Below, in pieces: positions 1 to 64,000 of a stretch of DNA of 64,000 bases. Both the position numbers and the translations under genes were made by a program. The DNA is from Alphaproteobacteria bacterium SO-S41 (lineage in GTDB: Bacteria > Pseudomonadota > Alphaproteobacteria > Micropepsales > Micropepsaceae). Numbering within the stretch: position 1 is the first letter of the stretch; the number at the start of each line of letters is the position of its first letter. The notes under the pieces are model-generated. The model was not told the DNA's origin. It did not search any database and saw only the letters and a program-made list of their open reading frames with translations. The stretch covers positions 2,728,001-2,792,000 of the forward strand of contig AP024629.1 of NCBI GenBank assembly GCA_019670725.1, read 5' to 3'.

Positions 1-182
1 ATGACGGGTCGGTGGACGAGCCCGACGAGGGGTCGAACGAGGTCGACACCGACGGCGACGGCACGCCGGACGAGGCTGACGCCGACGACGACAATGACGG
101 CCAGGCCGACGAGGTCGACACCGACGACACCAATGACGGCGAACCCGACGGCGGCGGCGATGACGGTGGCGGGGAAGAGTAG
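1..182 (+). CDS. C-terminal tail of an Asp-rich calcium-binding repeat protein (5' end outside window)
   Basis: The frame that ends at the TAG at 180-182 is open from the window edge. It encodes about 59 residues rich in Asp, Gly, Asn and Glu. The stretch DTDGDGTPDEADADDDNDG, and then DTDDTNDGEPD, resembles thrombospondin type 3 or dockerin-like loops, in which aspartates bind calcium. The tail ends in a Gly/Asp/Glu run. Such tails are typical of secreted or surface proteins, but the main domain lies upstream of the window, so the function is unknown. A longer-looking frame on the same strand (Arg/Thr/Pro-rich) is a shadow of this one. A 20-bp hairpin follows 20 bp after the stop. Confidence 0.6.
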   Translation, partial: DGSVDEPDEGSNEVDTDGDGTPDEADADDDNDGQADEVDTDDTNDGEPDGGGDDGGGEE

Positions 183-196
183 TCTCCCTAACTCAC

Positions 197-325
197 CGTC
201 ATCCCGGCTCTCCCCCTCGGGTTTAACCCGAGGGGGAGAGCCGGGACCCAGGTGACTGGGCATAGTGCTTGTGGCCCCTGGGTCCCGGGTCTCGGACGCC
301 TGCGGCGGCCTCGCCCGGGATGACG
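197..325. repeat. Dispersed palindromic repeat, family 1, copy 1
   Basis: The element is bounded by inverted ends CGTCATCCCGG and CCGGGATGACG. Copies at 42896-43010 and 58052-58166 share the core 'GGTGACTGGG...CTGGGTCCCGGGTCTCGGACGCC...CGGCGGCCTCGCCCGGGATGACG'. This copy is longer because its 5' arm holds a perfect stem of about 20 bp (202-221 with 227-246, loop TTTAA). That stem could also terminate the upstream gene. It has no coding capacity and is a REP- or MITE-like intergenic repeat. Confidence 0.8.
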
Positions 326-346
326 ATGGAATGCGCAGCAGAGGCC

Positions 347-553
347 CTACCCGCCCCCGATGAACCGCACGATCTCGAAGCGGTCGCCGTCGACCACGGC
401 GACGGCTTCGTAGGTCGAGCGGGGGACGATCTCGAGATTGCGCTCGACGGCGACCTTGCCGCGGGTCAGACCGAGCAGGACCAGCAGGTCCGCCACGGTC
501 AGCGGCCCCTCGACCCCGCGCGGTTCGCCGTTGATGGTTACCTCGATCGTCAC
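347..553 (-). CDS. thiS: Sulfur carrier protein ThiS
   Basis: A small ubiquitin-like protein that carries sulfur as a C-terminal thiocarboxylate for thiazole formation in thiamine biosynthesis. The sequence runs [11 protein letters not shown]...[12 protein letters not shown]...[35 protein letters not shown] and ends in the required Gly-Gly. An ATG further upstream (613) would add 20 residues that are unlike the family. A GTG at 551-553, with AGGGTGA just upstream, gives 68 residues, the normal ThiS length, so that start is used. No thiG, thiF or thiO is adjacent on this side. MoaD-like carriers have the same fold, but the NGEP and VERN motifs favour ThiS. Confidence 0.85.
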
Positions 554-642
554 ATCGTCACCCTGACCCACGCTTTGCGCCCGGGTGGGGGACAGGTATA
601 ACCCCCTCCCCAACAGATGCGCCGATCCGGCGCCCGGAGCCC

Positions 643-1098
643 ATGGCGAAACCGATCTACATTCTGAACGGGCCTAACCTCAACCTCCTGGGCGCCCGCG
701 AGCCGGAAATCTACGGTTCGCAGACCCTGGCGGATATCGAGAAGCTGTCGGCCACGCGGGCACAGGCGGGCGGTTTTTCCGCGGTTTTCCGCCAGACCAA
801 CCGCGAAGGCGAGCTGGTCGAGTGGATCCACGAAGCCCGCGAAAAGGGTTCGGCCGTGGTCATCAACGCCGCCGCCTACACCCACACCTCGGTCGCCCTT
901 CACGATGCCCTGAAGGCGGTTGACCTGCCGGTTATCGAGGTTCATCTGTCGAACATTCACCGGCGGGAATCCTTCCGCCATCATTCCTTCATCTCGGCCG
1001 CTGCGGACGGGGTGATCGTGGGTCTGGGCGCTCATGGCTACGAGCTCGCCGTGGACGCCGCCATCGCCCTCGCCAAGAGCCGGACAAAAGCCCCATAA
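643..1098 (+). CDS. aroQ: Type II 3-dehydroquinate dehydratase
   Basis: Converts 3-dehydroquinate to 3-dehydroshikimate in the shikimate pathway. Type II signatures are clear in the 151 residues: [19 protein letters not shown] near the N-terminus, [16 protein letters not shown] in the middle, and [18 protein letters not shown] with the catalytic His region. Length matches the dodecameric type II enzyme. It lies immediately before accB and accC on the same strand, an arrangement common in Alphaproteobacteria. It is divergent from thiS, with about 90 bp between the two starts. Confidence 0.96.
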
Positions 1099-1104
1099 CG
1101 ACGC

Positions 1105-1653
1105 ATGACGACTCCCAAGAAGACATCGATCGTTCTCCCGCCGCGCATGAAACTTCCCGTGAAAACCTCTGACGCCGGTTCCGCCGAGGGCGACATCGCC
1201 TTCGTCACCACCCTTGCCCACCTGCTTGAGCAGGCCAACGTGACCGAGATCGAGGTCGAGCGCGCCGGGCTGAAGGTCCGCGTCTCGCGCGCCTCCGCCG
1301 CCGCGCCGCAGGTGGTTTATGCCCCCGCGCCTTCGGCCGCGCCGGCCGCTGCCGCGCCTGTCGCCGCAGCCCCTGCCGCCAAGCCTGCGGCCCCCGCCGA
1401 GACCGACTGGGCGAAGCACCCCGGCGCCGTGACCTCGCCGATGGTCGGCACCGCCTATCTTTCGCCCAAGCCCGGCGATCCGGCCTTCGTCCAGGTCGGC
1501 GACACCGTCAAGGAGGATCAGACCCTCCTCATCGTCGAAGCGATGAAGACGATGAATCCGATCCCCTCGCCGAAGGCCGGCCGCATCACGCAGATCTTCG
1601 TGGTCGACGCCCGTCCCGTCGAGTACGGCGAAGTCCTCATGATCATCGAGTAG
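1105..1653 (+). CDS. accB: Acetyl-CoA carboxylase biotin carboxyl carrier protein
   Basis: Carries the carboxybiotin group between AccC and the carboxyltransferase in the first step of fatty acid synthesis. The 182 residues show an N-terminal helical segment (VTTLAHLLEQANVTEIEVERAGLKVRV), a flexible Ala/Pro linker (about residues 67-97) and a C-terminal biotinyl domain with EAMKTMN, where Lys is biotinylated. It starts 6 bp after aroQ and ends 13 bp before accC, so co-transcription is very likely. An in-frame ATG at 1147 is an alternative start, and neither has a strong ribosome-binding site. Confidence 0.95.
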   Translation: MTTPKKTSIVLPPRMKLPVKTSDAGSAEGDIAFVTTLAHLLEQANVTEIEVERAGLKVRVSRASAAAPQVVYAPAPSAAPAAAAPVAAAPAAKPAAPAETDWAKHPGAVTSPMVGTAYLSPKPGDPAFVQVGDTVKEDQTLLIVEAMKTMNPIPSPKAGRITQIFVVDARPVEYGEVLMIIE

Positions 1654-1666
1654 GGGGAAGACCCCG

Positions 1667-3013
1667 ATGTTCGACAAGGTTCTGATCGCCAATCGCGGCG
1701 AGATCGCCATGCGCGTCGTGCGCGCCTGCCGCGAGATGGGCATCAAGACGGTCGCGGTGCACTCCACCGCCGACGCCAATGCGATGCATGTCCGCATGGC
1801 CGACGAAAGCGTCTGCATCGGCCCGCCCGCCGCGAAGGACAGTTACAACAACATCCCCGCGCTGATCGCCGCCTGCGAGATCACCAACGCGAACGCGATC
1901 CATCCCGGCTACGGCTTCCTCAGCGAGAACGCCCGCTTCGCCGAGATCGTCACCGCCCACAACATCACCTTCATCGGCCCGACCGCGGAACACATCCGCA
2001 TCATGGGCGACAAGGTCGAAGCCAAGCGCACCGCCAAGATGCTCGGCATCCCCGTCGTCCCCGGCTCCGACGGCGCGGTGCTGGAGGCCGATGCGATCGC
2101 GGTCGCGGCCGAGATCGGCTACCCCGTGCTCATCAAGGCGGCCTCCGGTGGCGGCGGGCGCGGCATGAAGGTCGTGCAGCACGAGGGCGAACTGCTCTCG
2201 CAGCTCAGCCTCGCCAAGAACGAGGCGAAGTCGGCCTTCGGCGACGACACCGTCTATATGGAGAAATACCTCTCCACCCCGCGTCATATCGAAGTGCAGG
2301 TGCTCTGCGACATGCACGGCACCGCGCTGCATCTGGGCGAGCGCGACTGCTCGCTGCAGCGCCGCCACCAGAAGGTGCTGGAGGAAGCGACCTCCCCCGC
2401 CCTCAACGAAAGCCAGCGTAGCGAGATCGGCACGATCGTCGCCAACGCCATGCTGAAGCTCGGCTATATTGGCGTCGGCACGGTCGAGTTTCTCTACGAG
2501 AACGGCGAGTTCTATTTCATCGAAATGAACACCCGCCTCCAGGTCGAGCACCCGATCACCGAGATGATCACCGGGCTCGACCTCGTGCGCGAACAGATCC
2601 GCGTCGCCAACGGCGCGCCGCTGGGCCTGACCCAGGCGGACATCGAGTTCCGCGGCCACGCCATCGAATGCCGCGTGAACGCCGAGAACGCGGTGACCTT
2701 CAAGCCCTCGCCCGGCCTCATCCGCAACTGGCACGTGCCCGGCGGCCTCGGCGTCCGCGTCGATAGCGCGGCCTATGCCGGCTATTCGATCCCGCCCTAT
2801 TACGACAGCCTGATCGGCAAGCTCATCGTCCACGGCCGCAACCGCACCGAATGCCTGATGCGCCTGCGCCGCTCGCTCGACGAGTTCGTAGTGGACGGCG
2901 TCGACACCACCATCCCGCTCTTCCAGCGCCTTATGCTCGAGCCCGACTTCCAGAACGGCGACTACCACATCCACTGGCTGGAAGAGTTCCTGGCGCGGAC
3001 GGCGCCGGCCTAG
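1667..3013 (+). CDS. accC: Acetyl-CoA carboxylase biotin carboxylase subunit
   Basis: ATP-dependent carboxylation of biotin on AccB. The 448 residues match the usual AccC length. Seen in order: the N-terminal biotin carboxylase domain (KVLIANRGEIAMRV), the ATP-grasp glycine loop (KAASGGGGRGMKVV), the metal and catalytic segment FIEMNTRLQVEHPITE, and a C-terminal biotin carboxylase domain (ECRVNAENAVTFKPSPG). The start is preceded by GGGGGAAGA. The gene follows accB directly and ends the aroQ-accB-accC unit; the next gene starts 86 bp downstream. Confidence 0.97.
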   Translation: MFDKVLIANRGEIAMRVVRACREMGIKTVAVHSTADANAMHVRMADESVCIGPPAAKDSYNNIPALIAACEITNANAIHPGYGFLSENARFAEIVTAHNITFIGPTAEHIRIMGDKVEAKRTAKMLGIPVVPGSDGAVLEADAIAVAAEIGYPVLIKAASGGGGRGMKVVQHEGELLSQLSLAKNEAKSAFGDDTVYMEKYLSTPRHIEVQVLCDMHGTALHLGERDCSLQRRHQKVLEEATSPALNESQRSEIGTIVANAMLKLGYIGVGTVEFLYENGEFYFIEMNTRLQVEHPITEMITGLDLVREQIRVANGAPLGLTQADIEFRGHAIECRVNAENAVTFKPSPGLIRNWHVPGGLGVRVDSAAYAGYSIPPYYDSLIGKLIVHGRNRTECLMRLRRSLDEFVVDGVDTTIPLFQRLMLEPDFQNGDYHIHWLEEFLARTAPA

Positions 3014-3099
3014 CCTGCCGCGCCGCTTGGTCGCAGGCGCGGGACGTGGAGATCGCCACCCTGCCGCCTTAGCCTTGCCGTTCAACGAACGGTAAAGGC

Positions 3100-3921
3100 A
3101 TGCGCAGAAATCTCGGCTCCCGCGATCAGTGCCCGGCCATCGATGAACTCGCCAGCGCGATCGAGAGCGTGTTTCCCAACATCACGCTGCTGACGACCAA
3201 CAATGTATCGCCCGCGACGCGCCACACGGTTGGTCTCGCCATCGACATCATGCTGAACGTCACCACGGCGCGCGAGCGCAGCCTGGCGCATTCGATGATC
3301 GACATTTTCGTCAGCCGCCACGCCGCGATGCTGTGGTCCGACCTGATCTATTCAGACTATGACGGCCACGCCATCAGCTACTTCCACGTTCCGGCGCGCG
3401 CCGGCTATGGCGGGCCGCGGGGCATGCTGCGGCGCAATCCCTATACCGCCGACACGCGGCATGGCGATCACATCCATCTCGACTATGTCGACTGGTCGCT
3501 GAAGACCACCGGCACGGAGTTCCAGCGGAACCCCTATCTGTGGTCGGACGCGGCGCGCACCACCGGCTTCCGCGACACGCTGATCGCCGATTTTCGCCGC
3601 CTCACCGGCATCGCCCCTGCGCCACAGGCGCCGCTCCCGACCTGGATCCACGGTTGGTGGCAGGTCACCTGGCGCGGCGACTCCTACTATTACTTCTTCG
3701 AGCCGAACGGCACGGCCGGCTATACCCACACGCGCCCGTCGAACCCTGCGCAGTCGCTGCGCTGGCCTCAGGACACCGGCGGCGCGTGGGCGATCGGCGA
3801 TGGCAGCGTGCGCGTGCAGTGGAACGCCACGGGGTCCGTGGAAACATTCCAGCGCGGCAACGGCTCGTTCCTCACCGGTGCCTGGAACGACCGCGAACGG
3901 CTAACCGCCACGCGGTTCTAG
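3100..3921 (+). CDS. LAS-type (M15-like) metallopeptidase-fold protein with a C-terminal Trp-rich beta domain
   Basis: About 273 residues. The segment T-R-H42-T-V-G-L-A-I-D49 matches the LAS peptidase pattern SxHxxGxAxD, and G-D-H124-I-H126 supplies the paired HxH zinc ligands. This suggests a D-Ala-D-Ala-type peptidoglycan peptidase or a related zinc fold. Residues from about 180 on (WIHGWWQVTWRGDSYYYFFEPNGTAGYTHTRP...) form a separate aromatic beta-rich module of about 85 residues. No signal peptide is visible, which is odd for a cell-wall enzyme. AAAGG lies 6-7 bp upstream of the ATG. The gene and its two followers separate accC from aat, genes that are often close. The family call is motif-based; the substrate is unknown. 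Confidence 0.6.
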   Translation: MRRNLGSRDQCPAIDELASAIESVFPNITLLTTNNVSPATRHTVGLAIDIMLNVTTARERSLAHSMIDIFVSRHAAMLWSDLIYSDYDGHAISYFHVPARAGYGGPRGMLRRNPYTADTRHGDHIHLDYVDWSLKTTGTEFQRNPYLWSDAARTTGFRDTLIADFRRLTGIAPAPQAPLPTWIHGWWQVTWRGDSYYYFFEPNGTAGYTHTRPSNPAQSLRWPQDTGGAWAIGDGSVRVQWNATGSVETFQRGNGSFLTGAWNDRERLTATRF

Positions 3922-3925
3922 CGCG

Positions 3926-4687
3926 TCAGCGGTTCGCCCCGTCGATCGTCAGCACCGTGCCGGTAGTGTAGCCGGACTTCGGCGACGCCAGGAACGCCGC
4001 CGCGGCCGCGATCTCCTCCGGCTTCGCGGCACGGCCATAGGACATGGCCGTGGTCAATTCCGCCCAGCGGCTCTCGTCGCCGAACTGCTTGCGGGCGGCA
4101 TCCTTCAGTTTGCCGATCATGCGGTCTGTGTGCACCGGCCCCGGATTGATCGCGACGACGCGCATCCCGTCGCGCACCGCCTGGACGCCCAGCGCCTTGG
4201 TGAAGGCCATCAGCGCGGCATTGCCCGCGGCGCCCGCGATATAGCCGGGATCGAAGCGCTCGCCCGCCGCGCCGATGATGTTGACGATCACCCCGCGCCG
4301 CGGCTGCAGCTTGGTGTAGAGAGCGCGGCAGAGCCCGATATAGCCGAACACTTTGAGGTCCCACGCGGCGCGCCAGCGCTCGTTGTCGATCTCCTTCAGC
4401 GCGCCGGAGGGAATGGCGCCGGCATTGTTGATGAGGATGTCGAGTCCCTCGATCGACGCCGCCACCCGCTCCACCTCGCTCTGCTGCGAGAGGTCCGCGT
4501 TCTTCTCCGACACCCGCACCTGATAGCGGTTGCGGATCTCCTGCGCGCTTACCGCCAGCGTCCGCTCGTCGCGCGAGACGAGGATGAGATCGCAGCCCTC
4601 CTCCGCCAGCGTGTGCGCCACCGCCCGGCCGATCCCCTTGGACCCGCCGGTGATCAGCGCGGTCTTGCCCTTCAGTTCCAGGTCCAT
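3926..4687 (-). CDS. Short-chain dehydrogenase/reductase family protein with an altered catalytic triad
   Basis: A 253-residue Rossmann-fold SDR. TGGSKGIG (residues 13-20) binds the nucleotide, NNAG is at 87-90, and a C-terminal TTGTVLTIDGANR tail is typical. Tyr149 is kept, but the usual YxxxK Lys is Ala153 (Y-I-A-G-A), and the catalytic Ser region reads NIIGAAG, so Ser and Lys are both missing. It may bind NAD(P) without classical oxidoreduction or use a variant mechanism; the altered block is worth a family search. It is convergent with the LAS peptidase (4 bp between stops) and divergent from the flavin monooxygenase at 4852. Substrate unknown. Confidence 0.85.
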   Translation of the reverse strand: MDLELKGKTALITGGSKGIGRAVAHTLAEEGCDLILVSRDERTLAVSAQEIRNRYQVRVSEKNADLSQQSEVERVAASIEGLDILINNAGAIPSGALKEIDNERWRAAWDLKVFGYIGLCRALYTKLQPRRGVIVNIIGAAGERFDPGYIAGAAGNAALMAFTKALGVQAVRDGMRVVAINPGPVHTDRMIGKLKDAARKQFGDESRWAELTTAMSYGRAAKPEEIAAAAAFLASPKSGYTTGTVLTIDGANR

Positions 4688-4851
4688 CGCGGTGCTCCAT
4701 TCTTGTCCGCCAATGCTGGCATGTTTCGCCGGACGTGTCCGCCGACCCGATCCTCAACCCGCACTAAAGCGAGGCTTCAGCAGCGGCCCGTTGAATCGGT
4801 CCGCTTACGCCCTCACCTACGATGGATGCTTACAACGGCAGCGGGGCCGGC

Positions 4852-6177
4852 ATGACGCGACAGCTCAAACTCGGCGCCTTCATGCGCCCGATCAGCATCC
4901 ATACGGCGTCATGGCGCTATCCCGGCGGCACACCGGACGGCAATTTCAACTGGCCGCTGATCAAGCGCCTCGCGCAGACGCTGGAAGCCGGCAAGTTCGA
5001 CGCCTTCTTCATGGCCGACCATCTCGCCGTGCTCAACATGCCCATCGACGGGCTGAAGCGCAGCGCCACCGTCACCTCGTTCGACCCGCTGACCCTGCTG
5101 CCCGCGCTCGCGGCGGTGACGGAGGAGATCGGCCTCATCGCGACGGGCTCGACAACCTACAACGAGCCCTACCACATCGCCCGCAAGTTCGCCTCGCTCG
5201 ACCATATCAGCGGCGGCCGCGCCGGGTGGAATGTCGTGACGTCGGGCAACCCCACCGAGGCATGGAACTTCGGCCGCGAGGAACACTGGGAGCACGCCGT
5301 CCGCTATGCCCGCGCGCGCGAGTTCTTCGATGTCGTCACCGGCCTCTGGGACTCATGGGCCGACGATGCCTTCATCCGCGACGTCGAGAACGGCGTCTAT
5401 TTCGATCCCGCCAAGCTGCACGTCCTCGACCACAAGGGCGAGTTCCTGAAGGTGCGCGGCCCGCTCAACATCGCGCGTCCCATCCAGGGCTGGCCGGTCA
5501 TCGTCCAGGCCGGTGCATCGGACGCCGGCCGCCAGCTCGCCGCCGAAACAGCGGAGGTCATCTTCGGCGCCGCCTCCTCGCTCCGCGACGGCCGCGCCTT
5601 CTATGCCGACGTAAAGGGCCGCATGGACAAGCTCGGCCGCGACCGCGACGGGCTGAAAGTCCTGCCCGGCGCCTTCGTCGTGGTCGGTGACAGTGTCGAA
5701 GAGGCGCGCGACAAGCGGGCGGTGCTCGACAGCCTCGTCCACTATGACAGCGCGATCGCCTCGCTCTCCTCCCAGCTCGGCGCCGACGTCTCGCAGTTCG
5801 ACCCCGACGGCCCGCTGCCCGAGAACCTGCCCCCGACCAAGGGCAGCCAGTCCGGCCGTGACCGCCTGGTCGAAGCGGCGACGCGTAACAATTTCACCAT
5901 CCGACAACTCGCCCAGCGCGTCGGGGGCTTTGCCGGCCTCGCCTTTGTCGGCACGCCCGCGACCATCGCCGACGAAATGGAAGAATGGCTGGTCAACGAC
6001 GCCTGCGACGGCTTCAACGTCATGTTCCCCTACCTGCCGGGTGGGCTCGACGACTTCGTCCAGAAGGTCGTCCCCGAGCTCCAGCGCCGCGGCCTCTTCC
6101 GCCGCGAATACGAGGGCAAGACGCTGCGCGAGAAGCTGGGCCTGAAGCGGCCGGACAACCAGTTCTTTCGAGGCTGA
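4852..6177 (+). CDS. LLM-class flavin-dependent monooxygenase (NtaA/SnaA/DszA/SoxA family)
   Basis: About 441 residues of the bacterial luciferase-like TIM-barrel family; related enzymes use FMNH2 from a partner reductase to oxidise nitrilotriacetate, EDTA or dibenzothiophene sulfone. Diagnostic segments are FDAFFMADHLAVLNMP, TGSTTYNEPYHIARKFASLDHISGGRAGWNVVTS, GWPVIVQAGASDAGRQLAAETAEVIF and FVGTPATIADEMEEWL. The start at 4852 (MTRQLKLGAFM) is preferred because the family begins there and GCGGGG lies upstream; an in-frame ATG at 4822 adds ten residues. No flavin reductase is adjacent. The natural substrate cannot be inferred. Confidence 0.88.
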   Translation: MTRQLKLGAFMRPISIHTASWRYPGGTPDGNFNWPLIKRLAQTLEAGKFDAFFMADHLAVLNMPIDGLKRSATVTSFDPLTLLPALAAVTEEIGLIATGSTTYNEPYHIARKFASLDHISGGRAGWNVVTSGNPTEAWNFGREEHWEHAVRYARAREFFDVVTGLWDSWADDAFIRDVENGVYFDPAKLHVLDHKGEFLKVRGPLNIARPIQGWPVIVQAGASDAGRQLAAETAEVIFGAASSLRDGRAFYADVKGRMDKLGRDRDGLKVLPGAFVVVGDSVEEARDKRAVLDSLVHYDSAIASLSSQLGADVSQFDPDGPLPENLPPTKGSQSGRDRLVEAATRNNFTIRQLAQRVGGFAGLAFVGTPATIADEMEEWLVNDACDGFNVMFPYLPGGLDDFVQKVVPELQRRGLFRREYEGKTLREKLGLKRPDNQFFRG

Positions 6178-6210
6178 TGCGGTGCGGCGACGCCGCTCTG
6201 CTATAAGCGC

Positions 6211-6852
6211 ATGATGCCCGCGCTCGATGCCGAGACTTTGCTGAAGGCCTATTCCATCGGCGTCTTTCCGATGGCGATGTCGCGCGACGATCCGCAGCTC
6301 TATTGGTTTGATCCCGAAACGCGCGGCGTCATTCCGCTCGACACGTTCCACATCCCCAAGCGCCTCGCCCGTACGCTGCGCGCCGAGCCCTACCGCATCA
6401 CGGCGGACACGGCGTTCGAGCGCGTCATGCGCGCCTGCGCCGAGCCGCGCCCCGGCCATCCCGAAACCTGGATCAACGAGCAGATCGTCGACCTCTACAC
6501 CGATCTCCACGACCGCGGCCACGCGCACAGCATCGAGTGCTGGCAGGGTGAGACGCTGGTCGGCGGGCTCTACGGCGTGTCGCTCGGCGGCGCCTTCTTC
6601 GGCGAGAGCATGTTCAGCCGCGCGACAGATGCCAGCAAGATCGCGCTCTGCGCCCTCGTCGCCCTGCTGCGCGAAGGCGGTTACGTGCTGCTCGACACGC
6701 AATATCTGACGCCGCATCTGGCGCAGTTCGGGACGGTGGAGATTTCACGCAAGACGTACAAGGCGCGCCTCAAGGCGGCGCTCGACGTCGAGGCGACGTT
6801 TCACTCGCGCGCGGCGTCGTCGTTCTGGATGCTGTCGTCGATGCTGGGCTGA
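6211..6852 (+). CDS. aat: Leucyl/phenylalanyl-tRNA--protein transferase
   Basis: Adds Leu or Phe from tRNA to N-terminal Arg/Lys of proteins, marking them for ClpAP (N-degron pathway); cytoplasmic. The 213 residues contain the family blocks AYSIGVFPMA, YWFDPETRGVIPLD, WINEQIVDLYTDLHDRGHAHSIECW, LVGGLYGVSLGGAFFGESMFSRATDASKIAL and LLDTQYLTPHLAQFGTVEISRKTY. The start may be 6211 or the adjacent ATG at 6214. The 3' end overlaps the convergent DUF2155 gene by 52 bp, so both C-termini are encoded on opposite strands of one segment. Confidence 0.96.
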   Translation: MMPALDAETLLKAYSIGVFPMAMSRDDPQLYWFDPETRGVIPLDTFHIPKRLARTLRAEPYRITADTAFERVMRACAEPRPGHPETWINEQIVDLYTDLHDRGHAHSIECWQGETLVGGLYGVSLGGAFFGESMFSRATDASKIALCALVALLREGGYVLLDTQYLTPHLAQFGTVEISRKTYKARLKAALDVEATFHSRAASSFWMLSSMLG

Positions 6853-7400
6853 TCGACCGGCACTTCCTCGGTGTCCGAGACGACCGAGGACGGCGCGCCG
6901 GGGTTCGAGGGATCGTCGACATGGCAACCGACCACCCAGACGTCATAGACGGGGTGCTCGAGCGCGTTGAGGCCAGGGCTGGAGGCGAACATCCAGCCGG
7001 AGAACAGGCGCTGCAGCCCCTCGCCCTGCGGCGTCGGCTCAGAGACCTCGACGAAGACCGAGGTCTCCGGCGTCTCTTCGGGCGGGCGCACATAACAGGT
7101 GCGCGGCGTGATCAGCAGTTTCTTGAAGCGCACGGTGACGCCGACCGGCGCGATGATCTTCACGGTGCGCGCGGTGATCTTGTCGAGCCCGCCCATGATG
7201 ACGGCGCGGCGCACGCCGGAGCCGTCCGGCACGGCGTCGTCATAGGTCGCGGGGCGGTCGAGCACGGTCGGCAGGCTCGCCAGCGTCACGGGCGTCGTCG
7301 CCTGCGCGTGGCCCTGCGGCTGGACCTGGGCATCCTCAGCCAGCACGGCCCCGGTGACGGCGACGGCGACAAGGGCAACGGGGGCGAAGCGGCGGATCAT
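6801..7400 (-). CDS. DUF2155 domain-containing exported protein
   Basis: 199 residues with a hydrophobic N-terminal signal-like segment (RRFAPVALVAVAVTGAVLA). The DUF2155 core is obvious: GGLDKITARTVKIIAPVGVTVRFKKLLITPRTCYVRPPEETPETSVFVEV...LFSGWMFASSPGLNALEHPVYDVWVVGC. The domain is found mainly in Alphaproteobacteria next to the NDUFA12 homologue, as here, and its function is not established. The acidic C-terminal tail (SSVVSDTEEVPVDQPSIDDSIQNDD) lies in the 52-bp overlap with the convergent aat gene. Probably periplasmic or membrane-anchored. Confidence 0.9.
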   Translation of the reverse strand: MIRRFAPVALVAVAVTGAVLAEDAQVQPQGHAQATTPVTLASLPTVLDRPATYDDAVPDGSGVRRAVIMGGLDKITARTVKIIAPVGVTVRFKKLLITPRTCYVRPPEETPETSVFVEVSEPTPQGEGLQRLFSGWMFASSPGLNALEHPVYDVWVVGCHVDDPSNPGAPSSVVSDTEEVPVDQPSIDDSIQNDDAARE

Positions 7401-7451
7401 GATGCGATCACTTAAAGTACGGGAATGCGGCGATAAGCGGGCGGCGGCCGC

Positions 7452-7835
7452 TCAGTCCGGCGTCCAGGCCTCGTAGTCGCCGGTCGCCTTGGGCCGCTGG
7501 CCTTCGGCATAGAGGCTGCCCTTCGGCCGATAGGCATAGGGCGTGCCGGTCATGTTCGGGATATGCGGGCGCTCCCATGATTTGGCGACCGTGGGGTCCT
7601 CGGTCGGCGGGTTTTCGCCCGTGTGGTGCAACCAGTGATGCCACTCCGGCGGTACGCGCGAGGGTTCAGCGAGGCCCTTGTAGACCACCCAGCGGCGCTG
7701 TTTGGCCGCCTTGTCGCGGTAGTAGCGGTTGCCCTGGCTGTCCTCGCCGACGAAGACGCCGCTCGCCCACGTCGTGAAGTAGGTCCCGGCGGTCGCGCCG
7801 TTCCACCAGGTAAAAATGCTGCTGACGAGGCCCAT
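7452..7835 (-). CDS. NDUFA12-family accessory protein of NADH:ubiquinone oxidoreductase
   Basis: A homologue of the mitochondrial complex I supernumerary subunit NDUFA12 (B17.2), found in alphaproteobacterial complex I. Typical segments are TWWNGATAGTYFTTWASGVFVGEDSQGNRYYRDK, RRWVVYKGLAEPSRVPPEWHHWLHHT and a C-terminal HIPNMTGTPYAYRPKGSL. The start at 7835 (MGLVSSIFTWW, 127 residues) fits the family; a longer frame to 7889 adds 18 unlikely residues. It is followed by the DUF2155 gene on the same strand. The main nuo operon is not in the window. Confidence 0.93.
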   Translation of the reverse strand: MGLVSSIFTWWNGATAGTYFTTWASGVFVGEDSQGNRYYRDKAAKQRRWVVYKGLAEPSRVPPEWHHWLHHTGENPPTEDPTVAKSWERPHIPNMTGTPYAYRPKGSLYAEGQRPKATGDYEAWTPD

Positions 7836-8112
7836 GGGCCCTCCGTTGAAAAGCGAATCCCTTATGGCGAATCCGCGGGGCGGCGGCAATGACGCCGGAC
7901 TGATTCTCGCCCGGTGAGGAATTTCGGCGCGCTTCCGCGAGGCACGCGCAGAGCGTTTTCAGAAACCCCTCGTTAACCCTCTTCTGCACCCCACACAGAC
8001 TCGGGCGAGGGTTACGTCAAGACAGTTTGGCGACAATTTTTTTGATCATTTTTGCATGCCCCATAAGCCCCTGACTCAGCGTCCTGAATCGGGCTGGCCG
8101 AAATATCATTTC
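7836..8112. other. Intergenic region upstream of nrdJ, distal part
   Basis: About 280 bp between the divergent NDUFA12-like gene and the NrdR-like sites. It contains an A/T-rich run with seven consecutive T residues near 8037-8043 and a TTGATC/TTGCAT stretch that could be part of a promoter. No convincing gene or RNA is seen, and a -35/-10 pair cannot be assigned with confidence. Confidence 0.5.
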
Positions 8113-8157
8113 CCCCACATCTAGTGCCTTACCGACTTCTTAACCCAAAATCTGTTG
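8113..8157 (+). promoter_or_regulatory. Putative tandem NrdR boxes upstream of nrdJ
   Basis: Two 14-bp sites, CCCCACATCTAGTG (8113-8126) and CCCAAAATCTGTTG (8144-8157), match the NrdR core CACTATATATAGTG at 10 and 9 of 14 positions by eye. They are exactly 31 bp apart, three helical turns, which is the spacing expected for paired NrdR boxes. NrdR is the ATP/dATP-sensing repressor of ribonucleotide reductase genes. The assignment rests on similarity, spacing and position; nrdR itself is not in the window. Confidence 0.45.
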
Positions 8158-8162
8158 CGTGC

Positions 8163-8270
8163 CCGGGCCAAAGATGTTTCGCTCTCCTAACTGTCGGACG
8201 GCGAAAGCCACTTCCTCAAGCGCGGTGGGCGCGGGGTAAAGCAGCGAAGTCTCGGACGGTTCTGGCCCGG
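8163..8270 (+). promoter_or_regulatory. Candidate structured 5' leader of nrdJ
   Basis: A closing stem CCGGGCCA (8163-8170) pairs with TGGCCCGG (8263-8270). Inside it, 8176-8183 pairs with 8243-8250 (core TTCGCT/AGCGAA), a GGC-GAAA-GCC tetraloop hairpin lies at 8200-8209, and CCTC..GCGC (8214-8223) pairs with GCGC-GGGG (8229-8236). TCGGACGG occurs twice (8194-8201, 8252-8259). The nested arms suggest a folded RNA between the NrdR-like sites and the nrdJ start, possibly regulatory. Canonical B12-riboswitch landmarks are not complete. Covariation has not been tested. Confidence 0.4.
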
Positions 8271-8402
8271 ATAGGGCATCGGGGGAATATAAAGTCTTTT
8301 CAGGGGTTTACGCGTCGGTTTTGCGCGATTCGCAGCCGATTCACGGGGACCTGACTCTGCGATTCCGGCTTCAACGACTTACGGACCTAGGGCACCAGTC
8401 AC

Positions 8403-11400
8403 ATGCGCATCGAACGCCATTACACCGCGGGAAAGTCGGACGCCTATGACGGCATCGCATTCCGCTCGGCGACCAGTGAAATCCGCAATCCCGACGGCTC
8501 CATCGTCTTCCGCCAGGAGGCGATCGAAGTCCCCGCCCATTGGAGCCAGGTGGCGAGCGACGTGCTCGCGCAGAAGTATTTCCGCCGCAAGGGCGTCGCC
8601 CCGGCCCTGAACGCGGTCGAGGAGAACACGGTCCCGTCCTGGCTGTGGCGGAAAGAGCCCGCCCCGGGCGCGTCCGTCGACGGCGGCGAAACCTCGGCCA
8701 AGCAGGTCTTCGACCGCCTGGCCGGCACCTGGACCTATTGGGGCTGGAAGGGCGGCTATTTCGACGCCGAGACCGACGCCCGCGCCTTCTATGACGAGAT
8801 GCGCTACATGCTCGCCATGCAGATGGCGGCGCCGAACTCGCCGCAATGGTTCAACACCGGCCTGCACTGGGCCTATGGCATCGACGGCCCCAGCCAGGGC
8901 CACTTCTATGTCGACTACCAGTCGGGCGAGCTGACCCGCTCCAACTCCTCCTACGAACACCCCCAGCCCCATGCCTGCTTCATTCAGGGCGTCGCCGACG
9001 ACCTCGTGAACGACGGCGGCATCATGGACCTGTGGGTCCGCGAGGCGCGGCTCTTCAAATACGGCTCGGGCACCGGTTCGAACTTCTCGAACCTGCGCGG
9101 CGAGAACGAAGCCCTCGGCGGCGGCGGCAAGTCGTCGGGCCTGATGAGCTTCCTGAAGATCGGCGATCGCGCGGCCGGCGCCATCAAGTCGGGCGGCACC
9201 ACGCGCCGCGCGGCGAAGATGGTCGTGGTCGATGTCGACCACCCCGATATCGAAGCCTTCATCGACTGGAAGGTCATCGAGGAACAGAAGGTCGCCGCGC
9301 TCGTCACGGGGTCCAAGACCATGGGCAAGCATCTCGCCGCGGTCATGAAGGCCTGCGTCAACTGCGAGGGCTCGGGCGACGACTGCTTCGACCCCAGCAA
9401 GAACCCCGCCCTCAAGCGCGAAGTCCGCGCCGCCAAGAAGGCAATGATCCCCGAGAACTATATCCAGCGGGTCATCCACTTCGCCAAGCAGGGTTACAAG
9501 GAACTCGAAATCCGCACCTACGACACGGACTGGGATTCGGACGCCTATCTGTCGGTCGCGGGTCAGAACTCGAACAACTCGATCCGCGTCAATGACGACT
9601 TCCTGCGCGCGGTCGAAACCGGCGGTGACTGGAACCTCACCAAGCGCGTCAACGGCAAGATCGCCAAGACCCTGAACGCCCGCGACCTGTGGGAGAAGAT
9701 CTCCTACGCCGCCTGGGCCTGCGCCGATCCGGGGATCCAGTTCCACACCACGGTCAACGACTGGCACACCTGCCCGGAGAGCGGCCCGATCCGCGCCTCC
9801 AACCCGTGCTCGGAATACATGTTCCTCGACGACACGGCGTGCAATCTCGCCTCGCTGAACCTCTTGACCTTCCGCACGCCCGACGCGAGCGGCGTCCAGA
9901 AGTTCGACATTGCGGGCTTCGAACATGCCTGCCGCCTGTGGACCGTCGTGCTCGAAATCAGCGTGCTGATGGCGCAGTTCCCGTCCAAGGAAATCGCTCA
10001 GCTCTCCTACGAGTACCGCACGCTCGGCCTCGGCTATGCGAATATCGGCGGCCTGCTGATGTCGACCGGCCTCGGCTACGACTCCGAGGAAGGCCGCGCG
10101 ATCGCCGGCGCGATCACCGCGCTGATGACCGGCGTCTCCTACGCGACCTCGGCCGAGATGGCCGGCGAGCTCGGCGCCTTCCCCGGCCATGCGAAGAACG
10201 CCGGCCACATGCTGCGCGTCATCCGCAACCATCGCCGCGCCGCCTATGGCGAGGGCCACGGCTACGAACAGCTCAACGTCGCGCCCGTGCCGCTGAAGGC
10301 GCAGAACGTCGTCATCCCCGGCCTCACCTCGGCCGCCCGCGCGGCCTGGGACAAGGCGCTGACGCTCGGCGAGGCCAACGGTTTCCGCAACGCCCAGGCG
10401 ACCGTGATCGCGCCGACCGGCACGATCGGCCTCGTCATGGACTGCGACACGACCGGCATCGAACCCGACTTCGCGCTGGTGAAGTTCAAGAAGCTGGCCG
10501 GCGGCGGCTATTTCAAGATCATCAACCAGTCGGTCCCCGAGGCGCTCACCATCCTCGGCTACCCCGCCGACCAGCGCGAGGACATCATCAACTATGCCGT
10601 CGGCCGCGGCACGCTGAAGGGCTCCAACGCCCTCGGCCACACGGCGCTCCGCGCCAAGGGCTTCGGCGACGAGCAGATCCAGGCGATCGAAGCCGCGCTC
10701 GGCACCGCCTTCGACATCCGCTTCGCCTTCAACCGCTGGACCCTCGGCGAGGAGTTCTGCCGCGACCGTCTGAAGCTGACCGACGAGCAGCTGGAGGATT
10801 CCTCCTTCGACCTCCTCGCCCATCTCGGCTTCGCGAAGGCCGAAGTCGAGACCGCGAACCTGTGGGTCTGCGGCGCGATGACGCTGGAAGGCGCGCCGCA
10901 CCTCAAGGACAAGCACATCTCGGTCTTCGACTGCGCCAATCCGTGCGGCCGCATCGGCAAGCGCTATCTCTCGGTCGAGAGCCACATCCGCATGATGGCG
11001 GCGGCCCAGCCCTTCATCTCGGGCGCGATCTCCAAGACCATCAACATGCCGAACTCGGCCGGCGTGAAGGAGTGCGGCGACGCCTACCTCCTCTCGTGGA
11101 AGCTGGCGCTGAAGGCCAACGCGCTCTACCGCGACGGCTCCAAGCTTTCGCAGCCGCTCTCCTCGCAGCTCGTCGCCGACAATGACGACGAGGCCGAGGA
11201 CGCGATGGAGGCCCTGATCGCCGCCCCGCAGATCCAGCGCACCGCGGTCGTCGCCGAGCGCATCGTCGAGCGGATCGTGGAGCGCGTACGCGAGCGCGCC
11301 GCCCGCGAGAAGCTGCCCGGCCGCCGCAAGGGCTACACCCAGAAGGCGGAAGTCGGCGGCCACAAGGTCTATCTGCGCACCGGCGAATACGAGAACGGCA

Positions 11401-12155
11401 AGATCGGCGAGATCTTCATCGACATGCACAAGGAAGGCGCCGCCTTCCGCAGCCTGATGAACAACTTCGCCATCGCCATCTCGCTCGGCCTGCAATACGG
11501 CGTGCCGCTGGAAGAATATGTCGAGGCCTTCGTCTTCACGAAGTTCGAGCCCGCCGGCCTCGTGCTCGGCAACGACTCGATCAAGAACGCGACCAGCGTG
11601 CTCGACTACATCTTCCGCGAACTGGCGGTCTCCTATCTCGGCCGCCACGACCTGGCCCACGTGAAGCCCCCGGGCGTCGGCGACGGCGACTATGAGGATC
11701 TGGGCGGCGGCGAGGACGAAGACCGCGCGCTGAAGCAGCCCCCGCTGCCCCCGCAGGTCTCCACCGGCTTCGTGCGCGGCCGCTCGCTCGGCCTCGTCGA
11801 GCGCTCCGGCGCGGTCCGCGTGATCGAGGCCGAGCCGACCATCGACGCGCGCCTGGACGAGATCCGCAACCAGATCGCCGAGCAGGTCGTGGAACGCCCC
11901 ACCGCTCGCGTCTACGAGGCGGTCGCCGAGAACATCACCAACCGCGTCGCTGAGCTGTTCGACAAGGCCGAGACCCGCATGTCCCCGGCCGAACTCGCCC
12001 GCCTGAAAAAGGAAACCGAAGGCCGCCGCCGCGCCGAAGCCCGCATCAAAGGCTACGAAGGCGACAGCTGCGGCCAATGCGGCAACTTCACCCTGGTCCG
12101 CAACGGCACCTGCATGAAGTGCGACACCTGCGGCGGGACGAGCGGGTGTAGCTGA
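8403..12155 (+). CDS. nrdJ: Adenosylcobalamin-dependent (class II) ribonucleoside-diphosphate reductase
   Basis: Reduces ribonucleotides to deoxyribonucleotides using an adenosylcobalamin-derived radical, needing no oxygen. At 1250 residues it is of the long alphaproteobacterial NrdJ type. Seen in order: an N-terminal substrate domain ([31 protein letters not shown]), the active-site loop [22 protein letters not shown] with the N-C-E residues, [27 protein letters not shown], a Glu/Arg-rich helix ([22 protein letters not shown]), a TSCPD-like region ([35 protein letters not shown]), and a C-terminal CGQCGNF...[14 protein letters not shown] zinc/thiol tail. A 500-bp leader with NrdR-like sites and a folded RNA precedes it. 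Confidence 0.97.
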
Positions 12156-12164
12156 GGAGATATA

Positions 12165-12196
12165 CGCGGCTCGCAACGTCTTTATTGCGAGCCGCG
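12165..12196. terminator. Perfect 12-bp inverted repeat after nrdJ
   Basis: CGCGGCTCGCAA (12165-12176) and TTGCGAGCCGCG (12185-12196) form a perfect stem with an 8-nt loop, starting 9 bp after the nrdJ stop. There is no U-tract after the stem, so intrinsic termination is doubtful. It may stabilise the nrdJ 3' end, attenuate read-through into the abi gene 10 bp downstream, or mark the left edge of the inserted low-GC island. Confidence 0.55.
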
Positions 12197-12206
12197 GCAC
12201 GCGACG

Positions 12207-12959
12207 ATGTTCTCAGAAACTGATGCAGATAAGGCTATTCGTTTCCAAAACGCTCTGATCTCTCTCGCCACGGGCGGCAATTTTGACGGAGGGAGCGACG
12301 CTTATCGCGAATTGCGCGAGTACTTCGGCCAGCGAGCCGACACACGTGAAAAGTTACCTGACTTTATTAGGCGCTGCGCGGACACCTCCCAGTTTTGGGG
12401 CTTCATAAAGTACGAGAAGGAGACATATCGCGAGCGACGCGAACTAATTTGGAGCGCCTTCCGGCCTCTAATCACTTATCTCGAATTTCGAGACAACTCG
12501 CCCGCTGTCGACACAGTGACCCATCAGGTCTTGGCGTTCGATCCCAATGACGTCACATCGATATGGCAGAAGGCTCTTGATCGTCGGAACGGTGATCCAG
12601 AGGGAGCGATTACAGCCGCTCGCACCCTTATCGAAACTGTCTGCAAGTACATACTTGACGATGCGAACGTCGGTTACAGCGACGATATCGATTTGCCAAA
12701 ACTATGGAATTTGACAGCCGAGCAAATGAGCTTGGCGCCAAGCCAGCATCAAGAGCCGGCGTTTCGGGCAATTCTGGGAAACCTGCAGGCGGTGGTAAAC
12801 GGATTGGCCTCGCTCAGAAACAAAGTCGGCGACGCTCATGGCCAAGGGCGGAAAGCCGTGCGCCCGCGTTCTAGACATGCCGAACTCGCAGTTAATCTTG
12901 CAGGCGCGGCTGCGAGTTTTCTAATTGCCACTTGGAAAGAGAAACGCGGTGACCGGTAG
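12207..12959 (+). CDS. Abortive infection family protein (Abi_C domain) with a HEPN-like RN-x5-H motif
   Basis: 250 residues. The C-terminal half, about 118-245, has the pattern of the Abi_C domain of abortive infection proteins: AITAARTLIETVCKYILDD...LPKLWNLTAEQMSL...ILGNLQAVVNGLASLRNKVGDAHG...RHAELAVNLAGAAASFLIATW. R204-N205-x5-H211 matches the R-N-x(4-6)-H signature of HEPN ribonucleases, so RNA cleavage during phage infection is a reasonable inference. The N-terminal ~110 residues are not recognised. Base composition is clearly lower in GC than nrdJ. The gene starts 51 bp after nrdJ, behind a hairpin, with little room for a promoter, and is convergent with the HNH gene. Confidence 0.75.
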   Translation: MFSETDADKAIRFQNALISLATGGNFDGGSDAYRELREYFGQRADTREKLPDFIRRCADTSQFWGFIKYEKETYRERRELIWSAFRPLITYLEFRDNSPAVDTVTHQVLAFDPNDVTSIWQKALDRRNGDPEGAITAARTLIETVCKYILDDANVGYSDDIDLPKLWNLTAEQMSLAPSQHQEPAFRAILGNLQAVVNGLASLRNKVGDAHGQGRKAVRPRSRHAELAVNLAGAAASFLIATWKEKRGDR

Positions 12960-12989
12960 TCGAACCCACTGATCGAGTGCGCCACACAG

Positions 12990-13925
12990 TCATCTTCGGT
13001 ATCGCGAGCCGGACATGAGCAGCGTAGTGAGCCTATCAAAGTCGGCTCCACTCTTCGCGCCCTTTAGAAAATTCACAAAGCGGCACACCCACTGCAAGTT
13101 ACCTCTTTGATATCCCTTAGCTGAATCGATCCTATCAAGCGACGCAACCAGTTCTTTAACTGGGTGATCTTCTCTCTGCATCGAATGGCCGGTTATCGGG
13201 CAAATCTCGCGCTGATCGTCGAGCATCTGACGAAGCTCTGATCGCATTTCTTGTTCAGACTCATATCCGAACAATTTCATTTTCCTCGTGCTCGTTACCA
13301 ACTGACCGGACTGCTTGTCGGCAAGAACAGCGTTTCTCAGCGCGCGATCTATTGAGGCGTCCCACCCATCTTTTCGCTCATTCCTAGCCTCTCCGCTTTC
13401 GGCAATAGCTTTGAGAATAACGTCATCCAGTGGTGGATTGATCGTTTCTACGGCCGGCTGTCGAACTAGCACGTTGCGCGCATCAGATATTTGTTGGGCA
13501 TAGAGCTGCGACTGAAGTCGCGACCAACCGTTTTCCGTGTCATGCGACAGCAGCATTGCCTGAAATCGGTCGCCGTCACGGTGCTGTGGCTCGAACACCC
13601 CGAGCTCCTTCACCCCGCCTATGCTTTTGCACCACCAAAGATCTTTGGTGTCGTGATGCAGCCAGATGTCACCGCTGGTTTCCGCGAACGTCTTCAGTTG
13701 ATTATAGTAGGTACTGACAAGCCGCTTCAGTGCGGCGTCACTCTTAGGCTTCCTGTTAACTCGGGCACTCACCGTGGCAGACAGGGCGGAACGCGCAGCA
13801 GATTCGTCTTCTGCCAGATACGCTCGCCAGCATTCGATTTCTGAATAGTAGATAATTTCTCCATTCCGGACGCATTGCGGCCAGTATTTATTGTTCTCGC
13901 CGAAATTGGCTCGATAAATTTTCAT
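12990..13925 (-). CDS. HNH-type endonuclease-like protein with an unrecognised N-terminal region
   Basis: 311 residues. The C-terminal segment 228-290 resembles compact HNH (beta-beta-alpha metal) nucleases: CPITGHSM (242-249), SLDRIDSAKGYQRGNLQWVC (262-281) and N285, the DRID...GY..GN block common in phage and restriction HNH proteins. The first ~150 residues (GDIWLHHDTKDLWWCKSI, GVFEPQHRDGDRFQAMLL) have no family I recognise and could be a sensor or modified-base-binding module. GC is low: one coding line (13201-13260) is 50% GC by count, against 72% for a line of nrdJ. It is convergent with the Abi_C gene, 30 bp apart. Confidence 0.65.
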   Translation of the reverse strand: MKIYRANFGENNKYWPQCVRNGEIIYYSEIECWRAYLAEDESAARSALSATVSARVNRKPKSDAALKRLVSTYYNQLKTFAETSGDIWLHHDTKDLWWCKSIGGVKELGVFEPQHRDGDRFQAMLLSHDTENGWSRLQSQLYAQQISDARNVLVRQPAVETINPPLDDVILKAIAESGEARNERKDGWDASIDRALRNAVLADKQSGQLVTSTRKMKLFGYESEQEMRSELRQMLDDQREICPITGHSMQREDHPVKELVASLDRIDSAKGYQRGNLQWVCRFVNFLKGAKSGADFDRLTTLLMSGSRYRR

Positions 13926-14095
13926 TTTTCTTGGCCAGGCGTTTTCTCATCACGTTGGCCTATCTTGCATTTCTCGAAATCAATCGCGCAAGGCGGTCAA
14001 TGGTAGGAAAATAAGACTCTCGGAACCACCCTCCCCCACCCGCGTTCCCCTGCCAGCACCGCGCACTTGCGCGCCCGCATCAGGAGGACCCGACA

Positions 14096-14530
14096 ATGGC
14101 CGAGCTCACGCTGCACGACATCTCCAAGAAGATGGCCGATATCGATTTCGTCATGCTGCAGACGCATACCGAGAACGGCCAGATCGCCGCGCGGCCGATG
14201 AGCAATAACCAGGACGTCGAATATGACGGCGACAGCTGGTTCTTCATCACCGACGACACGCGCACCTTCTTCGACGTGCAGAGCAATCCAAAGGTCGGCC
14301 TCTCCATCCAGGGCTCCAAGAGCCTGCTGGGCGCGCCCGGCATCTTCATCTCGGTCGAGGGCACGGCCGAGATCATCCGCGACAAGGCGGCGTTCAAGCA
14401 GCACTGGGTGAAAGACCTGGAGCGCTGGTGGAAGGACGGCATCGACACGCCCGGCCTCGCGCTGCTGAAGGTCCACGCCGCGCGCATCCACTACTGGCAC
14501 GGCGAGGACGAGGGCGAGATCAAGGTCTAG
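14096..14530 (+). CDS. Pyridoxamine 5'-phosphate oxidase-related general stress protein
   Basis: 144 residues of the split-barrel flavin-binding fold, closest in pattern to general stress protein 26 type proteins: KKMADIDFVMLQTHTENGQIAARPMSNN, WFFITDDTRTFFDVQSNPKVGLSIQ, FISVEGTAEIIRDKAAFKQHW and a C-terminal VHAARIHYWHGEDEGEIKV. The start is preceded by AGGAGG with good spacing. It returns to the GC-rich composition of the host, marking the right side of the low-GC island. It probably binds FMN, FAD or a deazaflavin; the reaction is unknown. Confidence 0.85.
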   Translation: MAELTLHDISKKMADIDFVMLQTHTENGQIAARPMSNNQDVEYDGDSWFFITDDTRTFFDVQSNPKVGLSIQGSKSLLGAPGIFISVEGTAEIIRDKAAFKQHWVKDLERWWKDGIDTPGLALLKVHAARIHYWHGEDEGEIKV

Positions 14531-14577
14531 GGGCGTCGTCGTCGCTTCACTCCCTCCCTCTCCTCTTTCCCCTCTCC

Positions 14578-14657
14578 TCATGGCCGGGCTTGACCCGGTC
14601 ATCCATTGCCGGCGACCGCGCGGTTGGGGTGGATGGCCGCCTCAAGGGCGGCCATGA
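14578..14657. repeat. Dispersed palindromic repeat, family 2, copy A
   Basis: An 80-bp element with inverted ends TCATGGCC (14578-14585) and GGCCATGA (14650-14657). Its right arm GGTGGATGGCCGCCTCAAGGG is found reverse-complemented in the copy at 36717-36788, so the two lie in opposite orientation. It sits in the gap between two convergent genes. Non-coding. Confidence 0.75.
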
Positions 14658-14705
14658 AGAATGCGGGGACGCGAAATGCGCAAGGCGCGGAACTCGCGCC
14701 GCCCC

Positions 14706-14987
14706 TCACCGCCAGATCGTCATGCACCGCTGATACACGCGCTCGTGCAGCACGTGGTCGTCGGCGAACAGCACATAAGCCTCGGCCAGCCCCACGCTGC
14801 GCCCGCCGGCGTCGATCGCGATCTGCCCGTCCTTCATCACTAGCCGCCAGCCGCCCCCGGCGAACGCCGCCGCGACATCGCGATAGGCGGGGTCGCCGAT
14901 ACTGTCGCGCACCGCGCCGTCAAACTCCGCCCGGCTCATCAGATAGCCGCAGCTGTTCGCGTCGGTGAAATGGGTGGTGCAGGTCAT
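14706..14987 (-). CDS. Hypothetical protein
   Basis: The product is about 93 residues, starting MTCTTHFTDANSCGYLMSRAEF and ending VLHERVYQRCMTIWR. Longer in-frame starts exist (14999 and 15167), but GGAGG lies 12 bp upstream of the ATG at 14987. The protein looks compact and soluble, with three Cys residues, and a C-terminal part (WRLVMKDGQIAIDAGGRSVGLAEAYVLFADDHVLHERVY) reads like a beta-rich domain. No family is recognised. It is divergent from the membrane protein at 15079. Confidence 0.5.
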   Translation of the reverse strand: MTCTTHFTDANSCGYLMSRAEFDGAVRDSIGDPAYRDVAAAFAGGGWRLVMKDGQIAIDAGGRSVGLAEAYVLFADDHVLHERVYQRCMTIWR

Positions 14988-15078
14988 GGGGCGCAGCATC
15001 CTCCGCGCGGCGCACTCTTGCCAATCCCCGCCGCCCTCGCGCACAAGAAAGGCCCACCTTTTTCGTTCAGCCTTCCCC

Positions 15079-15636
15079 ATGCCTGCCGAAACCAAGACCA
15101 GCCATCTCTGGAGCTTCATCGCCGGCGTCACGGCGCTCGCGGCCTTTATCGGCGTTATCGTCGCCACGACCGAGTTCGGCGCGAAGATGTGGGAGCGCTA
15201 TGCCGAGGGTTACGACACCCTGCCCGACTCCTATCCGAACGAGCTGTGGCGCAGCGCCGGCGAGGCCGACTTCGCCTGGCTGGTGGACGACTGGTGCTAC
15301 ACGACGCTCGACGGCTTCGCGAGCCGCTTCCGCGTCGTCGGCGGCGCGCTGGAGCGGCAGAACATCATGTCCTATCCCGGCGACGACGTGACGGCGTGGG
15401 AGAAGACCGAGGTCCACATCTCCAAGAAGGGCAACATGCTGCGCGTCGCCTATCCGGACAACGATGCGTGGCCCGAGGACTTCATCCGCTTCAAGGGCGA
15501 GCGGCCCGCCGAGTTCGGCGAGAACAACCGCACGGTCCACGACGACGGCGCGGTCAGCGCCGGCGAGCCGCGCCAGGTGCTCAGCTGCACGCGCTGCAAG
15601 GTCAGCCGCGACGGGATGACCTATAACTGCACCTGA
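15079..15636 (+). CDS. Single-pass membrane-anchored hypothetical protein
   Basis: About 185 residues. One N-terminal membrane segment (SFIAGVTALAAFIGVIVATTEF, about residues 9-30) is followed by a soluble region (WRSAGEADFAWLVDDWCYTTLDGFASRFRVVGGALERQNIMSYPG...WEKTEVHISKKGNMLRVAYPD) and a Cys pair near the end (LSCTRCKVSRDGMTYNCT). An in-frame upstream extension to 14965 has an atypical Arg/Ser-rich start and is not used. Function unknown. It is followed by a convergent ExbD gene 10 bp away. Confidence 0.6.
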   Translation: MPAETKTSHLWSFIAGVTALAAFIGVIVATTEFGAKMWERYAEGYDTLPDSYPNELWRSAGEADFAWLVDDWCYTTLDGFASRFRVVGGALERQNIMSYPGDDVTAWEKTEVHISKKGNMLRVAYPDNDAWPEDFIRFKGERPAEFGENNRTVHDDGAVSAGEPRQVLSCTRCKVSRDGMTYNCT

Positions 15637-15646
15637 CGCGGGCGGC

Positions 15647-16063
15647 TCACATCTCCTCGCCGATCATCACGACCTTCGCGAAGCCCGCGGCCGACACGGT
15701 GTTGATCACCTCGGTGACGGCGCCATAGCGCACCAGCGCATCGGCGCGCAGCATCACGCGCCGCTCGGTGTCGCCTTTGGTCAGCGCGAGCAGCGCCGGA
15801 CCGATCTCCGCCGCCGTCACCACCCGCTCGCCCAGATGGATGACGCCGGAGGCTTCCAGCGACAGGAAGATCGGATCGCCGGGATCCGGCACGCCGGCGC
15901 TTGCGGGCGGCACGTCGACCTGCAGCGAGGTCGTCGCCATCGGCGCGGCCACCATGAAGATGATGAGCAGCACCAGCATCACGTCGATGAACGGCACGAC
16001 GTTGATTTCGGCACTTTCCTTGTAACTGCCCGGCATGCCGGACATAGCGACGCGCGCACCCAT
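15647..16063 (-). CDS. ExbD/TolR family biopolymer transport protein
   Basis: 138 residues. The N-terminal membrane helix INVVPFIDVMLVLLIIFMVAAPM carries the conserved Asp that conducts protons in ExbD/TolR stators. It is followed by the periplasmic domain (VDVPPASAGVP, FLSLEASGVIHLGERVV, MLRADALVRYGAVTEVINTVSAAGFAKVVMIGEE). ExbD normally works with ExbB (or TolQ) to energise TonB or Tol systems, but neither is adjacent, so its partner must lie elsewhere. The family call is firm; choosing ExbD over TolR is not. Confidence 0.88.
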   Translation of the reverse strand: MGARVAMSGMPGSYKESAEINVVPFIDVMLVLLIIFMVAAPMATTSLQVDVPPASAGVPDPGDPIFLSLEASGVIHLGERVVTAAEIGPALLALTKGDTERRVMLRADALVRYGAVTEVINTVSAAGFAKVVMIGEEM

Positions 16064-16156
16064 CGAAGAGCCCTCCCCTTCACCGGCCGCCGCGGTCCAT
16101 CCGGACGAACCGGCCTGACCTCACGCCGCGCCCGCTTTATGGCGCAACTGTGGCGG

Positions 16157-16525
16157 CTACTTCACGCGCACCGCAAGGTTCGGCGCGGCCGTGCCGTTGA
16201 CGCCGTAGAGCCGCTCGATCGCGCCGCAGATGTCGTCGCGGGTGCGGTCCTTGATGCGCTTGGCGTGGAACAGCACGCGGCCTTCGACATAGGCGTAAGT
16301 CTCGGCATCGGTCAGCGAGAAGCCGCCGAAGCGCTGGACGGCCGCCACCAGCCGCTCGTTCAGCGCGTAGTCGTCGCACTTGTTCGCGCCGGCGATGACC
16401 TGGGCGATGTTCTCGATCGCATTGCTCTGCCGCTCGTTGGGCGAGAACTGCGCGAACGCCGCGCCACTGAGCAGCCCCAAGGCGAGCGCCGCGCCCGCGA
16501 TCCGCCGTCCGATACTGGTGTCCAT
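16157..16525 (-). CDS. Exported hypothetical protein
   Basis: 122 residues from the ATG at 16525. It has a clear signal peptide (GRRIAGAALALGLLSGAAFA, cleavage after AFA) and a small soluble domain: NERQSNAIENIAQVIAGANKCDDYALNERLVAAVQRFGGFSLTDAETYAYVEGRVLFHAKRIKDRTRDDICGAIERLYG. Two Cys residues could form a disulfide. A longer frame to 16603 crosses a transcription terminator and is not used. Family unknown; probably periplasmic. Confidence 0.6.
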   Translation of the reverse strand: MDTSIGRRIAGAALALGLLSGAAFAQFSPNERQSNAIENIAQVIAGANKCDDYALNERLVAAVQRFGGFSLTDAETYAYVEGRVLFHAKRIKDRTRDDICGAIERLYGVNGTAAPNLAVRVK

Positions 16526-16590
16526 GATCGTCTCCTCGTTTGCAGAGAGGAATACGGGATGGCGCAGCGAAACCGGCCACGCCAAACGAA

Positions 16591-16615
16591 AGAGCCCCGG
16601 CACTGCCGGGGCTCT
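16591..16615 (-). terminator. Intrinsic terminator of the general-stress gene
   Basis: A perfect 12-bp stem, AGAGCCCCGGCA paired with TGCCGGGGCTCT, with almost no loop beyond the closing pairs. On the reverse strand it is followed by TTCGTTTGG after the stem, a modest U-rich tract. It lies 24 bp beyond the stop of the gene at 16639-17217 and before the next reverse-strand start, so it should end that transcript. Confidence 0.75.
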
Positions 16616-16638
16616 CGTCTTTGTCCGCTGCGGAGCGG

Positions 16639-17217
16639 TTAGAGGTAGCGCGTCCGCTCGGCTTCGATCTCGGCGCGGGTATAGGGCGCGGCCTCGTCCG
16701 TGTGGCCGTTCCAGCCCGAGGCTTCATAGGCCTTGCGGCGGCCGGCAATGTCGACCGGGCGGTACTGGTCGAGGATCGCCTGCGCCGTCAGCACGCGCGA
16801 TTCTTCGGCGCGCACCGAGACGACGCTGCCGCCGCGGCGGACATTCTCGGCATAGAGTTCGGCGTCCTCGCGGCGCACGCCTGTGCCCGTCAGAGCGTCG
16901 ATCAAGCCGCCCGTCGCGGCGCCAGCGACGGCGCCGGCCGCGGCGCCAGCCGCCGTCGCCGCCAGCCAGCCAGCCGCAACGACAGGGCCGACGCCGGGAA
17001 TGGCGAGAAGACCAAGGCCCGCAAGCAGGCCCGCACCGCCGCCGGCAACTGCGCCGACACCGGCGCCCGTCGCGACGCCGTCCATGACGTCATCGCCGGA
17101 ATCCTTGTGCGCGACGAGCGAGATGTCCTCGTCCTTGAAGCCCGCTTCCTTCAGCGCGCGTACCGCCGACTTCGCGTCGGTGTAGTGGTCATAGCTGCGG
17201 GTGATGATGCTTTTCAT
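16639..17217 (-). CDS. General stress protein 17M-like protein with a glycine-rich hydrophobic core
   Basis: 192 residues. The N-terminus (SIITRSYDHYTDAKSAVRALKEAGFKDEDISLVAHKD) resembles the general stress protein 17M/YflT-type domain. The middle, about residues 47-110, is a long Gly/Ala-rich stretch (GVATGAGVGAVAGGGAGLLAGLGLLAIPGVGPVVAAGWLAAT...) like glycine-zipper membrane segments. A charged tail follows. It starts 5 bp after the PepSY-like gene with GGAG overlapping that stop, so the two are one operon. It is probably envelope-stress related; the exact role is unknown. Confidence 0.75.
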   Translation of the reverse strand: MKSIITRSYDHYTDAKSAVRALKEAGFKDEDISLVAHKDSGDDVMDGVATGAGVGAVAGGGAGLLAGLGLLAIPGVGPVVAAGWLAATAAGAAAGAVAGAATGGLIDALTGTGVRREDAELYAENVRRGGSVVSVRAEESRVLTAQAILDQYRPVDIAGRRKAYEASGWNGHTDEAAPYTRAEIEAERTRYL

Positions 17218-17222
17218 GTTCG

Positions 17223-17564
17223 TTACTCCGGTTTCGCCATGATGGTGCCGCCGTAGACAATGTTGCCGCGGTAATCGACGGCGACGTCGTAGACGGTGTT
17301 GTTCATCTTCGCCTTGCCGCGCCAGATGCCCTTGTCGTCCAGCTTCAGGCCGCTCACTTCCGTGAAGCCGTTCTCCTGGAGCCGCGAGGTGACCTGCGCT
17401 TCCGTGAAGCTGTTCGCGCCTTCCAGCGGCGCGTTGGTGTCGACGCCCTCAACCGGCGCGGGCATGGCGGACGTGTCGTCCTTGCCAGTGCTATCGGCGG
17501 CCAGTGCGGGCATAGTGAAGAGTGCGGCCGCCGCGACGGCGGCGAGCAGTCCTGATCGTTTCAC
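17223..17564 (-). CDS. Exported PepSY-like small protein
   Basis: 113 residues from a GTG at 17562-17564, chosen because GAGGAG lies 6 bp upstream. It begins (V/M)KRSGLLAAVAAAALFTMPALAADS, a good signal peptide with cleavage near ALA-ADS. The mature part has an acidic linker, then FTEAQVTSRLQENGFTEVSGLKLDDKGIWRGKAKMNNTVYDVAVDYRGNIVYG, a PepSY-like alpha-beta unit. Alternative ATG starts at 17585 and 17663 would place charged residues before the signal peptide. It is first gene of a two-gene stress operon. An imperfect EcfG-like GGAAC..GCTT sequence lies upstream. Confidence 0.65.
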   Translation of the reverse strand: MKRSGLLAAVAAAALFTMPALAADSTGKDDTSAMPAPVEGVDTNAPLEGANSFTEAQVTSRLQENGFTEVSGLKLDDKGIWRGKAKMNNTVYDVAVDYRGNIVYGGTIMAKPE

Positions 17565-18020
17565 GATGTTCTCCTCAGGGTTCATGAACGCGTTCCCCGC
17601 GTCCTGTCCGCATAGAAGCGGTACGTCCGGGGATGGTTCCGGTACGAAGCGGAAAAAACGCAAATATCCGCTTTATTTCCTATAGGAATTTATGTATATA
17701 CCGGCACGAGCAACCCGCCCGCGCGGTCGAGCGATCGCGCCCGCATAAGGGGAGGATGAACGGCGGCGGATTACCCGAAAAATCGAAGTTCAATTCCTCG
17801 GGACGAATGAACAATGCAAAAACCGAGGTTCGAATACCCGCGCGCTAAATGCGCGCCTGACGGGCGTGGCAAACGAAGATGCTTTACGCCGAGTCCTTGA
17901 AATATAATTGCCAAAGTGCGGCAGGCTGCCGCACCGGGGAACCATATTTGGCCCTCGCGCGTCTATCTGCTTGTGACTGCCGACCTGGAACCGGCCGTCG
18001 CAGCAAGGTCCCCCGGCCTT
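17565..18020. other. Intergenic region between the stress operon and the amidohydrolase
   Basis: About 450 bp without a convincing gene. It contains an A/T-rich patch near 17650-17705 (TTTATTTCC..TTTATGTATATA) that may hold promoters for one or both sides, and several weak inverted repeats. GGTTCGAATACC near 17828 resembles a tRNA T-loop, but no acceptor or anticodon stem forms around it. A frame open through part of this region continues into the amidohydrolase but lacks coding character. Confidence 0.5.
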
Positions 18021-18098
18021 GCGCAATGCCCTTGTCCCTGCAGGGCTCTGCTGCCCCCATCGGTCTCTCCCCCGCGACCGATGGGGGCGCAATTGCGC
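18021..18098 (+). promoter_or_regulatory. Structured leader upstream of the amidohydrolase gene
   Basis: GCGCAAT (18021-18027) pairs with ATTGCGC (18092-18098) around a strong hairpin, GCCCCCATCGGTC (18053-18065) with GACCGATGGGGGC (18076-18088), loop TCTCCCCCGC. A CCCTGCAGGG palindrome lies at 18036-18045, and just upstream GCAAGG/CCTTGC (18003-18008, 18017-18022) offers a competing stem. The region ends 57 bp before the start codon. It could be a regulatory leader; it does not match a riboswitch class I know. Confidence 0.35.
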
Positions 18099-18154
18099 TC
18101 CCCTCCCCCGCGCTCCAAGATCGCTGCAAAGCATCAAGCACCGGAGGCGACGCC

Positions 18155-19195
18155 ATGTCTGAAGCGATCCTGGAACCCGACCTGCCGATCGTCGATCCGC
18201 ACCATCATTTGTGGGACCGCCGCCCGCTGCTGGCGGCGGCGGGCGATACAGGGCCGGTGAAGCACGGTTTCGAGAACGTCATGCGCCGCTCGCCGCTCTA
18301 TCTGCTCGACCAGTTGCTGGCCGACACCGGAAGCGGCCACAACATCCGCGCGACCGTCTATCTGGAATGCGGAGCGATGTACCGCGCCGGCGCGCCCGCC
18401 CCGCTGCGCCCGGTTGGCGAGGTCGAGTTCGTCAACGGCGTCGCGGCCATGGCGGCCAGTGGTATCTACGGCTCAACCCTCGCCTGCGCCGCCATCATAG
18501 GTCATGCCGACCTCAATCTCGGCGACGGCGCGGCCGAGACGCTGGAAGCCCACATGGCCGCGAGCCCGCGCTTTCGCGGCATCCGCCATGGCGGCTCGTG
18601 GAACGCCGACCCCGACGTGCTCGGCCCGCTCAACCGCCACAAGGAGGGTCTCTATCGCAGCGCCGCCTTCCGCGAAGGCTTCAAGCATCTCGCCCGCCTC
18701 GGCCTCTCGTTCGATGCCTGGGTGCTGGAGCCGCAGCTCGGCGACGTCATCGACCTCGCCCGCACCTTCCCCGACACAAAAATAGTTCTCGACCATGTCG
18801 GCACGCCGCTGGGCATCGCGTCTTACAAGGGCAAGCGCGAGGAGCGGTTCGGCACATGGGCGGCGGCGATCAAGGAACTGGCGGCATTGCCGAACGTCTC
18901 GGTAAAGCTGGGCGGCCTCGCCATGGTCTTCCCCGGCTTCGACAGTTTCATGGCCGGAACGCCCGCGACCTCCGAACAGCTCGCTGCGGAGTGGAAGCCC
19001 TATATCGAGACCTGTATCCAGGCCTTCGGCCCCGCGCGCGCGATGTTCGAGAGCAACTTCCCGGTGGACGAGCCGACCTGCTCCTACGCCGTGCTCTGGA
19101 ACACCTTCAAGCGCCTCGCGGCGGGCTACTCCGCGGACGAGAAGGCCGACCTCTTCGCCGGCGCGGCGACGCGCTTCTACCGATTGGACCTCTGA
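18155..19195 (+). CDS. Amidohydrolase family (TIM-barrel) hydrolase
   Basis: 346 residues of the amidohydrolase 2 / PDC-hydrolase group of metal-dependent hydrolases. Metal motif VDPHHHLWDRR is near the N-terminus, followed by the barrel strands RATVYLECGAMYR, FRGIRHGGSWN, FDAWVLEPQLGDVIDLARTFPDTKIVLDHVG, VSVKLGGLAMVFPGF and FESNFPVDEPTCSYAVLWN. The start is fixed by GGAGG 7 bp upstream of 18155; the frame is open to 17879, but that part is not protein-like. Related enzymes hydrolyse lactones or decarboxylate aromatic acids. The substrate is unknown. Confidence 0.88.
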   Translation: MSEAILEPDLPIVDPHHHLWDRRPLLAAAGDTGPVKHGFENVMRRSPLYLLDQLLADTGSGHNIRATVYLECGAMYRAGAPAPLRPVGEVEFVNGVAAMAASGIYGSTLACAAIIGHADLNLGDGAAETLEAHMAASPRFRGIRHGGSWNADPDVLGPLNRHKEGLYRSAAFREGFKHLARLGLSFDAWVLEPQLGDVIDLARTFPDTKIVLDHVGTPLGIASYKGKREERFGTWAAAIKELAALPNVSVKLGGLAMVFPGFDSFMAGTPATSEQLAAEWKPYIETCIQAFGPARAMFESNFPVDEPTCSYAVLWNTFKRLAAGYSADEKADLFAGAATRFYRLDL

Positions 19196-19226
19196 CTGAA
19201 CTGCCAAACATGAAAGGGCACCAGCC

Positions 19227-19886
19227 ATGAAATCCCTCAAGACCGCCTGCCTCCTCGCAGCGCTCGCCGCCGCTCCATCCGCCTTCGCCGCCGAGCCGAT
19301 CGCGCCTTTGGCGGTCGATGTGCCCGCCGGCGCCTACAAGCTCGACAAGCCGCATGCGAGCCTCACCTTCCGCGTCAGCCATCTCGGCTTCTCGAACTAC
19401 ACGGCGCGCTTCGGCACGTTCGATGCGGACCTCCAGCTTGACCCCAAGGCGCCCGAACTCGCCAGCCTGACCGCCAAGGTCGATCCCAATTCGCTGGAGG
19501 TGGAAAACCCGCCCGCCGGCTTCCTCGACGAATTGCGCGGGCCGCAATTCCTCGACACCGCGAAGTATCCCGAGATCACCTTCAAATCGACGATGGTTGA
19601 ACTCACCTCGCCCAACACGGCGCGGGTGACCGGCGACTTCACGCTGCACGGCGCGACCAAGCCGCTGGTGCTGGAGGCGACCTTCAACGGAGGCTATGCC
19701 GGCCATCCCATGGACCCCGCGGCGCGGATCGGCTTCTCGGCCCATGGCCAGATCAAGCGGTCAGACTACGGCATCTCGCTCGGCATTCCCGAACCCGGTA
19801 CGACGATGGGCGTCGGCGATGCGGTGGACATCATCATCGAAGCCGAGTTCAACGGCCCGCCGCTGAAGGACGCCACGCCGCACTGA
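19227..19886 (+). CDS. YceI family periplasmic protein
   Basis: 219 residues. Signal peptide KSLKTACLLAALAAAPSAFA, then the YceI lipocalin-like barrel: YKLDKPHASLTFRVSHLGFSNYTARFGTFDADLQLD, VDPNSLEVENP, LRGPQFLDTAKYPEITFKSTMVEL, VTGDFTLHGATKPLVLEATFNGG, GFSAHGQIKRSDYGISLGIP. Members bind amphiphiles such as polyisoprenoids in the periplasm. AAAGGG precedes the start. It follows the amidohydrolase by 31 bp and is likely co-transcribed. Confidence 0.93.
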   Translation: MKSLKTACLLAALAAAPSAFAAEPIAPLAVDVPAGAYKLDKPHASLTFRVSHLGFSNYTARFGTFDADLQLDPKAPELASLTAKVDPNSLEVENPPAGFLDELRGPQFLDTAKYPEITFKSTMVELTSPNTARVTGDFTLHGATKPLVLEATFNGGYAGHPMDPAARIGFSAHGQIKRSDYGISLGIPEPGTTMGVGDAVDIIIEAEFNGPPLKDATPH

Positions 19887-19911
19887 CGCGCTGCTTCGGC
19901 CGGGGGGAACG

Positions 19912-21105
19912 ATGGGCAGGGGATTTTCGGCCGACGGTCTTGCGCGGATGCGGACGAGCCTCTCGCGCCACGTCGCGCGCGGCGACCTGCCCGGGCTCGT
20001 CACGCTGATCAGCCGCGGTGACGAGACCCACGTCGAAACATTCGGCCGCATGGCGAGCGGAGGCGGTGCGCCGATGCGGCGCGACACGATCTTCCGCATC
20101 GCCTCGATGTCGAAACCGGTAACCGCCGTCGCGGCGCTGATCCTGATCGAGGAATGCCTCATTCGTCTCGATGAACCAGTGGATCGGCTGCTGCCCGAAC
20201 TCGCCAACCGCCGGGTCCTGAAGTCGCTGGAGAGCCCGCTGGACGATACCGTGCCGGCCAAGCGCGCGATCACCGTCCGCGATCTCCTGACCTTCGAACT
20301 TGGCCTCGGGGCTATCATGGCGCCGCCGGGTACCTATCCGATGCAGGCCGCCATGGAAATGCGCGGTCTCGCGCCCGGCCCGGATACACCGAACCTGACA
20401 CCCGACGCCTACATGCGGCTGGTCGGCGAACTGCCGCTCGCCCATCAGCCGGGCGATACCTGGATGTACCATACGGGCTCCGACATTCTCGGCGTGCTGA
20501 TCGCGCGGGCGGCGGGCATGCCGTTCGATGCCTTCCTCAAGACGCGCATCTTCGATCCGCTCGGCATGGTCGATACCGGTTTCCACGTCCCGCCGGCCAA
20601 GCTGCATCGCCTGCCGCCCAGCTATGTCAGCGGCCCCGACGGCCACGGCTTGGTGATGCAGGAAGACACGACCACCAGCCGCTACAGCAGCCCGCCCCTC
20701 TTCCCCGCCGGCGGCAGCGGCCTCGTCTCGACGGTCGACGACTATCTCGCCTTCCTGGAGATGCTGCGCGCCAAGGGGCGGCACGGCGACACACGCATCC
20801 TGTCGCGCCCCTCCGTCGATCTCATGACCAGCGACCGCCTCACCGCCGAGCAGCGCGCCGGCGCGCGGCTGTTCTTCGGCGAGACCCGCAGTTGGGGCTT
20901 CGGCCTCAGCGTCGCGATCAAGCGCGACGATTTCGGCGCGGCCGGGCGCTTCGGCTGGGACGGCGGGCGCGGCACGTCCGGCTATTGCGACCCGGCGGAA
21001 GACCTCATCGGCATCCTCATGACCCAGCGCATGATGGACTCGCCCGCCCCGCCGCCGATCTTCCAGGACTTCTGGACCTCCGCCTATCAGGCACTCGACG
21101 ATTGA
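19912..21105 (+). CDS. Serine hydrolase of the beta-lactamase / class C fold
   Basis: 397 residues. S65-M-S-K68 is the SxxK catalytic motif (FRIASMSKPVTAVAAL), followed by the family segments DEPVDRLLPELANRRVL, ITVRDLLTFELGL, and YHTGSDILGVLIARAAGMPFDAFLKTRIFDPLGMVDTGFHVP. The usual YxN is Y-H-T here. A late GGRGTSGYCDP may replace the KTG-like strand. No signal peptide is seen, so it is probably a cytoplasmic esterase or peptidase rather than a resistance enzyme. It starts 25 bp after yceI and could be in the same unit. Confidence 0.88.
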   Translation: MGRGFSADGLARMRTSLSRHVARGDLPGLVTLISRGDETHVETFGRMASGGGAPMRRDTIFRIASMSKPVTAVAALILIEECLIRLDEPVDRLLPELANRRVLKSLESPLDDTVPAKRAITVRDLLTFELGLGAIMAPPGTYPMQAAMEMRGLAPGPDTPNLTPDAYMRLVGELPLAHQPGDTWMYHTGSDILGVLIARAAGMPFDAFLKTRIFDPLGMVDTGFHVPPAKLHRLPPSYVSGPDGHGLVMQEDTTTSRYSSPPLFPAGGSGLVSTVDDYLAFLEMLRAKGRHGDTRILSRPSVDLMTSDRLTAEQRAGARLFFGETRSWGFGLSVAIKRDDFGAAGRFGWDGGRGTSGYCDPAEDLIGILMTQRMMDSPAPPPIFQDFWTSAYQALDD

Positions 21106-21188
21106 GGCCCTCACGCGGTCTTGTAACGGCCACCCCTTGGCCCCCGCCCCGCCCTCCATGCTAGGTACTGAATCGAAGCGGGCGGGGC

Positions 21189-23429
21189 ATGGCCGAGCAC
21201 TCTGAATCACGGCGGTTGGCGACGATTCTGGCGATCGATATCGCCGGTTTCAGCCGCGCAAGCGAGCGCGACGAGGTCGCGGCCGCGCGTCATGTGCGTG
21301 CGCTGCGTGAACAATGCGCCGAGACGGCGGAGCGCCATCGCGGCCGTATCTTCAACACCGCCGGCGACGGGCTGATGCTGGAATTCCCGACCGTCGCGGA
21401 CGGGATCGGTGCGGCCCTCGACATCGCCGACAGCGTGCGCGCCGCGCCAGGCATGCTGCCCATCCGCATGGGGCTGCATCTCGGCGACGTCACGGTGCTC
21501 GCCAATGGCGACCTGATCGGCGCGGGCGTGAATGTCGCCGCCCGCGTGCAGCAGCGCGCCCAGCCCGGCGAGATCCTGACGACCGGCGACGTGCGCAATC
21601 TCTTCGCAACCCAGGCCTCGGCGCAGTTCACCTCCTACGGCAGCGTCCAGCTCGACAAGATGGCGCGCCAGGTTTCGCTCTTCGCTCTCGCCCGTCACGG
21701 CGAGAAGGTGCGCTACAGCTTCTGGAGCCGGGCGAAGAACATCAATCCATGGATCCGCAGCATCGCGGGCGCGGTGCTGGGCCTCGCCCTCGGCGCGGGC
21801 CTCTACATGGCGCTGCGGCCCGCCGCCGAAACCAATCGGCATGTCGCAGTGACGGAACAGCAATCGGGCATGCCCGTCATCGCCGTCCTGCCGTTCGAGA
21901 ATCTCAGCGCCGACCCTGCCCTGCAGTTTTTCTCCGACGGCATCACCGAGGAGATCCAGACGGCGCTGTCGCGCATCCCCGGGCTCCGCGTGATTTCCCG
22001 CACCTCGAGCTTCGCGGTCGGCGGCCACGGCAAGGACCGCCGGGCGGCCGCCGAGGCGCTGAACGCGACCCATATCCTGACCGGCTCGGTCAGGCGCAAC
22101 GGCGATGCGATGCGGGTCTCCGCCCAGCTCCTGCTCGGTAGTTCCGGCGAGATCCTGTGGAGCGAGACCTTCGAGCGGCCGGTCTCGGAGACGCTCGCGG
22201 TGCAGGACGAGATCGCCACGCGCGTGGCGCGGGCGCTGCGGATCGTTGTCCCTGAATCCGCCCGCGCGCAGTCGATCGACCCGAAGGCCTTCGAACTCTA
22301 TCTGCGCGGCCGCGAAGCCTGGCGCACCGGCAGCGAGATGGGCAAGCCGCCCCAGGCCGCCATCTCCGATCTGGAAGAAGCCGTGCGCCTCGCGCCCGAC
22401 TTCGCGCGGGCTTGGGCGGCGCTTGCCAGCGCCTACGCGCAACGCCAGAACTGGGTGTCGGGACCTGAACAGGACGCGCTGATCGCCAAGGCGATCGCCG
22501 CCGCCAACAAGGCGCGCCAGCTCGATCCCGAGATCGGCGAGGCCTATATCGTGCTCGGCCGGTTCGACCCGTCCTCGGACTGGGAGGTGCGCCGCGCGAT
22601 CTTCGCGACCGCCGCGTCCGTCAGTCCGAACGACGACGAAGTGCAGATGCTCTACGCGACCTTCTGGCTGATGGAGACCGGCCAGATGGACGAGGCGCGC
22701 CGTGTGCTCGCCCGCGCCTACGAGACCGATCCGCTGTCGGAACTGCTGACCAGCAATTATGCCCAGGTGCTGGGGATGACGGGCGATGCGGCGGCGATCG
22801 AAAAGCTGATCGCCGATCGCCGCCCCTCCTGGCCGGACATCGATTCCTACTGGTCGATGGTCGTGCCGCTCAAGCTGGTCGCGCATGACTATGCCGGCGC
22901 GCGCGAGGCACTCGGGAAGGCCAAGGCGTATTTCGAAAGCGCCCAGTCCAAATTCCCGGACAAAAACTTCCAGCGCTTTATCGACATCATGACCGACACG
23001 ATCACGGCGCTGGAAACCGGCGACCGCGCGTTGGCGAACAAGGCGGCGCAGCACTTCCGCGGAGAACTCGCGAAAGGCCAGGCTTCAGCGCAGGGCAGCC
23101 TCCACGCCCTCGCCATTCTCGGCTTTGGCGACGAGGCGATGGCGGCGGCCGAGGAGCTCTATATCCGCCACGGCTATCAGGCCGAGGCGCAGGCGGACTA
23201 TCCGATCCCGACGCGCTTTCCCTATGCGCGGCCGACGGTCAGTGCATTGCTCGGCGTCGATGCCGCGAAGCTGCGCAGCGATCCGCGCATCTGGACGATC
23301 TTCGCCTCGATCGGTCTCGCGAAGTACTGGTTGGACAGCGGCCAGTGGCCGGATTTCTGCAAGAAGGATCCCGGCTACGACTGCAAGGCCGAAGCCGAGA
23401 AGGCGCTGACGACGCTGAAGATGAACTAG
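21189..23429 (+). CDS. Adenylate/guanylate cyclase-domain protein with TolB-like and TPR regions
   Basis: 746 residues in three parts. Residues 1-170 are a class III cyclase domain: metal Asp17 ([11 protein letters not shown]), Asp60 in GDG, and N115-V-A-A-R119 for transition-state binding. A single membrane helix follows at about 189-208. Residues 228-340 ([33 protein letters not shown]...[17 protein letters not shown]) form a TolB-N/FlgO-like domain, and the rest is helical TPR-type repeat ([22 protein letters not shown] and others). Such proteins are common in Alphaproteobacteria; the signal sensed and whether cAMP is made are unknown. Its TAG overlaps the convergent queF stop in a shared CTAG. 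Confidence 0.9.
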
Positions 23430-23878
23430 CCGCGGCCGCGATAGGGCGCGACGCCCTGCTCGGGCACCCAGAGGCCCGCGGGCAGCTTGCCCGTCTGCCA
23501 GAAGACGTCGATCGGGATGCCGCCGCGCGGATACCAGTAGCCGCCGATACGCAGCCATTTCGGCTTGATCGCCGCGACGATGCGCTTGCCGATCGCGATC
23601 GTGCAGTCCTCGTGGAACGCGCCGTGATTGCGGAAGCTGCCGAGAAACAGCTTCAGCGCCTTCGATTCCACGATCGCTTTGGCGGGCGCGTAGTCGATCA
23701 CGAGATGCGCGAAGTCCGGCTGGCCGGTGATCGGGCAGAGACTGGTGAATTCGGGCGCGGCGAAGCGGATCAGGTAGTCGGTGTCGGTATGCGGGTTCGG
23801 CACGCTGTCGAGGATCGCCTCTTCGGGCGACGCGGGCAGCGGCGTCGACTGGCCGAGCAGAGCGGGTTTCTTCCCCAT
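23426..23878 (-). CDS. queF: NADPH-dependent 7-cyano-7-deazaguanine reductase (preQ0 to preQ1)
   Basis: 150 residues of the short (YkvM-type) QueF, which reduces the nitrile of preQ0 to the amine of preQ1 for queuosine in tRNA. Key segments: [23 protein letters not shown] with the catalytic Cys, [30 protein letters not shown] with the E-S-K-S/A-L motif, and [16 protein letters not shown]. The start at 23878 is favoured by AGGAGCGCATG spacing, and ATGA overlaps the queD stop. It is the last gene of queC-queE-queD-queF. Confidence 0.95.
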
Positions 23879-24240
23879 CATGCGCTCCTGTAGGTGCAGC
23901 TCTGGCCGAGCGAGCGGCGGCGCACCGTGACCTGGACGAGTTCGGGCAGCGTCGGCTTCAACCGGTCGTGGATCCACATGCAGAGTTTCTCCATCGTCGG
24001 CAGTTCGAGGCCTGCGACCTCGTTGAGCAGATGATGGTCGAGGCTATCACGGACATCCGACAGCGCCGCCTCGACGTCGTCGAGATTGCGGATCATCCCG
24101 TGGACGGGATCGGGCGTGCCGGCCAGCGTCACCTCGGCGATGAAGCTGTGGCCGTGGACGCGCGCATTCGGGTGCCCGGCGGGCGCATGGGGCTGGTAGT
24201 GCGCGGCCTCGAAGGCGAAGGATTTGGTGATCTCGAGCAT
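23878..24240 (-). CDS. queD: 6-carboxy-5,6,7,8-tetrahydropterin synthase
   Basis: Converts dihydroneopterin triphosphate to 6-carboxytetrahydropterin, an early step of queuosine synthesis. The 120 residues show the zinc His set ([16 protein letters not shown]) and the catalytic region [28 protein letters not shown], closing with [17 protein letters not shown]. Length fits the QueD/PTPS family. It overlaps queF by the ATGA junction and follows queE by 44 bp. Confidence 0.95.
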
Positions 24241-24284
24241 GGGAGGCGGGCGTATACAGGCCCGGCCCGCTCAGATCAAACCGC

Positions 24285-24920
24285 TCAGGGGATGCCGATG
24301 ATCTTGTGGGTCTGGAGGCTGAGCCGCCATTGCGGGTGCTCCATGCAGTAGCGCGTGGCCGCTTCGGTGTTGGCCGCGCGCTCGGGGCTGTCCATCGGCT
24401 GCAGGAAAAAATGGCGGAAATTCAGGCCGGCGAAGCGCTCGGGCATCGCCTCCGCCTGCGGGTAGACGAGCTTCAGCTCGCTCCCGGCGGTCTGGGCCAG
24501 CGGGGCCGACGCCTTGGGGGAAACGCAAATCCAGTCGATCCCCTCGGGCGCGGCGATGGTGCCGTTGGTCTCCACCGCGATCTCAAAGCCGCGCGCGTGG
24601 AAGGCGGCGATGAGTTCCGCGTCGAGCTGCAGCAGCGGCTCGCCGCCGGTGCAGACGACATAGGGCGTACCGCCCTGCCCCGCCGGCCACTGCGCCGCGA
24701 CGGCATCGGCGAGGGCATCGGGGGTGCGGAACTTGCCGCCGCCCGTGCCGTCCGTGCCGATGAAGTCGGTGTCGCAGAAGGTGCAGACGGCGGTGTGGCG
24801 GTCGCGCTCCAGACCGCTCCACAGATTACAGCCGGCGAAGCGGCAGAAGACGGCGGCGCGGCCGGCCTGACCGCCCTCGCCCTGCAGCGTGTAGAAGATT
24901 TCCTTGACCGAGTAGGTCAT
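24285..24920 (-). CDS. queE: 7-carboxy-7-deazaguanine synthase (radical SAM)
   Basis: Radical SAM enzyme that contracts 6-carboxytetrahydropterin to the 7-deazaguanine ring. It has 211 residues from ATG 24920 ([17 protein letters not shown]). The cluster-binding cysteines are in [28 protein letters not shown], a family-typical variant in which the first gap is longer than CxxxC. SAM-site residues include [11 protein letters not shown] and VETNGT. The start overlaps the queC stop as ATGA; a longer frame to 24974 lies inside queC and is rejected. Confidence 0.95.
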
Positions 24921-25615
24921 CGGCTTGCGGCGAACTTCGCCCAACCCGCCGCGCGCAGGTCGCAGGCCGGACATGACGCGCAGCCATAGCCCCAGGCGTG
25001 GCGCGTGGTGCGGTCGCCCTGGTAGCAGGTGTGGGTGTCCTCGACGATCAGGTCGAGCAGGTCAGCACCGCCCAAGTCCTCCGCCATGGCAAAGGTCGCG
25101 GCCTTGTCGATCCACATCAGCGGCGTCTCGACCACGAAGCGCCGCTCCATGCCGAGATTGAGGCTGACCTGGAGGCTCTTCAGCGTATCGTCGCGACAGT
25201 CGGGATAGCCGGAATAATCGGTCTCGCACATGCCCCCGACGAGGTACTTCAGCCCCCGGCGATAGGCGAGCGCCGCCGCCGCCGTGAAGAACAGCAGGTT
25301 GCGGCCAGGGACGAAGGTCGTCGGCAGACCGCTCGCGCCCATCTCGATCGCGGTGCCGTCGGTCAGTGACGTTCCGCCGATCTGCGCCAGCAGGCCGAGA
25401 TCGAGCCTATGGTCGTCGCCAAGCCGCGCGGCCCAGGCCGGGAAATCCCGGCGCAGCCGGTCCAGGATTCGTGGGCGCACATCCAGTTCGACGGCATGGC
25501 GCTGGCCGTAGGCGAAGCCCACGGTCTCCACCCGCTCGAACCGGTCCAAGGCCCAGGCAAGGCAGGTCGCCGAGTCCTGGCCGCCGGAGAAAAGTACCAA
25601 TGCGCCGCCGTCCAT
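24917..25615 (-). CDS. queC: 7-cyano-7-deazaguanine synthase
   Basis: ATP-dependent enzyme that turns 7-carboxy-7-deazaguanine into preQ0. The 232 residues start with the PP-loop [18 protein letters not shown], continue through [21 protein letters not shown] and [17 protein letters not shown], and end with the zinc cysteines [29 protein letters not shown]. First gene of the que operon; it is divergent from the FabH-like gene. The ~120-bp gap has a TTCCGC/GCGGAA hairpin but no preQ1 riboswitch pattern. Confidence 0.97.
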
Positions 25616-25734
25616 GGGCAGGGTCTACGCCATTCCGCACTGCGGCGGAACACGTGCTTTGCGGGCTTTCGGGATTGGCGTAAACGAAAGGGAGACGCGG
25701 CCCACGGCCGCCATCACCCAAAGGATTGCCCCGC

Positions 25735-26862
25735 GTGACCACCAGCGTCGCCATTTCCGGAACCGGGCTCTACACCCCGCCGAATGCCATTTCGAACGAA
25801 GAACTCGTCGCGGCCTTCAATACCTTCGTCCGCCGCCACAACGACGCCCATCACGCCGAGATCGCCGACGGCACCATGCCGGCGCTGACCGAATCCAGCG
25901 TCGAGTTCATCGTGAAGGCGAGCGGCATCAAGAGCCGGTACGTGATCGACAAGACCGGCACGCTCGACCCCGCCGTCATGACCCCGCGCATTCCCGAACG
26001 GCCCAACGACCAGATTTCGGTGCTGGCCGAGATCGGCGTCGCAGCGGCGCAACAGGCGATGGCGAAGGCCGGTCGTACGGCCGCCGACATCGACGGCGTC
26101 ATCTGCGCCGCCTCGAACATGCAGCGCGCCTACCCCGCCATGGCGATCGAGATTCAGTTTGCGCTGGGTATCCAGGGCTTCGCCTTCGACATGAACGTCG
26201 CCTGCTCGTCCGCGACCTTCGGTATCCAGGCCGCGGCGGACATGATCCGCGCCGGCCATGCCCGTGCGCTGCTCGTCGTGAATCCCGAAATCTGCTCGGG
26301 CCATCTCAACTGGCGCGATCGCGACAGCCACTTCATCTTCGGCGATGTCGCGACCGCCGTGCTGCTCGAAGCCGCCGATGTCGCCGAATCCGACAATGCG
26401 TGGGAGATCGTCGATACCAAGCTGAAGACGCAGTTCTCCAACAACATCCGCAACAATTTCGGCTTCCTCAACCGCACCGCGCCCGACGGCGTCGGCCAGC
26501 CCGACAAGCTGTTCGTCCAGGAGGGCCGCAAGGTCTTCAAGGAAGTCGTGCCGATGGTCGCCGACATGATCCTGGCCCATACCGGCGAACGCGGCATCGC
26601 GCCGACGCAGTTGAAGCGGCTGTGGCTGCATCAGGCGAACATCAATATGAACGACTTCATCGCGCGCCGCGTGCTCGGCCGCGATCCGGTCGCGGGCGAA
26701 AGCCCGATCATTCTCGACGAATATGCCAATACGAGTTCGGCAGGATCGATCATCGCCTTCCACAAATATTCGGAAGACCTGAGCGCGGGCGATCTCGGCC
26801 TCATCTGTTCGTTCGGCGCGGGTTATTCCGCGGGCACGGTCATCGTCCGCAAGCTGGCCTAG
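25735..26862 (+). CDS. Beta-ketoacyl-ACP synthase III-like protein
   Basis: About 375 residues of the FabH thiolase fold. The nucleophile lies in FDMNVACSSATFGIQAAADMI, and the His and Asn partners in LKRLWLHQANINMNDFIARRV and YANTSSAGSIIAFHKY. It is longer than E. coli FabH (about 317) and belongs to the extended FabH-like subgroup. A TTG 9 bp earlier is also open, but the GTG at 25735 has AAAGGA at proper distance. It may initiate fatty acid synthesis or make a specialised ketoacyl product. It is first of five closely spaced genes leading to nadA. Confidence 0.88.
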   Translation: MTTSVAISGTGLYTPPNAISNEELVAAFNTFVRRHNDAHHAEIADGTMPALTESSVEFIVKASGIKSRYVIDKTGTLDPAVMTPRIPERPNDQISVLAEIGVAAAQQAMAKAGRTAADIDGVICAASNMQRAYPAMAIEIQFALGIQGFAFDMNVACSSATFGIQAAADMIRAGHARALLVVNPEICSGHLNWRDRDSHFIFGDVATAVLLEAADVAESDNAWEIVDTKLKTQFSNNIRNNFGFLNRTAPDGVGQPDKLFVQEGRKVFKEVVPMVADMILAHTGERGIAPTQLKRLWLHQANINMNDFIARRVLGRDPVAGESPIILDEYANTSSAGSIIAFHKYSEDLSAGDLGLICSFGAGYSAGTVIVRKLA

Positions 26863-26865
26863 GCG

Positions 26866-27456
26866 ATGGCGACGCCCAAAGCCCCGGCCGGCGCCTGGCA
26901 GCGCATGTTGTCGGGACGGCGCCTCAACCTGCTCGATCCCTCGCCGCTGGACATCGAGATCGCCGATATTGCGCACGGGCTGGCGCGCGTCGCGCGGTGG
27001 AACGGCCAGACCAAGGGCTCGCACGCCTTTTCGGTGGCACAGCACTGCATGCTGGTCGAGCGACTGGCCGTCCAGATCAAGCCGGGCCTCACGCGTGAGG
27101 TCCGGCTCGCCGCGCTGCTGCACGACGCACCGGAATACGTGATCGGCGACCTTATCTCGCCGTTCAAGCGGGCGGTCGGCATCAACTACAAGGACCTCGA
27201 AAACCGGCTGCAGGAAGCGATCCATGTCCGCTTCGGCATCCCGCCCAAGATGAGCGACACGCTGCACCGCCTGATCAAGAAGGCCGACACCGCTGCGGCC
27301 TTTTTCGAGGCAACGCAGCTCGCCGGTTTCGAGGTTGCGGAAGCTAAGAAGTTCTTCGGCCTGCCCGTAGGCCTCGCGCACAAGCGGCTGACCCCGTGGG
27401 ATCCCGTGGAGGCCCAGCAGCGCTTCCTGAAACGCTTCGGCGAACTGGTAGAGTAA
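26866..27456 (+). CDS. HD-domain phosphohydrolase (YfbR-like)
   Basis: 196 residues. The HD signature is split over SHAFSVAQHCMLVERL and RLAALLHDAPEYVIGDLISPFKRAVG, and a later KKADTAAAFFEATQLAGF completes the fold. The pattern is that of 5'-nucleotidase YfbR and related nucleotide phosphohydrolases. It follows the FabH-like gene by 3 bp. The substrate is probably a nucleotide monophosphate, which fits the NAD and nucleotide neighbours, but is not proven. Confidence 0.88.
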   Translation: MATPKAPAGAWQRMLSGRRLNLLDPSPLDIEIADIAHGLARVARWNGQTKGSHAFSVAQHCMLVERLAVQIKPGLTREVRLAALLHDAPEYVIGDLISPFKRAVGINYKDLENRLQEAIHVRFGIPPKMSDTLHRLIKKADTAAAFFEATQLAGFEVAEAKKFFGLPVGLAHKRLTPWDPVEAQQRFLKRFGELVE

Positions 27457-27461
27457 CGCGC

Positions 27462-27995
27462 ATGCCCAGCATCATGGTCACCCCCCTCGCCCTGATCGAC
27501 GACACGATCCGCGCCCGCGCGCCATCGCATCTGCTGACCCTGCTGGGGCCGGACTATATGATCGACCATCACAAGTCGTTCGATACGCCCCGGCACCTGC
27601 GCATCAAGGTGAACGACATTGCCTGGGCGCTGCCGGGTCAGACCGAGCCGCGCAATCATCACGCCAAGTCGGTGCTCGCCTTCGTCGATAGCTGGGACCG
27701 CAAGGCGCCGATGCTGGTCCATTGCTGGGCGGGCATCAGCCGCTCGACCGCTTCGATGTTCATGGCGCTGTGCAAACTGAACCCCAAGGTAGACGAGCTC
27801 GCCATCCTGCGGCGCATGCGCCGACTCGCGCCGCACATCGCGCCCAACCCCCTGCTCGTCGCTCACGCCGATCAGTTGCTCGGTCGCGAAGGGCGGATGG
27901 TCGATGCGCTCGACGCAATTGGTCCGGCGATTCCTGCGAGCGAAGGCTTCCTCTTCGAACTGCCGGCGACGATCACGCCCGGCGATCTGGACTGA
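27462..27995 (+). CDS. Protein-tyrosine/dual-specificity phosphatase-like protein
   Basis: 177 residues from ATG 27462. H-C88-W-A-G-I-S-R94-S is a canonical Cx5R phosphatase loop, and D52 (KVNDIAW) is a candidate general acid. The rest matches small cysteine phosphatases (VLAFVDSWDRKAPMLVHCWAGISRSTASMFMALC). It lies 5 bp after the HD protein and 2 bp before nrtR. A frame from 27396 adds 22 residues inside the previous gene and is rejected. The target is unknown. Confidence 0.87.
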   Translation: MPSIMVTPLALIDDTIRARAPSHLLTLLGPDYMIDHHKSFDTPRHLRIKVNDIAWALPGQTEPRNHHAKSVLAFVDSWDRKAPMLVHCWAGISRSTASMFMALCKLNPKVDELAILRRMRRLAPHIAPNPLLVAHADQLLGREGRMVDALDAIGPAIPASEGFLFELPATITPGDLD

Positions 27996-27997
27996 CC

Positions 27998-28993
27998 ATG
28001 GCCTTCGTCTCCGACAGCCAGGCGGTGGTGATCGGGCTCAACGCAGCGATCGTCGCCATGCTGAACGGAGACCCGCATGTGCTCGCCGTGCGGCATGTCA
28101 TTCCCGATCCCGCCAAGGGCGTTCGCCCGGAACGCGACGGCCTGCCCTTCGGCCCCTTCGAACCGCTCGGCCACCGCACGCTGGAGGCCGGCGTGCGGAG
28201 CTGGGTGAAGGGCCAGACCGGCTTCGACATGGGCTATGCCGAGCAGCTCTACACCTTCGGGGATCGCGGGCGGCACGAGGTGAAATCCGGCGAAGGACCG
28301 CGCGTCGTTTCGGTCGGCTATCTCGCGCTCGTGCGCGCGCAAGGCGCACCGCCGGTGCCGGATTCCGCGTGGCGCGACTGGTACGGCTATTTCCCCTGGG
28401 AAGACTGGCGCGCCGCCAAGCCTGCGATGATCGACGAGGTCATCCTGCCCCGCCTCAAGGCATGGGCGGCGGCAGGCGGCACGCGTGACACCCGCTGGGA
28501 TCGCGCCCGGCTCTGCTTCGGTTTCGATGGCCTGCACTGGGACGAGGAAAAGACGCTGGAGCGCTACGAGCTGCTCTACGAGACCGGCCTGGTCGCCGAG
28601 GCGCGGCAGGACGGGCGCGCCTTCCCGGAGACCCGGACCGCGCCGATCGAGCTCGGCTTGCCCATGATCTTCGACCACCGGCGCATTCTCGCGACGGCGA
28701 TCGGGCGGCTGCGCGGCAAGCTGAAATACCGTCCCGTCGTGTTCGAGCTGATGCCGCCGGACTTCACGCTCCTGGAGCTGCAGCGCACGGTGGAGGCGAT
28801 CTCGGGCGCGCAGGTCCACAAGCAGAATTTCCGGCGGCTGGTCGAAACCTCCGGCCTGGTCGAAGGCACCGGTCGCATGTCCGCGCCGGCGAAAGGCCGG
28901 CCGGCGGAGAAGTTCAGGTTCCGGCGCGAGGTGCTGCGCGAGCGGCCGGCGCCGGGGGTGAAACTCGCGGTCTCGCGGGGGAGCAAGAAATGA
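27998..28993 (+). CDS. nrtR: NrtR-type transcriptional regulator of NAD synthesis (NUDIX-related)
   Basis: 331 residues. The N-terminal ~200 residues have a NUDIX-like fold (AVVIGLNAAIVAMLNGDPHVLAVRH, GPFEPLGHRTLEAGVRSWVKGQTGFDMGYAEQLYTFGD) in which the catalytic REUxEE residues are absent, as in NrtR proteins that only bind ADP-ribose or related ligands. The C-terminal ~100 residues (YRPVVFELMPPDFTLLELQRTVEAISGAQVHKQNFRRLVETSGLVEGTG...GRPAEKFRFRRE) are the winged-helix DNA-binding part. nadABC lies two genes downstream with two matching palindromes in its leader, so it most likely represses nad genes. ATG overlaps 2 bp after the phosphatase stop. Confidence 0.85.
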   Translation: MAFVSDSQAVVIGLNAAIVAMLNGDPHVLAVRHVIPDPAKGVRPERDGLPFGPFEPLGHRTLEAGVRSWVKGQTGFDMGYAEQLYTFGDRGRHEVKSGEGPRVVSVGYLALVRAQGAPPVPDSAWRDWYGYFPWEDWRAAKPAMIDEVILPRLKAWAAAGGTRDTRWDRARLCFGFDGLHWDEEKTLERYELLYETGLVAEARQDGRAFPETRTAPIELGLPMIFDHRRILATAIGRLRGKLKYRPVVFELMPPDFTLLELQRTVEAISGAQVHKQNFRRLVETSGLVEGTGRMSAPAKGRPAEKFRFRREVLRERPAPGVKLAVSRGSKK

Positions 28994-29949
28994 TGCAGTT
29001 CATTCGAGCGATCGGCCTCGGTCTTCTCGTGGCCCTTACTTTTTCAGAGGCACGCGCCTTGGACCTGGTTTCCTGGCAGGAGCAGGACGTCACAATCGGC
29101 AAGGGCGACGATGCACTGCACGGCACCTTCCTCGCGCCGGATGCTATGGACAGCTATGTCGCCGTGCTGTTCCTCTCCGGATCCGGCCCGACCGACCGCA
29201 ACGGCAATCAGCCGGGCATGGAGAACAATTCGCTGAAGATGCTGGCGGAAGCGCTGGGCTATGCGGGCATTGCGAGCATCCGCGTCGACAAGCGCGGCGT
29301 CGCCGCCAGCGCGAAGGCGGGCCCGAAGGAAGAGGACCTGCGCTTCGAGACATATATCGACGACGCCAAGGCGTGGCTCGCCTTCCTGAAGGCGCAGCCG
29401 CTTGTGCGACAGGTGTGGGTGCTCGGCCATTCCGAAGGCGCGCTCATCGGTTCCATCGTGGCGCAATCGAAGGATGTGGCCGGCTTCATCAGCCTCGCCG
29501 GCGCGGGCGAGAAGGCGGCGGATGTGCTGCGCCGCCAGCTCGCCGAAAACCCGCTCGCGCTCGCCATGGCTGAGCCGACGCTGAAGAAGCTGGAGGCCGG
29601 CGAACTCGATCCCGACGCCAACCCGGCGCTCGGCGCCCTCTTCCGGCCCAGCGTGCAGCCTTATCTGATCTCGTGGTTCAAATATGATCCGGCCGCCGAG
29701 ATCGCCAAGGTGCCCGGCAAAGTCGCGATCATCCAGGGCTCGCACGACATCCAGGTCCTGGTGCTGGATGCCGAAAAGCTGCACGCCGCCCGCCCCGATG
29801 CGGCCTACACGCTGATCGAGGGCATGAACCACATTCTCAAGATCGCGCCCGCCGATCGCGCCGGAAATGTCGCGACTTATAACGACCCGACGCTGCACCT
29901 TGCAGGCGGCCTGAGCGAGGCTGTCGCCCTCGCCATTTTCACCCCTTGA
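28990..29949 (+). CDS. Alpha/beta hydrolase with signal peptide
   Basis: 319 residues. An N-terminal signal peptide (QFIRAIGLGLLVALTFSEARA) is followed by an alpha/beta-hydrolase core: FLSGSGPTDRNGNQPG oxyanion region, VDKRGVAAS, and nucleophile elbow G-H-S148-E-G. The late IIQGSHDIQV and EGMNHILK segments supply the acid and His. It resembles periplasmic serine hydrolases of unknown substrate. It overlaps nrtR as ATGA, and its stop codon overlaps the -35 hexamer of the nadA promoter. Confidence 0.87.
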   Translation: MMQFIRAIGLGLLVALTFSEARALDLVSWQEQDVTIGKGDDALHGTFLAPDAMDSYVAVLFLSGSGPTDRNGNQPGMENNSLKMLAEALGYAGIASIRVDKRGVAASAKAGPKEEDLRFETYIDDAKAWLAFLKAQPLVRQVWVLGHSEGALIGSIVAQSKDVAGFISLAGAGEKAADVLRRQLAENPLALAMAEPTLKKLEAGELDPDANPALGALFRPSVQPYLISWFKYDPAAEIAKVPGKVAIIQGSHDIQVLVLDAEKLHAARPDAAYTLIEGMNHILKIAPADRAGNVATYNDPTLHLAGGLSEAVALAIFTP

Positions 29950-29973
29950 CGTTATACTCAGATCTAGCATAAT
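29946..29973 (+). promoter_or_regulatory. Likely sigma-70-type promoter of nadABC
   Basis: TTGACG (29946-29951) and CATAAT (29968-29973), 16 bp apart, are close to the TTGACA/TATAAT consensus. The -35 overlaps the stop codon of the upstream hydrolase. The spacer is occupied by the first putative NrtR operator, an ideal position for repression. Confidence 0.6.
29952..29972. promoter_or_regulatory. Putative NrtR operator 1
   Basis: Imperfect palindrome TTATACTC..AGATC..TAGCATAA (21 bp). It shares the pattern TATrCTCA-3-TC-kAGyATA with operator 2, and the single within-arm mismatch (A versus C at mirrored places) occurs at the same position in both sites. It fills the spacer of the nad promoter. 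Confidence 0.55.
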
Positions 29974-30014
29974 TCGCTTAAGGCGGCATTGAACCGCCGT
30001 TCTTTGGGTCCCAT

Positions 30015-30035
30015 ATATGCTCACGTCGAGTATAT
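30015..30035. promoter_or_regulatory. Putative NrtR operator 2
   Basis: ATATGCTC..ACGTC..GAGTATAT, 21 bp, centred 63 bp downstream of operator 1, six helical turns, so both face the same side of the helix. It ends one base before the Shine-Dalgarno sequence of nadA. Binding here together with operator 1 could loop or block transcription. Confidence 0.55.
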
Positions 30036-30046
30036 CGGAGGAAGCG

Positions 30047-31072
30047 ATGAGCGAGACACTGGAATTCACGGCTGACGTCGAAAAGGAAACCGCCCCGCTC
30101 TATGAGCGCGTGAAGTCGGTCATTCCGGAATTCGAGTGGCGGATGCACGCGCCCTACATCGCCGCGATCAATCGCCTGAAGAAGGAAAAGGGCGCGGTCA
30201 TTCTGGCGCACAATTACCAGACGCCCGAAATCTTCCACTGCGTTTCGGACTTCGCCGGCGACTCGTTGCAGCTTGCGCGCGAGGCGGCGAAGACGGATGC
30301 GCAGATCATCGTGCAGGCCGGCGTGCACTTCATGGCCGAGACGTCGAAGATCCTGAGCCCGGACAAGACGGTGCTGATCCCCGACATGCAGGCCGGCTGC
30401 TCGCTGGCCTCGTCGATCACCGGCGCGGATGTGCGCCTGCTGCGCGAGCGATTTCCCGGCGTGCCGATCGTCACCTATGTGAACACCTCGGCCGAGGTGA
30501 AGGCCGAGAGCGATATCTGCTGCACCTCGTCCAACGCGGTCGATGTGGTGGAGTCGCTGGGCGTCGATCGGGTCTTCATGATCCCCGATCAATATCTCGC
30601 CAAGAACGTCGCCAAGCAGACCAAGGTCGAGATCCTGACCTGGGCGGGCTCGTGCGAGGTGCACGAGCGCTTCACCGCCGACGACATCCGCGCCTTCCGC
30701 AAGTCGCATCCGGGCGTCGTCGTGCTGGCCCATCCCGAATGCCCGCCGGAAGTCGTCGAGGAAGCCGACTTCGCAGGCTCGACGAGCGCGATGATCGGCT
30801 ATGTCGAGGACAAGCGGCCGAAGCGCGTCGTCATGGTGACGGAGTGCTCGATGAGCGACAACGTCGCGGCGTCGCTGCCGGATGTCGATTTCGTGCGGCC
30901 CTGCAATCTCTGCCCGCACATGAAGCGCATTACGCTGCCCAAGATCCTGCACTCCCTGCAGACCATGACGCACGAGGTCCATGTCGACCCCGTGATCGCA
31001 GTCCGCGCGCGGCAGGCGGTTGAGAATATGCTGAAGGTCGGTTCGCCCAAGGCGCGAGCCCTGGCGGCGTAA
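30047..31072 (+). CDS. nadA: Quinolinate synthase NadA
   Basis: [4Fe-4S] enzyme that condenses iminoaspartate with dihydroxyacetone phosphate to quinolinate. The 341 residues include [26 protein letters not shown], the cluster cysteines in [23 protein letters not shown] and [12 protein letters not shown], and [16 protein letters not shown]. The start at 30047 is fixed by GGAGG 5-6 bp upstream; a longer frame from 30017 would run through operator 2. First gene of nadABC. Confidence 0.96.
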
Positions 31073-31084
31073 AGGACGGCTCTC

Positions 31085-32656
31085 ATGAGCGATTATAAAG
31101 TGATCGATGCGGGGCCTGCCCTCGTCGTCGGCGCCGGGCTGGCCGGGTTGTTCGCCGCGCTGAAGTTCAAGGTGCGGCCGGTGACGATCCTCGCCGGCTC
31201 GCCGATCGGCTCCAACGCCTCCTCGGCCTGGGCGCAGGGCGGCATCGCCGCCGCGATGGGCGACGACGACAGCCCGGCGCTGCATGTCGCAGACACCATC
31301 GTCGCCGGCGCGGGCATCGTCGATGAGGCCATCGCCAGACTGGTGACGGAAGAAGCCGCGGCACGGATCGAGGATCTCGTCCAGATGGGCGCGCCGTTCG
31401 ATCGCGACGCTCAGGGCCGCCTCGTGCTCGGCCGTGAGGCCGCGCATGGCCGCAAGCGCATCGTGCGCGTGAAGGGCGACCAGGCAGGCGCCGCGATCAT
31501 GGCGACGCTGGCCGCCGCCGTGCGGGCCAAGGACGACATCCGCGTCATCGACGGTCTGCGCGCCACCGGGCTCATCATGATCGACGGAAGGGCGCGTGGC
31601 GTCTGGACCCGCGATGCGGCGGGCAAGCGGGTGGCGGTGGTGGCCGATGCGATCCTGTTCGCGCTCGGCGGTTCGGGCGGGCTCTTCTCCGTCACCACCA
31701 ATCCGGTGACGGCGCGCGGCGTCGGCATCGCGATGGCGGCACGGGCCGGCGCGGTGATCGCCGATCCTGAGTTCGTGCAGTTCCATCCGACCGCGCTCGA
31801 TGTCGGCCGCGATCCTGCACCTCTCGCGACGGAAGCGCTGCGTGGCGAAGGCGCGACGTTGATCAACGACGCCGGCATCCGCTTCATGCTGGGCGCGCAT
31901 CCCGATGCCGAACTGGCGCCGCGGGACATCGTGGCACGCGGCATCTTCCGCGAGATCAAGGCGGGACGCCGTACCTTCCTGGATGCGACCAAGGCGGTGG
32001 GCGATGCCTTCCCGGAGCGTTTCCCGACCGTCTATGCGAGCTGCATCGCCGCCGGCATCGATCCGCGCATCCAGCCGATCCCGGTCGCCCCTGCCGCGCA
32101 CTACCACATGGGCGGCATTGCCTCCGATGAACATGGCCGTTCCGCCATTCCCGGGCTCTGGGTCGCAGGTGAATGCGCCGGCACAGGTCTGCACGGTGCG
32201 AACCGACTGGCCTCCAACTCGCTGCTGGAAGCGATCGTTTTCGGCGCTCGCACGGCGGCCGATATCGACGCGACGCCGCAGGGTGTGCGCCGCTTCGATC
32301 TGCCCGAAGCTCCAGTAGGCGACGCTGCTGAAGATGCCCGGGCGATGGCGCTGCTGCGCCACACGATGACCGCCAATGTCGGCGTCGAGCGCGACGCCGC
32401 TTCGCTAACCGCAGCGCTCGCCGACATCATGGCGCTCCGTCTGGCCGACCACGGCGAGACGGTAAGTGCCGCCGCCGATACGGCGCTGCTGATCGCCGCT
32501 GCTGCCTGGACGCGCCAGGAAAGTCGGGGCGGTCACTTCCGCAGCGATTTCCCCGAAGCCTCCGACGACTGGAAGCGGCGCACCATGACGACGCTGAACG
32601 CCGCCGAAGTCATCGCCGCCGAGGCGTTGCTCGGCTCGGTCGATCGGGCGGCGTGA
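31085..32656 (+). CDS. nadB: L-aspartate oxidase NadB
   Basis: FAD enzyme that oxidises L-aspartate to iminoaspartate for NadA. It has 523 residues. The FAD motif [16 protein letters not shown] opens it, followed by [29 protein letters not shown], the substrate loop [29 protein letters not shown], and [44 protein letters not shown]. It begins 12 bp after nadA with AGGA upstream. A palindromic repeat separates it from nadC. Confidence 0.96.
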
Positions 32657-32676
32657 TGTCAGGCGCTCTTCTCATT

Positions 32677-32748
32677 TGTCATGCCCGCGCAGGCGGGCAT
32701 CCATCTTCCAAGCGCTGCATCTGGATGCCCGCCTCCGCGGGCATGACA
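32677..32748. repeat. Palindromic intercistronic element between nadB and nadC
   Basis: TGTCATGCCCGC (32677-32688) and GCGGGCATGACA (32737-32748) are a perfect 12-bp pair enclosing two further GC-rich hairpins (GCCCGCGCAGGCGGGC and GCCCGCCTCCGCGGGC). It lies in the middle of an apparently single operon, so it might affect mRNA stability or partial termination between nadB and nadC. Confidence 0.75.
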
Positions 32749-32788
32749 GACTAGTCAGTTTGCCAACGGCCTTCCGAGGACGAACACA

Positions 32789-33643
32789 ATGATCCCCCTG
32801 CCCGATCTGATGATCGAACCTGCCGTGCGCGCGGCGCTGGCCGAGGACCTCGGCCGCGCCGGCGACATCACGACGGACTCCATCATTCCCGCCGACGCCC
32901 GCGCCCGCGTGACCATCGGCGCGCGCAAGCCGGGCCGCGTATCTGGCTTGGCCTTTGCGCGTCTCGCATTCCACGCGCTTGATGGCGAAGCAGCCTTCAC
33001 GGTGCAGATCCCTGACGGTGCGGATGCGGCGCCCGGCCAGGTGATCGCAACCATCGAGGCGCGGACGCGGGCGCTGCTGTCTGCCGAACGCGTGGCGTTG
33101 AATTTCGCGGGGCGGCTGTCGGGCGTCGCGACGCTGACCGCCGCCTATGTCCAACGCATCAAGGGCACCAAGGCGACCATCGTCGATACCCGCAAGACGA
33201 CGCCGGGCTGGCGGGCGTTCGAGAAATACGCCGTGCGCTGCGGCGGCGGTTCGAACCATCGCTTCGGCCTCGATGACGCCGTGCTGATCAAGGACAATCA
33301 TGTCGCCGCGGCGGGCGGCGTCGCCGAAGCGATCGGCCGGGCGCGCGCCCATGCCGGACACATGGTCAAGATCGAGGTCGAGGTCGATAAGCTGGCGCAG
33401 CTCCACGAGGCGCTGGCGGCGAAGGCGGATATCGTCCTGCTCGACAACATGACGCCCGCGTTGCTGCGCGAGGCTGTCGGCATCACCGCCGGCCGCTCCA
33501 TTCTGGAAGCCTCAGGCGGCGTGAACCTCGACACCGTGCGGGCGATCGCCGAGAGCGGCGTGGACCTCATCTCGGTGGGCGCGCTGACCCACAGTGCGAC
33601 GGTGCTGGATATCGGGCTCGACTATGTGGCGGATCGGAATTGA
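32789..33643 (+). CDS. nadC: Carboxylating nicotinate-nucleotide diphosphorylase NadC
   Basis: Converts quinolinate and PRPP to nicotinate mononucleotide, completing de novo NAD entry. Its 284 residues are normal. Seen: [93 protein letters not shown]-type strand and [36 protein letters not shown] lies upstream of the start. Third gene of nadABC, separated from nadB by a 132-bp gap holding a palindrome. Confidence 0.97.
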
Positions 33644-33719
33644 AGCAGTTTCATTTTTTGATTATTGTTTATTATCAATAAGTTATGGTGAAGTCGCGGA
33701 TGTCGGCGGCGGGGTGGAT

Positions 33720-34016
33720 TTACCAGCCGCGGCCCTCGTCCTGCATGGTCCAGCCGGGTTTGCCGAGGCGTTTGACGTCCTGTTCGGTCACCTCGGCCAG
33801 CGCCTTGTAGAGCTTGAACTTCACGGGTGCGCGGCCTTCGCGCATCAGCGCGATGACCGTCTCCAGCGGCGGACAGCCGGGCTGGCCGCACTCGATCTGG
33901 GTGACCATGACGATGTCGTCGTCATCGGGCTTGAAGCGGTCCTCGGCCCATTCGCGCACGCGCATCTGGGTCTCGACCGTTTCGGCCAGCCCGAAATTGC
34001 GCAGGCGCATGGTCAC
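33720..34016 (-). CDS. Small Cys-containing protein coupled to an MHS transporter
   Basis: 98 residues with no family I recognise. The middle reads VMVTQIECGQPGCPPLETVIALM, a Cys-x4-Cys-Pro-Pro motif, followed by KFKLYKALAEVTEQDVKRLGKPGW. The start codon overlaps the MFS stop by ATGA, so translation is coupled. It could be an accessory or redox-active partner of the transporter, but this is inference from position. A second ATG six bases downstream is also possible. Confidence 0.65.
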   Translation of the reverse strand: MTMRLRNFGLAETVETQMRVREWAEDRFKPDDDDIVMVTQIECGQPGCPPLETVIALMREGRAPVKFKLYKALAEVTEQDVKRLGKPGWTMQDEGRGW

Positions 34017-35695
34017 GCCGGTTTGCCGTCGTCGTCGTGCAGGCTGCGGTGGCTGGTCTCCGGCAGGAGAAACGCCCCGAACAGGAAGCAGATCGTGGTG
34101 ATGGCGATCGGGTACCAGAGCCCCGCGAAAATATCGCCCGTCGCCGTGATGATCGCGAACGAGACAAAGGGCTGGAAGCCGCCGATCAGGCCGTTCGAGA
34201 TATTGTAGGGCAGCGAAAGCGAGGTGTAGCGGATGCGGGTCGGGAACAGCTCGACCAGGAAGGCGGCGATCGGGCCGTAGATCATCGCGGCGAGCAGCAC
34301 GAGCCAGGTCAGCGCCGCGATGGCCAGCGGCCAGTTCATCAGCGCGGCGTCCGCCTTGGCGGGATAGCCGGCGGCGGTGAGGTGGGTGCGGATTTCCTTT
34401 TCCGGCACGTCGCCGCCTTCGATCGTGAAGACGGAATCGCCCGGCCCGTCCGCCATGCCCTCTTCATCATCGCCCGTCTTGGCGGGATCGACGCCGGGAA
34501 TGGTGAGCAGCAAGAGGTTGTCGGCCGTGTCGATCGAGGTGAACTGCACGCCGGCCTTGGAGAGCAGCGCGCGCACCTTCTGGCAGCCTGTCTTGGGGGC
34601 ATCGAAAATGACGATGCTGCAGTCGGCAGGGTTGGCCTGCAGCGTGACGGGGTGGGCTTCGTTGGCGTTCATCAGCGCCGGGTTCACGGCGCGGGCGAGG
34701 ATGTGGAAGACCGGCTGCAGGGTGAGCGCGCCCAGCAGGCAAGCGGTCATCATCAGCCATTTGCGGCCCACGCGGTCGGACAGCCAGCCGAAAAAGATAA
34801 CCAGCGCCATGCCGATGACGAGCGCTGCGAAGAGCAGCAAATAGGCGTCGAGATAGCCGACCGCGAGCACGTTCTGCATGTAGAGCATGGCGTAGAAATT
34901 GGCGGTGTAGAACAGCACGCCCTGGCCGATGCAGGCGCCGAAGAAGGCGATCAGCACGACCTTCAGGTTCGCCCAGTTGCCGAAGCTGTCGCGGATCGGC
35001 TTTTTCGAACCGTGGCCGCCTTCCTTCATCGCCTGGAAGATCGGCGATTCATGCAGCTTCATGCGGATGTAGATCGAGACCGCGAGCAGCACGAGCGAGA
35101 GCAGGAACGGGATGCGCCAGCCCCAATCCTTGAACGCTTCCTCGCTCATCGAGGTGCGGCAGATCGCGACGACGGCGAGCGACAGGAACAAGCCGATCGT
35201 CGCCGTCGCCTGGATGTAAGAGGTGAAATAGCCGCGCCGCTTCTGGGGCGCGTGCTCGGCGACATAGGTCGCCGCGCCGCCATATTCGCCGCCGATGGCG
35301 AGACCTTGAAGCAGGCGCAGGATCAGCAGCATGACGGCGGCGGCGATGCCGATATCGTGGAAGGTCGGCAGGAAGCCGATGCCCGCGGTCGCGACGCCCA
35401 TCAGCGTGATGGTGACGAGGAAGGTGTATTTGCGACCGACAATGTCGCCCAGCATGCCGAAGAACAGCGCGCCCAGCGGCCGCACCATGAAGCCGGCGCC
35501 GAAGGTCGCAAGGCTGAGCAGGAAGGCGGCGGCATCGTTGCCGGCGGGGAAGAACAGGCTGCCGAGCAATGCCGCCAGCGTGCCGTAGACGAAGAAATCG
35601 TACCACTCGAAGACCGTGCCGAGCGACGCCGCGGTCACGACGAGGCGAAGCTCCTTGGCGGTGGGCTGACGGAGTTCTGCCGTTGCGTCAGTCAT
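34013..35695 (-). CDS. MHS-family MFS transporter with a central soluble insertion
   Basis: 560 residues, longer than usual for the metabolite:H+ symporter family (about 430-440). Typical motifs: FEWYDFFVYGTLAALLGSLFF, GFMVRPLGALFFGMLGDIVGRKYTF, LRLLQGLAIGGEYGGAATYVAEHAP, GWLSDRVGRKWLMM and ELFPTRIRYTSLSLPYNISNGLIGGFQPF. Between late helices there is about 110 extra residues (about 350-455: PVTLQANPADCSIVIFDAPKTGCQKVRALLSK...GDDEEGMADGPGDSVFTIEGGDV), acidic and with two Cys. Probably imports an organic acid or osmolyte with protons. Confidence 0.88.
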   Translation of the reverse strand: MTDATAELRQPTAKELRLVVTAASLGTVFEWYDFFVYGTLAALLGSLFFPAGNDAAAFLLSLATFGAGFMVRPLGALFFGMLGDIVGRKYTFLVTITLMGVATAGIGFLPTFHDIGIAAAVMLLILRLLQGLAIGGEYGGAATYVAEHAPQKRRGYFTSYIQATATIGLFLSLAVVAICRTSMSEEAFKDWGWRIPFLLSLVLLAVSIYIRMKLHESPIFQAMKEGGHGSKKPIRDSFGNWANLKVVLIAFFGACIGQGVLFYTANFYAMLYMQNVLAVGYLDAYLLLFAALVIGMALVIFFGWLSDRVGRKWLMMTACLLGALTLQPVFHILARAVNPALMNANEAHPVTLQANPADCSIVIFDAPKTGCQKVRALLSKAGVQFTSIDTADNLLLLTIPGVDPAKTGDDEEGMADGPGDSVFTIEGGDVPEKEIRTHLTAAGYPAKADAALMNWPLAIAALTWLVLLAAMIYGPIAAFLVELFPTRIRYTSLSLPYNISNGLIGGFQPFVSFAIITATGDIFAGLWYPIAITTICFLFGAFLLPETSHRSLHDDDGKPA

Positions 35696-35782
35696 GCGTC
35701 GTACCCTGCCCCGGTCTTTGTTTTACGGCCCTCGCATGGTCTAAACCGCGAGAGATTCCTGGTATCGCCGGAGAGTGGCTGG

Positions 35783-36661
35783 ATGAATGCGGCGCTGCAA
35801 GAACTGCTTGAGCAGCTCGACCTGGAACAGGTCGAGGCGGACTTCTATCGCGGCCATTCGCCGGTCGAGCGGGAGACGCGCGTCTATGGCGGGCATGTCA
35901 TGGCACAAGCGCTGGCGGCCGCGCTGCGGACCGTGAAGGAAGACCGGCTGTGCCATTCGTTCCACGCCTATTTCCTGCTGGGCGGCGACCCCAAGGCGCC
36001 GATCCTCTATGAGGTCGACCGCACCCGCGATGGCGGCAGCTTCACGACCCGGCGCATCGTCGCGATCCAGCACGGCAAGCCGATCTTCCACATGGAGGCC
36101 TCGTTCCACGTTCAGGAGCCGGGCTGGGAACACCAGTTCGACATGCCGAACGTGGCGGGACCGGACACGCTGCCGACCGAGGACGAATATCGCCAATCCC
36201 TGCTCGCACGGCTGCCGGAGCGGGCTCAAATGCACTGGATGCGCAACCGCCCGATCGAACAGCGCGAGGTCGATCCGCCCGACGAGATCGACCCCAAGCC
36301 AAAGGCGCCGTTCAAGAATGTCTGGATCCGTGCCAACGGCGCCCTGCCCGACGACCCGCGCCTGCATCAGGTGCTGCTCGCCTATGCGTCGGACATGTCG
36401 CTGATGGACGTGGCGGTTCAGGCGCATGGCCTGAACTGGCAGGCGGGCGACTTCATGGGCGCCAGCCTCGACCACGCGATGTGGTTCCATCATCCCGTGA
36501 AGATCGACGACTGGATGCTCTACACGCATGACTCGCCGGTCTCGGCGGGCGGGCGCGGGTTCAATCGCGGCCTGATCTATGCGCATGCCGGCCAACTGGT
36601 CGCGAGCGTGGTGCAGGAAGGCCTGATGCGGCCGACGAAGAAGAAGCCGCCGGCGGGCTGA
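35783..36661 (+). CDS. tesB: Acyl-CoA thioesterase II (TesB type)
   Basis: 292 residues of the double hot-dog thioesterase II family: LDLEQVEADFYRGHSPVERETRVYGGHVMAQALAAAL, HSFHAYFLLGGDPKAPILYEVDRTRDGGSFTTRRIVAIQHGKPIFHMEASFHV, then the second domain HQVLLAYASDMSLMDVA, ASLDHAMWFHHPVKIDDWMLYTHDSPVSAGGRGFNRGLIYAHAGQLVASVVQEGLMR. It hydrolyses acyl-CoA. The open frame extends far upstream antisense to the MFS gene, but family homology begins at ATG 35783, with GGAGAG ahead of it. Confidence 0.94.
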   Translation: MNAALQELLEQLDLEQVEADFYRGHSPVERETRVYGGHVMAQALAAALRTVKEDRLCHSFHAYFLLGGDPKAPILYEVDRTRDGGSFTTRRIVAIQHGKPIFHMEASFHVQEPGWEHQFDMPNVAGPDTLPTEDEYRQSLLARLPERAQMHWMRNRPIEQREVDPPDEIDPKPKAPFKNVWIRANGALPDDPRLHQVLLAYASDMSLMDVAVQAHGLNWQAGDFMGASLDHAMWFHHPVKIDDWMLYTHDSPVSAGGRGFNRGLIYAHAGQLVASVVQEGLMRPTKKKPPAG

Positions 36662-36716
36662 GGGGTTTCGCGATCGGAGCGGCCCCTCTTCGCACGGTCG
36701 AGATAATTCTCATTCC

Positions 36717-36788
36717 TCATGGCGCCCTTGAGGCGGCCATCCATGTTGGACGCAGCACGGTGGATGGCCGGGTCAAGCCCGGCCATGA
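36717..36788. repeat. Dispersed palindromic repeat, family 2, copy B
   Basis: 72 bp with inverted ends TCATGGC and GGCCATGA. CGCCCTTGAGGCGGCCATCCA is the reverse complement of the right arm of the copy at 14578-14657. It lies between convergent tesB and the flavin-binding protein gene. Confidence 0.75.
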
Positions 36789-36823
36789 GGATGAGGGGAA
36801 GCAACCGGAAAAGCGTTGATGCG

Positions 36824-37759
36824 CTAGAGCTTCCCCGCCGCCGAGATCGCGCCGCCCTTCAGCGTCCAGTGGGGTGGCAGCAGCGCATTGCGCCAGGACG
36901 ACCAGCGCGGGATGAAACGAACGCGGCACAGCTGGACTTGATTGCCGTCGGCCGGTGACGGCTCGGCCGGCAGGATTTCGGCCGTGCCGCTCAGCTGAAG
37001 CGCATCGCCGGTTTCGAAATCCGGAAGGATGATCCCCGCCCGCCCGTCGGCGAGAATGTTGCCGAGCGTGTTGAAGAAGAAGTTGCCCTTGTATTCGGGC
37101 CAGACGATCGCCCCGTCCTGCATCCGCATGAAGCCTGCGCGGCCGCCACGATGGGAGACATCGACGCCCGTCATCGCCGAGCCGGGCGCGCCGAGATAGG
37201 TGGTGGCGATGAAGAACGTGTCCGCCTTGGCGAGCAGCCGACCCAGATCCGCCGCTAGATCGGCATGCGCCGCGGGGGCCGGGTCGGCCCGCGTCGCGGC
37301 GCCGGGAATGCGCGGCCAGATATATTGCGGGCAGTTGCCGAAGCTCTGGGCGATGGCGATGCCGAAGCCTTGCCCCGGCAACGGCGCGACGATCCGGCCG
37401 TTGGCGCGGTTCCGGCGGCGGGTATGGAGTTCGATGCCGAGCATGCCGATACGGCGGCCGGCGATCAGTGCCTCGCCCAACGGGTCGCCCGCCTGCGGCC
37501 ACGCCGCGATGGTGAGGTGCTGGGGATCGGGCGAGGCGATGAAGCCGGGCGCCTCGCCGAGCAGGGAGGCCCAGACCCGGCCGTCCTCGCCGACGCCGCC
37601 GAACACCGCGAAGGGGAGCTGCGCGTAGAAAGTGCGGTGCTGGTCCGGCATGAAGGGCCGGATATTGGCACGCCCGATCTCCGCCATCTGCTCGCGCACG
37701 CCGAACTGCGACTGCAGCGCCTGTTCGCCGTCATGGAAGACTTCTAGGGCGTCGGACAT
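36824..37759 (-). CDS. Pyridoxamine 5'-phosphate oxidase family FMN-binding protein
   Basis: 311 residues. Two related parts: an N-terminal split barrel (MAEIGRANIRPFMPDQHRTFYAQLPFAVFGGVGEDGRVWASLLGEAPGFIASPDPQHL) and a C-terminal one (ADTFFIATTYLGAPGSAMTGVDVSHRGGRAGFMRMQDGAIVWPEYKGNFFFNTLGNILADGRAGIILPDFETGDALQLSGTAEIL). This matches the larger PNPOx-like proteins found beside flavohaemoglobins and ferredoxins, but no such gene is adjacent. Reaction unknown. It is divergent from the sulfatase; the 219-bp gap may hold both promoters. Confidence 0.85.
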   Translation of the reverse strand: MSDALEVFHDGEQALQSQFGVREQMAEIGRANIRPFMPDQHRTFYAQLPFAVFGGVGEDGRVWASLLGEAPGFIASPDPQHLTIAAWPQAGDPLGEALIAGRRIGMLGIELHTRRRNRANGRIVAPLPGQGFGIAIAQSFGNCPQYIWPRIPGAATRADPAPAAHADLAADLGRLLAKADTFFIATTYLGAPGSAMTGVDVSHRGGRAGFMRMQDGAIVWPEYKGNFFFNTLGNILADGRAGIILPDFETGDALQLSGTAEILPAEPSPADGNQVQLCRVRFIPRWSSWRNALLPPHWTLKGGAISAAGKL

Positions 37760-37978
37760 GGTTGAGACAGCTCTCTCCTAGATGCAGATTTGGGGAAGGC
37801 CGCTCATTTGAGCAAGGCCGATCCTCCAGACCCGTCATCAGGACATAGGCATACCCGCGCGAGATGACGCTTCCGGCTGGCCGCCGATGCCGAGCCGCTC
37901 GCCTTGATTGACAAATAATTTTCCTACATCATCTTCCCAAGAACGCCCTGAAGGGCGGTGATCCTGGGAGGGATCGCG

Positions 37979-39577
37979 ATGGGATCGAGCAGCAAGCCGA
38001 ACATCCTGATGATCGTCACGGATCAGGAATGCGGCCTTTCGAGTTTTCCCGCCGGATTTCTGAGTCGTCTGCCGGGGCATGCGAAGCTGTTGGAGCGCGG
38101 GCTGCATGTCAGGAACTATCAGGTCCACACGACACCCTGCAGCCCGTCGCGGTCGAACATCTATACCGGCCAGCATACCCAGCTGACCGGCATCTATGAG
38201 AACACCAACACGACGGCCTCGGCGACACTGCCGGTCGACATGCCGACCGTCGGGACGATGCTGCGCACCGCCGGATATCGCACGATCTACAAGGGGAAGT
38301 GGCATCTCTCCTCGATCAACGGCGTCCGCAACTGGAACCGCGAGGTGCGGCCCACCTATCCCGCCACGCACAATGCGCTCGAGGCCTATGGCTTCTCGGA
38401 CTATTTCTTCGACGGCGAGGAGGTGGGGCTGACGTGGGGCGGGTTCCAGACCGATCACGTCGTCGCGGCCGATGCCTGCCGGATGATCGAGACGCTCAGC
38501 GAAAGCGGCGATCAGGCGCCATGGTTCATGGCGGTGAACCTCGTCAACCCGCACGACATCATGTTCTACGACGCGACGGGACATCAGTCTGAAACCCGCG
38601 CCGCGCCGGATCGCGTGGGGTTGATGAGCCGCGAGCCGACAACGCCGCTTTATGCCGAGGATCTCGGCTATGACCTGCCGGTCAGCTTTTACAAGGACGA
38701 CCTGTCGACCAAGCCCGAGATGCAGCGCGCGATCGCGCAGTGGGAGACGCCGCTCTACGGCACCCTGCCGCGCGCGGACGAAGCGTCGTGGAAGCGCTTC
38801 ATCAACTACTACTACAACTGCATTCGCGACGTGGACCGGCACATCGAAACGCTGCTGTGGGCGCTGGAGACGTTCGGGCAGTTGGAGAACACGATCATCC
38901 TCTTCACTGCCGATCACGGCGAGCGCGGGGGCGCGCATGGCCTGCGCCAGAAGGGCGGCACGATCTACAAGGAAGAGATCAACGTGCCGATGATCATCGC
39001 CCACCCCGATGGGCCGCGCGGCGCTGAAACGGACGGACTGATGGGTGCGGTCGATATCGCGCCCACCCTGCTCGGCCTCGCCGGCCTGTCCACGGCACAG
39101 CAGCAGAGCGCCTTTCCGGCGCTGAAGGGAGTCGATGTCTCGGCCCTGGTGTCGGCGCCCAGCGCGAAGACGGCGCGCGATGCGCGCGGGCATCTCTATA
39201 ATCTCGGCGTCATCTACAACTGGGCGATGGGTCCCGAAAGCCGTCCGGGCAAGCCGGTCTACGATCTCACCAAGCGGCGGCTGCATCGCGGCGTGTTCGA
39301 CGGTCGCTACAAGTTCGCGCGCTATTTCGCGCCGGCGCAGCATCATATTCCCGAGACATGGGAAGAGCTGACCGGGAAAAACGACCTGGAGCTCTATGAC
39401 ACCAGCGCCGATCCCCACGAGATCGACAATCTCGCGCGGGCGCCCGAGGCGATGAAGCATGTCCTGATGCGCTGCAACGCCATGACCTCGGCGCTGATTG
39501 CGACGGAGATCGGCGCCGATATGGGCCAGGAATATCCGGGGCCGGTGAGCCAGTACACGGCGATGGACGCCGCCTAG
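37979..39577 (+). CDS. Sulfatase-like hydrolase (formylglycine-type)
   Basis: 532 residues. C54-S-P-S-R58 is the formylglycine modification motif (CxPSR), metal ligands are at NILMIVTDQ and LFTADHGERGGAHG, and GKWHLSSI adds the catalytic Lys/His. It is of the type I arylsulfatase or choline-sulfatase/phosphonate hydrolase superfamily. No signal peptide is visible, suggesting a cytoplasmic enzyme. The start at 37979 has GGGAGG 7 bp upstream; a GTG at 37958 is a possible longer start. A TTGACA at 37908-37913 may be the -35. Its stop overlaps btaB in a CTAG. No formylglycine-generating enzyme is nearby. Confidence 0.92.
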   Translation: MGSSSKPNILMIVTDQECGLSSFPAGFLSRLPGHAKLLERGLHVRNYQVHTTPCSPSRSNIYTGQHTQLTGIYENTNTTASATLPVDMPTVGTMLRTAGYRTIYKGKWHLSSINGVRNWNREVRPTYPATHNALEAYGFSDYFFDGEEVGLTWGGFQTDHVVAADACRMIETLSESGDQAPWFMAVNLVNPHDIMFYDATGHQSETRAAPDRVGLMSREPTTPLYAEDLGYDLPVSFYKDDLSTKPEMQRAIAQWETPLYGTLPRADEASWKRFINYYYNCIRDVDRHIETLLWALETFGQLENTIILFTADHGERGGAHGLRQKGGTIYKEEINVPMIIAHPDGPRGAETDGLMGAVDIAPTLLGLAGLSTAQQQSAFPALKGVDVSALVSAPSAKTARDARGHLYNLGVIYNWAMGPESRPGKPVYDLTKRRLHRGVFDGRYKFARYFAPAQHHIPETWEELTGKNDLELYDTSADPHEIDNLARAPEAMKHVLMRCNAMTSALIATEIGADMGQEYPGPVSQYTAMDAA

Positions 39578-40227
39578 GACGCCTTGAAGTTCAGGATATA
39601 GGCGTAGCCGCGCGAGACGTCGCGATAGGCGATGGTGCCCTTCCCCGCCGCCGCAAGGCTTTCAAAATACGCGCGCACTTCGGGGCGGAAGCGGACGTGG
39701 AACTGCTTCAGCCATTTGCCGAGGATGTATTTGAACCAGCGCGGCAGGCCCTTCTGGTCGCCGAAATCGACGACATGGAGCGTGCCGCCGGGCTTCAGCT
39801 GGGTCAGCGCGTGTTCGGCCGCGGCCTGCCAGTCGTCCATGATCGAGAGCGCGTAGGAGAAGACGATACGGTCGAACTTCTCGGTCAGGCCGAAGGCTTC
39901 GGCGGAGAAGTCCTGCGCGAGCGCGACCTTGAGCGGCAGCTTGTCCTTGAGGCCCGCCTTCTCGACCGCGGCATTCGCGGTCTTCAGCATCTCCGCCGAG
40001 GCATCGAAGCCGAAGAAGCGGCCCTTGGGGTAGCGCTGCGCCATCATGATGACGTTGCGCGCCGTGCCGCAGCCGGCCTCGCAGACGGTCTCGCCGGGCT
40101 GGACGTTCAGCTCGGCGATCAGCGCGTCGCGGCCGAGCAGGTAGTATTTGCGGCTGAGATCATAGACGTGGCGCGTCCAGCGATACATCCGGTCCATCGC
40201 CGGATGCGCGTCCTTCGCGGTGGTCAT
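39574..40227 (-). CDS. btaB: Betaine-lipid N-methyltransferase BtaB
   Basis: 217 residues of a SAM methyltransferase (VQPGETVCEAGCGTARNVIMMAQRYPKGRFFGFDASAEML; FDRIVFSYALSIMDDWQAAAEHALTQLKPGGTLHVVDFGDQ). It methylates the head group made by BtaA three times to give diacylglyceryl-trimethylhomoserine (DGTS). The identity rests on tight coupling with btaA: its ATG overlaps the btaA stop (ATGA). An open frame that continues further upstream is part of the btaA coding region and is not used. It acts at the membrane on lipid substrate. Confidence 0.92.
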   Translation of the reverse strand: MTTAKDAHPAMDRMYRWTRHVYDLSRKYYLLGRDALIAELNVQPGETVCEAGCGTARNVIMMAQRYPKGRFFGFDASAEMLKTANAAVEKAGLKDKLPLKVALAQDFSAEAFGLTEKFDRIVFSYALSIMDDWQAAAEHALTQLKPGGTLHVVDFGDQKGLPRWFKYILGKWLKQFHVRFRPEVRAYFESLAAAGKGTIAYRDVSRGYAYILNFKAS

Positions 40228-41447
40228 GCGCGCTTCTCGTAGATATGGAAGCCGCCATAGATCGACGAGCGATCCTGCTTGTGGAAGTCGGCGCTCTCCT
40301 CCGGCTCGTAGCGCCACTGCGCCAGGATTCCGGCGGGGAGCTTGCGCTCCAGCGGCGAGATTTCGCCGGCGGTGCGGAAGATGACGCGCGCCTGCGGGCC
40401 CGCGACGCGGGTCATCTCGCGCCACAGCTCGGTGATCTGCTGCTCGTTCATCCAGTCCTGCGCGTCGAGCAGGACGAAGCGGTCGTAGGAATTCTCGGGC
40501 TTGGCCGCGAGGAAGTCCGTCATGATGACGTGGTTGACGTCGATCCGGTCGGTGCGGTCGCGGAGCAGCGCGAAAGTGTCGGCCTTCAGGTAGTCCGGCA
40601 CCGCGAGGCGCTTCTCGGTGTCGTAGTGGCGGCTGAACGCCTGCCAGGCGAAGTAGTTGTATTCGATCGGGAAATCGCAGGCCATTTTCTCGATCCGGCC
40701 GCGCAGCATGGCGGCGGTCTGGCCTTCGGTCGCCGAGCCCGCGAGCTCGTCGAACTGCTGGGGCGGGATGCCCAGCATGTAATAGACGGTCGGGCGGTTG
40801 GCGACCCAGCGCACGAACCACGACTTGAAGACCCGGGCCCAGTCGCGCTCGAAGATCGCGCGCTGCTCTTCCATCGTCTTGGCGTGCAGGATTTTCGTGG
40901 TGTCGAGACCGTACATCCACGACATCCAGCGCATCATGCCGATGAACTTGCCGAGCAGGCTGAAGCGGTAGAAGCCGCGGGCGAACATGCCGATATTGCG
41001 GCGGAGGTAGAGGAAGCCCGTCCGCTTGTTCCAGTGCGCCTTGGTCTCGGCGTCGAGATGGGGCTCGAGATGCTGGCGGTAGACGTCGATATTCTTGCTG
41101 TCGTCGCCGATGGCGAAGAAGCGGAAGAAGCTCTCGTAATCCGGCGCGTGCTTGACGGCCGCGATCTTGAGGCGCGTCAGCGCGAGGTGGTTAGGATTAA
41201 GGTCGACCGCCGTGATCGACTTTGGTCCCACCGCGAGGTAGTTGAGGATATTGCAGCCGCCGGACGCGATCGTGATGATCCGCGTTTCGGGGCCGACCCG
41301 CATGGCCCGGATGTCGACGTCCGGGTCCTCCCAGATCTGGTTGTAGACAAACCCCTGGAAGAAGAACGTAAAGAGGCGCTCCAGCAATCCACGCCGTGTG
41401 GTGCGGGGCGAGGTCTCGGCGGCTTTTTTCAGAAGTTCGTTGGCCAT
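40224..41447 (-). CDS. btaA: SAM:diacylglycerol 3-amino-3-carboxypropyl transferase BtaA
   Basis: 407 residues of the DUF3419/BtaA family. It transfers the 3-amino-3-carboxypropyl group of SAM to diacylglycerol, making diacylglyceryl-homoserine. Segments seen: FVYNQIWEDPDVDIRAMRVGPETRIITIASGGCNILNYLAVGPKSITAVDLNPNHLALTRLKIAAV (SAM site), WNKRTGFLYLRRNIGMFARGFYRFSLLGKFIG, and VIMTDFLAAKPENSYDRFVLLDAQDWMNEQQITELWREM. Start MANELLKKAAE at 41447; a frame to 41546 is not supported. In known bacteria bta genes are induced under phosphate limitation; no pho box is recognised here. Confidence 0.93.
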   Translation of the reverse strand: MANELLKKAAETSPRTTRRGLLERLFTFFFQGFVYNQIWEDPDVDIRAMRVGPETRIITIASGGCNILNYLAVGPKSITAVDLNPNHLALTRLKIAAVKHAPDYESFFRFFAIGDDSKNIDVYRQHLEPHLDAETKAHWNKRTGFLYLRRNIGMFARGFYRFSLLGKFIGMMRWMSWMYGLDTTKILHAKTMEEQRAIFERDWARVFKSWFVRWVANRPTVYYMLGIPPQQFDELAGSATEGQTAAMLRGRIEKMACDFPIEYNYFAWQAFSRHYDTEKRLAVPDYLKADTFALLRDRTDRIDVNHVIMTDFLAAKPENSYDRFVLLDAQDWMNEQQITELWREMTRVAGPQARVIFRTAGEISPLERKLPAGILAQWRYEPEESADFHKQDRSSIYGGFHIYEKRA

Positions 41448-41504
41448 CAGCTCGCGATGTTTGGGCGGGATTTGAGCGAACCGCGGTTCTAAGGGGCGAG
41501 TCAG

Positions 41505-42887
41505 GTGAAGGAAAGGCGAAATCGGAAGGGCGAGCGGCCTCAGCACGCGATGCTGGAGACGCGCCGGAAGACGCTGGAGGCGCCGGTCAAGCGCGTGAAG
41601 AAGCCGTCCGACCGGCCCGCCGACATGGAGCTCCTCCTGGCGATCCGCGCCTGGGTGAGTGGGCGCGGCGGCGAAATGGGCTTGGATGACGCTCTGTCAA
41701 CCGCCGAGCGTCCCGGCCGGTTCCGCCTCAAGGGCGCGCTGGACAAGTTCTTCCGCCACTATGCCCGCCTCACCTGGCTGGTCGAAAAGCAGGGGCTGAC
41801 CCCGACGCCGGAGCGGCTGTGGGGCGCGGCGGCCGTCATTCTGGACAATGCCGACCCGCGCGAGGTCGCCAAATCCGTTGCCGTGACGACGGCCGACCTG
41901 CAGACCATCGCCTCGCTGTTCGGCCGGATCAGCGGCGACGGGCTCGCGCATGAAGCGATGCCTGAAGCCGTTCGCCTGGAATGCCCACCGCAGCTTTATC
42001 CAATATTTTCAGATGCTTTCGGCCCGCGCCTAAAGCAAGAACTCACAGCCCTAACCCTGCCCGCGCCGCTCGACATAAGGGTGAACAGCCTGAAGTCGAC
42101 GCCTGAGGCTTTGGTTGAGGATCTTTCCAAGGCCGGGATCGAGCTGAAGCCCGGCGTGTTCGCGCCGCTCACCTTGCGTGTCAAAGGCCGGCCGGACCTC
42201 GCGGGCATGAAGGCCTTCGCCAACGGCTTGTTCGACATGCAGGACGAGGGCTCGCAGCTCGTGGCCGCCATGACCGATGCGAAGCCGGGCCAGTGGGTGC
42301 TCGACTTCTGCGCGGGCGCCGGGGGCAAGAGCCTGGCGCTGGCGGCGGGGATGACCAATCGCGGGCACCTGATCGCGACCGACACCAATGCCAAGCGGCT
42401 CGCCCGGGCGAAGCTGCGCTTCAAGCGGGCGGGCGTGGAGAATGCCGAGCGGATCGAACTGAACGGCAAGGACGACGATCCGGCCTTCAAGCGGCTGGCG
42501 GGGCGGTTCGACCGGGTGCTAGTGGATGCCCCCTGCTCCGGCACCGGCGCCTGGCGGCGGCATCCCGAGACCAAGTGGAAGGGCGATCATGGCCTCGACC
42601 GGCTCGTCGCTCTGCAGACGGCGATTCTCGCCCGGGCGGCGAAAATGGTGAAACGCGGGGGCCGGCTGACCTATGCCACCTGCTCGCTGCTCCCCATGGA
42701 GAATGAGGCGCAGGCCGCGGCGTTCCTGAAGGCGCATCCCGGCTTCAAGGCGGTGCCGGCGGAGAGCGTCTGGACAACCGCCCTCCCCGGCCCCTGGCCG
42801 TGCGACCAGCCGGACCACCTGAAGCTGACCCCGGCCCAGCATGGCACCGATGGGTTCTTTGCGACGGTGTTCGAGCGGGTGAGCTAA
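41505..42887 (+). CDS. RsmB-family RNA (cytosine-C5) methyltransferase
   Basis: 460 residues. An N-terminal RsmB/NusB-like helical part is followed by the NOL1/NOP2/Sun catalytic domain: DEGSQLVAAMTDAKPGQWVLDFCAGAGGKSLALAAGMTNRGHLIATDTNAKRL, FDRVLVDAPCSGTGAWRRHPETKWK and RLTYATCSLLPMENEAQAAAFL, with the two catalytic Cys in PCS and TCS. It methylates cytosine in rRNA or tRNA. GTG at 41505 gives the longest product, ATG at 41550 is an alternative; neither has a strong ribosome-binding site. Divergent from btaA. Confidence 0.92.
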   Translation: MKERRNRKGERPQHAMLETRRKTLEAPVKRVKKPSDRPADMELLLAIRAWVSGRGGEMGLDDALSTAERPGRFRLKGALDKFFRHYARLTWLVEKQGLTPTPERLWGAAAVILDNADPREVAKSVAVTTADLQTIASLFGRISGDGLAHEAMPEAVRLECPPQLYPIFSDAFGPRLKQELTALTLPAPLDIRVNSLKSTPEALVEDLSKAGIELKPGVFAPLTLRVKGRPDLAGMKAFANGLFDMQDEGSQLVAAMTDAKPGQWVLDFCAGAGGKSLALAAGMTNRGHLIATDTNAKRLARAKLRFKRAGVENAERIELNGKDDDPAFKRLAGRFDRVLVDAPCSGTGAWRRHPETKWKGDHGLDRLVALQTAILARAAKMVKRGGRLTYATCSLLPMENEAQAAAFLKAHPGFKAVPAESVWTTALPGPWPCDQPDHLKLTPAQHGTDGFFATVFERVS

Positions 42888-42895
42888 CCCAACCA

Positions 42896-43010
42896 CGTCA
42901 TCCCGGCCGCAGCGAAGCGTAGAGCCGGGACGCAGGTGACTGGGCTCTCGTGCTTGCTGCCCCTGGGTCCCGGGTCTCGGACGCCTCCGGCGGCCTCGCC
43001 CGGGATGACG
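42896..43010. repeat. Dispersed palindromic repeat, family 1, copy 2
   Basis: 115 bp bounded by CGTCATCCCGG and CCGGGATGACG; the inner part shares GGTGACTGGGCT, CTGGGTCCCGGGTCTCGGACGCC and CGGCGGCCTCGCC with copies 1 and 3. It lies in the gap between two convergent genes. Non-coding. Confidence 0.85.
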
Positions 43011-43057
43011 GAAAAATGTGGATTGGCGCAATAATCCGCATCACCCAAGAGCGTGGC

Positions 43058-43525
43058 TCACGCGCGGGTGAACCACATCCGCCAGTTCGTCTCCCACGAG
43101 CGGCCGTCGTCCGCGGACGATGCCTGCTCCCAGCGGCAGTGGGTGTCGTCGTCCACGGTCCATGAGAAGCGGGTAAGCGTTTTGACGCCGTCCGCTTCTT
43201 CTTCCGAATAGAATGTGCCCTCGTTTCCGGCGAAACCGCCGACGACCGGGGAGCCCACCGTCGCCGGCCAACGGGCGTCCACCCAGAAAATCGACCATAC
43301 GGCGCGCGCGGGGTCGAAGGTCCTGAGGCCGACCGCGCGATACTCGGTGGTCTCGCGTCGCCACACATGGTCTTCCAGATTCGCCTGGCCGCCCATGGCC
43401 TTGCGCATCGAGCACTCGCCCTCGAACGTCGCCCACCCGCCATCGCGCGTGCGCGCCTCGTGCCGGACGGTCCAATGGCCTTCCTGGAAGTCGAAGTCGC
43501 CGACGGCGCCGGTCACGGTGATCAT
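43058..43525 (-). CDS. DUF1579-like protein, tandem copy 2 (no signal peptide)
   Basis: 155 residues: DFDFQEGHWTVRHEARTRDGGWATFEGECSMRKAMGGQANLEDHVW..., TFDPARAVWSIFWVDARWPATVGSPVVGGFAGNEGTFYSEEEADG, CRWEQASSADDGRSWETNWRMWFTRA. It resembles small beta-barrel DUF1579-like proteins and is a paralogue of its upstream neighbour, sharing FDF..G.W, FEGE, FWV and the C-terminal CRW-Q-S-DDG..WE.NW block. It overlaps that gene by 4 bp (ATGA) but lacks the export signal, so one paralogue may act in the cytoplasm. Role unknown. Confidence 0.75.
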   Translation of the reverse strand: MITVTGAVGDFDFQEGHWTVRHEARTRDGGWATFEGECSMRKAMGGQANLEDHVWRRETTEYRAVGLRTFDPARAVWSIFWVDARWPATVGSPVVGGFAGNEGTFYSEEEADGVKTLTRFSWTVDDDTHCRWEQASSADDGRSWETNWRMWFTRA

Positions 43526-44094
43526 ACCTTCGTCCAGTCCATCAGCCAGTTTTCCTCCCAGGTCTTGCCGTCGTCCCAGGACACCGCCTGATACCAGCGG
43601 CAGGAGGCCGGGGTAATGCGGTCCCAGACGCCCTTCACCTTGATGGGCTTGTCGCCGTCCATGTCGTCGGCGGAGAAGATGCCCTCGCCATTCTCGAAAC
43701 TGCCGGTCATGCCGGGCGGGGTGAGGACGCCGCTTTTGCCGTTCACCCAGAAATCGGTCCAGACCTTGGCGGTAACGTCGAGCAGGCGGAGCCCCATGCC
43801 GCTGAAATCTCGGGCGGGGATGCGCAGTTCCTCAATGCTGGCGACGCCGCCGAGAATGGTCCAGCAGGTTGCCTCGCCCTCGAATTCGTCCCAGTCCTGG
43901 GTGTGGGCGGTCTTCAGCCGCTTGTGCTTGATCGCCCAGTTGCCCGCGAGGAAGTCGAAATCGCCGGGCTTGCCGGGGGTGGGGTTTGGAACGGCCGCCG
44001 CGGACGGTCCGAGCCCCAAGGCGCTCGCGGCGGCAAGAGCGGCGGTCGCCTGAAGCAGGGTACGGCGCGGGATTTCGAGTGGCGTGTCGGTCAT
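43522..44094 (-). CDS. DUF1579-like exported protein, tandem copy 1 (Tat-like signal)
   Basis: 190 residues. The N-terminus IPRRTLLQATAALAAASALGLGPSAAA has twin arginines and a hydrophobic stretch, a plausible Tat signal. The domain reads GDFDFLAGNWAIKHKRLK..WDEFEGEATCWTILGGVASIEELRIPARDFSGMGLRLLDVTAKVWTDFWVNG..., ending CRWYQAVSWDDGKTWEENWLMDWTKV. Closely similar to the adjacent copy. A perfect palindrome at 44137-44157, 43 bp upstream, suggests regulated expression. Function unknown. Confidence 0.75.
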   Translation of the reverse strand: MTDTPLEIPRRTLLQATAALAAASALGLGPSAAAVPNPTPGKPGDFDFLAGNWAIKHKRLKTAHTQDWDEFEGEATCWTILGGVASIEELRIPARDFSGMGLRLLDVTAKVWTDFWVNGKSGVLTPPGMTGSFENGEGIFSADDMDGDKPIKVKGVWDRITPASCRWYQAVSWDDGKTWEENWLMDWTKV

Positions 44095-44136
44095 GCGGAC
44101 CTCCTGACGGAAAGTCCCACAGGTCTACGCGCCATA

Positions 44137-44157
44137 ACCTGACACCTACTGTCAGGT
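44137..44157. promoter_or_regulatory. Perfect palindromic operator upstream of the DUF1579-like pair
   Basis: ACCTGACA (44137-44144) and TGTCAGGT (44150-44157) are perfect inverted 8-mers with spacer CCTAC. The position, just ahead of the reverse-strand DUF1579-like operon and behind the gene at 44169, fits an operator for a dimeric repressor or activator. The cognate regulator is not in the window. Confidence 0.6.
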
Positions 44158-44168
44158 ATTCTGCGCGT

Positions 44169-44729
44169 TCATCGCCACGCCGACACGCCGAAGCGGATCA
44201 GCAGGTCGCCCCGGAGCCCGCCAATCAGCCGGCCTCGGCCCCGGAAGGTGAGCGCTGCAGCGACGATCCGCCCTTCCTTCTGCAGGGTTTGTGCACGGCG
44301 GGCGGCGTGGCCGAGGCGGTCCCAGACGGCGTTCGGCCCCTCTTCCAACGTCGGCAGCGGCATGGTGGCCAGCCCGGCGGCGAGCGCGGCGGCCGGCTGG
44401 TCCCATGGGCCGACGACGGCCGCCGCGTCCAGGGCGGTGCCCTGAGCGACGGCGATCGCAACGCGCAGGGGTTCGATTCCCGTAGGAACTAGGCTGCGCG
44501 CCACCTCCCACGCGAAATCGCTGTCGCCGGCCTCCAGTGGGATGGCCGCGCCCGGCGGCAGATAGAGCAGCAGCGCGCCGCCGCTTGCCAAAACATGCCA
44601 TGCCGCCGGCGCTGACTCGGCTGCGGCGGCCAACACGGTCAGGGGTTCCGCAGCGCCATCGATTGCCGTCGCCGCGCCGCTGATCAGCCGCCCGCCACCG
44701 GACAAATCTCGGCCCTGAAAGTCGCTCAC
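44169..44729 (-). CDS. Hypothetical Ala-rich protein
   Basis: 186 residues, very rich in Ala, Leu and Gly: LTVLAAAAESAPAAWHVLASGGALLLYLPPGAAIPLEAGDSDFAWEVARSLVP, then IAVAQGTALDAAAVVGPWDQPAAALAAGLATMPLPTLEEGPNAVWDRLGHAARRAQTLQKEGRIVAAALTFRGRGRLIGG. Part is hydrophobic, but no clean membrane helix stands out. No family recognised. It is divergent from the chorismate mutase. Another open frame on the other strand is weaker. Confidence 0.5.
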   Translation of the reverse strand: MSDFQGRDLSGGGRLISGAATAIDGAAEPLTVLAAAAESAPAAWHVLASGGALLLYLPPGAAIPLEAGDSDFAWEVARSLVPTGIEPLRVAIAVAQGTALDAAAVVGPWDQPAAALAAGLATMPLPTLEEGPNAVWDRLGHAARRAQTLQKEGRIVAAALTFRGRGRLIGGLRGDLLIRFGVSAWR

Positions 44730-44788
44730 CCGAACCTACAGGCCGCAGCGCGATTGCACCGTCAAGCCCGCGCTGACATAAGCGCGCC

Positions 44789-45118
44789 ATGCCAGACGCC
44801 CCTGCCTCCACCACGACCATCGTGGCGCCCCGGGATTGCGCCGACATGCCGGCCCTGCGCGCCCAGATCGACCGGGTCGATCGCGCGCTCGTCGCGCTGA
44901 TCGCCGAACGCACCGGCTATATTTCCCGCGCCGCCGAGATCAAGCAGCGCCGCGACACCGTGCACGATGCCGCGCGGATCGAGGATGTCGTGGCGAAAGT
45001 GAAGCGCACGGCCGCCGAACTCGGCGCGCCGGAAGCACTGGTGGAAGCGGTCTGGCGCGAACTGATCGCGCGCTCGATCGCCCATGAATACGTGAAGTTC
45101 GACGCGAAGACGGGTTAG
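44789..45118 (+). CDS. Chorismate mutase (AroQ fold)
   Basis: 109 residues of the all-helical AroQ-type chorismate mutase: MPALRAQIDRVDRALVALIAERTGYISRAAEIKQRR, DAARIEDVVAKVKRTAAELGAPEALVEAVWRELIARSIAHEY. The helix-1 R-x-x-I-D and the R/K residues at the active site are present. It makes prephenate for Phe/Tyr synthesis; an isochorismate-pyruvate lyase (PchB-like) role cannot be excluded from sequence alone. Stands alone between divergent and convergent neighbours. Confidence 0.87.
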   Translation: MPDAPASTTTIVAPRDCADMPALRAQIDRVDRALVALIAERTGYISRAAEIKQRRDTVHDAARIEDVVAKVKRTAAELGAPEALVEAVWRELIARSIAHEYVKFDAKTG

Positions 45119-45146
45119 GCAGACGCGCCGATCCTCCCTTCCACGC

Positions 45147-45250
45147 CATGGTGAGGTGCGAAGCGCCCACGCGCGGAGCCTCGAACCACGCACACTGATG
45201 CAGCGTGCGTCCTTCAAGACGCGGCCTGACGGCCGCTCCTCAGGATGACG
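45147..45250. repeat. Dispersed palindromic repeat, family 3, copy 1
   Basis: Contains GCCTCGAACCACGCAC, GTGCGTCCTTCAAGACGC and CCGCTCCTCAGGATGACG. All three occur, largely reverse-complemented, in the copy at 48528-48646. Located between convergent genes. Non-coding. Confidence 0.7.
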
Positions 45251-45270
45251 GAAAGTGGAGAGGCCGAAGG

Positions 45271-45618
45271 CTAGACCGTCTCGCCCAGCTCGGTCGCGAT
45301 TTCGGCGGCGACGGCGGCGTAGGTGACATTCAGCCGGTCGAGCGCGGCAAAGCGGCCGGTCATGTTGCTGAAGTCGGCCTTCTCGACATCGGCGGCGGCA
45401 TCCGCCGCGGCCCAGGCGCCGATGCCGCGCGCGGCGCCTTTGATGCCGTGCGCGGTGTCTTTCCAGGTCTTGGGATCCTGGGCTTCCGCGAGCACCACGA
45501 GGAGCTGCGAGATCTGCCCCTTGAACAGGCGCAGCACCTCGCGAATGAGGTCCTGATCGCCCGCCGTATAGGCATCGAGATGATTGAAATCGATCGCGCG
45601 CACGGCTTGGGCAGACAT
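45271..45618 (-). CDS. Single-domain histidine phosphotransfer (HPt) protein
   Basis: 115 residues, one four-helix HPt domain. The phosphorylated His is H57 in AHGIKGAARGIGAWAAADAAADVEKA. It would relay phosphate between a hybrid kinase and a response regulator; no kinase or regulator lies next to it, so partners are unknown. A common orphan arrangement in Alphaproteobacteria. Confidence 0.87.
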   Translation of the reverse strand: MSAQAVRAIDFNHLDAYTAGDQDLIREVLRLFKGQISQLLVVLAEAQDPKTWKDTAHGIKGAARGIGAWAAADAAADVEKADFSNMTGRFAALDRLNVTYAAVAAEIATELGETV

Positions 45619-45723
45619 GGTCAGGATTCTCCTGACGCTGAATCTACCTCAAAACCGCTGAAGTCCCGTTAACGACAGTGTGACGGTGCGGTGCAGAATT
45701 TATGTGCGTTTGCGAGCGCCGGA

Positions 45724-46041
45724 TTAGCGAACGACCGATGAGAGCGACGACTTGCCGGTGATTTCGATGACCGCGTCGCGCGCGTCGGGGCAGACGGGTT
45801 GGGTCAACTCGTCCGCCTTGCCCGCGAATTCGCCGAGATAGGTCATGTCGTCGCCGAACTCCTCGGCGAGGCCGAAGACCACCCACATCTGCATCGTGTC
45901 GGGATCGGGCTTTTCGACCTTGGCTTTCGCCACCACGGTCTCCAGCACCTTGCAGACCCGCACGACCTTCGGGTCATCGGCGGCGCGGACGGAGGTTCCG
46001 AGCAACAGCGCGGCGAGGGACAGAACGGCGATGGCGCGCAT
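45724..46041 (-). CDS. Small exported hypothetical protein
   Basis: 105 residues with a signal peptide (RAIAVLSLAALLLGTSVRA) and a short acidic domain (VVRVCKVLETVVAKAKVEKPDPDTMQMWVVFGLAEEFGDDMTYLGEFAGKADELTQPVCPDARDAVIEITG). Two Cys residues may form a disulfide. No family recognised. Probably periplasmic. Confidence 0.6.
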   Translation of the reverse strand: MRAIAVLSLAALLLGTSVRAADDPKVVRVCKVLETVVAKAKVEKPDPDTMQMWVVFGLAEEFGDDMTYLGEFAGKADELTQPVCPDARDAVIEITGKSSLSSVVR

Positions 46042-46103
46042 GAAGCTCTCCTATGTGAGAGCAAAAGCTACGCGGCCTTGGCCAGGGAGCCAAGCGTCCG
46101 GCG

Positions 46104-46352
46104 CTAAGCGACGACCTGCCGGCCCATGTCGGTAATGCGGCAGACCAACCAGTCCGGTTTCAGCGGATTGTTGAACCAGGGGGTGGCCCAGCCCTGGGCG
46201 AGGCAGGCGCGGATAATGCGCGGCTCGATCGCCTGGCCGTCATCGTCGAACAAAGGCAGCTTGCCGCCCGGCTGGGTCAGCGCCCGCTTGAGATAGCTCC
46301 GCTGTGCAGGAGTCGGCGCCCAAAGGGCCCGACCTTCTTCCATCGCCGCCAT
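46104..46352 (-). CDS. Small hypothetical protein
   Basis: 82 residues, basic and Trp-containing: ALWAPTPAQRSYLKRALTQPGGKLPLFDDDGQAIEPRIIRACLAQGWATPWFNNPLKPDWLVCRITDMGRQVVA. The pattern resembles small winged-helix-like proteins (a helix then 'CRITDMGRQVV' as a wing), but no family is identified. Starts near 46352, divergent from the TipN-like gene. Confidence 0.6.
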   Translation of the reverse strand: MAAMEEGRALWAPTPAQRSYLKRALTQPGGKLPLFDDDGQAIEPRIIRACLAQGWATPWFNNPLKPDWLVCRITDMGRQVVA

Positions 46353-46486
46353 GACGCCCCACTTCGATCATACGCTGAGCGGCTGAGCCGCTTCATTAAC
46401 CCGCATGATCCACCATTCGTGTTAAGATTGGCTCAAGCTGAACGCGGCGGCAACGCTGTTTGGCGGGTGGACCCTCGGATCGCACG

Positions 46487-48523
46487 ATGGAATTGAAAGA
46501 CGTTGCAGCGATGCACATCCCGCCGGCACCGGGCCAGGCGGCCGCGCCGGCGTTTTCTGACGAGTTCGCCGATCACGGCCGGCGCTATGCCCTGCGCCAC
46601 CCCAGCCGCACGCCCTATGTCATCGCCGGCGTGGTCAGCGCGTTCTGGATCGGCGCGGCGGCGGCCTTCGCCGTCGGCTATATCGGCGTAGACGGACTCC
46701 TTGCCCTCGACTGGCCGTGGCTTGCCGGACTCTTCTTCGCCTTCGCCTTCCCGGTCGCCTTTGTCTGGTTCGCGGCGCAGATCTCGCGCCGGGCACAGGG
46801 GCTGCAGATGGCGAGCGCCGACATGATGCAGATCGCCGCGCGCCTCGTCGAACCGGACGCCGCCGCGGGACGCGAGATCACGCGGCTCGGCCGCGCGGTC
46901 CGTCGCGAGATCGATGCGCTCAACACCGGCCTCGAAGGCGCGCTGATCCGCGTGCGCACGCTGGAGACCTCGATCGCCGAACAGATGAGCGCGATCGAAG
47001 GCACCGCGCGGACGCTGGAAGAGCGCGGCGATTCCATCCGCGCCACCCTGCGCGAGGAACGCGAGAGCCTCGCCTCGTTTACCCATGCGATGGCGTCCGA
47101 CGCCGACCGGATGGGCGAACACGTCCGCACGCGCGGCCAGGCGCTGCGCGATCTCGCCAAGCAGGCGAGCGCCGACGTGCTGGCGGCGCAGGAACAGATC
47201 GACGCGCGCGCCGTGACGCTGCGCAACGCGCTGGAGGCGTCGGCCTCCGCCGCGCACACCAACGCACATACCGCCGATCGCGGCGCAGCGGCGCTGATCG
47301 CGGCGGCCGAACAACTCGACGGGCGGCTCGAGAGCTTCCTCCAGCGCGGCGAACGCCAGCGCGGTGCGCTCGCCGAGGCGGTCTCGTCGCTGAAAGCCGA
47401 GACGCAGTCGCTGGAACAATCGCTCGGCCGCAACATCGACGCGCTCGGCGGCATGGGCCAGGCGCTGGCCGAACAGACGCGGCGCGCCGATACCGTCGCC
47501 TCCGACATCGCGCGGCGCGGCGAGGCGGTCTCCGGTGCGCTCGGCGCCCGGGCCGAAGCGATCGCGGCAACCTTTGCAGGCCAGGTCGAGCGGCTCGACA
47601 GCGCCGCGGCCTCCGCCGAGGCGCGCCTGAAAGATGCCGCGGCGGCGGCCGCCGATGCGGCCGAGCATGTCCGCGCGGCCTTCGACATGGCGGCGCGCGG
47701 TGCGACCTCCGCCTCCGAGCACAGCGGCACGGTCGCGACCTCGGCGGTCGATGCGATCAATGTGGCGCTCCAGGCGCTCGGCACGAAGACGCAGGAAGCG
47801 CGTCAGGCCGCGATGGAGGCGATCGCGGAATTCAAGGCCGAGGCCGACGCCCTGCCCGGCCTCGTCGCCGAGAAACTGAAGGCGATGAAGGCCGAGGAAC
47901 TCGTTGCCGCCGCTGAACCGCCGCCGGCGGAACCGGAGCCCGAGGCCGCCGCCCTGCCCGCGCCTGCCATCGCGCTGACCGACGGCACCCAGCAGAGCGG
48001 CAAGCCCGAATGGTTCGGCTTCGCGCGCAAGCTCGCCGGCCTCATCCGCCGCGAGCCGGATGCCGCATCGGCGTCGGACTGGCGGCTCAGCACGGCGCTC
48101 GCCAATGTCGATGACCGGCCGCTCGCGCCCCGCGCGCAGCAGAGCCAGAAGACCTCGGTCGATCTGCACCGCGAGGCGCTGCATGTGGTGGAGAAGCTCC
48201 AGGCACTGGCGATCGATCTCGACCGCGCCCTCGGCGACGATCCCGCGCCCGATCTCTGGCGGCGTTATGTCGGCGGCGAGCGCAGCGTTTTCACGCGGCG
48301 GCTGGTCTCGACCATCGGCCGCGACGGCGCCGACCGGATCGCCCAGCGCTATGCCGCGGATACCGATTTCCGCCACCACGCCGATCGCTACATGACCGAG
48401 TTCGAAGGCCTGCTCGACGACGCCGCCTCGCGCGACCGCGACCAGGTGCTGGCGGAGACGTTCCTGACGTCGCAGACCGGACGGCTTTACCTGCTGCTCG
48501 CGGCGGCGACGGGGCGGCTGTAG
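46487..48523 (+). CDS. TipN-like polarity/coiled-coil membrane protein
   Basis: About 678 residues. Two membrane helices are near the N-terminus (TPYVIAGVVSAFWIGAAAAFAVGYIGV and WLAGLFFAFAFPVAFVWFAAQI), followed by about 400 residues of Ala/Glu-rich coiled coil, a Pro-rich linker, and a conserved C-terminal domain (WFGFARKLAGLIRREP, LQALAIDLDRALGDDPAPDLWRRYVGGERSVFTRRLV, ETFLTSQTGRLYLLLAAATGRL). This layout matches Caulobacter TipN, a birth-scar polarity marker, though shorter. The start is uncertain (TTG at 46460 or ATG at 46487). Likely a cell-polarity factor; the role is inferred from architecture. Confidence 0.7.
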   Translation: MELKDVAAMHIPPAPGQAAAPAFSDEFADHGRRYALRHPSRTPYVIAGVVSAFWIGAAAAFAVGYIGVDGLLALDWPWLAGLFFAFAFPVAFVWFAAQISRRAQGLQMASADMMQIAARLVEPDAAAGREITRLGRAVRREIDALNTGLEGALIRVRTLETSIAEQMSAIEGTARTLEERGDSIRATLREERESLASFTHAMASDADRMGEHVRTRGQALRDLAKQASADVLAAQEQIDARAVTLRNALEASASAAHTNAHTADRGAAALIAAAEQLDGRLESFLQRGERQRGALAEAVSSLKAETQSLEQSLGRNIDALGGMGQALAEQTRRADTVASDIARRGEAVSGALGARAEAIAATFAGQVERLDSAAASAEARLKDAAAAAADAAEHVRAAFDMAARGATSASEHSGTVATSAVDAINVALQALGTKTQEARQAAMEAIAEFKAEADALPGLVAEKLKAMKAEELVAAAEPPPAEPEPEAAALPAPAIALTDGTQQSGKPEWFGFARKLAGLIRREPDAASASDWRLSTALANVDDRPLAPRAQQSQKTSVDLHREALHVVEKLQALAIDLDRALGDDPAPDLWRRYVGGERSVFTRRLVSTIGRDGADRIAQRYAADTDFRHHADRYMTEFEGLLDDAASRDRDQVLAETFLTSQTGRLYLLLAAATGRL

Positions 48524-48527
48524 GGGC

Positions 48528-48646
48528 AGTGCGTGGTTCGAGGCTGCGCGCGTACCGCGTTCCGCACCTCACCATGACGGACACTTGGGATAGCTGAACG
48601 CCCGTCATCCTGAGGAGCGGTCGAAGACCGCGTCTCGAAGGACGCA
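48528..48646. repeat. Dispersed palindromic repeat, family 3, copy 2
   Basis: Contains GTGCGTGGTTCGAGGC, CGTCATCCTGAGGAGCGG and GCGTCTCGAAGGACGCAC, each the near-exact reverse complement of a segment of the copy at 45147-45250. It fills the gap between convergent genes. Confidence 0.7.
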
Positions 48647-48662
48647 CCGAAGCGGACGCCCC

Positions 48663-49295
48663 CTACTCCTCGACGTAGCGCTTGCGGTCCTTGGCGCCTT
48701 CGTTGAGCACCCAGGTGACGGTGCGCTTCAGCACCTTGCCCAGCGAGACATCGAAGGCGGCGACGACGTCGGCAGGCTTGTCGCTGGCCGCGATCGTGCT
48801 GGCTGCGACCGTGGTCGCCGCGACAATGCCGCCGGAGGACTGGCGTACCAACTTCACGACGATGCGGACGGCGGCGGCGGTGCCCTCGGCGGTCGAGATC
48901 GCCTCGAACTCGCGGAGTTCGGAGGTCAGGACGTAATCGCCGGTGAGGCCGATCGAGCGGCGGCCGACGCCGATGATCTTGCCGGAGTTCTCGAAGGATT
49001 CGACCAGCAGGGTCTGGATCAGCGCCGGCGCGCGGTCGGTCCACTTCACGCCGGGGAAATACTGCATCTCCAGCGCCTGAGGCCGGATCGCGATGCGGTC
49101 GGTGTTGATGGCGTTCGGCGTCGTCGGCTCCTCGACGACGAGCTGCCAGCTCACCGACGGCGCGGGATCGTCGAACGTGTTCTTCGGCGACAGGTCGTAG
49201 AGGACCGGCGGATCGGACGACAGCAACGAGCACCCGGCGAGCGCCAGGGGTGCCGCGAGGCCGGCCAGGATCGAGAGCAGGCGATTGCGAGCCAT
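48663..49295 (-). CDS. ABC-type transport auxiliary lipoprotein (PqiC/DUF330-like)
   Basis: 210 residues. The lipobox LALAGC at the end of the signal peptide marks an outer-membrane lipoprotein. The mature part (PPVLYDLSPKNTFDD...SWQLVVEEPTTPNAINTDRIAIRPQALEMQYFPGVKWTDRAPALIQTLLVESFENSGKIIGVGRRSIGLTGDYVLTSELREFEA) is the ABC transport auxiliary component seen with MCE operons. It overlaps the MlaD stop as TAATG and is last in the operon. It may bridge the MCE protein to the outer membrane. Confidence 0.88.
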   Translation of the reverse strand: MARNRLLSILAGLAAPLALAGCSLLSSDPPVLYDLSPKNTFDDPAPSVSWQLVVEEPTTPNAINTDRIAIRPQALEMQYFPGVKWTDRAPALIQTLLVESFENSGKIIGVGRRSIGLTGDYVLTSELREFEAISTAEGTAAAVRIVVKLVRQSSGGIVAATTVAASTIAASDKPADVVAAFDVSLGKVLKRTVTWVLNEGAKDRKRYVEE

Positions 49296-50209
49296 TATTT
49301 TCCGCCCTTGTATTCCGGCGCGTCGGTGCCGGTCAGGAAGCCGCCCGGGTCACTTTCGATCTTGGAGAAGACACGCTCCAGAGTCTGGGTCAGTGCCCGC
49401 GCTTCCTGGATGAAGGAGGTGAACTGCGTCAGGCCGCCGCGCGCAAAGTCGCGGAAGGCAGGGCGCACCTCGACCAGCATCCGGTCGAGGTCGGCCGCAG
49501 TAGTGGCGATGCCGGTGCCCGCGGCCTTGAGACTCGCGAGGGCCGGGCCGAACTCCTTGCTGGCGTCGGCGACAATGATGTCGACATTCTTGGTGATGGT
49601 ATCGAGCCGCCCCGAGGCGACCTCGATCTTCGCCATCACGGCATCGAGGCGCTGCGAGAACTTGCGGGCGTTGTCGAGCGTCTCGGCGACCGCGGCGCGG
49701 TTCTTGTCGGACAGCAGCGCATTGCCGCGTGCGAGCAGGCTGGCCGCCGAGGCGAGCAGGTTCGGCGCGGTCTCGGCGAGTTCCTGGATGCCGGTGAGGC
49801 GGGCGGGGATGACGGGCAGATGATCCTCGTCCACCGCCGCCAGCGTCTTGCTTTCGGGTGAGCCGCCGGAGAGCTGGACGATGCCGACGCCGGTGAGAAT
49901 GCCGGACTCGATGGAGGCGACGGTGTCTTCCTTCACGGGCGTATCGGCCTGGAGGCGAATGCGCACCCAGACGCGGCGGGGGTCATTCGGATCGAGGCGC
50001 ACATCCGTCACCTCGCCGACCTTGATGCCGGAATAGCGGACTTCGGACGCGACGGAGAGGCCCGAGACGCCGCCCTCGAAGACGATCTCGTAATCGTCGA
50101 AACGCTGCTCGAAGCGGAACTGGCCGAGCCAGGTGAGGAACACGAACGCCGCCAGCACAGTCGCCAGCGTGAACGCACCGATCAGGACGTGATTGGCCTT
50201 GATTTCCAT
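49295..50209 (-). CDS. mlaD: MCE-domain phospholipid transport protein MlaD
   Basis: 304 residues. One N-terminal membrane helix (VLIGAFTLATVLAAFVFLTWLG), then the MCE domain (FEGGVSGLSVASEVRYSGIKVGEVTDVRLDPNDPRRVWVRIRLQADTPVKEDTVASIESGILTGVGIVQLSGG) and a long helical tail (NRAAVAETLDNARKFSQRLDAVMAKIEVASGRLDTITK). MCE proteins form periplasmic tunnels that move lipids between membranes. Third gene of the operon. Confidence 0.93.
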   Translation of the reverse strand: MEIKANHVLIGAFTLATVLAAFVFLTWLGQFRFEQRFDDYEIVFEGGVSGLSVASEVRYSGIKVGEVTDVRLDPNDPRRVWVRIRLQADTPVKEDTVASIESGILTGVGIVQLSGGSPESKTLAAVDEDHLPVIPARLTGIQELAETAPNLLASAASLLARGNALLSDKNRAAVAETLDNARKFSQRLDAVMAKIEVASGRLDTITKNVDIIVADASKEFGPALASLKAAGTGIATTAADLDRMLVEVRPAFRDFARGGLTQFTSFIQEARALTQTLERVFSKIESDPGGFLTGTDAPEYKGGK

Positions 50210-50210
50210 C

Positions 50211-51167
50211 TCAGCGCGCCGCCTTCGCCTTTTCGTCCGCCTTGTCGCCCCAGGCGTCCGTCGCCGCGCGCGCTCTCGGCCCGTGGAAGTACTCGCGAAT
50301 CCACGGATGGTCCTGTTTCAGCATGTCTTTCATGGAGCCTTCAACCAGAACGCGCTTTTCCGCCAGCACCGCAATCCGGTCGCAGATCGCGTGCAGGCTG
50401 TCCAGATCGTGCGTCACCATGAAGACGGTAAGGCCCATCGTGTCCTTGAGCTGAAGAATAAGCTGGTCGAAGGCCGAGGCGCCGATCGGGTCGAGGCCGG
50501 CGGTCGGCTCGTCGAGGAAGACGATTTCGGGGTCGAGGGCCAGCGCCCGGGCAAGGCCCGCGCGCTTCTTCATGCCGCCCGAAAGCTCGGAGGGGAATTT
50601 CGCGCCCGCCTCCTGGGGCAGGCCGACGAGGCCGAGCTTCACCGCGGCGATCTGGTCCATCAGGTCCTGCGGCAGATGCAGGTGCTCGCGCATGGGGACC
50701 TGAATGTTCTGGGCGACGGTGAGGCCGGAGAAGAGCGCGCCTTCCTGAAACAGTACGCCCCAGCGGGTCTCCACCGCCCGGCGCTGCTCGTCGGGCAGCT
50801 TGCGCAGGTTCTGGCCGAACACCTCGATGTCGCCCTCCGCCGGCGTATTCAGTCCGACGATGGAGCGCAGCAACACGGACTTGCCGGTGCCCGACCCGCC
50901 GACGATCCCCAACACTTCGCCGCGATAGACGTCGAGGTCGAGATTCTCATGCACGACCTGCGAGCCGAACTGGTTCTTTAACCCGCGCACCTGGATGACG
51001 ACCTCGCGATCATCGCCGTCGTGAGCGGCGTCGCTCCGGTCCGGGGCGTCCGCCTTGGGCGAGACGCCCTTTTCCGTGTCCGGGCTGACCGGCTCCAGCG
51101 TGTCGGGACGCGGCGTATCGGTGTCCAGCTTTTCGGGCCTGGTCTTTTCCTTGGGGGCATCCGCCAT
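50211..51167 (-). CDS. mlaF: Mla-type ABC transporter ATP-binding protein
   Basis: 318 residues from ATG 51167. An unusual charged N-terminal extension of about 60 residues (TRPEKLDTDTPRPDTLEPVSPDTEKGVSPKADAPDRSDAAHDGDD) precedes the ATPase domain: Walker A GGSGTGKSVLLRSI, LPQEAGAKFPSELSGGMKKRAGLARALALDPEIVFLDEPTAGLDPIGA, and the late MVTHDLDSLHAICDRIAVLAEKRVLVEGSM. A TTG at 51173 would overlap the MlaE stop (TTGA). It powers lipid transport with MlaE. Confidence 0.93.
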   Translation of the reverse strand: MADAPKEKTRPEKLDTDTPRPDTLEPVSPDTEKGVSPKADAPDRSDAAHDGDDREVVIQVRGLKNQFGSQVVHENLDLDVYRGEVLGIVGGSGTGKSVLLRSIVGLNTPAEGDIEVFGQNLRKLPDEQRRAVETRWGVLFQEGALFSGLTVAQNIQVPMREHLHLPQDLMDQIAAVKLGLVGLPQEAGAKFPSELSGGMKKRAGLARALALDPEIVFLDEPTAGLDPIGASAFDQLILQLKDTMGLTVFMVTHDLDSLHAICDRIAVLAEKRVLVEGSMKDMLKQDHPWIREYFHGPRARAATDAWGDKADEKAKAAR

Positions 51168-51169
51168 CG

Positions 51170-52351
51170 TCAAATTCCCAGATTGACGAAGAGGATGGAG
51201 AAGAACGCGTCGGCGATGATGACCACAAAAATACCTTCAACCACCGACTGCGTGGTGCGTTCGCCCAGGGACTCGGCGCTTCCACTAACGCGCAAACCCT
51301 CAAAACAGCCAATCGCCCCGATCAGAAAGGCGAAAACGGGCGCTTTGATGATGCCGGTCCAGAAATTCCACAGGCCAATCGTCTGCTGGAGCCGCTCGAT
51401 ATACATCAGCGGCGAGATGTCGAGCACCGCGACCGCGACCACGCCGCCGCCGATCAGGCCCGCGATCCCCGACAGAAAGCCCAGCATCGGCAGGGTCAGC
51501 ACCAGCGCGGTAATGCGCGGCACGATCAGCATCTCGACCGGATCGAGGCCGAGCGTGCGCATGGCGTCGATCTCTTCGCGCATCTTCATCGAGCCGATCT
51601 GCGCGGTGAAGGCGCTGCCCGATCGGCCCGCCACGAGAATGGCGGTGAGGAGAATGCCGATCTCGCGCAGGAACGAGATACCGATGAGATCGACGGTGAA
51701 GATCGCCGCGCCGAATTTGGTGAGCTGCTCAGAGCTTTGATAGGCGAGCACCGCGCCGATCAGGAACGACATCAGCATGACGATCGGCACGGCGTCGAGG
51801 CCGACCGTCTCCATGTGATGGACCAGCGAGGTGAAGCGCAGCCGGGCCGGCTTGATCGCCGTGCGCACCATGGTGACCATCACCAGGCCCATGAAGCCGG
51901 TCGCCTCGCGCGCGCCCTTGAAGATGTTTTCCAGGCTCGAACCGATGCGGGCGAGCATAGTGATCAGCGCGCCGGCCGGGCGGTGCTTGCGCTTCTCGGG
52001 CTTGGGCTCGGCCTTCTCGACCGCCTCCAGCAGCGACATCGCCTCGGCGCTGCCCTCGCCCAGCGAGACCGTGGCGCCCGCCGCCTCGAAATGCTCCTTC
52101 GTGCGCTGGATCAGCCAGGCCCCGGTCGTGTCGAGCTTGCCGAGACCGGAGAGGTCGAAGGTGAGGTTGCCGCCCTTGCCGGGCTTCAGCGCATTGAGCT
52201 GCTTGTCCAACGGCACCGCGTTAACGACGATCCAGTCGCCGCCCGCCACGATCGACGTGTGGCCGTCCTTGTCGTCGATCTGCGCCGTCGCCGCCGTTAC
52301 CTTGGCGCCGCTGGGCCGCGTCGTCTGCTCCGGGGGGGCGGGGCTGCTCAT
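51170..52351 (-). CDS. mlaE: STAS-MlaE fused lipid ABC transporter permease
   Basis: 393 residues. Residues 30-130 form a STAS-like domain (DWIVVNAVPLDKQLNALKPGKGGNLTFDLSGLGKLDTTGAWLIQRTKEHFEAAGATVSLGEG), as in MlaB but fused in one chain. The rest is the MlaE permease (VPIVMLMSFLIGAVLAYQSSEQLTKFGAAIFTVDLIGISFLREIGILLTAILVAGRSGSAFTAQIGSMKMREEIDAMRTLGLDPVEMLIVPR). The fusion replaces the separate MlaB of E. coli. First gene of the operon; a frame to 52972 is rejected in favour of ATG 52351. Confidence 0.93.
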   Translation of the reverse strand: MSSPAPPEQTTRPSGAKVTAATAQIDDKDGHTSIVAGGDWIVVNAVPLDKQLNALKPGKGGNLTFDLSGLGKLDTTGAWLIQRTKEHFEAAGATVSLGEGSAEAMSLLEAVEKAEPKPEKRKHRPAGALITMLARIGSSLENIFKGAREATGFMGLVMVTMVRTAIKPARLRFTSLVHHMETVGLDAVPIVMLMSFLIGAVLAYQSSEQLTKFGAAIFTVDLIGISFLREIGILLTAILVAGRSGSAFTAQIGSMKMREEIDAMRTLGLDPVEMLIVPRITALVLTLPMLGFLSGIAGLIGGGVVAVAVLDISPLMYIERLQQTIGLWNFWTGIIKAPVFAFLIGAIGCFEGLRVSGSAESLGERTTQSVVEGIFVVIIADAFFSILFVNLGI

Positions 52352-52453
52352 ATCTGCCGCAAGTGACAGTCTGGAGCGCAAAGCGTCAATCCAATTCCGC
52401 CGCACCGCAACGTGGCCGTCGACACGAATCGGCGGGTTCCCTAGGAATTCCCG

Positions 52454-52948
52454 GTGACCCTTTCCGCCCTCAGATGCAGCTTCCCGGCCTGGATCGTCGC
52501 CTGGGCCATGGGCGTCTTCGGCTCCAGCGCGCTGATCGCCTATTTCGGCCTCTCCGCCCCAGCCGCGCTGATCGGGACTGGGTTCGACCGCCTGCCCGCG
52601 ACGACCTGGGCGGTCGGCGACGAGGTCGGCCCGGTCGCCAAACTGCTGTTCGGCGCCCTCTTGGCCCTGGCCTTCTTTGCAACGCAGCGGCTGAGCCCTG
52701 ACCGGGCACCGATCCGCTACTGCGCGAACGCCGTCGCCGGCATCGCGGCCATGGCCGGAGCGCTGGCCCTCATCCCCGCGGATTATTCCCGCGGTTTCGG
52801 CATCGGCCTGACGGGCGCGCGGTTCGATCCCGCCAGCCTGCCGCTCTACGTGATCAGTGCGGCCGCTGTCGGGCTGGTCTTCACCGCCGCCTTGCGCACC
52901 TGCCAGCGGCGCCGGCGCGCCATCGACACGACTCGGCGCATTCACTAA
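52454..52948 (+). CDS. Hypothetical multi-pass membrane protein
   Basis: 164 residues with about four membrane segments (AWIVAWAMGVFGSSALIAYFGL, LLFGALLALAFFATQRL, ANAVAGIAAMAGALALIPADYS, LYVISAAAVGLVFTAALRTC). GTG start at 52454 with AGGAA upstream. No family recognised. Divergent from the mla operon and 13 bp before the Sel1 gene, so possibly co-transcribed with it. Confidence 0.65.
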   Translation: MTLSALRCSFPAWIVAWAMGVFGSSALIAYFGLSAPAALIGTGFDRLPATTWAVGDEVGPVAKLLFGALLALAFFATQRLSPDRAPIRYCANAVAGIAAMAGALALIPADYSRGFGIGLTGARFDPASLPLYVISAAAVGLVFTAALRTCQRRRRAIDTTRRIH

Positions 52949-52961
52949 TGATTTCCGGACC

Positions 52962-53831
52962 ATGCGGACCATTCTTGCGCTTTTGATCGGCCTGGCACTG
53001 GCCCTGCCCGCCGCCGCCCAGGAGGCTACCGAGCCGGCCGTCGAGACCGGCGGCGCGGCGGATGCCTATGACGCGTTCCTGAACGGCCGTTACGAGGACG
53101 CCATCGCGATCTGGCTGCCGCTCGCCAGCGGCGGCGATCCGTCGGCCCAGTTCAATATCGGCGTCATGTACGCCAACGGCCTCGGCGTCGACCGCGATAT
53201 GGCGGCGGCGATGGACTGGTGGATCCGCGCGGCGCGTCAGCTCCATGTCCGCTCGGCGCACAATCTGGCGCTGGCGATGCTGTCAGGCGAGCCCCGGACC
53301 AACGGTGTCGCGGTCGAGCCCGATTATCCCGGTATCCTGCGTTACCTGAAGATCGGGGCCGACGCCGGCTACCCCAACTCGGAATACACGCTCGCCAAGC
53401 TCTATGAAGAAGGCGTCGGGGTCGAGAAAGACCAGCGCCGCGCAGCCGAGCTGTTCCTCAGCGCCAGCATCAAGGGCTTCGCCAAGGCGCAGTACAATCT
53501 CGGCAAGGTCTATCGCGACGGCGCCGGCATGCCGAAGAGCGAGAGCATGTCGCTGTTCTGGTTCATCGAGGCCGCCGAACGCGGCCATGCCCGCGCCCAG
53601 GACAAGATGGCCGAACGCTACCTCACCGGCCGCGGCCTGCCCAAGGACGAGGTCGAGGCGTTGAAGTGGTCGATCCTCGCGGCCAGCCAGGGCATCCAGG
53701 ACTCCGACCGCCGCCGTTTCGAGCTCTCCGCCCGGCTGCCCGAGGCGATGATCGCCGAGGCCGAGCAGCGCGCCGCCGATTTCGCGCCGCGCAAGGGCCC
53801 CGTATTGAATCTCCCCAAGGCCGGCCAGTGA
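52962..53831 (+). CDS. Exported Sel1-repeat protein
   Basis: 289 residues. Signal peptide RTILALLIGLALALPAAAQ, then about five Sel1-like repeats: GDPSAQFNIGVMYANGLGVDRDMAAAMDWWIRAA, HVRSAHNLALAML, GYPNSEYTLAKLYEEGVGVEKDQRRAAELFLSA, GFAKAQYNLGKVYRDGAGMPKSESMSLFWFIEAA, GHARAQDKMAERYLTGRGLPKDEVEALKWSILAA. Such proteins act as periplasmic scaffolds. Its stop overlaps the next gene by GTGA. Confidence 0.88.
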   Translation: MRTILALLIGLALALPAAAQEATEPAVETGGAADAYDAFLNGRYEDAIAIWLPLASGGDPSAQFNIGVMYANGLGVDRDMAAAMDWWIRAARQLHVRSAHNLALAMLSGEPRTNGVAVEPDYPGILRYLKIGADAGYPNSEYTLAKLYEEGVGVEKDQRRAAELFLSASIKGFAKAQYNLGKVYRDGAGMPKSESMSLFWFIEAAERGHARAQDKMAERYLTGRGLPKDEVEALKWSILAASQGIQDSDRRRFELSARLPEAMIAEAEQRAADFAPRKGPVLNLPKAGQ

Positions 53832-54814
53832 CCACACGACGTTTTACGGTGCGCCGCGAAAGCTGGCCGCTCGCCCGCCCGTTCGCCATCTCGCGCGGTG
53901 TGAAGACGGCGGCCGAGGTGCTGGTCTGCGAGATCGTCGACGGCCGCGCGAAGGGGCGCGGCGAGTGCGTGCCCTATGCCCGTTACGGCGAAACGCTCGA
54001 CAGCGTGTCGGCGGAGATCGCCGGCGTCGCGGCGCGCCTGGAGGCCGGCGCGGATCGGGCGGAGATCGCGGCCCTACTGAAGCCCGGCGCCGCGCGGAAC
54101 GTGATCGACTGCGCGCTGTGGGATCTGGACGCCAAGCAGGCGGACGAGCCCGCCTGGCAACGCGCGGGATTGCCGCCGCCGCAGGCCGCGATCACTGCCT
54201 ACACGATCAGCCTCGACACACCGGAGGCTATGGGCGCGGCGGCCGCCGAAGCGGCGACGCGCCCGCTCCTCAAGCTGAAGCTGGGCGCGGACGATCCCGT
54301 CGCCTGCGTCGCGGCCGTGCGGCGCAGCGCGCCCAATGCAAGGCTGATCGCGGACCCCAATGAAGGCTGGAGCTTCGAGCAACTCCGCGCCATCGCACCT
54401 GAGCTTGTGCAGCTTGGCCTCGAACTCGTCGAGCAACCGATCCCCGCCGCGGATGACCATCAGCTCGTGGGCTGGACCAGCCCGCTGATCCTCTGTGCCG
54501 ATGAAAGCTTTCACGTCGCCGCCGATATCGCCGCGCTCAGCGACCGCTACAGCGCGGTGAACATCAAGCTCGACAAGGCCGGCGGCTTCACCGAGGCGGT
54601 CGCCTGCCTGCGCGCGGCGGAAGCGGCCGGTCTCAAGATCATGGTCGGCTGCATGGTCGCGACGTCGCTGGCGATGGCGCCGGCGGCACTGCTCGCGGGT
54701 TCGGCGACCTATGTCGATCTCGACGGCCCGCTGCTGCTGAAGCAGGACCGCGGCGACGGCATCGTCTTCGACGGCAGCCTGATGCACCCGCCGCCGCGCA
54801 CGCTATGGGGGTAG
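53828..54814 (+). CDS. Dipeptide (L-Ala-D/L-Glu) epimerase-like enolase-superfamily protein
   Basis: 328 residues from the GTG at 53828 that overlaps the Sel1 stop. The muconate lactonising type barrel shows KLKLG (Lys base), ADPNEGW, LVEQPI, CADESFH metal ligands and NIKLDKAGGF. The N-terminal cap is FTVRRESWPLARPFAISRGVKTAAEVLVCEI..GECVPYARYGET. Murein-peptide epimerase is the usual function, releasing L-Ala-D-Glu for reuse. It lies upstream of pqqA in the same direction but with a 152-bp gap. Confidence 0.88.
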   Translation: MTTRRFTVRRESWPLARPFAISRGVKTAAEVLVCEIVDGRAKGRGECVPYARYGETLDSVSAEIAGVAARLEAGADRAEIAALLKPGAARNVIDCALWDLDAKQADEPAWQRAGLPPPQAAITAYTISLDTPEAMGAAAAEAATRPLLKLKLGADDPVACVAAVRRSAPNARLIADPNEGWSFEQLRAIAPELVQLGLELVEQPIPAADDHQLVGWTSPLILCADESFHVAADIAALSDRYSAVNIKLDKAGGFTEAVACLRAAEAAGLKIMVGCMVATSLAMAPAALLAGSATYVDLDGPLLLKQDRGDGIVFDGSLMHPPPRTLWG

Positions 54815-54966
54815 GCGATCACGGCGCAACGGAAGCGGTTTGCATGACACGAATTTCATGAGGAACCGCAAAGGGTTGGCCTGGTTACTCTCAATGCATC
54901 GCAGGCCTTGCCAATCGGCCAATCAGGCGTATGCTTTTTGTGAGATCAACAAAGGAGATGACTCCA

Positions 54967-55062
54967 ATGCAGCACAAGAAATCATGGGCGAAACCCAAAG
55001 CGGTTGAGACTCACGCTGCCATGGAGATCAACTGCTACGTCTCCTGCACGCTGAAATCCTAA
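54967..55062 (+). CDS. pqqA: PQQ precursor peptide PqqA
   Basis: 31 residues: MQHKKSWAKPKAVETHAAMEINCYVSCTLKS. The E20-x3-Y24 pair (EINCY) is the Glu-Tyr that PqqE/PqqD process into pyrroloquinoline quinone. AGGAG is 9 bp upstream. The gene is only 24 bp before pqqB. Two cysteines (C23, C27) flank the tyrosine side. Too short for gene finders; the pqqB-E context and the E-x3-Y motif make the call firm. Confidence 0.88.
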   Translation: MQHKKSWAKPKAVETHAAMEINCYVSCTLKS

Positions 55063-55086
55063 GCGGAGACACGTCAGGTATCCTTC

Positions 55087-55986
55087 ATGCGGCTCCTGGT
55101 ACTTGGGTCCGGAGCTGGCGGAGGACTCCCGCAATGGAATGCGCCAAATGAGAACGGGCGGGCCGCCTTCGGGCGCGACCCGCTCGTTCCATTTCGGACG
55201 CAGTGTTCGCTGGCCGTCAGCATCGACGGCGAGTCTTGGGCGATCCTGAACGCCGCGCCCGACTTGCGGCAACAGATCATCGCGAACCGACAACTCCATC
55301 CGCGCACCCCGCCCCGCTCCAGTCCGATCTCCTCCGTCCTTTTGACCGGCGCCGAAATCGATCAGGTGACCGGGCTTTTGACGTTGCGCGAGCGGCAGGC
55401 GTTTACGCTCTATGCCTCGCAGCCGACGCTCGATGCGTTGGCGATGAACCCGATCTTTGAAGCGCTTTCCGATGTGGTGGTCCGGCGCCCGATCGCGCCA
55501 GGCATTCCGTTCCACACGCTGGGCGCGCTCAGCGTCACCGCCATCGACCTGCCCGGCAAGGCGCCGCTCTATCTGGAGCGCACCCGTCCCGATCCGACGC
55601 AAAGCGAGCCGGGCGACTGCATGGGCTATGTCCTGAAGCATAACGGCCGCCGCGCGGTGTTCGCGCCAGGCTGCGCGCGCATGACGGACGAACTGGCAGC
55701 GGCGTGCGAGGGCGCGGAGGCCGTGTTCTTCGACGGCACGCTCTATCGCGACGATGAAATGATCGCCGCCGGCGAAGGCACGAAGACCGGCCGCCGCATG
55801 GGCCATATGCCGATGACCGGCGACGGCGGCACGGTCGCGGCGTTCGCGGGCTTGAACGTGAAGCGCAAATTCTTCATCCACATCAACAACACCAACCCCG
55901 CCGCGCGCACCGACAGCGCCGAACGCCGCGCGCTCGCTGCGGCCGGCTGGGAGATCGCCGAAGACGGCATGGAGATCGCGCTGTGA
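55087..55986 (+). CDS. pqqB: PQQ biosynthesis protein PqqB
   Basis: 299 residues of the metallo-beta-lactamase-like PqqB: LVLGSGAGGGLPQWNAP at the N-terminus, ILNAAPDLRQQI, SVLLTGAEIDQVTGLLTLRERQAFTLYASQPTLD, GDCMGYVLKHNGRRAVFAPGCARMTDEL and MGHMPMTGDGGTVAAFAGLNVKRKFFIHINNTNPA. A hydroxylase role in PQQ maturation has been proposed. Its stop overlaps pqqC (GTGA). Confidence 0.96.
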   Translation: MRLLVLGSGAGGGLPQWNAPNENGRAAFGRDPLVPFRTQCSLAVSIDGESWAILNAAPDLRQQIIANRQLHPRTPPRSSPISSVLLTGAEIDQVTGLLTLRERQAFTLYASQPTLDALAMNPIFEALSDVVVRRPIAPGIPFHTLGALSVTAIDLPGKAPLYLERTRPDPTQSEPGDCMGYVLKHNGRRAVFAPGCARMTDELAAACEGAEAVFFDGTLYRDDEMIAAGEGTKTGRRMGHMPMTGDGGTVAAFAGLNVKRKFFIHINNTNPAARTDSAERRALAAAGWEIAEDGMEIAL

Positions 55987-56708
55987 GTGCCCTGTTGTCG
56001 CCCACTGACTTCGAAGCCGCACTGCGCGCCATCGGCGCCGAGCGCTATCACGACAAGCATCCGTTCCATCGCCTGTTGCATGGCGGCAAGCTCAATCGCG
56101 GGCAGGTGCAGGCCTGGGCGCTGAACCGCTACGTCTACCAGGCGCATATTCCGATCAAGGACGCGGCGCTGATCGCGCGCTGCCCCGATGCGGCGTTGCG
56201 CAAGGCGTGGCGTTCGCGGCTGGCCGATCATGACGGCGACGAGACGCGGCCCGGCGGCATCGCGCGCTGGCTGAAGCTGACGGCGGCGCTGGGGCTGAAC
56301 GAGTCGGACGTGACGTCGATGAAGCTCGCGCTGCCCGGCACGATCTTCGCCGTCGAGGCCTATGTCCATTTCGTCGCGGAGCGTTCGCTCCTTGAGGCGG
56401 TGGCGTCGTCGCTGACCGAACTCTTCGCGCCGACCATCATCGCGCAGCGCGTCGACGGGATGCTGGCGAATTACGATTTTGTCGACCGCGATGCCCTTGC
56501 CTATTTCACGCCGCGCCTGACCGAAGCGCCGCAGGACTCGGCCTTCGCCCTCGCCTATTGCGTCGAACACGCCAAGACGCCGGAACAGCAGACGCAGGTC
56601 ATCGACGCGCTGAAGTTCAAATGCGGTGTGCTGTGGTCGATGCTCGATGCGCTACATGTCGCCTATGTCGAACCGAGCGTGATCCCGCCCGGGGCCTTCG
56701 TGCCGTGA
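55983..56708 (+). CDS. pqqC: Pyrroloquinoline-quinone synthase PqqC
   Basis: 241 residues. Cofactor-free oxidase that does the last eight-electron ring closure to PQQ. The family segments [105 protein letters not shown] and [20 protein letters not shown] are complete. GTG start overlapping pqqB; stop overlaps pqqD start. Confidence 0.97.
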
Positions 56709-56965
56709 CCATCCCGCGCTTCAAGCCCGGCGTCCGCCTGCATCGCGACCGCGTGCGCGACCGCTGGGTGCTACTGGCGCCGGAGCGCGTGGTGGGGCTG
56801 GACGACATCGCCTATGCGATCCTGGAGAAGGTCGACGGAAGCGCCTCGCTGGACGAGATCGCCACTTCGCTCGCAGCGGAATACGACGCGGACGCGGGCG
56901 AGATCGCGACGGACGCCTCGGTCCTGCTCGCCGACCTCGCCGCACGAGGCTATGTCGCGGCATGA
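56705..56965 (+). CDS. pqqD: PqqA-binding chaperone PqqD
   Basis: 86 residues ([82 protein letters not shown]), the RiPP-recognition winged helix that presents PqqA to PqqE. GTG at 56705 overlaps the pqqC stop; its end overlaps pqqE by ATGA. Confidence 0.95.
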
Positions 56966-58044
56966 ACGCGCCCGCCCCCACCGGATTGCTGGCGGAGCTG
57001 ACGCATCGCTGCCCCCTCGCCTGCCCCTATTGTTCCAACCCGCTAGACCTAATCGCGGCGGCGCGCGAACTCGACACCGAGAGCTGGGCGCGAGTGTTTC
57101 GCGAGGCCGCCGATCTCGGCGTGCTGCAGACCCACCTCTCCGGCGGCGAGCCTGCCTCCCGCCGCGATCTGGAGGCGCTCGTCGCGTCGGCGCGTGACGC
57201 GGGCCTCTACACCAATCTCATCACGTCCGGCATCGGCCTGACGCGCGACCGCCTCGCGCGGCTGCGCAACGCCGGGCTCGACCATGTCCAGCTCTCGTTG
57301 CAGGACGTTGACGCCGCCTCGTCCGACACGATCGGCGGCTATGCGGGGTTCCAGCGCAAACGCGATGTCGCGGCATGGACGGTCGAGCTTGGCCTAGCCT
57401 TCACGCTGAACGCGCCGCTGCATCGCGCGAATGTCCACAACGCCGCGCGCTTCATCGAGCTGGCGCTTGAGCTGGGCGCCGGGCGTATCGAGATCGCCCA
57501 TGTCCAGTACTACGGCTGGGCGCTCGCCAACCGCGCGGCGCTGATGCCGACGCGTGAACAATTAGACGCGACCGTCGATGTCGTCGCCGATGCGCGCACA
57601 CGGCTGGCAGGGCAGCTCGTCATCGATTTCGTCCTGCCGGACTATTACGCCGATGCGCCAAAGCCCTGCATGGGCGGCTGGGGGCGCGAGGTTATCGTCG
57701 TGACGCCGGACGGCCGCGCCATGCCCTGCCACGCGGCGGCGAATATTCCCTCGCTCACCTTCGAGAATGTTCGCGACGCATCGCTCGCGCGCATCTGGAA
57801 CGACAGCGCCGCCTTCAACGCCTATCGCGGCACGGCCTGGATGAAGGAACCCTGTCGCGGCTGTCCACAGGCCGAAATCGACTGGGGCGGCTGCCGCTGC
57901 CAGGCGCTGGCACTGGCGGGCGACCCCGCCGCGGCCGATCCGGCCTGTAGCCTATCCTCCGCTCACGGACGAATGGGCGAACTTGCCCTCGCGGAAGCGA
58001 CAACTGCGCCCCCGCCCTATCGCTATCGGCGATTTGAAAAATAG
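56962..58044 (+). CDS. pqqE: PQQ biosynthesis radical SAM enzyme PqqE
   Basis: 360 residues. CPLACPYC (radical SAM CxxxCxxC) is at residues 17-24, followed by [16 protein letters not shown]. The SPASM region carries auxiliary cluster cysteines ([44 protein letters not shown]). It forms the Glu-Tyr carbon-carbon bond in PqqA. Last gene of the cluster; pqqF/G protease genes are not adjacent. Confidence 0.96.
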
Positions 58045-58051
58045 CACCAAT

Positions 58052-58166
58052 CGTCATCCCGGCCGCAGCGCAGCGGAGAGCCGGGATCCAGGTGACTGGG
58101 CTCCGGTGCTTGCCGTTCCTGGGTCCCGGGTCTCGGACGCCTTCGGCGGCCTCGCCCGGGATGACG
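58052..58166. repeat. Dispersed palindromic repeat, family 1, copy 3
   Basis: 115 bp bounded by CGTCATCCCGG and CCGGGATGACG and nearly identical to the copy at 42896-43010 over CCGGCCGCAGCG..AGCC, GTGACTGGGCTC and GGGTCCCGGGTCTCGGACGCC. Located between convergent genes. Confidence 0.85.
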
Positions 58167-58177
58167 GATTGGTAGCC

Positions 58178-59179
58178 TCAGTTCAGATCTAGCGCGATCT
58201 TCCCGAAGTGCCCCTGGCCCTTCATCAGTTCGAAGGCGGCGCGGGATTCGGACATGGGCAGGACCTTGTCGACCACAGGCTCAAGCTTGCTCACCTCGAT
58301 GGCGCGGCACATCTCTTCCACCATCGTGCGGCTGCCGACGGTGATACCCTGGATGCGGATATTGCCGCCGAAGATCGCGGCGATGGGTACGTCCTGGGTC
58401 AGGCCGGCAAGCACGCCGATGACCGCGATATGGCCGTCGAGGCGCGTCGCCTGCAGCGACTGCACGAAGGTGCCGGCGCCGCCGACCTCGATCACATGGT
58501 CGGCGCCGCGGCCGCCGGTGATCCTGCGGACTTCCTTCGCCCATTCGGGCGCCCTCTTGTAGTTGATGAGGTGATCGGCCCCGAGCGCCTTGGCGCGCTC
58601 CAGCTTCTCGTCCGATGAAGATGTCGCGATCACCGTGCCGCCCGCCGCCTTGGCGAATTGCAGCGCGAAGATCGAGACGCCGCCGGTGCCCTGCACCACC
58701 ACGGTATCGCCCGCCTTGAAGCCGCCTTCCATCAAGCCGCGCCACGCGGTCAGCCCCGCGCAAGGCAGCGTCGCGACCTGCTCGTCGGTGAGGAAGCCCG
58801 GCACCTTGGTCACGCCCTCCTGGCTCAGCACCATGTATTGCGTGAGGCAGCCATCGTTCGGCCCGCCGAGCGAGGAGAGCAGGTATTCCATCTGCGGCCG
58901 GCCACTGATCCATTTCTGGAAGAACGAGGGCGCGACGCGGTCGCCGACCTTCACGCGCGTGACGCCCGCGCCGATTTCCTCGACGATGCCGCAGCCATCG
59001 GACAGCGGGATATAGGGCGACTTGTATCGCCCGCCATACAGCACGCCCGCGAGGTCGCGATAGTTCAGCGACGCCGCCTTCATGCGCAGCAGCACCTCGC
59101 CCGGTCCGGGCCTCGGCACATCGCGCTCGACAGGATTGAGATTCTCGATGCCGAGGGCATCCAGTTGAAAGGCCTTCAT
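58178..59179 (-). CDS. MDR-family zinc-type NAD(P)-dependent alcohol dehydrogenase / quinone oxidoreductase
   Basis: 333 residues. GroES-like N-terminus (RPGPGEVLLRMKAASLNYRDLAGVLYGGRYKSPYIPLSDGCGIVEEIGAGVTRVKVGDRV), then Rossmann domain (GDTVVVQGTGGVSIFALQFAKAAGGTVIATSSSDEKLERAKALGADHLINYKR). The catalytic zinc cysteines are not evident, so it is closer to quinone or enoyl reductases. Starts at 59179 with GGGAGA upstream, overlapping the MFS stop. End of the reverse-strand cluster. Confidence 0.9.
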   Translation of the reverse strand: MKAFQLDALGIENLNPVERDVPRPGPGEVLLRMKAASLNYRDLAGVLYGGRYKSPYIPLSDGCGIVEEIGAGVTRVKVGDRVAPSFFQKWISGRPQMEYLLSSLGGPNDGCLTQYMVLSQEGVTKVPGFLTDEQVATLPCAGLTAWRGLMEGGFKAGDTVVVQGTGGVSIFALQFAKAAGGTVIATSSSDEKLERAKALGADHLINYKRAPEWAKEVRRITGGRGADHVIEVGGAGTFVQSLQATRLDGHIAVIGVLAGLTQDVPIAAIFGGNIRIQGITVGSRTMVEEMCRAIEVSKLEPVVDKVLPMSESRAAFELMKGQGHFGKIALDLN

Positions 59180-60390
59180 GTAATTCTCCCAGTGTTGAAT
59201 GCGAAAAGACTGCGCCCGCTCCACGCGCGGCTCAAGGCCAGCGTCAGCGCGAAGGCCGCGACCGACAGGGCGGCCATGAAGAGATAGGCGTGCGGGCCGG
59301 TGGTCTCGTAGAGCCAGCCGCTGACCAGCGTCACGATCCCCATGACGACGCCGAAGGCGATCACGGCGAAGAGCGATTGGCCCGTCGCCGTCAGGCGCAC
59401 GGGCACCGCAACAGCGAGGAAACGCATCGTGCCGAGATGGACGAGACCGAAGGTCGCGGCGTGCAGCAGTTGCAGCACCAGCGCCCCGCCGGGCCCTGAA
59501 TCGAACGCCATCCCCGCCCAGCGCAGCACGCCGAGCGCGGCGCCGAGCGCGATGAGATCGGTCGGCTTCCAGCGCCGGAAGAGCCGCGCCTGCACGGCAA
59601 AGAGCGCGACCTCGGCCAGCGTGCCCGCAGCCCACAAGAAGCCGATATAATCGTCGGAATAGCCGAAGCCCCGAAAGGTCAACGCGCCGAAGGTGTAGAA
59701 GACCGCGTGCGACGCCTGCGCCAAGGCCGTCGTCGCGAGGAACAGGCGGAAGACCGGCTTCTTCAGCAGCACGCGGGATTCCGAAAAGGTGCGGCGCAGC
59801 GCCTTACCCATCGGCCGCTTTGCACGGCCCCGGTCCGACAGCAGGTTAGGCAACGGAATGAAGGCGAAGAAGCAGGCCGCGACCGAAACGGTGACGACCC
59901 AGACGATGACCTCAGGACCGCTGAAGCCGATCGCGACACCGCCGAGATAGTTCGAGACGACGAAGGCCAGCGAGCCGAAGAGCCGCGCCTGCGCATAGTC
60001 GAACTTGTAGTCGAGCGCCCCGCGCGCCGTGACGCCCTCGATGATCGGCGTCGTCGCGCTGTTGAGCGGCGTCGCCAGCACCATCAGCGGCAGGATGACG
60101 GCAAAGCCCCAGACTGGCCCCACCAGCCCCAGCACCGTGAAGAAGATGGCGCTGAGAGCGGCGCAGGTCATCGCCACCGCGCGGCGGTCGCCCAGCGCGT
60201 CGGCGGCGATGCCGACGATCGGGCTGACGATCACGCGGGTGAACATGCACGCCGCGAAGGCGAGGCTCATCTGCGACGGGCTGACGCCCAGATGCGCCAG
60301 CCATAGGGGGAAGAACGGCACATAGAATCCGCCCACAAAACTGGGCGCCGCCTGCGCGAGCGAAAACCGGACGAACTCGCTGCGCGCCAT
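59176..60390 (-). CDS. MFS transporter (MFS_1-like, PPP-type)
   Basis: 404 residues with 12 predicted hydrophobic segments; opens FVRFSLAQAAPSFVGGFYVPFFPLWLAHLGVSPSQMSLAFAACMFTRVIVSPIVGIAADALGDRRAV, typical of the PPP/HcaT-like MFS group that imports aromatic or other carboxylates. Overlaps the downstream MDR gene (ATGA) and follows the small helical protein by 8 bp, so its substrate is probably the one handled by the neighbouring kinase and reductase. Confidence 0.88.
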   Translation of the reverse strand: MARSEFVRFSLAQAAPSFVGGFYVPFFPLWLAHLGVSPSQMSLAFAACMFTRVIVSPIVGIAADALGDRRAVAMTCAALSAIFFTVLGLVGPVWGFAVILPLMVLATPLNSATTPIIEGVTARGALDYKFDYAQARLFGSLAFVVSNYLGGVAIGFSGPEVIVWVVTVSVAACFFAFIPLPNLLSDRGRAKRPMGKALRRTFSESRVLLKKPVFRLFLATTALAQASHAVFYTFGALTFRGFGYSDDYIGFLWAAGTLAEVALFAVQARLFRRWKPTDLIALGAALGVLRWAGMAFDSGPGGALVLQLLHAATFGLVHLGTMRFLAVAVPVRLTATGQSLFAVIAFGVVMGIVTLVSGWLYETTGPHAYLFMAALSVAAFALTLALSRAWSGRSLFAFNTGRIT

Positions 60391-60398
60391 CGCGGGGT

Positions 60399-60806
60399 TC
60401 AGAGCACCGGCAGATAGAGCCGCCGGCGGGCCGCGGACTCCTTCAGATAGTCGAGGATCTCCGCCTCCAGCGCCGCGTCGTGCGGACCGGCATGGGCTTC
60501 CACCGTTTCATGCAGCACAACCAGCGACCGGGCGAGCTTGGCGTTCTCGGTATTGAGATCCGGCACCGACAGGCTCGCGGCGGGCTCGCCCACCTCCAGG
60601 CCCGAGCGGGCGAGGATGCTGCGCATCCGGTCGTTTTCCCAGGCGCGGGTCTCCGCCGCGCGGCCGTATTCCTGTGCGGCGAGGATCATCACCATCGCGA
60701 GCGTCGAGGCGGAGCCCTGGCTGTAGCCCGGCGCCATGTTGGGCGCGATTTCGGCGAGCAGCTTGCCCGCCGCGATGTTCATGAAGGCATCTGCTTCGGG
60801 GATCAT
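60399..60806 (-). CDS. Small helical protein overlapping an APH-like kinase
   Basis: 135 residues from ATG 60806, all-helical in look: DAFMNIAAGKLLAEIAPNMAPGYSQGSASTLAMVMILAAQEYGRAAETRAWENDRMRSILARSGL...NTENAKLARSLVVLHETVEAHAGPHDAALEAEILDYLKESAARRRLYLPVL. The start overlaps the kinase stop (ATGA), so translation is coupled. Similar small partners lie beside APH-like kinases in levulinate-type pathways (LvaB beside LvaA), which makes an accessory role likely but unproven. A frame to 60971 is rejected. Confidence 0.65.
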   Translation of the reverse strand: MIPEADAFMNIAAGKLLAEIAPNMAPGYSQGSASTLAMVMILAAQEYGRAAETRAWENDRMRSILARSGLEVGEPAASLSVPDLNTENAKLARSLVVLHETVEAHAGPHDAALEAEILDYLKESAARRRLYLPVL

Positions 60807-61819
60807 CGCACGCCCTCCGCCAGACGATTGGCGATTATCTGGTTGTGATAGGCGAGGCAGTACCAGCCCGAGAAGGCGTTGACCGGATCGGTGTTCTTGC
60901 CGTCCTGCACTTCGGCCGCGGCGGAGATCCAGATGCCGAGCCCCTTGAGGCTCGCGAACATCTCCCACCACACAAGCGCAACGGGATCGACCTTAAGGCC
61001 GCTCGCCTTCTCCCAATGGCCGATGGCTTCGGCCTTGCTGCACATGCCGCCGGGCCGTTCGGGATTGTGATGCGCCCACAGCGGGTCGAGCGCCCAGCCG
61101 AGATCCTCAAGCGGATCGCCGAGATGGGCCATCTCCCAATCGAGAATGGCCCGGACATCGCCGTCTGAATTGAAGAGGAAATTGCCGGTGCGATAGTCGC
61201 CATGCACGACGCCTACCTTCGCGGCCGGTGGCGGTGGATTGCGCTTCATCCAGCGGATCGCCGCGCGGGCGATGGGCTGCGGCTCGCGCTCGTCCTCGTC
61301 GATGACGGTTTCCCAGCGCGCCAGCTCGCGCTTCCAACACACGTCCGGCGCCGGCGCATCCCAGTCGAGGCCCAGCGCCTTCGGATCGGCCTTGGCGATT
61401 TCGCCGAGTGTGCCGAAGAACTGCGCGCCCACCTTGGCGGCGTTCGAGCCATAGGGCTCGCCCTGCAGCACGCTCGCCGGCGCGGCGTTCTCGATCTCCT
61501 CCATGATGAAGAAGGGCCGCTCCAGCCAGCTTTCGTCCTGCTCCAGCGCCAGCGGCTCGGGCACCGGCACCTTCGTCCCGTGAAAGGCGCGATAGGCCGC
61601 GAACTCGACCGAGCGTTCGGTCTCGATCAGCGCCGAGGTCTGGTCGCGCCGCAGGATGAAGCCGCGCGCTGCGCCGCCCTCCTCCAGCTTCACGCGATAG
61701 GTTTCGCGCGAGGCGCCGCCATGGATGCGCTGCAGCCCGACGACTTTCGTCTCGCGGCCCTGCGTTGCTTTCAGATAGGCGGCGATGCGGTCCGCCAGAA
61801 CCGGATCGCTCACGCTCAC
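60803..61819 (-). CDS. Phosphotransferase family protein (APH-like kinase, ACAD10/11 N-domain type)
   Basis: 338 residues of the aminoglycoside phosphotransferase-like kinase fold. IHGGASRETYRVKLEEGG (Gly loop), FIMEEIENAAPASVL, the catalytic VVHGDYRTGNFLFNSDGDVRAILDWEMAHLGDPLEDLGWAL (Brenner HGD, then DWE) and WWEMFASLKGLGIWISAA. Related kinases phosphorylate hydroxyacyl-CoA or hydroxyacids, as in levulinate catabolism; the substrate here is unknown. It overlaps the lipocalin-like gene by ATGA. Confidence 0.9.
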   Translation of the reverse strand: MSVSDPVLADRIAAYLKATQGRETKVVGLQRIHGGASRETYRVKLEEGGAARGFILRRDQTSALIETERSVEFAAYRAFHGTKVPVPEPLALEQDESWLERPFFIMEEIENAAPASVLQGEPYGSNAAKVGAQFFGTLGEIAKADPKALGLDWDAPAPDVCWKRELARWETVIDEDEREPQPIARAAIRWMKRNPPPPAAKVGVVHGDYRTGNFLFNSDGDVRAILDWEMAHLGDPLEDLGWALDPLWAHHNPERPGGMCSKAEAIGHWEKASGLKVDPVALVWWEMFASLKGLGIWISAAAEVQDGKNTDPVNAFSGWYCLAYHNQIIANRLAEGVR

Positions 61820-62919
61820 GGCGCGGTGTCCATCAGGTCCTTGAAGCCCGACGGGTCATGCGGCCCGAAGATGAGCTGCTCCAGCACGCCCGAGCCGACA
61901 TGCTTCTCGCCGTCGTCGCTCTCCAGCGTCACGACGCTGAAGGCCTGGACGTGGTTGCGATCGAACTGGTTCTCGTCGGTCTGCGCGAGGTCGAACAGCT
62001 CGAAGCCGACGGCTTCCGGCCCCTTGAACGCGCCATGGCCCCATTCGGGATTCATGTAGCCGAGCCCCGCCATGTAGAACTGCCATTTCGGCTCGAAGGT
62101 CGCCGTCCAGTTCTTCTTGCCGTCGGTGAACTTCACCTGCGCGCTCTTCGCGTGGCGCGTGCCGGACCTGTAGTCGACGGTCGACGACGCCGTCTTCATG
62201 TGGACCGGCTCGTGATCGCCCGCGAGGCCCATGACCGCGGCCTCGTTCCAAGGTGCGCCGGTCGATTCCGCGTTGATGTGATAGAGCGAGAAGCGATCCG
62301 CGAAATTGCACGGCGCCCACAGCCAGTAGAATTGCGGCATGGCCTGCGGCGCGACCGGCTGGCTGTCGCGCGCGCCGACGGGACGTACGCCCCACGAACG
62401 ATCGCGCGTGCCCCAGACATCGCTGGATTTCAGTTCGATCCGCTTGCCCTCGACTTCCAGCCAGCCCTCATAGGTGCCGTTCTGGGTGAGGCGCGTGTAG
62501 TCCATCACCGTGCGCGGGCCGGACTGGTAGATGAAGCGCGGCTCCTCCACGGCGGGCGCGCGCTTGGTGAAGGTGAACTCGCCCTTCACGCCGTATTCGT
62601 TGTCGGCGCAGCGCACGCGCAATTTGGTCAGCGGCTCCAGCACCTCGACGGTGATCGGCCCGACCTTGGTGTCCATGCGTTCCATGCCGAGGATGCGCGA
62701 GGCGTGGACGTTGTACTGCTTGCCGTTCGCGACGACGCAGAACGAACCGTCGATGATGTTGAGATGCGGATAAATCCCCATCGCGGCGGCGAAGAAGATT
62801 TCGCCGTCCTTGGAATACCCGTTGAAGAAATAGCGATCATAGAAATTGCGGTCGGTGCCCGCATAGGCGATCGGCACGGGCAATTGGTGGATCGGATAGT
62901 CGTCGGCCTTGGTGAGCAT
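61816..62919 (-). CDS. Lipocalin-like (AttH/CrtC-fold) protein of the kinase cluster
   Basis: 367 residues, beta-rich and Trp/Tyr-rich: YAGTDRNFYDRYFFNGYSKDGEIFFAAAMGIYPHLNIIDGSFCVVANGKQYNVHASRILGMERMDTKVGPITVEVLEPLTKLRVRC..., then WGTRDRSWGVRPVG and QFYWLWAPCNFADRFSLYHINAE. The layout resembles the two-barrel AttH/hydroxyneurosporene dehydrogenase-like lipocalin fold, often next to kinases and CoA enzymes. The role is unknown; it may bind or hydrate an unsaturated acyl substrate. Start at 62919. Confidence 0.7.
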   Translation of the reverse strand: MLTKADDYPIHQLPVPIAYAGTDRNFYDRYFFNGYSKDGEIFFAAAMGIYPHLNIIDGSFCVVANGKQYNVHASRILGMERMDTKVGPITVEVLEPLTKLRVRCADNEYGVKGEFTFTKRAPAVEEPRFIYQSGPRTVMDYTRLTQNGTYEGWLEVEGKRIELKSSDVWGTRDRSWGVRPVGARDSQPVAPQAMPQFYWLWAPCNFADRFSLYHINAESTGAPWNEAAVMGLAGDHEPVHMKTASSTVDYRSGTRHAKSAQVKFTDGKKNWTATFEPKWQFYMAGLGYMNPEWGHGAFKGPEAVGFELFDLAQTDENQFDRNHVQAFSVVTLESDDGEKHVGSGVLEQLIFGPHDPSGFKDLMDTAP

Positions 62920-63000
62920 CGCGGCGTTTCCCTGGATGTTTTTATGTCGTTGGACGCGAGGTTGGACCGCCCCTCGCGCGGGCGCAAGGTGACACCTGCG

Positions 63001-63627
63001 TCATGCTTGCGCGCTCGGCCGGGCCGAGACCCTTTCGTGCCAGGCCTTGAGGTTGTCGCAGCGCTCCGGAATGGGGATGCCGATAAAGCCCGCGAAGTCG
63101 ATCACGGTCAGCGCGGCGATGTCGGCCATCGAATAGGTGTCGCCTGCGATGAAGTCCCGGCCGGCGATGTCGCCGTCCAGCCAGTGCAGGCGCCCGACGG
63201 CGCGCTTGGCGCTCTCCTCTCCGAAATCGGGGAAGCGCTTGATGCCGTACTTCTCGGCATATTTCTCGGTGTATTTGTGGCTGTTGATCCAGACATTGCC
63301 GATCTGGCTCATGAGCTGCAGCTCGACACGTCTGATCCACATGTCGATCAGGCCGATCTCCTTCGGCGTCGTGCCGAACAAGGCGGGCGTGGGGTGCAGC
63401 GCCTCCAGATAGCGGCAGATCGAGACGGTTTCGGAGATGGTCGAGCCGTCATCCAGTTCCAGCACCGGGATCTGGCCGAGCGAGTTCTTGGTCAGGAAGT
63501 CCGGCGCCTTGTGCTCGGCCTTGGCGAGCGAGACGTTGACCAGCGGGATGGTGATCCCCTTCTCGGCCAGGAAGATCCGCACGCGGCGCGGATTGGGCGC
63601 CGGCATATTCTCGTCGTACAGTTTCAC
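63001..63627 (-). CDS. Glutathione S-transferase family protein
   Basis: 208 residues from the GTG at 63625-63627, chosen because GGGAGCG is at correct spacing. N-terminal thioredoxin-like domain (VKLYDENMPAPNPRRVRIFLAEKGITIPLVNVSLAKAEHKAPDFLTKNSLGQIPVLELDDGSTISETVSICRYLE) with the GSH site SLGQIPVLELDDGSTISET, then the helical C-terminal domain (DFIAGDTYSMADIAALTVIDFAGFI). First gene of the reverse-strand cluster; it may detoxify or transform the same pathway intermediate. Confidence 0.9.
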   Translation of the reverse strand: MKLYDENMPAPNPRRVRIFLAEKGITIPLVNVSLAKAEHKAPDFLTKNSLGQIPVLELDDGSTISETVSICRYLEALHPTPALFGTTPKEIGLIDMWIRRVELQLMSQIGNVWINSHKYTEKYAEKYGIKRFPDFGEESAKRAVGRLHWLDGDIAGRDFIAGDTYSMADIAALTVIDFAGFIGIPIPERCDNLKAWHERVSARPSAQA

Positions 63628-63678
63628 GTCTCGCTCCCGGTCTTTGTTTTCGCCACCCTGCCCCAGAAAGGCGCCGCC

Positions 63679-64000
63679 ATGAACTTCCTTCTCATCGCCG
63701 CGGGTCTCGCCGGGCTCACCGGCGTCGCGGCCGGGGCGTTCGGCGCCCATGCCCTGCGCGACAGCCTGCCGCCGGACATGCAGGCGGTCTGGCAGACCGG
63801 GGCGCTCTATCACCTGCTCCATGCCGTCGCTTTGCTGGGCGCCGCCGTGCTGGCCCGGGACGAGGCCTTCGCCCGGCCGGCCGTCTGGACCGGAATCGCG
63901 TTTGCGGTGGGAATCGTCCTCTTTTCCGGCTCGCTCTACCTGCTGGCGCTGACCGGTACGCGGGTGCTGGGCGCCGTGACGCCGCTGGGCGGGGTCGCGT
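63679..64000 (+). CDS. DUF423 family membrane protein (3' end outside window)
   Basis: A multi-pass small membrane protein; 107 codons are visible before the window ends. N-terminus NFLLIAAGLAGLTGVAAGAFGAHALRDSLPPDMQAVWQTGALYHLLHAVALLGAAVLA matches the DUF423 (YgdD/TMEM256-like) family: AGAFGAHAL and YHLLHA are its typical patterns. AAAGG is upstream. Function unknown. Divergent from the GST. Confidence 0.85.
   Translation, partial: MNFLLIAAGLAGLTGVAAGAFGAHALRDSLPPDMQAVWQTGALYHLLHAVALLGAAVLARDEAFARPAVWTGIAFAVGIVLFSGSLYLLALTGTRVLGAVTPLGGVA

Follow-up and report, generated by a model that had tools for sequence, protein, structure and literature searches.

Transcription of nadA-nadB-nadC in the window (the whole 64,000-nt stretch of DNA analysed here) is probably controlled by the regulator NadQ at two operators, that is, by promoter occlusion at an upstream site (O1) and by an elongation block at a downstream site (O2) that may be coupled to a predicted terminator in the nadA leader; we put the probability of this reading at roughly 0.8. 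O1 (TTATACTCAGATCTAGCATAA, 29952-29972, + strand) is a predicted NadQ operator situated on the spacer and the -10 element of the nadA promoter. O2 (ATATGCTCACGTCGAGTATAT, 30015-30035, + strand) is likewise predicted to be bound by NadQ and lies within the predicted nadA leader. NadQ operators ahead of nad genes belong to a known kind. Beyond the operators themselves, leaders from at least 12 of the 36 outside families sampled feature a hairpin and T-run at a near-constant distance 5' of the downstream operator.

Regulator identity and operator motif at the nad locus

The locus comprises, all on the + strand, nadQ (27998..28993), coding for a transcriptional regulator of 331 amino acids; a gene (28990..29949) for an alpha/beta hydrolase that is weakly EstD-like (EstD model 90.8 bits, cut-off 600); nadA (30047..31072, start ATG at 30047) for quinolinate synthase (PF02445, 6.9e-114; TIGR00550 above cut-off); nadB (31085..32656) for L-aspartate oxidase (NF005701, 697.5 bits, cut-off 528); and nadC (32789..33643) for quinolinate phosphoribosyltransferase (TIGR00078, 325.8 bits, cut-off 198.4). 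In this order of genes, nadQ is linked to nadABC in the genome. The hydrolase gene sits between nadQ and nadA, with its stop codon inside the -35 element of nadA. Between nadB and nadC (32677-32748) lies a REP-like inverted repeat with 27-nt arms, 96% complementary and 18 nt apart. At three mismatches or fewer, the genome contains the 27-nt unit 58 times in forward and 62 times in reverse orientation (0 and 0 for the reversed control), and inspection of the places listed shows the units often arranged as facing pairs, with starts 38-54 bp apart.

An initial annotation, made from the sequence alone, had called the gene two genes upstream of nadA that of NrtR, and the palindromes likely NrtR operators. 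A regulator gene is present at that place, and the palindromes do look like operators of a NAD-synthesis regulator, but the regulator is NadQ by sequence and by fold, and not NrtR. The C terminus of the protein matches NrtR_WHD (PF21906, 9.4e-19), and the Pfam search returned no match for a Nudix domain. The best solved relative is NadQ of A. tumefaciens (7q91, E 3.2e-87, residues 43-327 of 331); remote sequence matches of the C-terminal part are to AraR (1.9e-11) and Shewanella NrtR (2.5e-8). In a fold search with an AlphaFold model built from the window regulator and 13 relatives (pLDDT 81), ranks 1-14 were all taken by NadQ chains (TM 0.72-0.80, query-normalised), AraR came after them, and NrtR appeared first at rank 20 (3gz5). 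The N-terminal domain appears to be Nudix-like, given the match (1.6e-6) between the model and the Nudix domain of NrtR 3gz8. Judged by these sequence and model comparisons, the window regulator is NadQ (COG4111), which is only distantly related to NrtR.

That O1 and O2 are nonetheless NrtR operators responding to ADP-ribose is hardly credible. The DNA-binding domain does belong to the NrtR type (PF21906) and the two regulators share a fold, as the NrtR structure at rank 20 illustrates, but the protein matches NadQ far better, in sequence as well as fold, the score of 60.2 bits against the NCBIfam NrtR model NF050029 does not reach its cut-off of 400, and the operator motif is the one published for NadQ. 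The replacement of a plausible but wrong name has a practical consequence, for it changes the effectors to test. PDB titles list crystal structures of A. tumefaciens NadQ in complex with ATP, NAD or DNA, and the title of J Struct Biol 214:107917 presents NadQ as Nudix-like and ATP-responsive. Because A. tumefaciens NadQ was crystallised with both ligands, ATP and NAD, rather than ADP-ribose, are the first candidate effectors; by analogy, the window NadQ probably responds to the level of ATP and/or NAD.

PMC5343134 describes the NadQ regulon (COG4111) in alpha-, beta- and some gammaproteobacteria, with motif and regulon content (67 is among the site/gene figures of its table, which covers 30 genomes), and gives the NadQ operator consensus as ttATRCTCannntGAGYATaa. 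Both palindromes pointed out earlier are there in the sequence, with a centre-to-centre distance of 63 bp (6.0 turns), and both fit the published consensus ahead of nad genes. The genome search for the 21-bp pattern, as proposed in the initial annotation, was done with TTATRCTCN5GAGYATAA at three or fewer mismatches and scanned 4.44 Mb. It found four places, of which O1 and O2 are the sole ones at two or fewer mismatches and the top two genome-wide; the other two, considered as possible further regulon members and both at three mismatches, are fewer than the 12 forward matches of the reversed control pattern at the same threshold. The core pattern ATRCTCN5GAGYAT (12 bases scored) has four matches in the window at two or fewer mismatches for 4.85 expected, a count that is itself not above chance, and the only matches with 0 or 1 mismatch are O2 (0) and O1 (1). 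No site with two or fewer mismatches that would point to nadQ autoregulation was found near nadQ in the window search. The two palindromes had also been described as sharing a mismatch at the same mirrored position, which is correct for positions 5/17, where the consensus has R/Y, whereas O1 is asymmetric at 8/14 (C/T) as well. Because the motif is the published NadQ motif and the regulator is NadQ, the assignment of O1 and O2 as predicted NadQ operators is well supported by the sequence criteria tested.

Operator conservation and the nadA promoter

Conservation was analysed in samples from the window's own family and from the wider class, in both of which phylogenetic independence was only roughly controlled. 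The search covered 96 family genomes, of which 87 yielded NadA and 89 NadQ; all 60 genomes of good quality have both. The 87 family nadA leaders are the window's own plus 86 fetched, with two from one genome (G059) and with another (G013) left out, whose nadA lacks its 5' end on the contig. O2 is present in every one of the 87 leaders and matches all 12 scored bases in 86, so that the comparison of nadA leaders in relatives suggested at the outset came out in favour of a conserved operator. O1 is found 55-80 bp 5' of O2 in 82/87 leaders at two or fewer mismatches, and in 86/87 at three or fewer, some of the pairings then being weak. One leader from the genus of the window (L036, genome G014) has kept O2 and is without a good O1 or a hairpin, as if the two had been lost together. 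In the window genome O2 folds well as RNA (2/200 shuffles as good). The idea that O2 acts mainly as an RNA hairpin 5' of the ribosome-binding site was nevertheless rejected, because 16/86 family O2 sites have A/C at positions 5/17, a combination that cannot pair in RNA and that fits the R/Y rule of the operator.

In the class sample of 241 genomes, NadQ was found in 68 and NadA in 102. With four members of the window's family set aside, all 62 leaders from genomes having both proteins were fetched, and 18 from the 36 having NadA without NadQ. A site with at most one mismatch is present in 61/62 leaders of the former group, 49 of them perfect, and in 0/18 of the latter, where not even a two-mismatch site was found in any of the 18 leaders, five of which belong to more distant NadA (39-46% identity). 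Mononucleotide-shuffled leaders gave a site in 4/1600 cases. Among the named NadQ loci, which as the best 80 of 586 relatives lean to close relatives, nadA was found in 59 and the site in 59/59, with 19 of these leaders repeating those of other samples. The presence of the site follows the presence of nadQ, and this conclusion is well supported.

The arrangement of sites outside the family is of more than one kind. Wide pairs are spaced 55-71 bp (search range 50-80). In a second layout, seen in 15/62 leaders outside the family (L167, L170, L176, L178, L180, L183, L184, L188, L190, L191, L192, L194, L199, L202, L221), two NadQ sites are 22-29 bp apart, without a hairpin. Three Parvibaculum leaders (L243, L245, L248) have TAG-type NadQ sites with one mismatch 97-99 bp 5' of O2, and on inspection a longer hairpin-like stretch between the two sites.

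Spacing bears directly on the idea of looping, in which NadQ dimers on O1 and O2 would touch across six helical turns and the hairpin would be irrelevant. The 63 bp of the window amount to 6.0 turns, and the spacing seen most often among family leaders is 63-64 bp (45/86). The full range, however, is 60-74 bp in the family and 55-71 bp outside it, over one full turn of the helix, and in the three Parvibaculum loci the one-mismatch site is as far as 97-99 bp from O2; looping is improbable on this evidence. Strict helical phasing of O1 and O2 was rejected on account of a spacing that spans more than one turn, and the earlier observation of centres six turns apart is accurate for the window genome but not conserved.

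O1 overlaps the likely nadA promoter. A promoter scan gave the -35 element TTGACG (29946..29951, + strand) and, after a 16-nt spacer, the -10 element CATAAT (29968..29973, + strand), the best-scoring of three promoter-like matches in 19 kb, for which 2.3 are expected by chance. As had been noticed in the initial annotation, the spacer of this pair is occupied by O1, which in addition overlaps 5/6 bases of CATAAT. Relatives too have a TTGAC-like -35: it lies ahead of 80/82 family O1 sites (chance about 361/4350), and in 74/82 the spacer between it and the right half of O1 measures 16-18 nt. In 71/82 family O1 sites the right half has T in place of the consensus G (GAGCAT to TAGCAT), and it is this T that starts the right half in 68/74 sites with the 16-18-nt spacer versus 3/8 of the others. 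O2, without a known promoter, keeps the G in 86/86 family leaders. By inspection, 13/19 wide-spaced O1 sites outside the family have the same T.

These sequence patterns suggest that the O1 right half (TAGCAT) likely doubles as the -10 element in most family members. That O1 keeps one fixed imperfection while O2 is perfect would then be due, in the simplest reading, to the right half of O1 being a -10 that needs the T. The window is an exception, with a -35 three bases closer than in most of the family; its spacer to TAGCAT is only 13 nt, so CATAAT must serve as the -10. The family O1 sites clearly exemplify an operator whose bases also belong to a likely -10, with the compromise base visible.

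The hairpin between the operators

A GC-rich hairpin in the predicted nadA leader (GGCGG-CATTGAA-CCGCC, 29982..29998, + strand), conserved in relatives, is followed after the stem by the T-rich run GTTCTTT (29999..30005, + strand), which is weak in the window genome and often longer in relatives. O2 begins 16 nt 3' of the stem and ends 1 nt 5' of the ribosome-binding site of nadA (GGAGGA, 30037..30042, + strand, by inspection), in keeping with its earlier description as lying just before that site. Alone, the window hairpin is not significant: terminator-like matches number 11 versus 9.4 expected, and 78/200 shuffles fold at least as well. Rfam returned two weak matches, far under thresholds, and a known RNA family was rejected for the hairpin.

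Comparison across relatives provides the evidence for the hairpin. With a strict rule requiring a GC-rich stem and a T-run and permitting no G-U pairs, it was found in 73/87 family leaders (127/4350 dinucleotide shuffles), in 15/61 class leaders outside the family (53/3050) and in 23/40 further named leaders from the best 80 of 586 (40/2000). Outside the family overall, 38/101 leaders have the hairpin and 63/101 fail the strict rule; shuffles overall gave 1.7-2.9%. The stem ends 13-18 nt 5' of O2 in all 111 hairpins, 94 of them at 16 or 17, and a hairpin at the 13-18 nt position occurred in 39/9400 shuffles. The 15 hairpins of the class sample come from 12/36 family labels. Stems vary by lineage (CCGGC, GGCGG, CCAGC, CCCGA, GCGGA, GACGGGC and others), and from these differing letters it follows that pairing and place are kept, not the letters. 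A GC-rich stem with a T-run, a predicted intrinsic terminator, is conserved through sequence change across relatives.

The partner to which the hairpin is held appears to be O2. The O1-to-hairpin spacing is variable (5-19 nt within the family, mostly 7-10). Under a looser rule that allowed G-U pairs, the class sample has the hairpin in 14/19 wide pairs, 7/27 single sites and 0/15 close pairs, and the named loci (best 80 of 586) have it in 25/34 wide pairs and 16/25 single sites. The zero for close pairs is to some extent inevitable, as the hairpin's place is taken by the upstream site; a search 5' of that upstream site also gave 0/15. Since the hairpin occurs with single sites as well, it goes with O2 and not with the O1-O2 pair.

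Could the hairpin be the terminator of the upstream gene, having nothing to do with NadQ? A same-strand gene, for the hydrolase or nadQ, does end just 5' of it in the window and in many relatives. The hairpin is kept, however, at 7 loci where the upstream gene is divergent and Pfam-confirmed as that of an MFS transporter or a zinc-type dehydrogenase (7/10 upstream neighbours checked by Pfam gave a match; L310 is without a hairpin under the G-U rule, which makes the count 7/7 or 6/7). By a crude frame test, 9/13 loci with an opposite-strand frame only keep it, L243, L266, L273 and L285 being those without, and its position is fixed relative to O2 throughout. Retention next to divergent neighbours led us to judge this explanation unlikely.

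A second promoter at the hairpin would use the TTGAA of the loop as -35, with O2 placed over its -10. In its favour is a TTG that lies 27 nt (59 leaders) or 26 nt (8 leaders) 5' of O2 in the majority of the 87 family leaders. On inspection, however, leaders outside the family keep the hairpin but not the letters of its loop, and no good -10 was seen at 16-18 nt. With the loop TTG thus restricted, the second promoter is judged unlikely, and indeed quite improbable.

Proposed control of nadA and relation to known systems

From the position of O1 we propose that a NadQ dimer bound there would cover the -35/-10 spacer and the -10, shutting RNA polymerase out. The nadA start is placed, with less certainty, just after O1 (about 29980), so that hairpin and T-run would form the beginning of the RNA. 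A further NadQ dimer, bound at O2, would confront the leading edge of the polymerase at the moment when the active site is close to the T-run, the geometry of this roadblock being based on general values for the dimensions of polymerase. NadQ on O2 would thus serve as a roadblock holding polymerase at the putative leader terminator, and so as a further lock on any transcript that gets past O1. The coupling of hairpin and O2 suggested by their sequence arrangement could go either way in sign: a polymerase stopped at O2 might stall short of the release point, and the roadblock might hinder release.

The strongest rival to this mechanism is that the hairpin serves solely to protect the nadA mRNA at its 5' end, O2 being a plain second roadblock. 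The predicted start at about 29980 would put the stem at +3 in the window, and family stems begin 5-19 nt after O1, mostly 7-10, hence near the predicted 5' end. Protection of the end would not call for a T-run or for a constant distance to O2, however, and that constancy holds in each of the three samples; we regard this alternative as possible but doubtful. Within the proposed coupling of hairpin and O2, a tentative suggestion, held with somewhat more conviction than end protection and still on the unlikely side, is operator-gated attenuation, in which NadQ at O2 would decide whether polymerase passes the terminator in the first ~30 nt of the nadA transcript. The near-fixed stem-operator distance of 16-17 nt would be the working part of such a device, and O1 would be a separate initiation lock.

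If true, a DNA-binding repressor would act via a leader terminator at a set spacing. The recurrence of the hairpin ahead of the operator raises the testable question whether a classical repressor can control termination as well as initiation. No such control mode was met in the literature searched, which held nothing relevant on a nadA leader terminator or a roadblock-terminator pair; that the hairpin-operator module is not described there is a weak negative, as the main NadQ paper and RegPrecise lay outside that search.

The window shares with the NadQ regulon, as laid out in the available part of PMC5343134, the regulator family, the operator consensus, the targets nadABC and the location of nadQ near nadABC; that part of the account makes no mention of the O1/hairpin/O2 layout, some of which may be covered in J Struct Biol 214:107917, of 2022. 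With Shewanella NrtR (3gz5/3gz6) there is a likeness in the related winged-helix and Nudix-like fold and in the control of NAD genes. Unlike NrtR, the window protein of 331 amino acids belongs to a different orthologous family and is without a Nudix match in Pfam. In leader attenuation, the leader of a biosynthetic operon contains a terminator-like hairpin, and the same is seen ahead of nadA; the difference is that no antiterminator partner was seen in the nadA leader and that the conserved partner of its hairpin is a DNA operator. In roadblocks by repressors of the CodY type, an operator 3' of the start site can block elongation. The window leader differs from these in having, at a near-fixed distance 5' of such an operator, a terminator-like hairpin.
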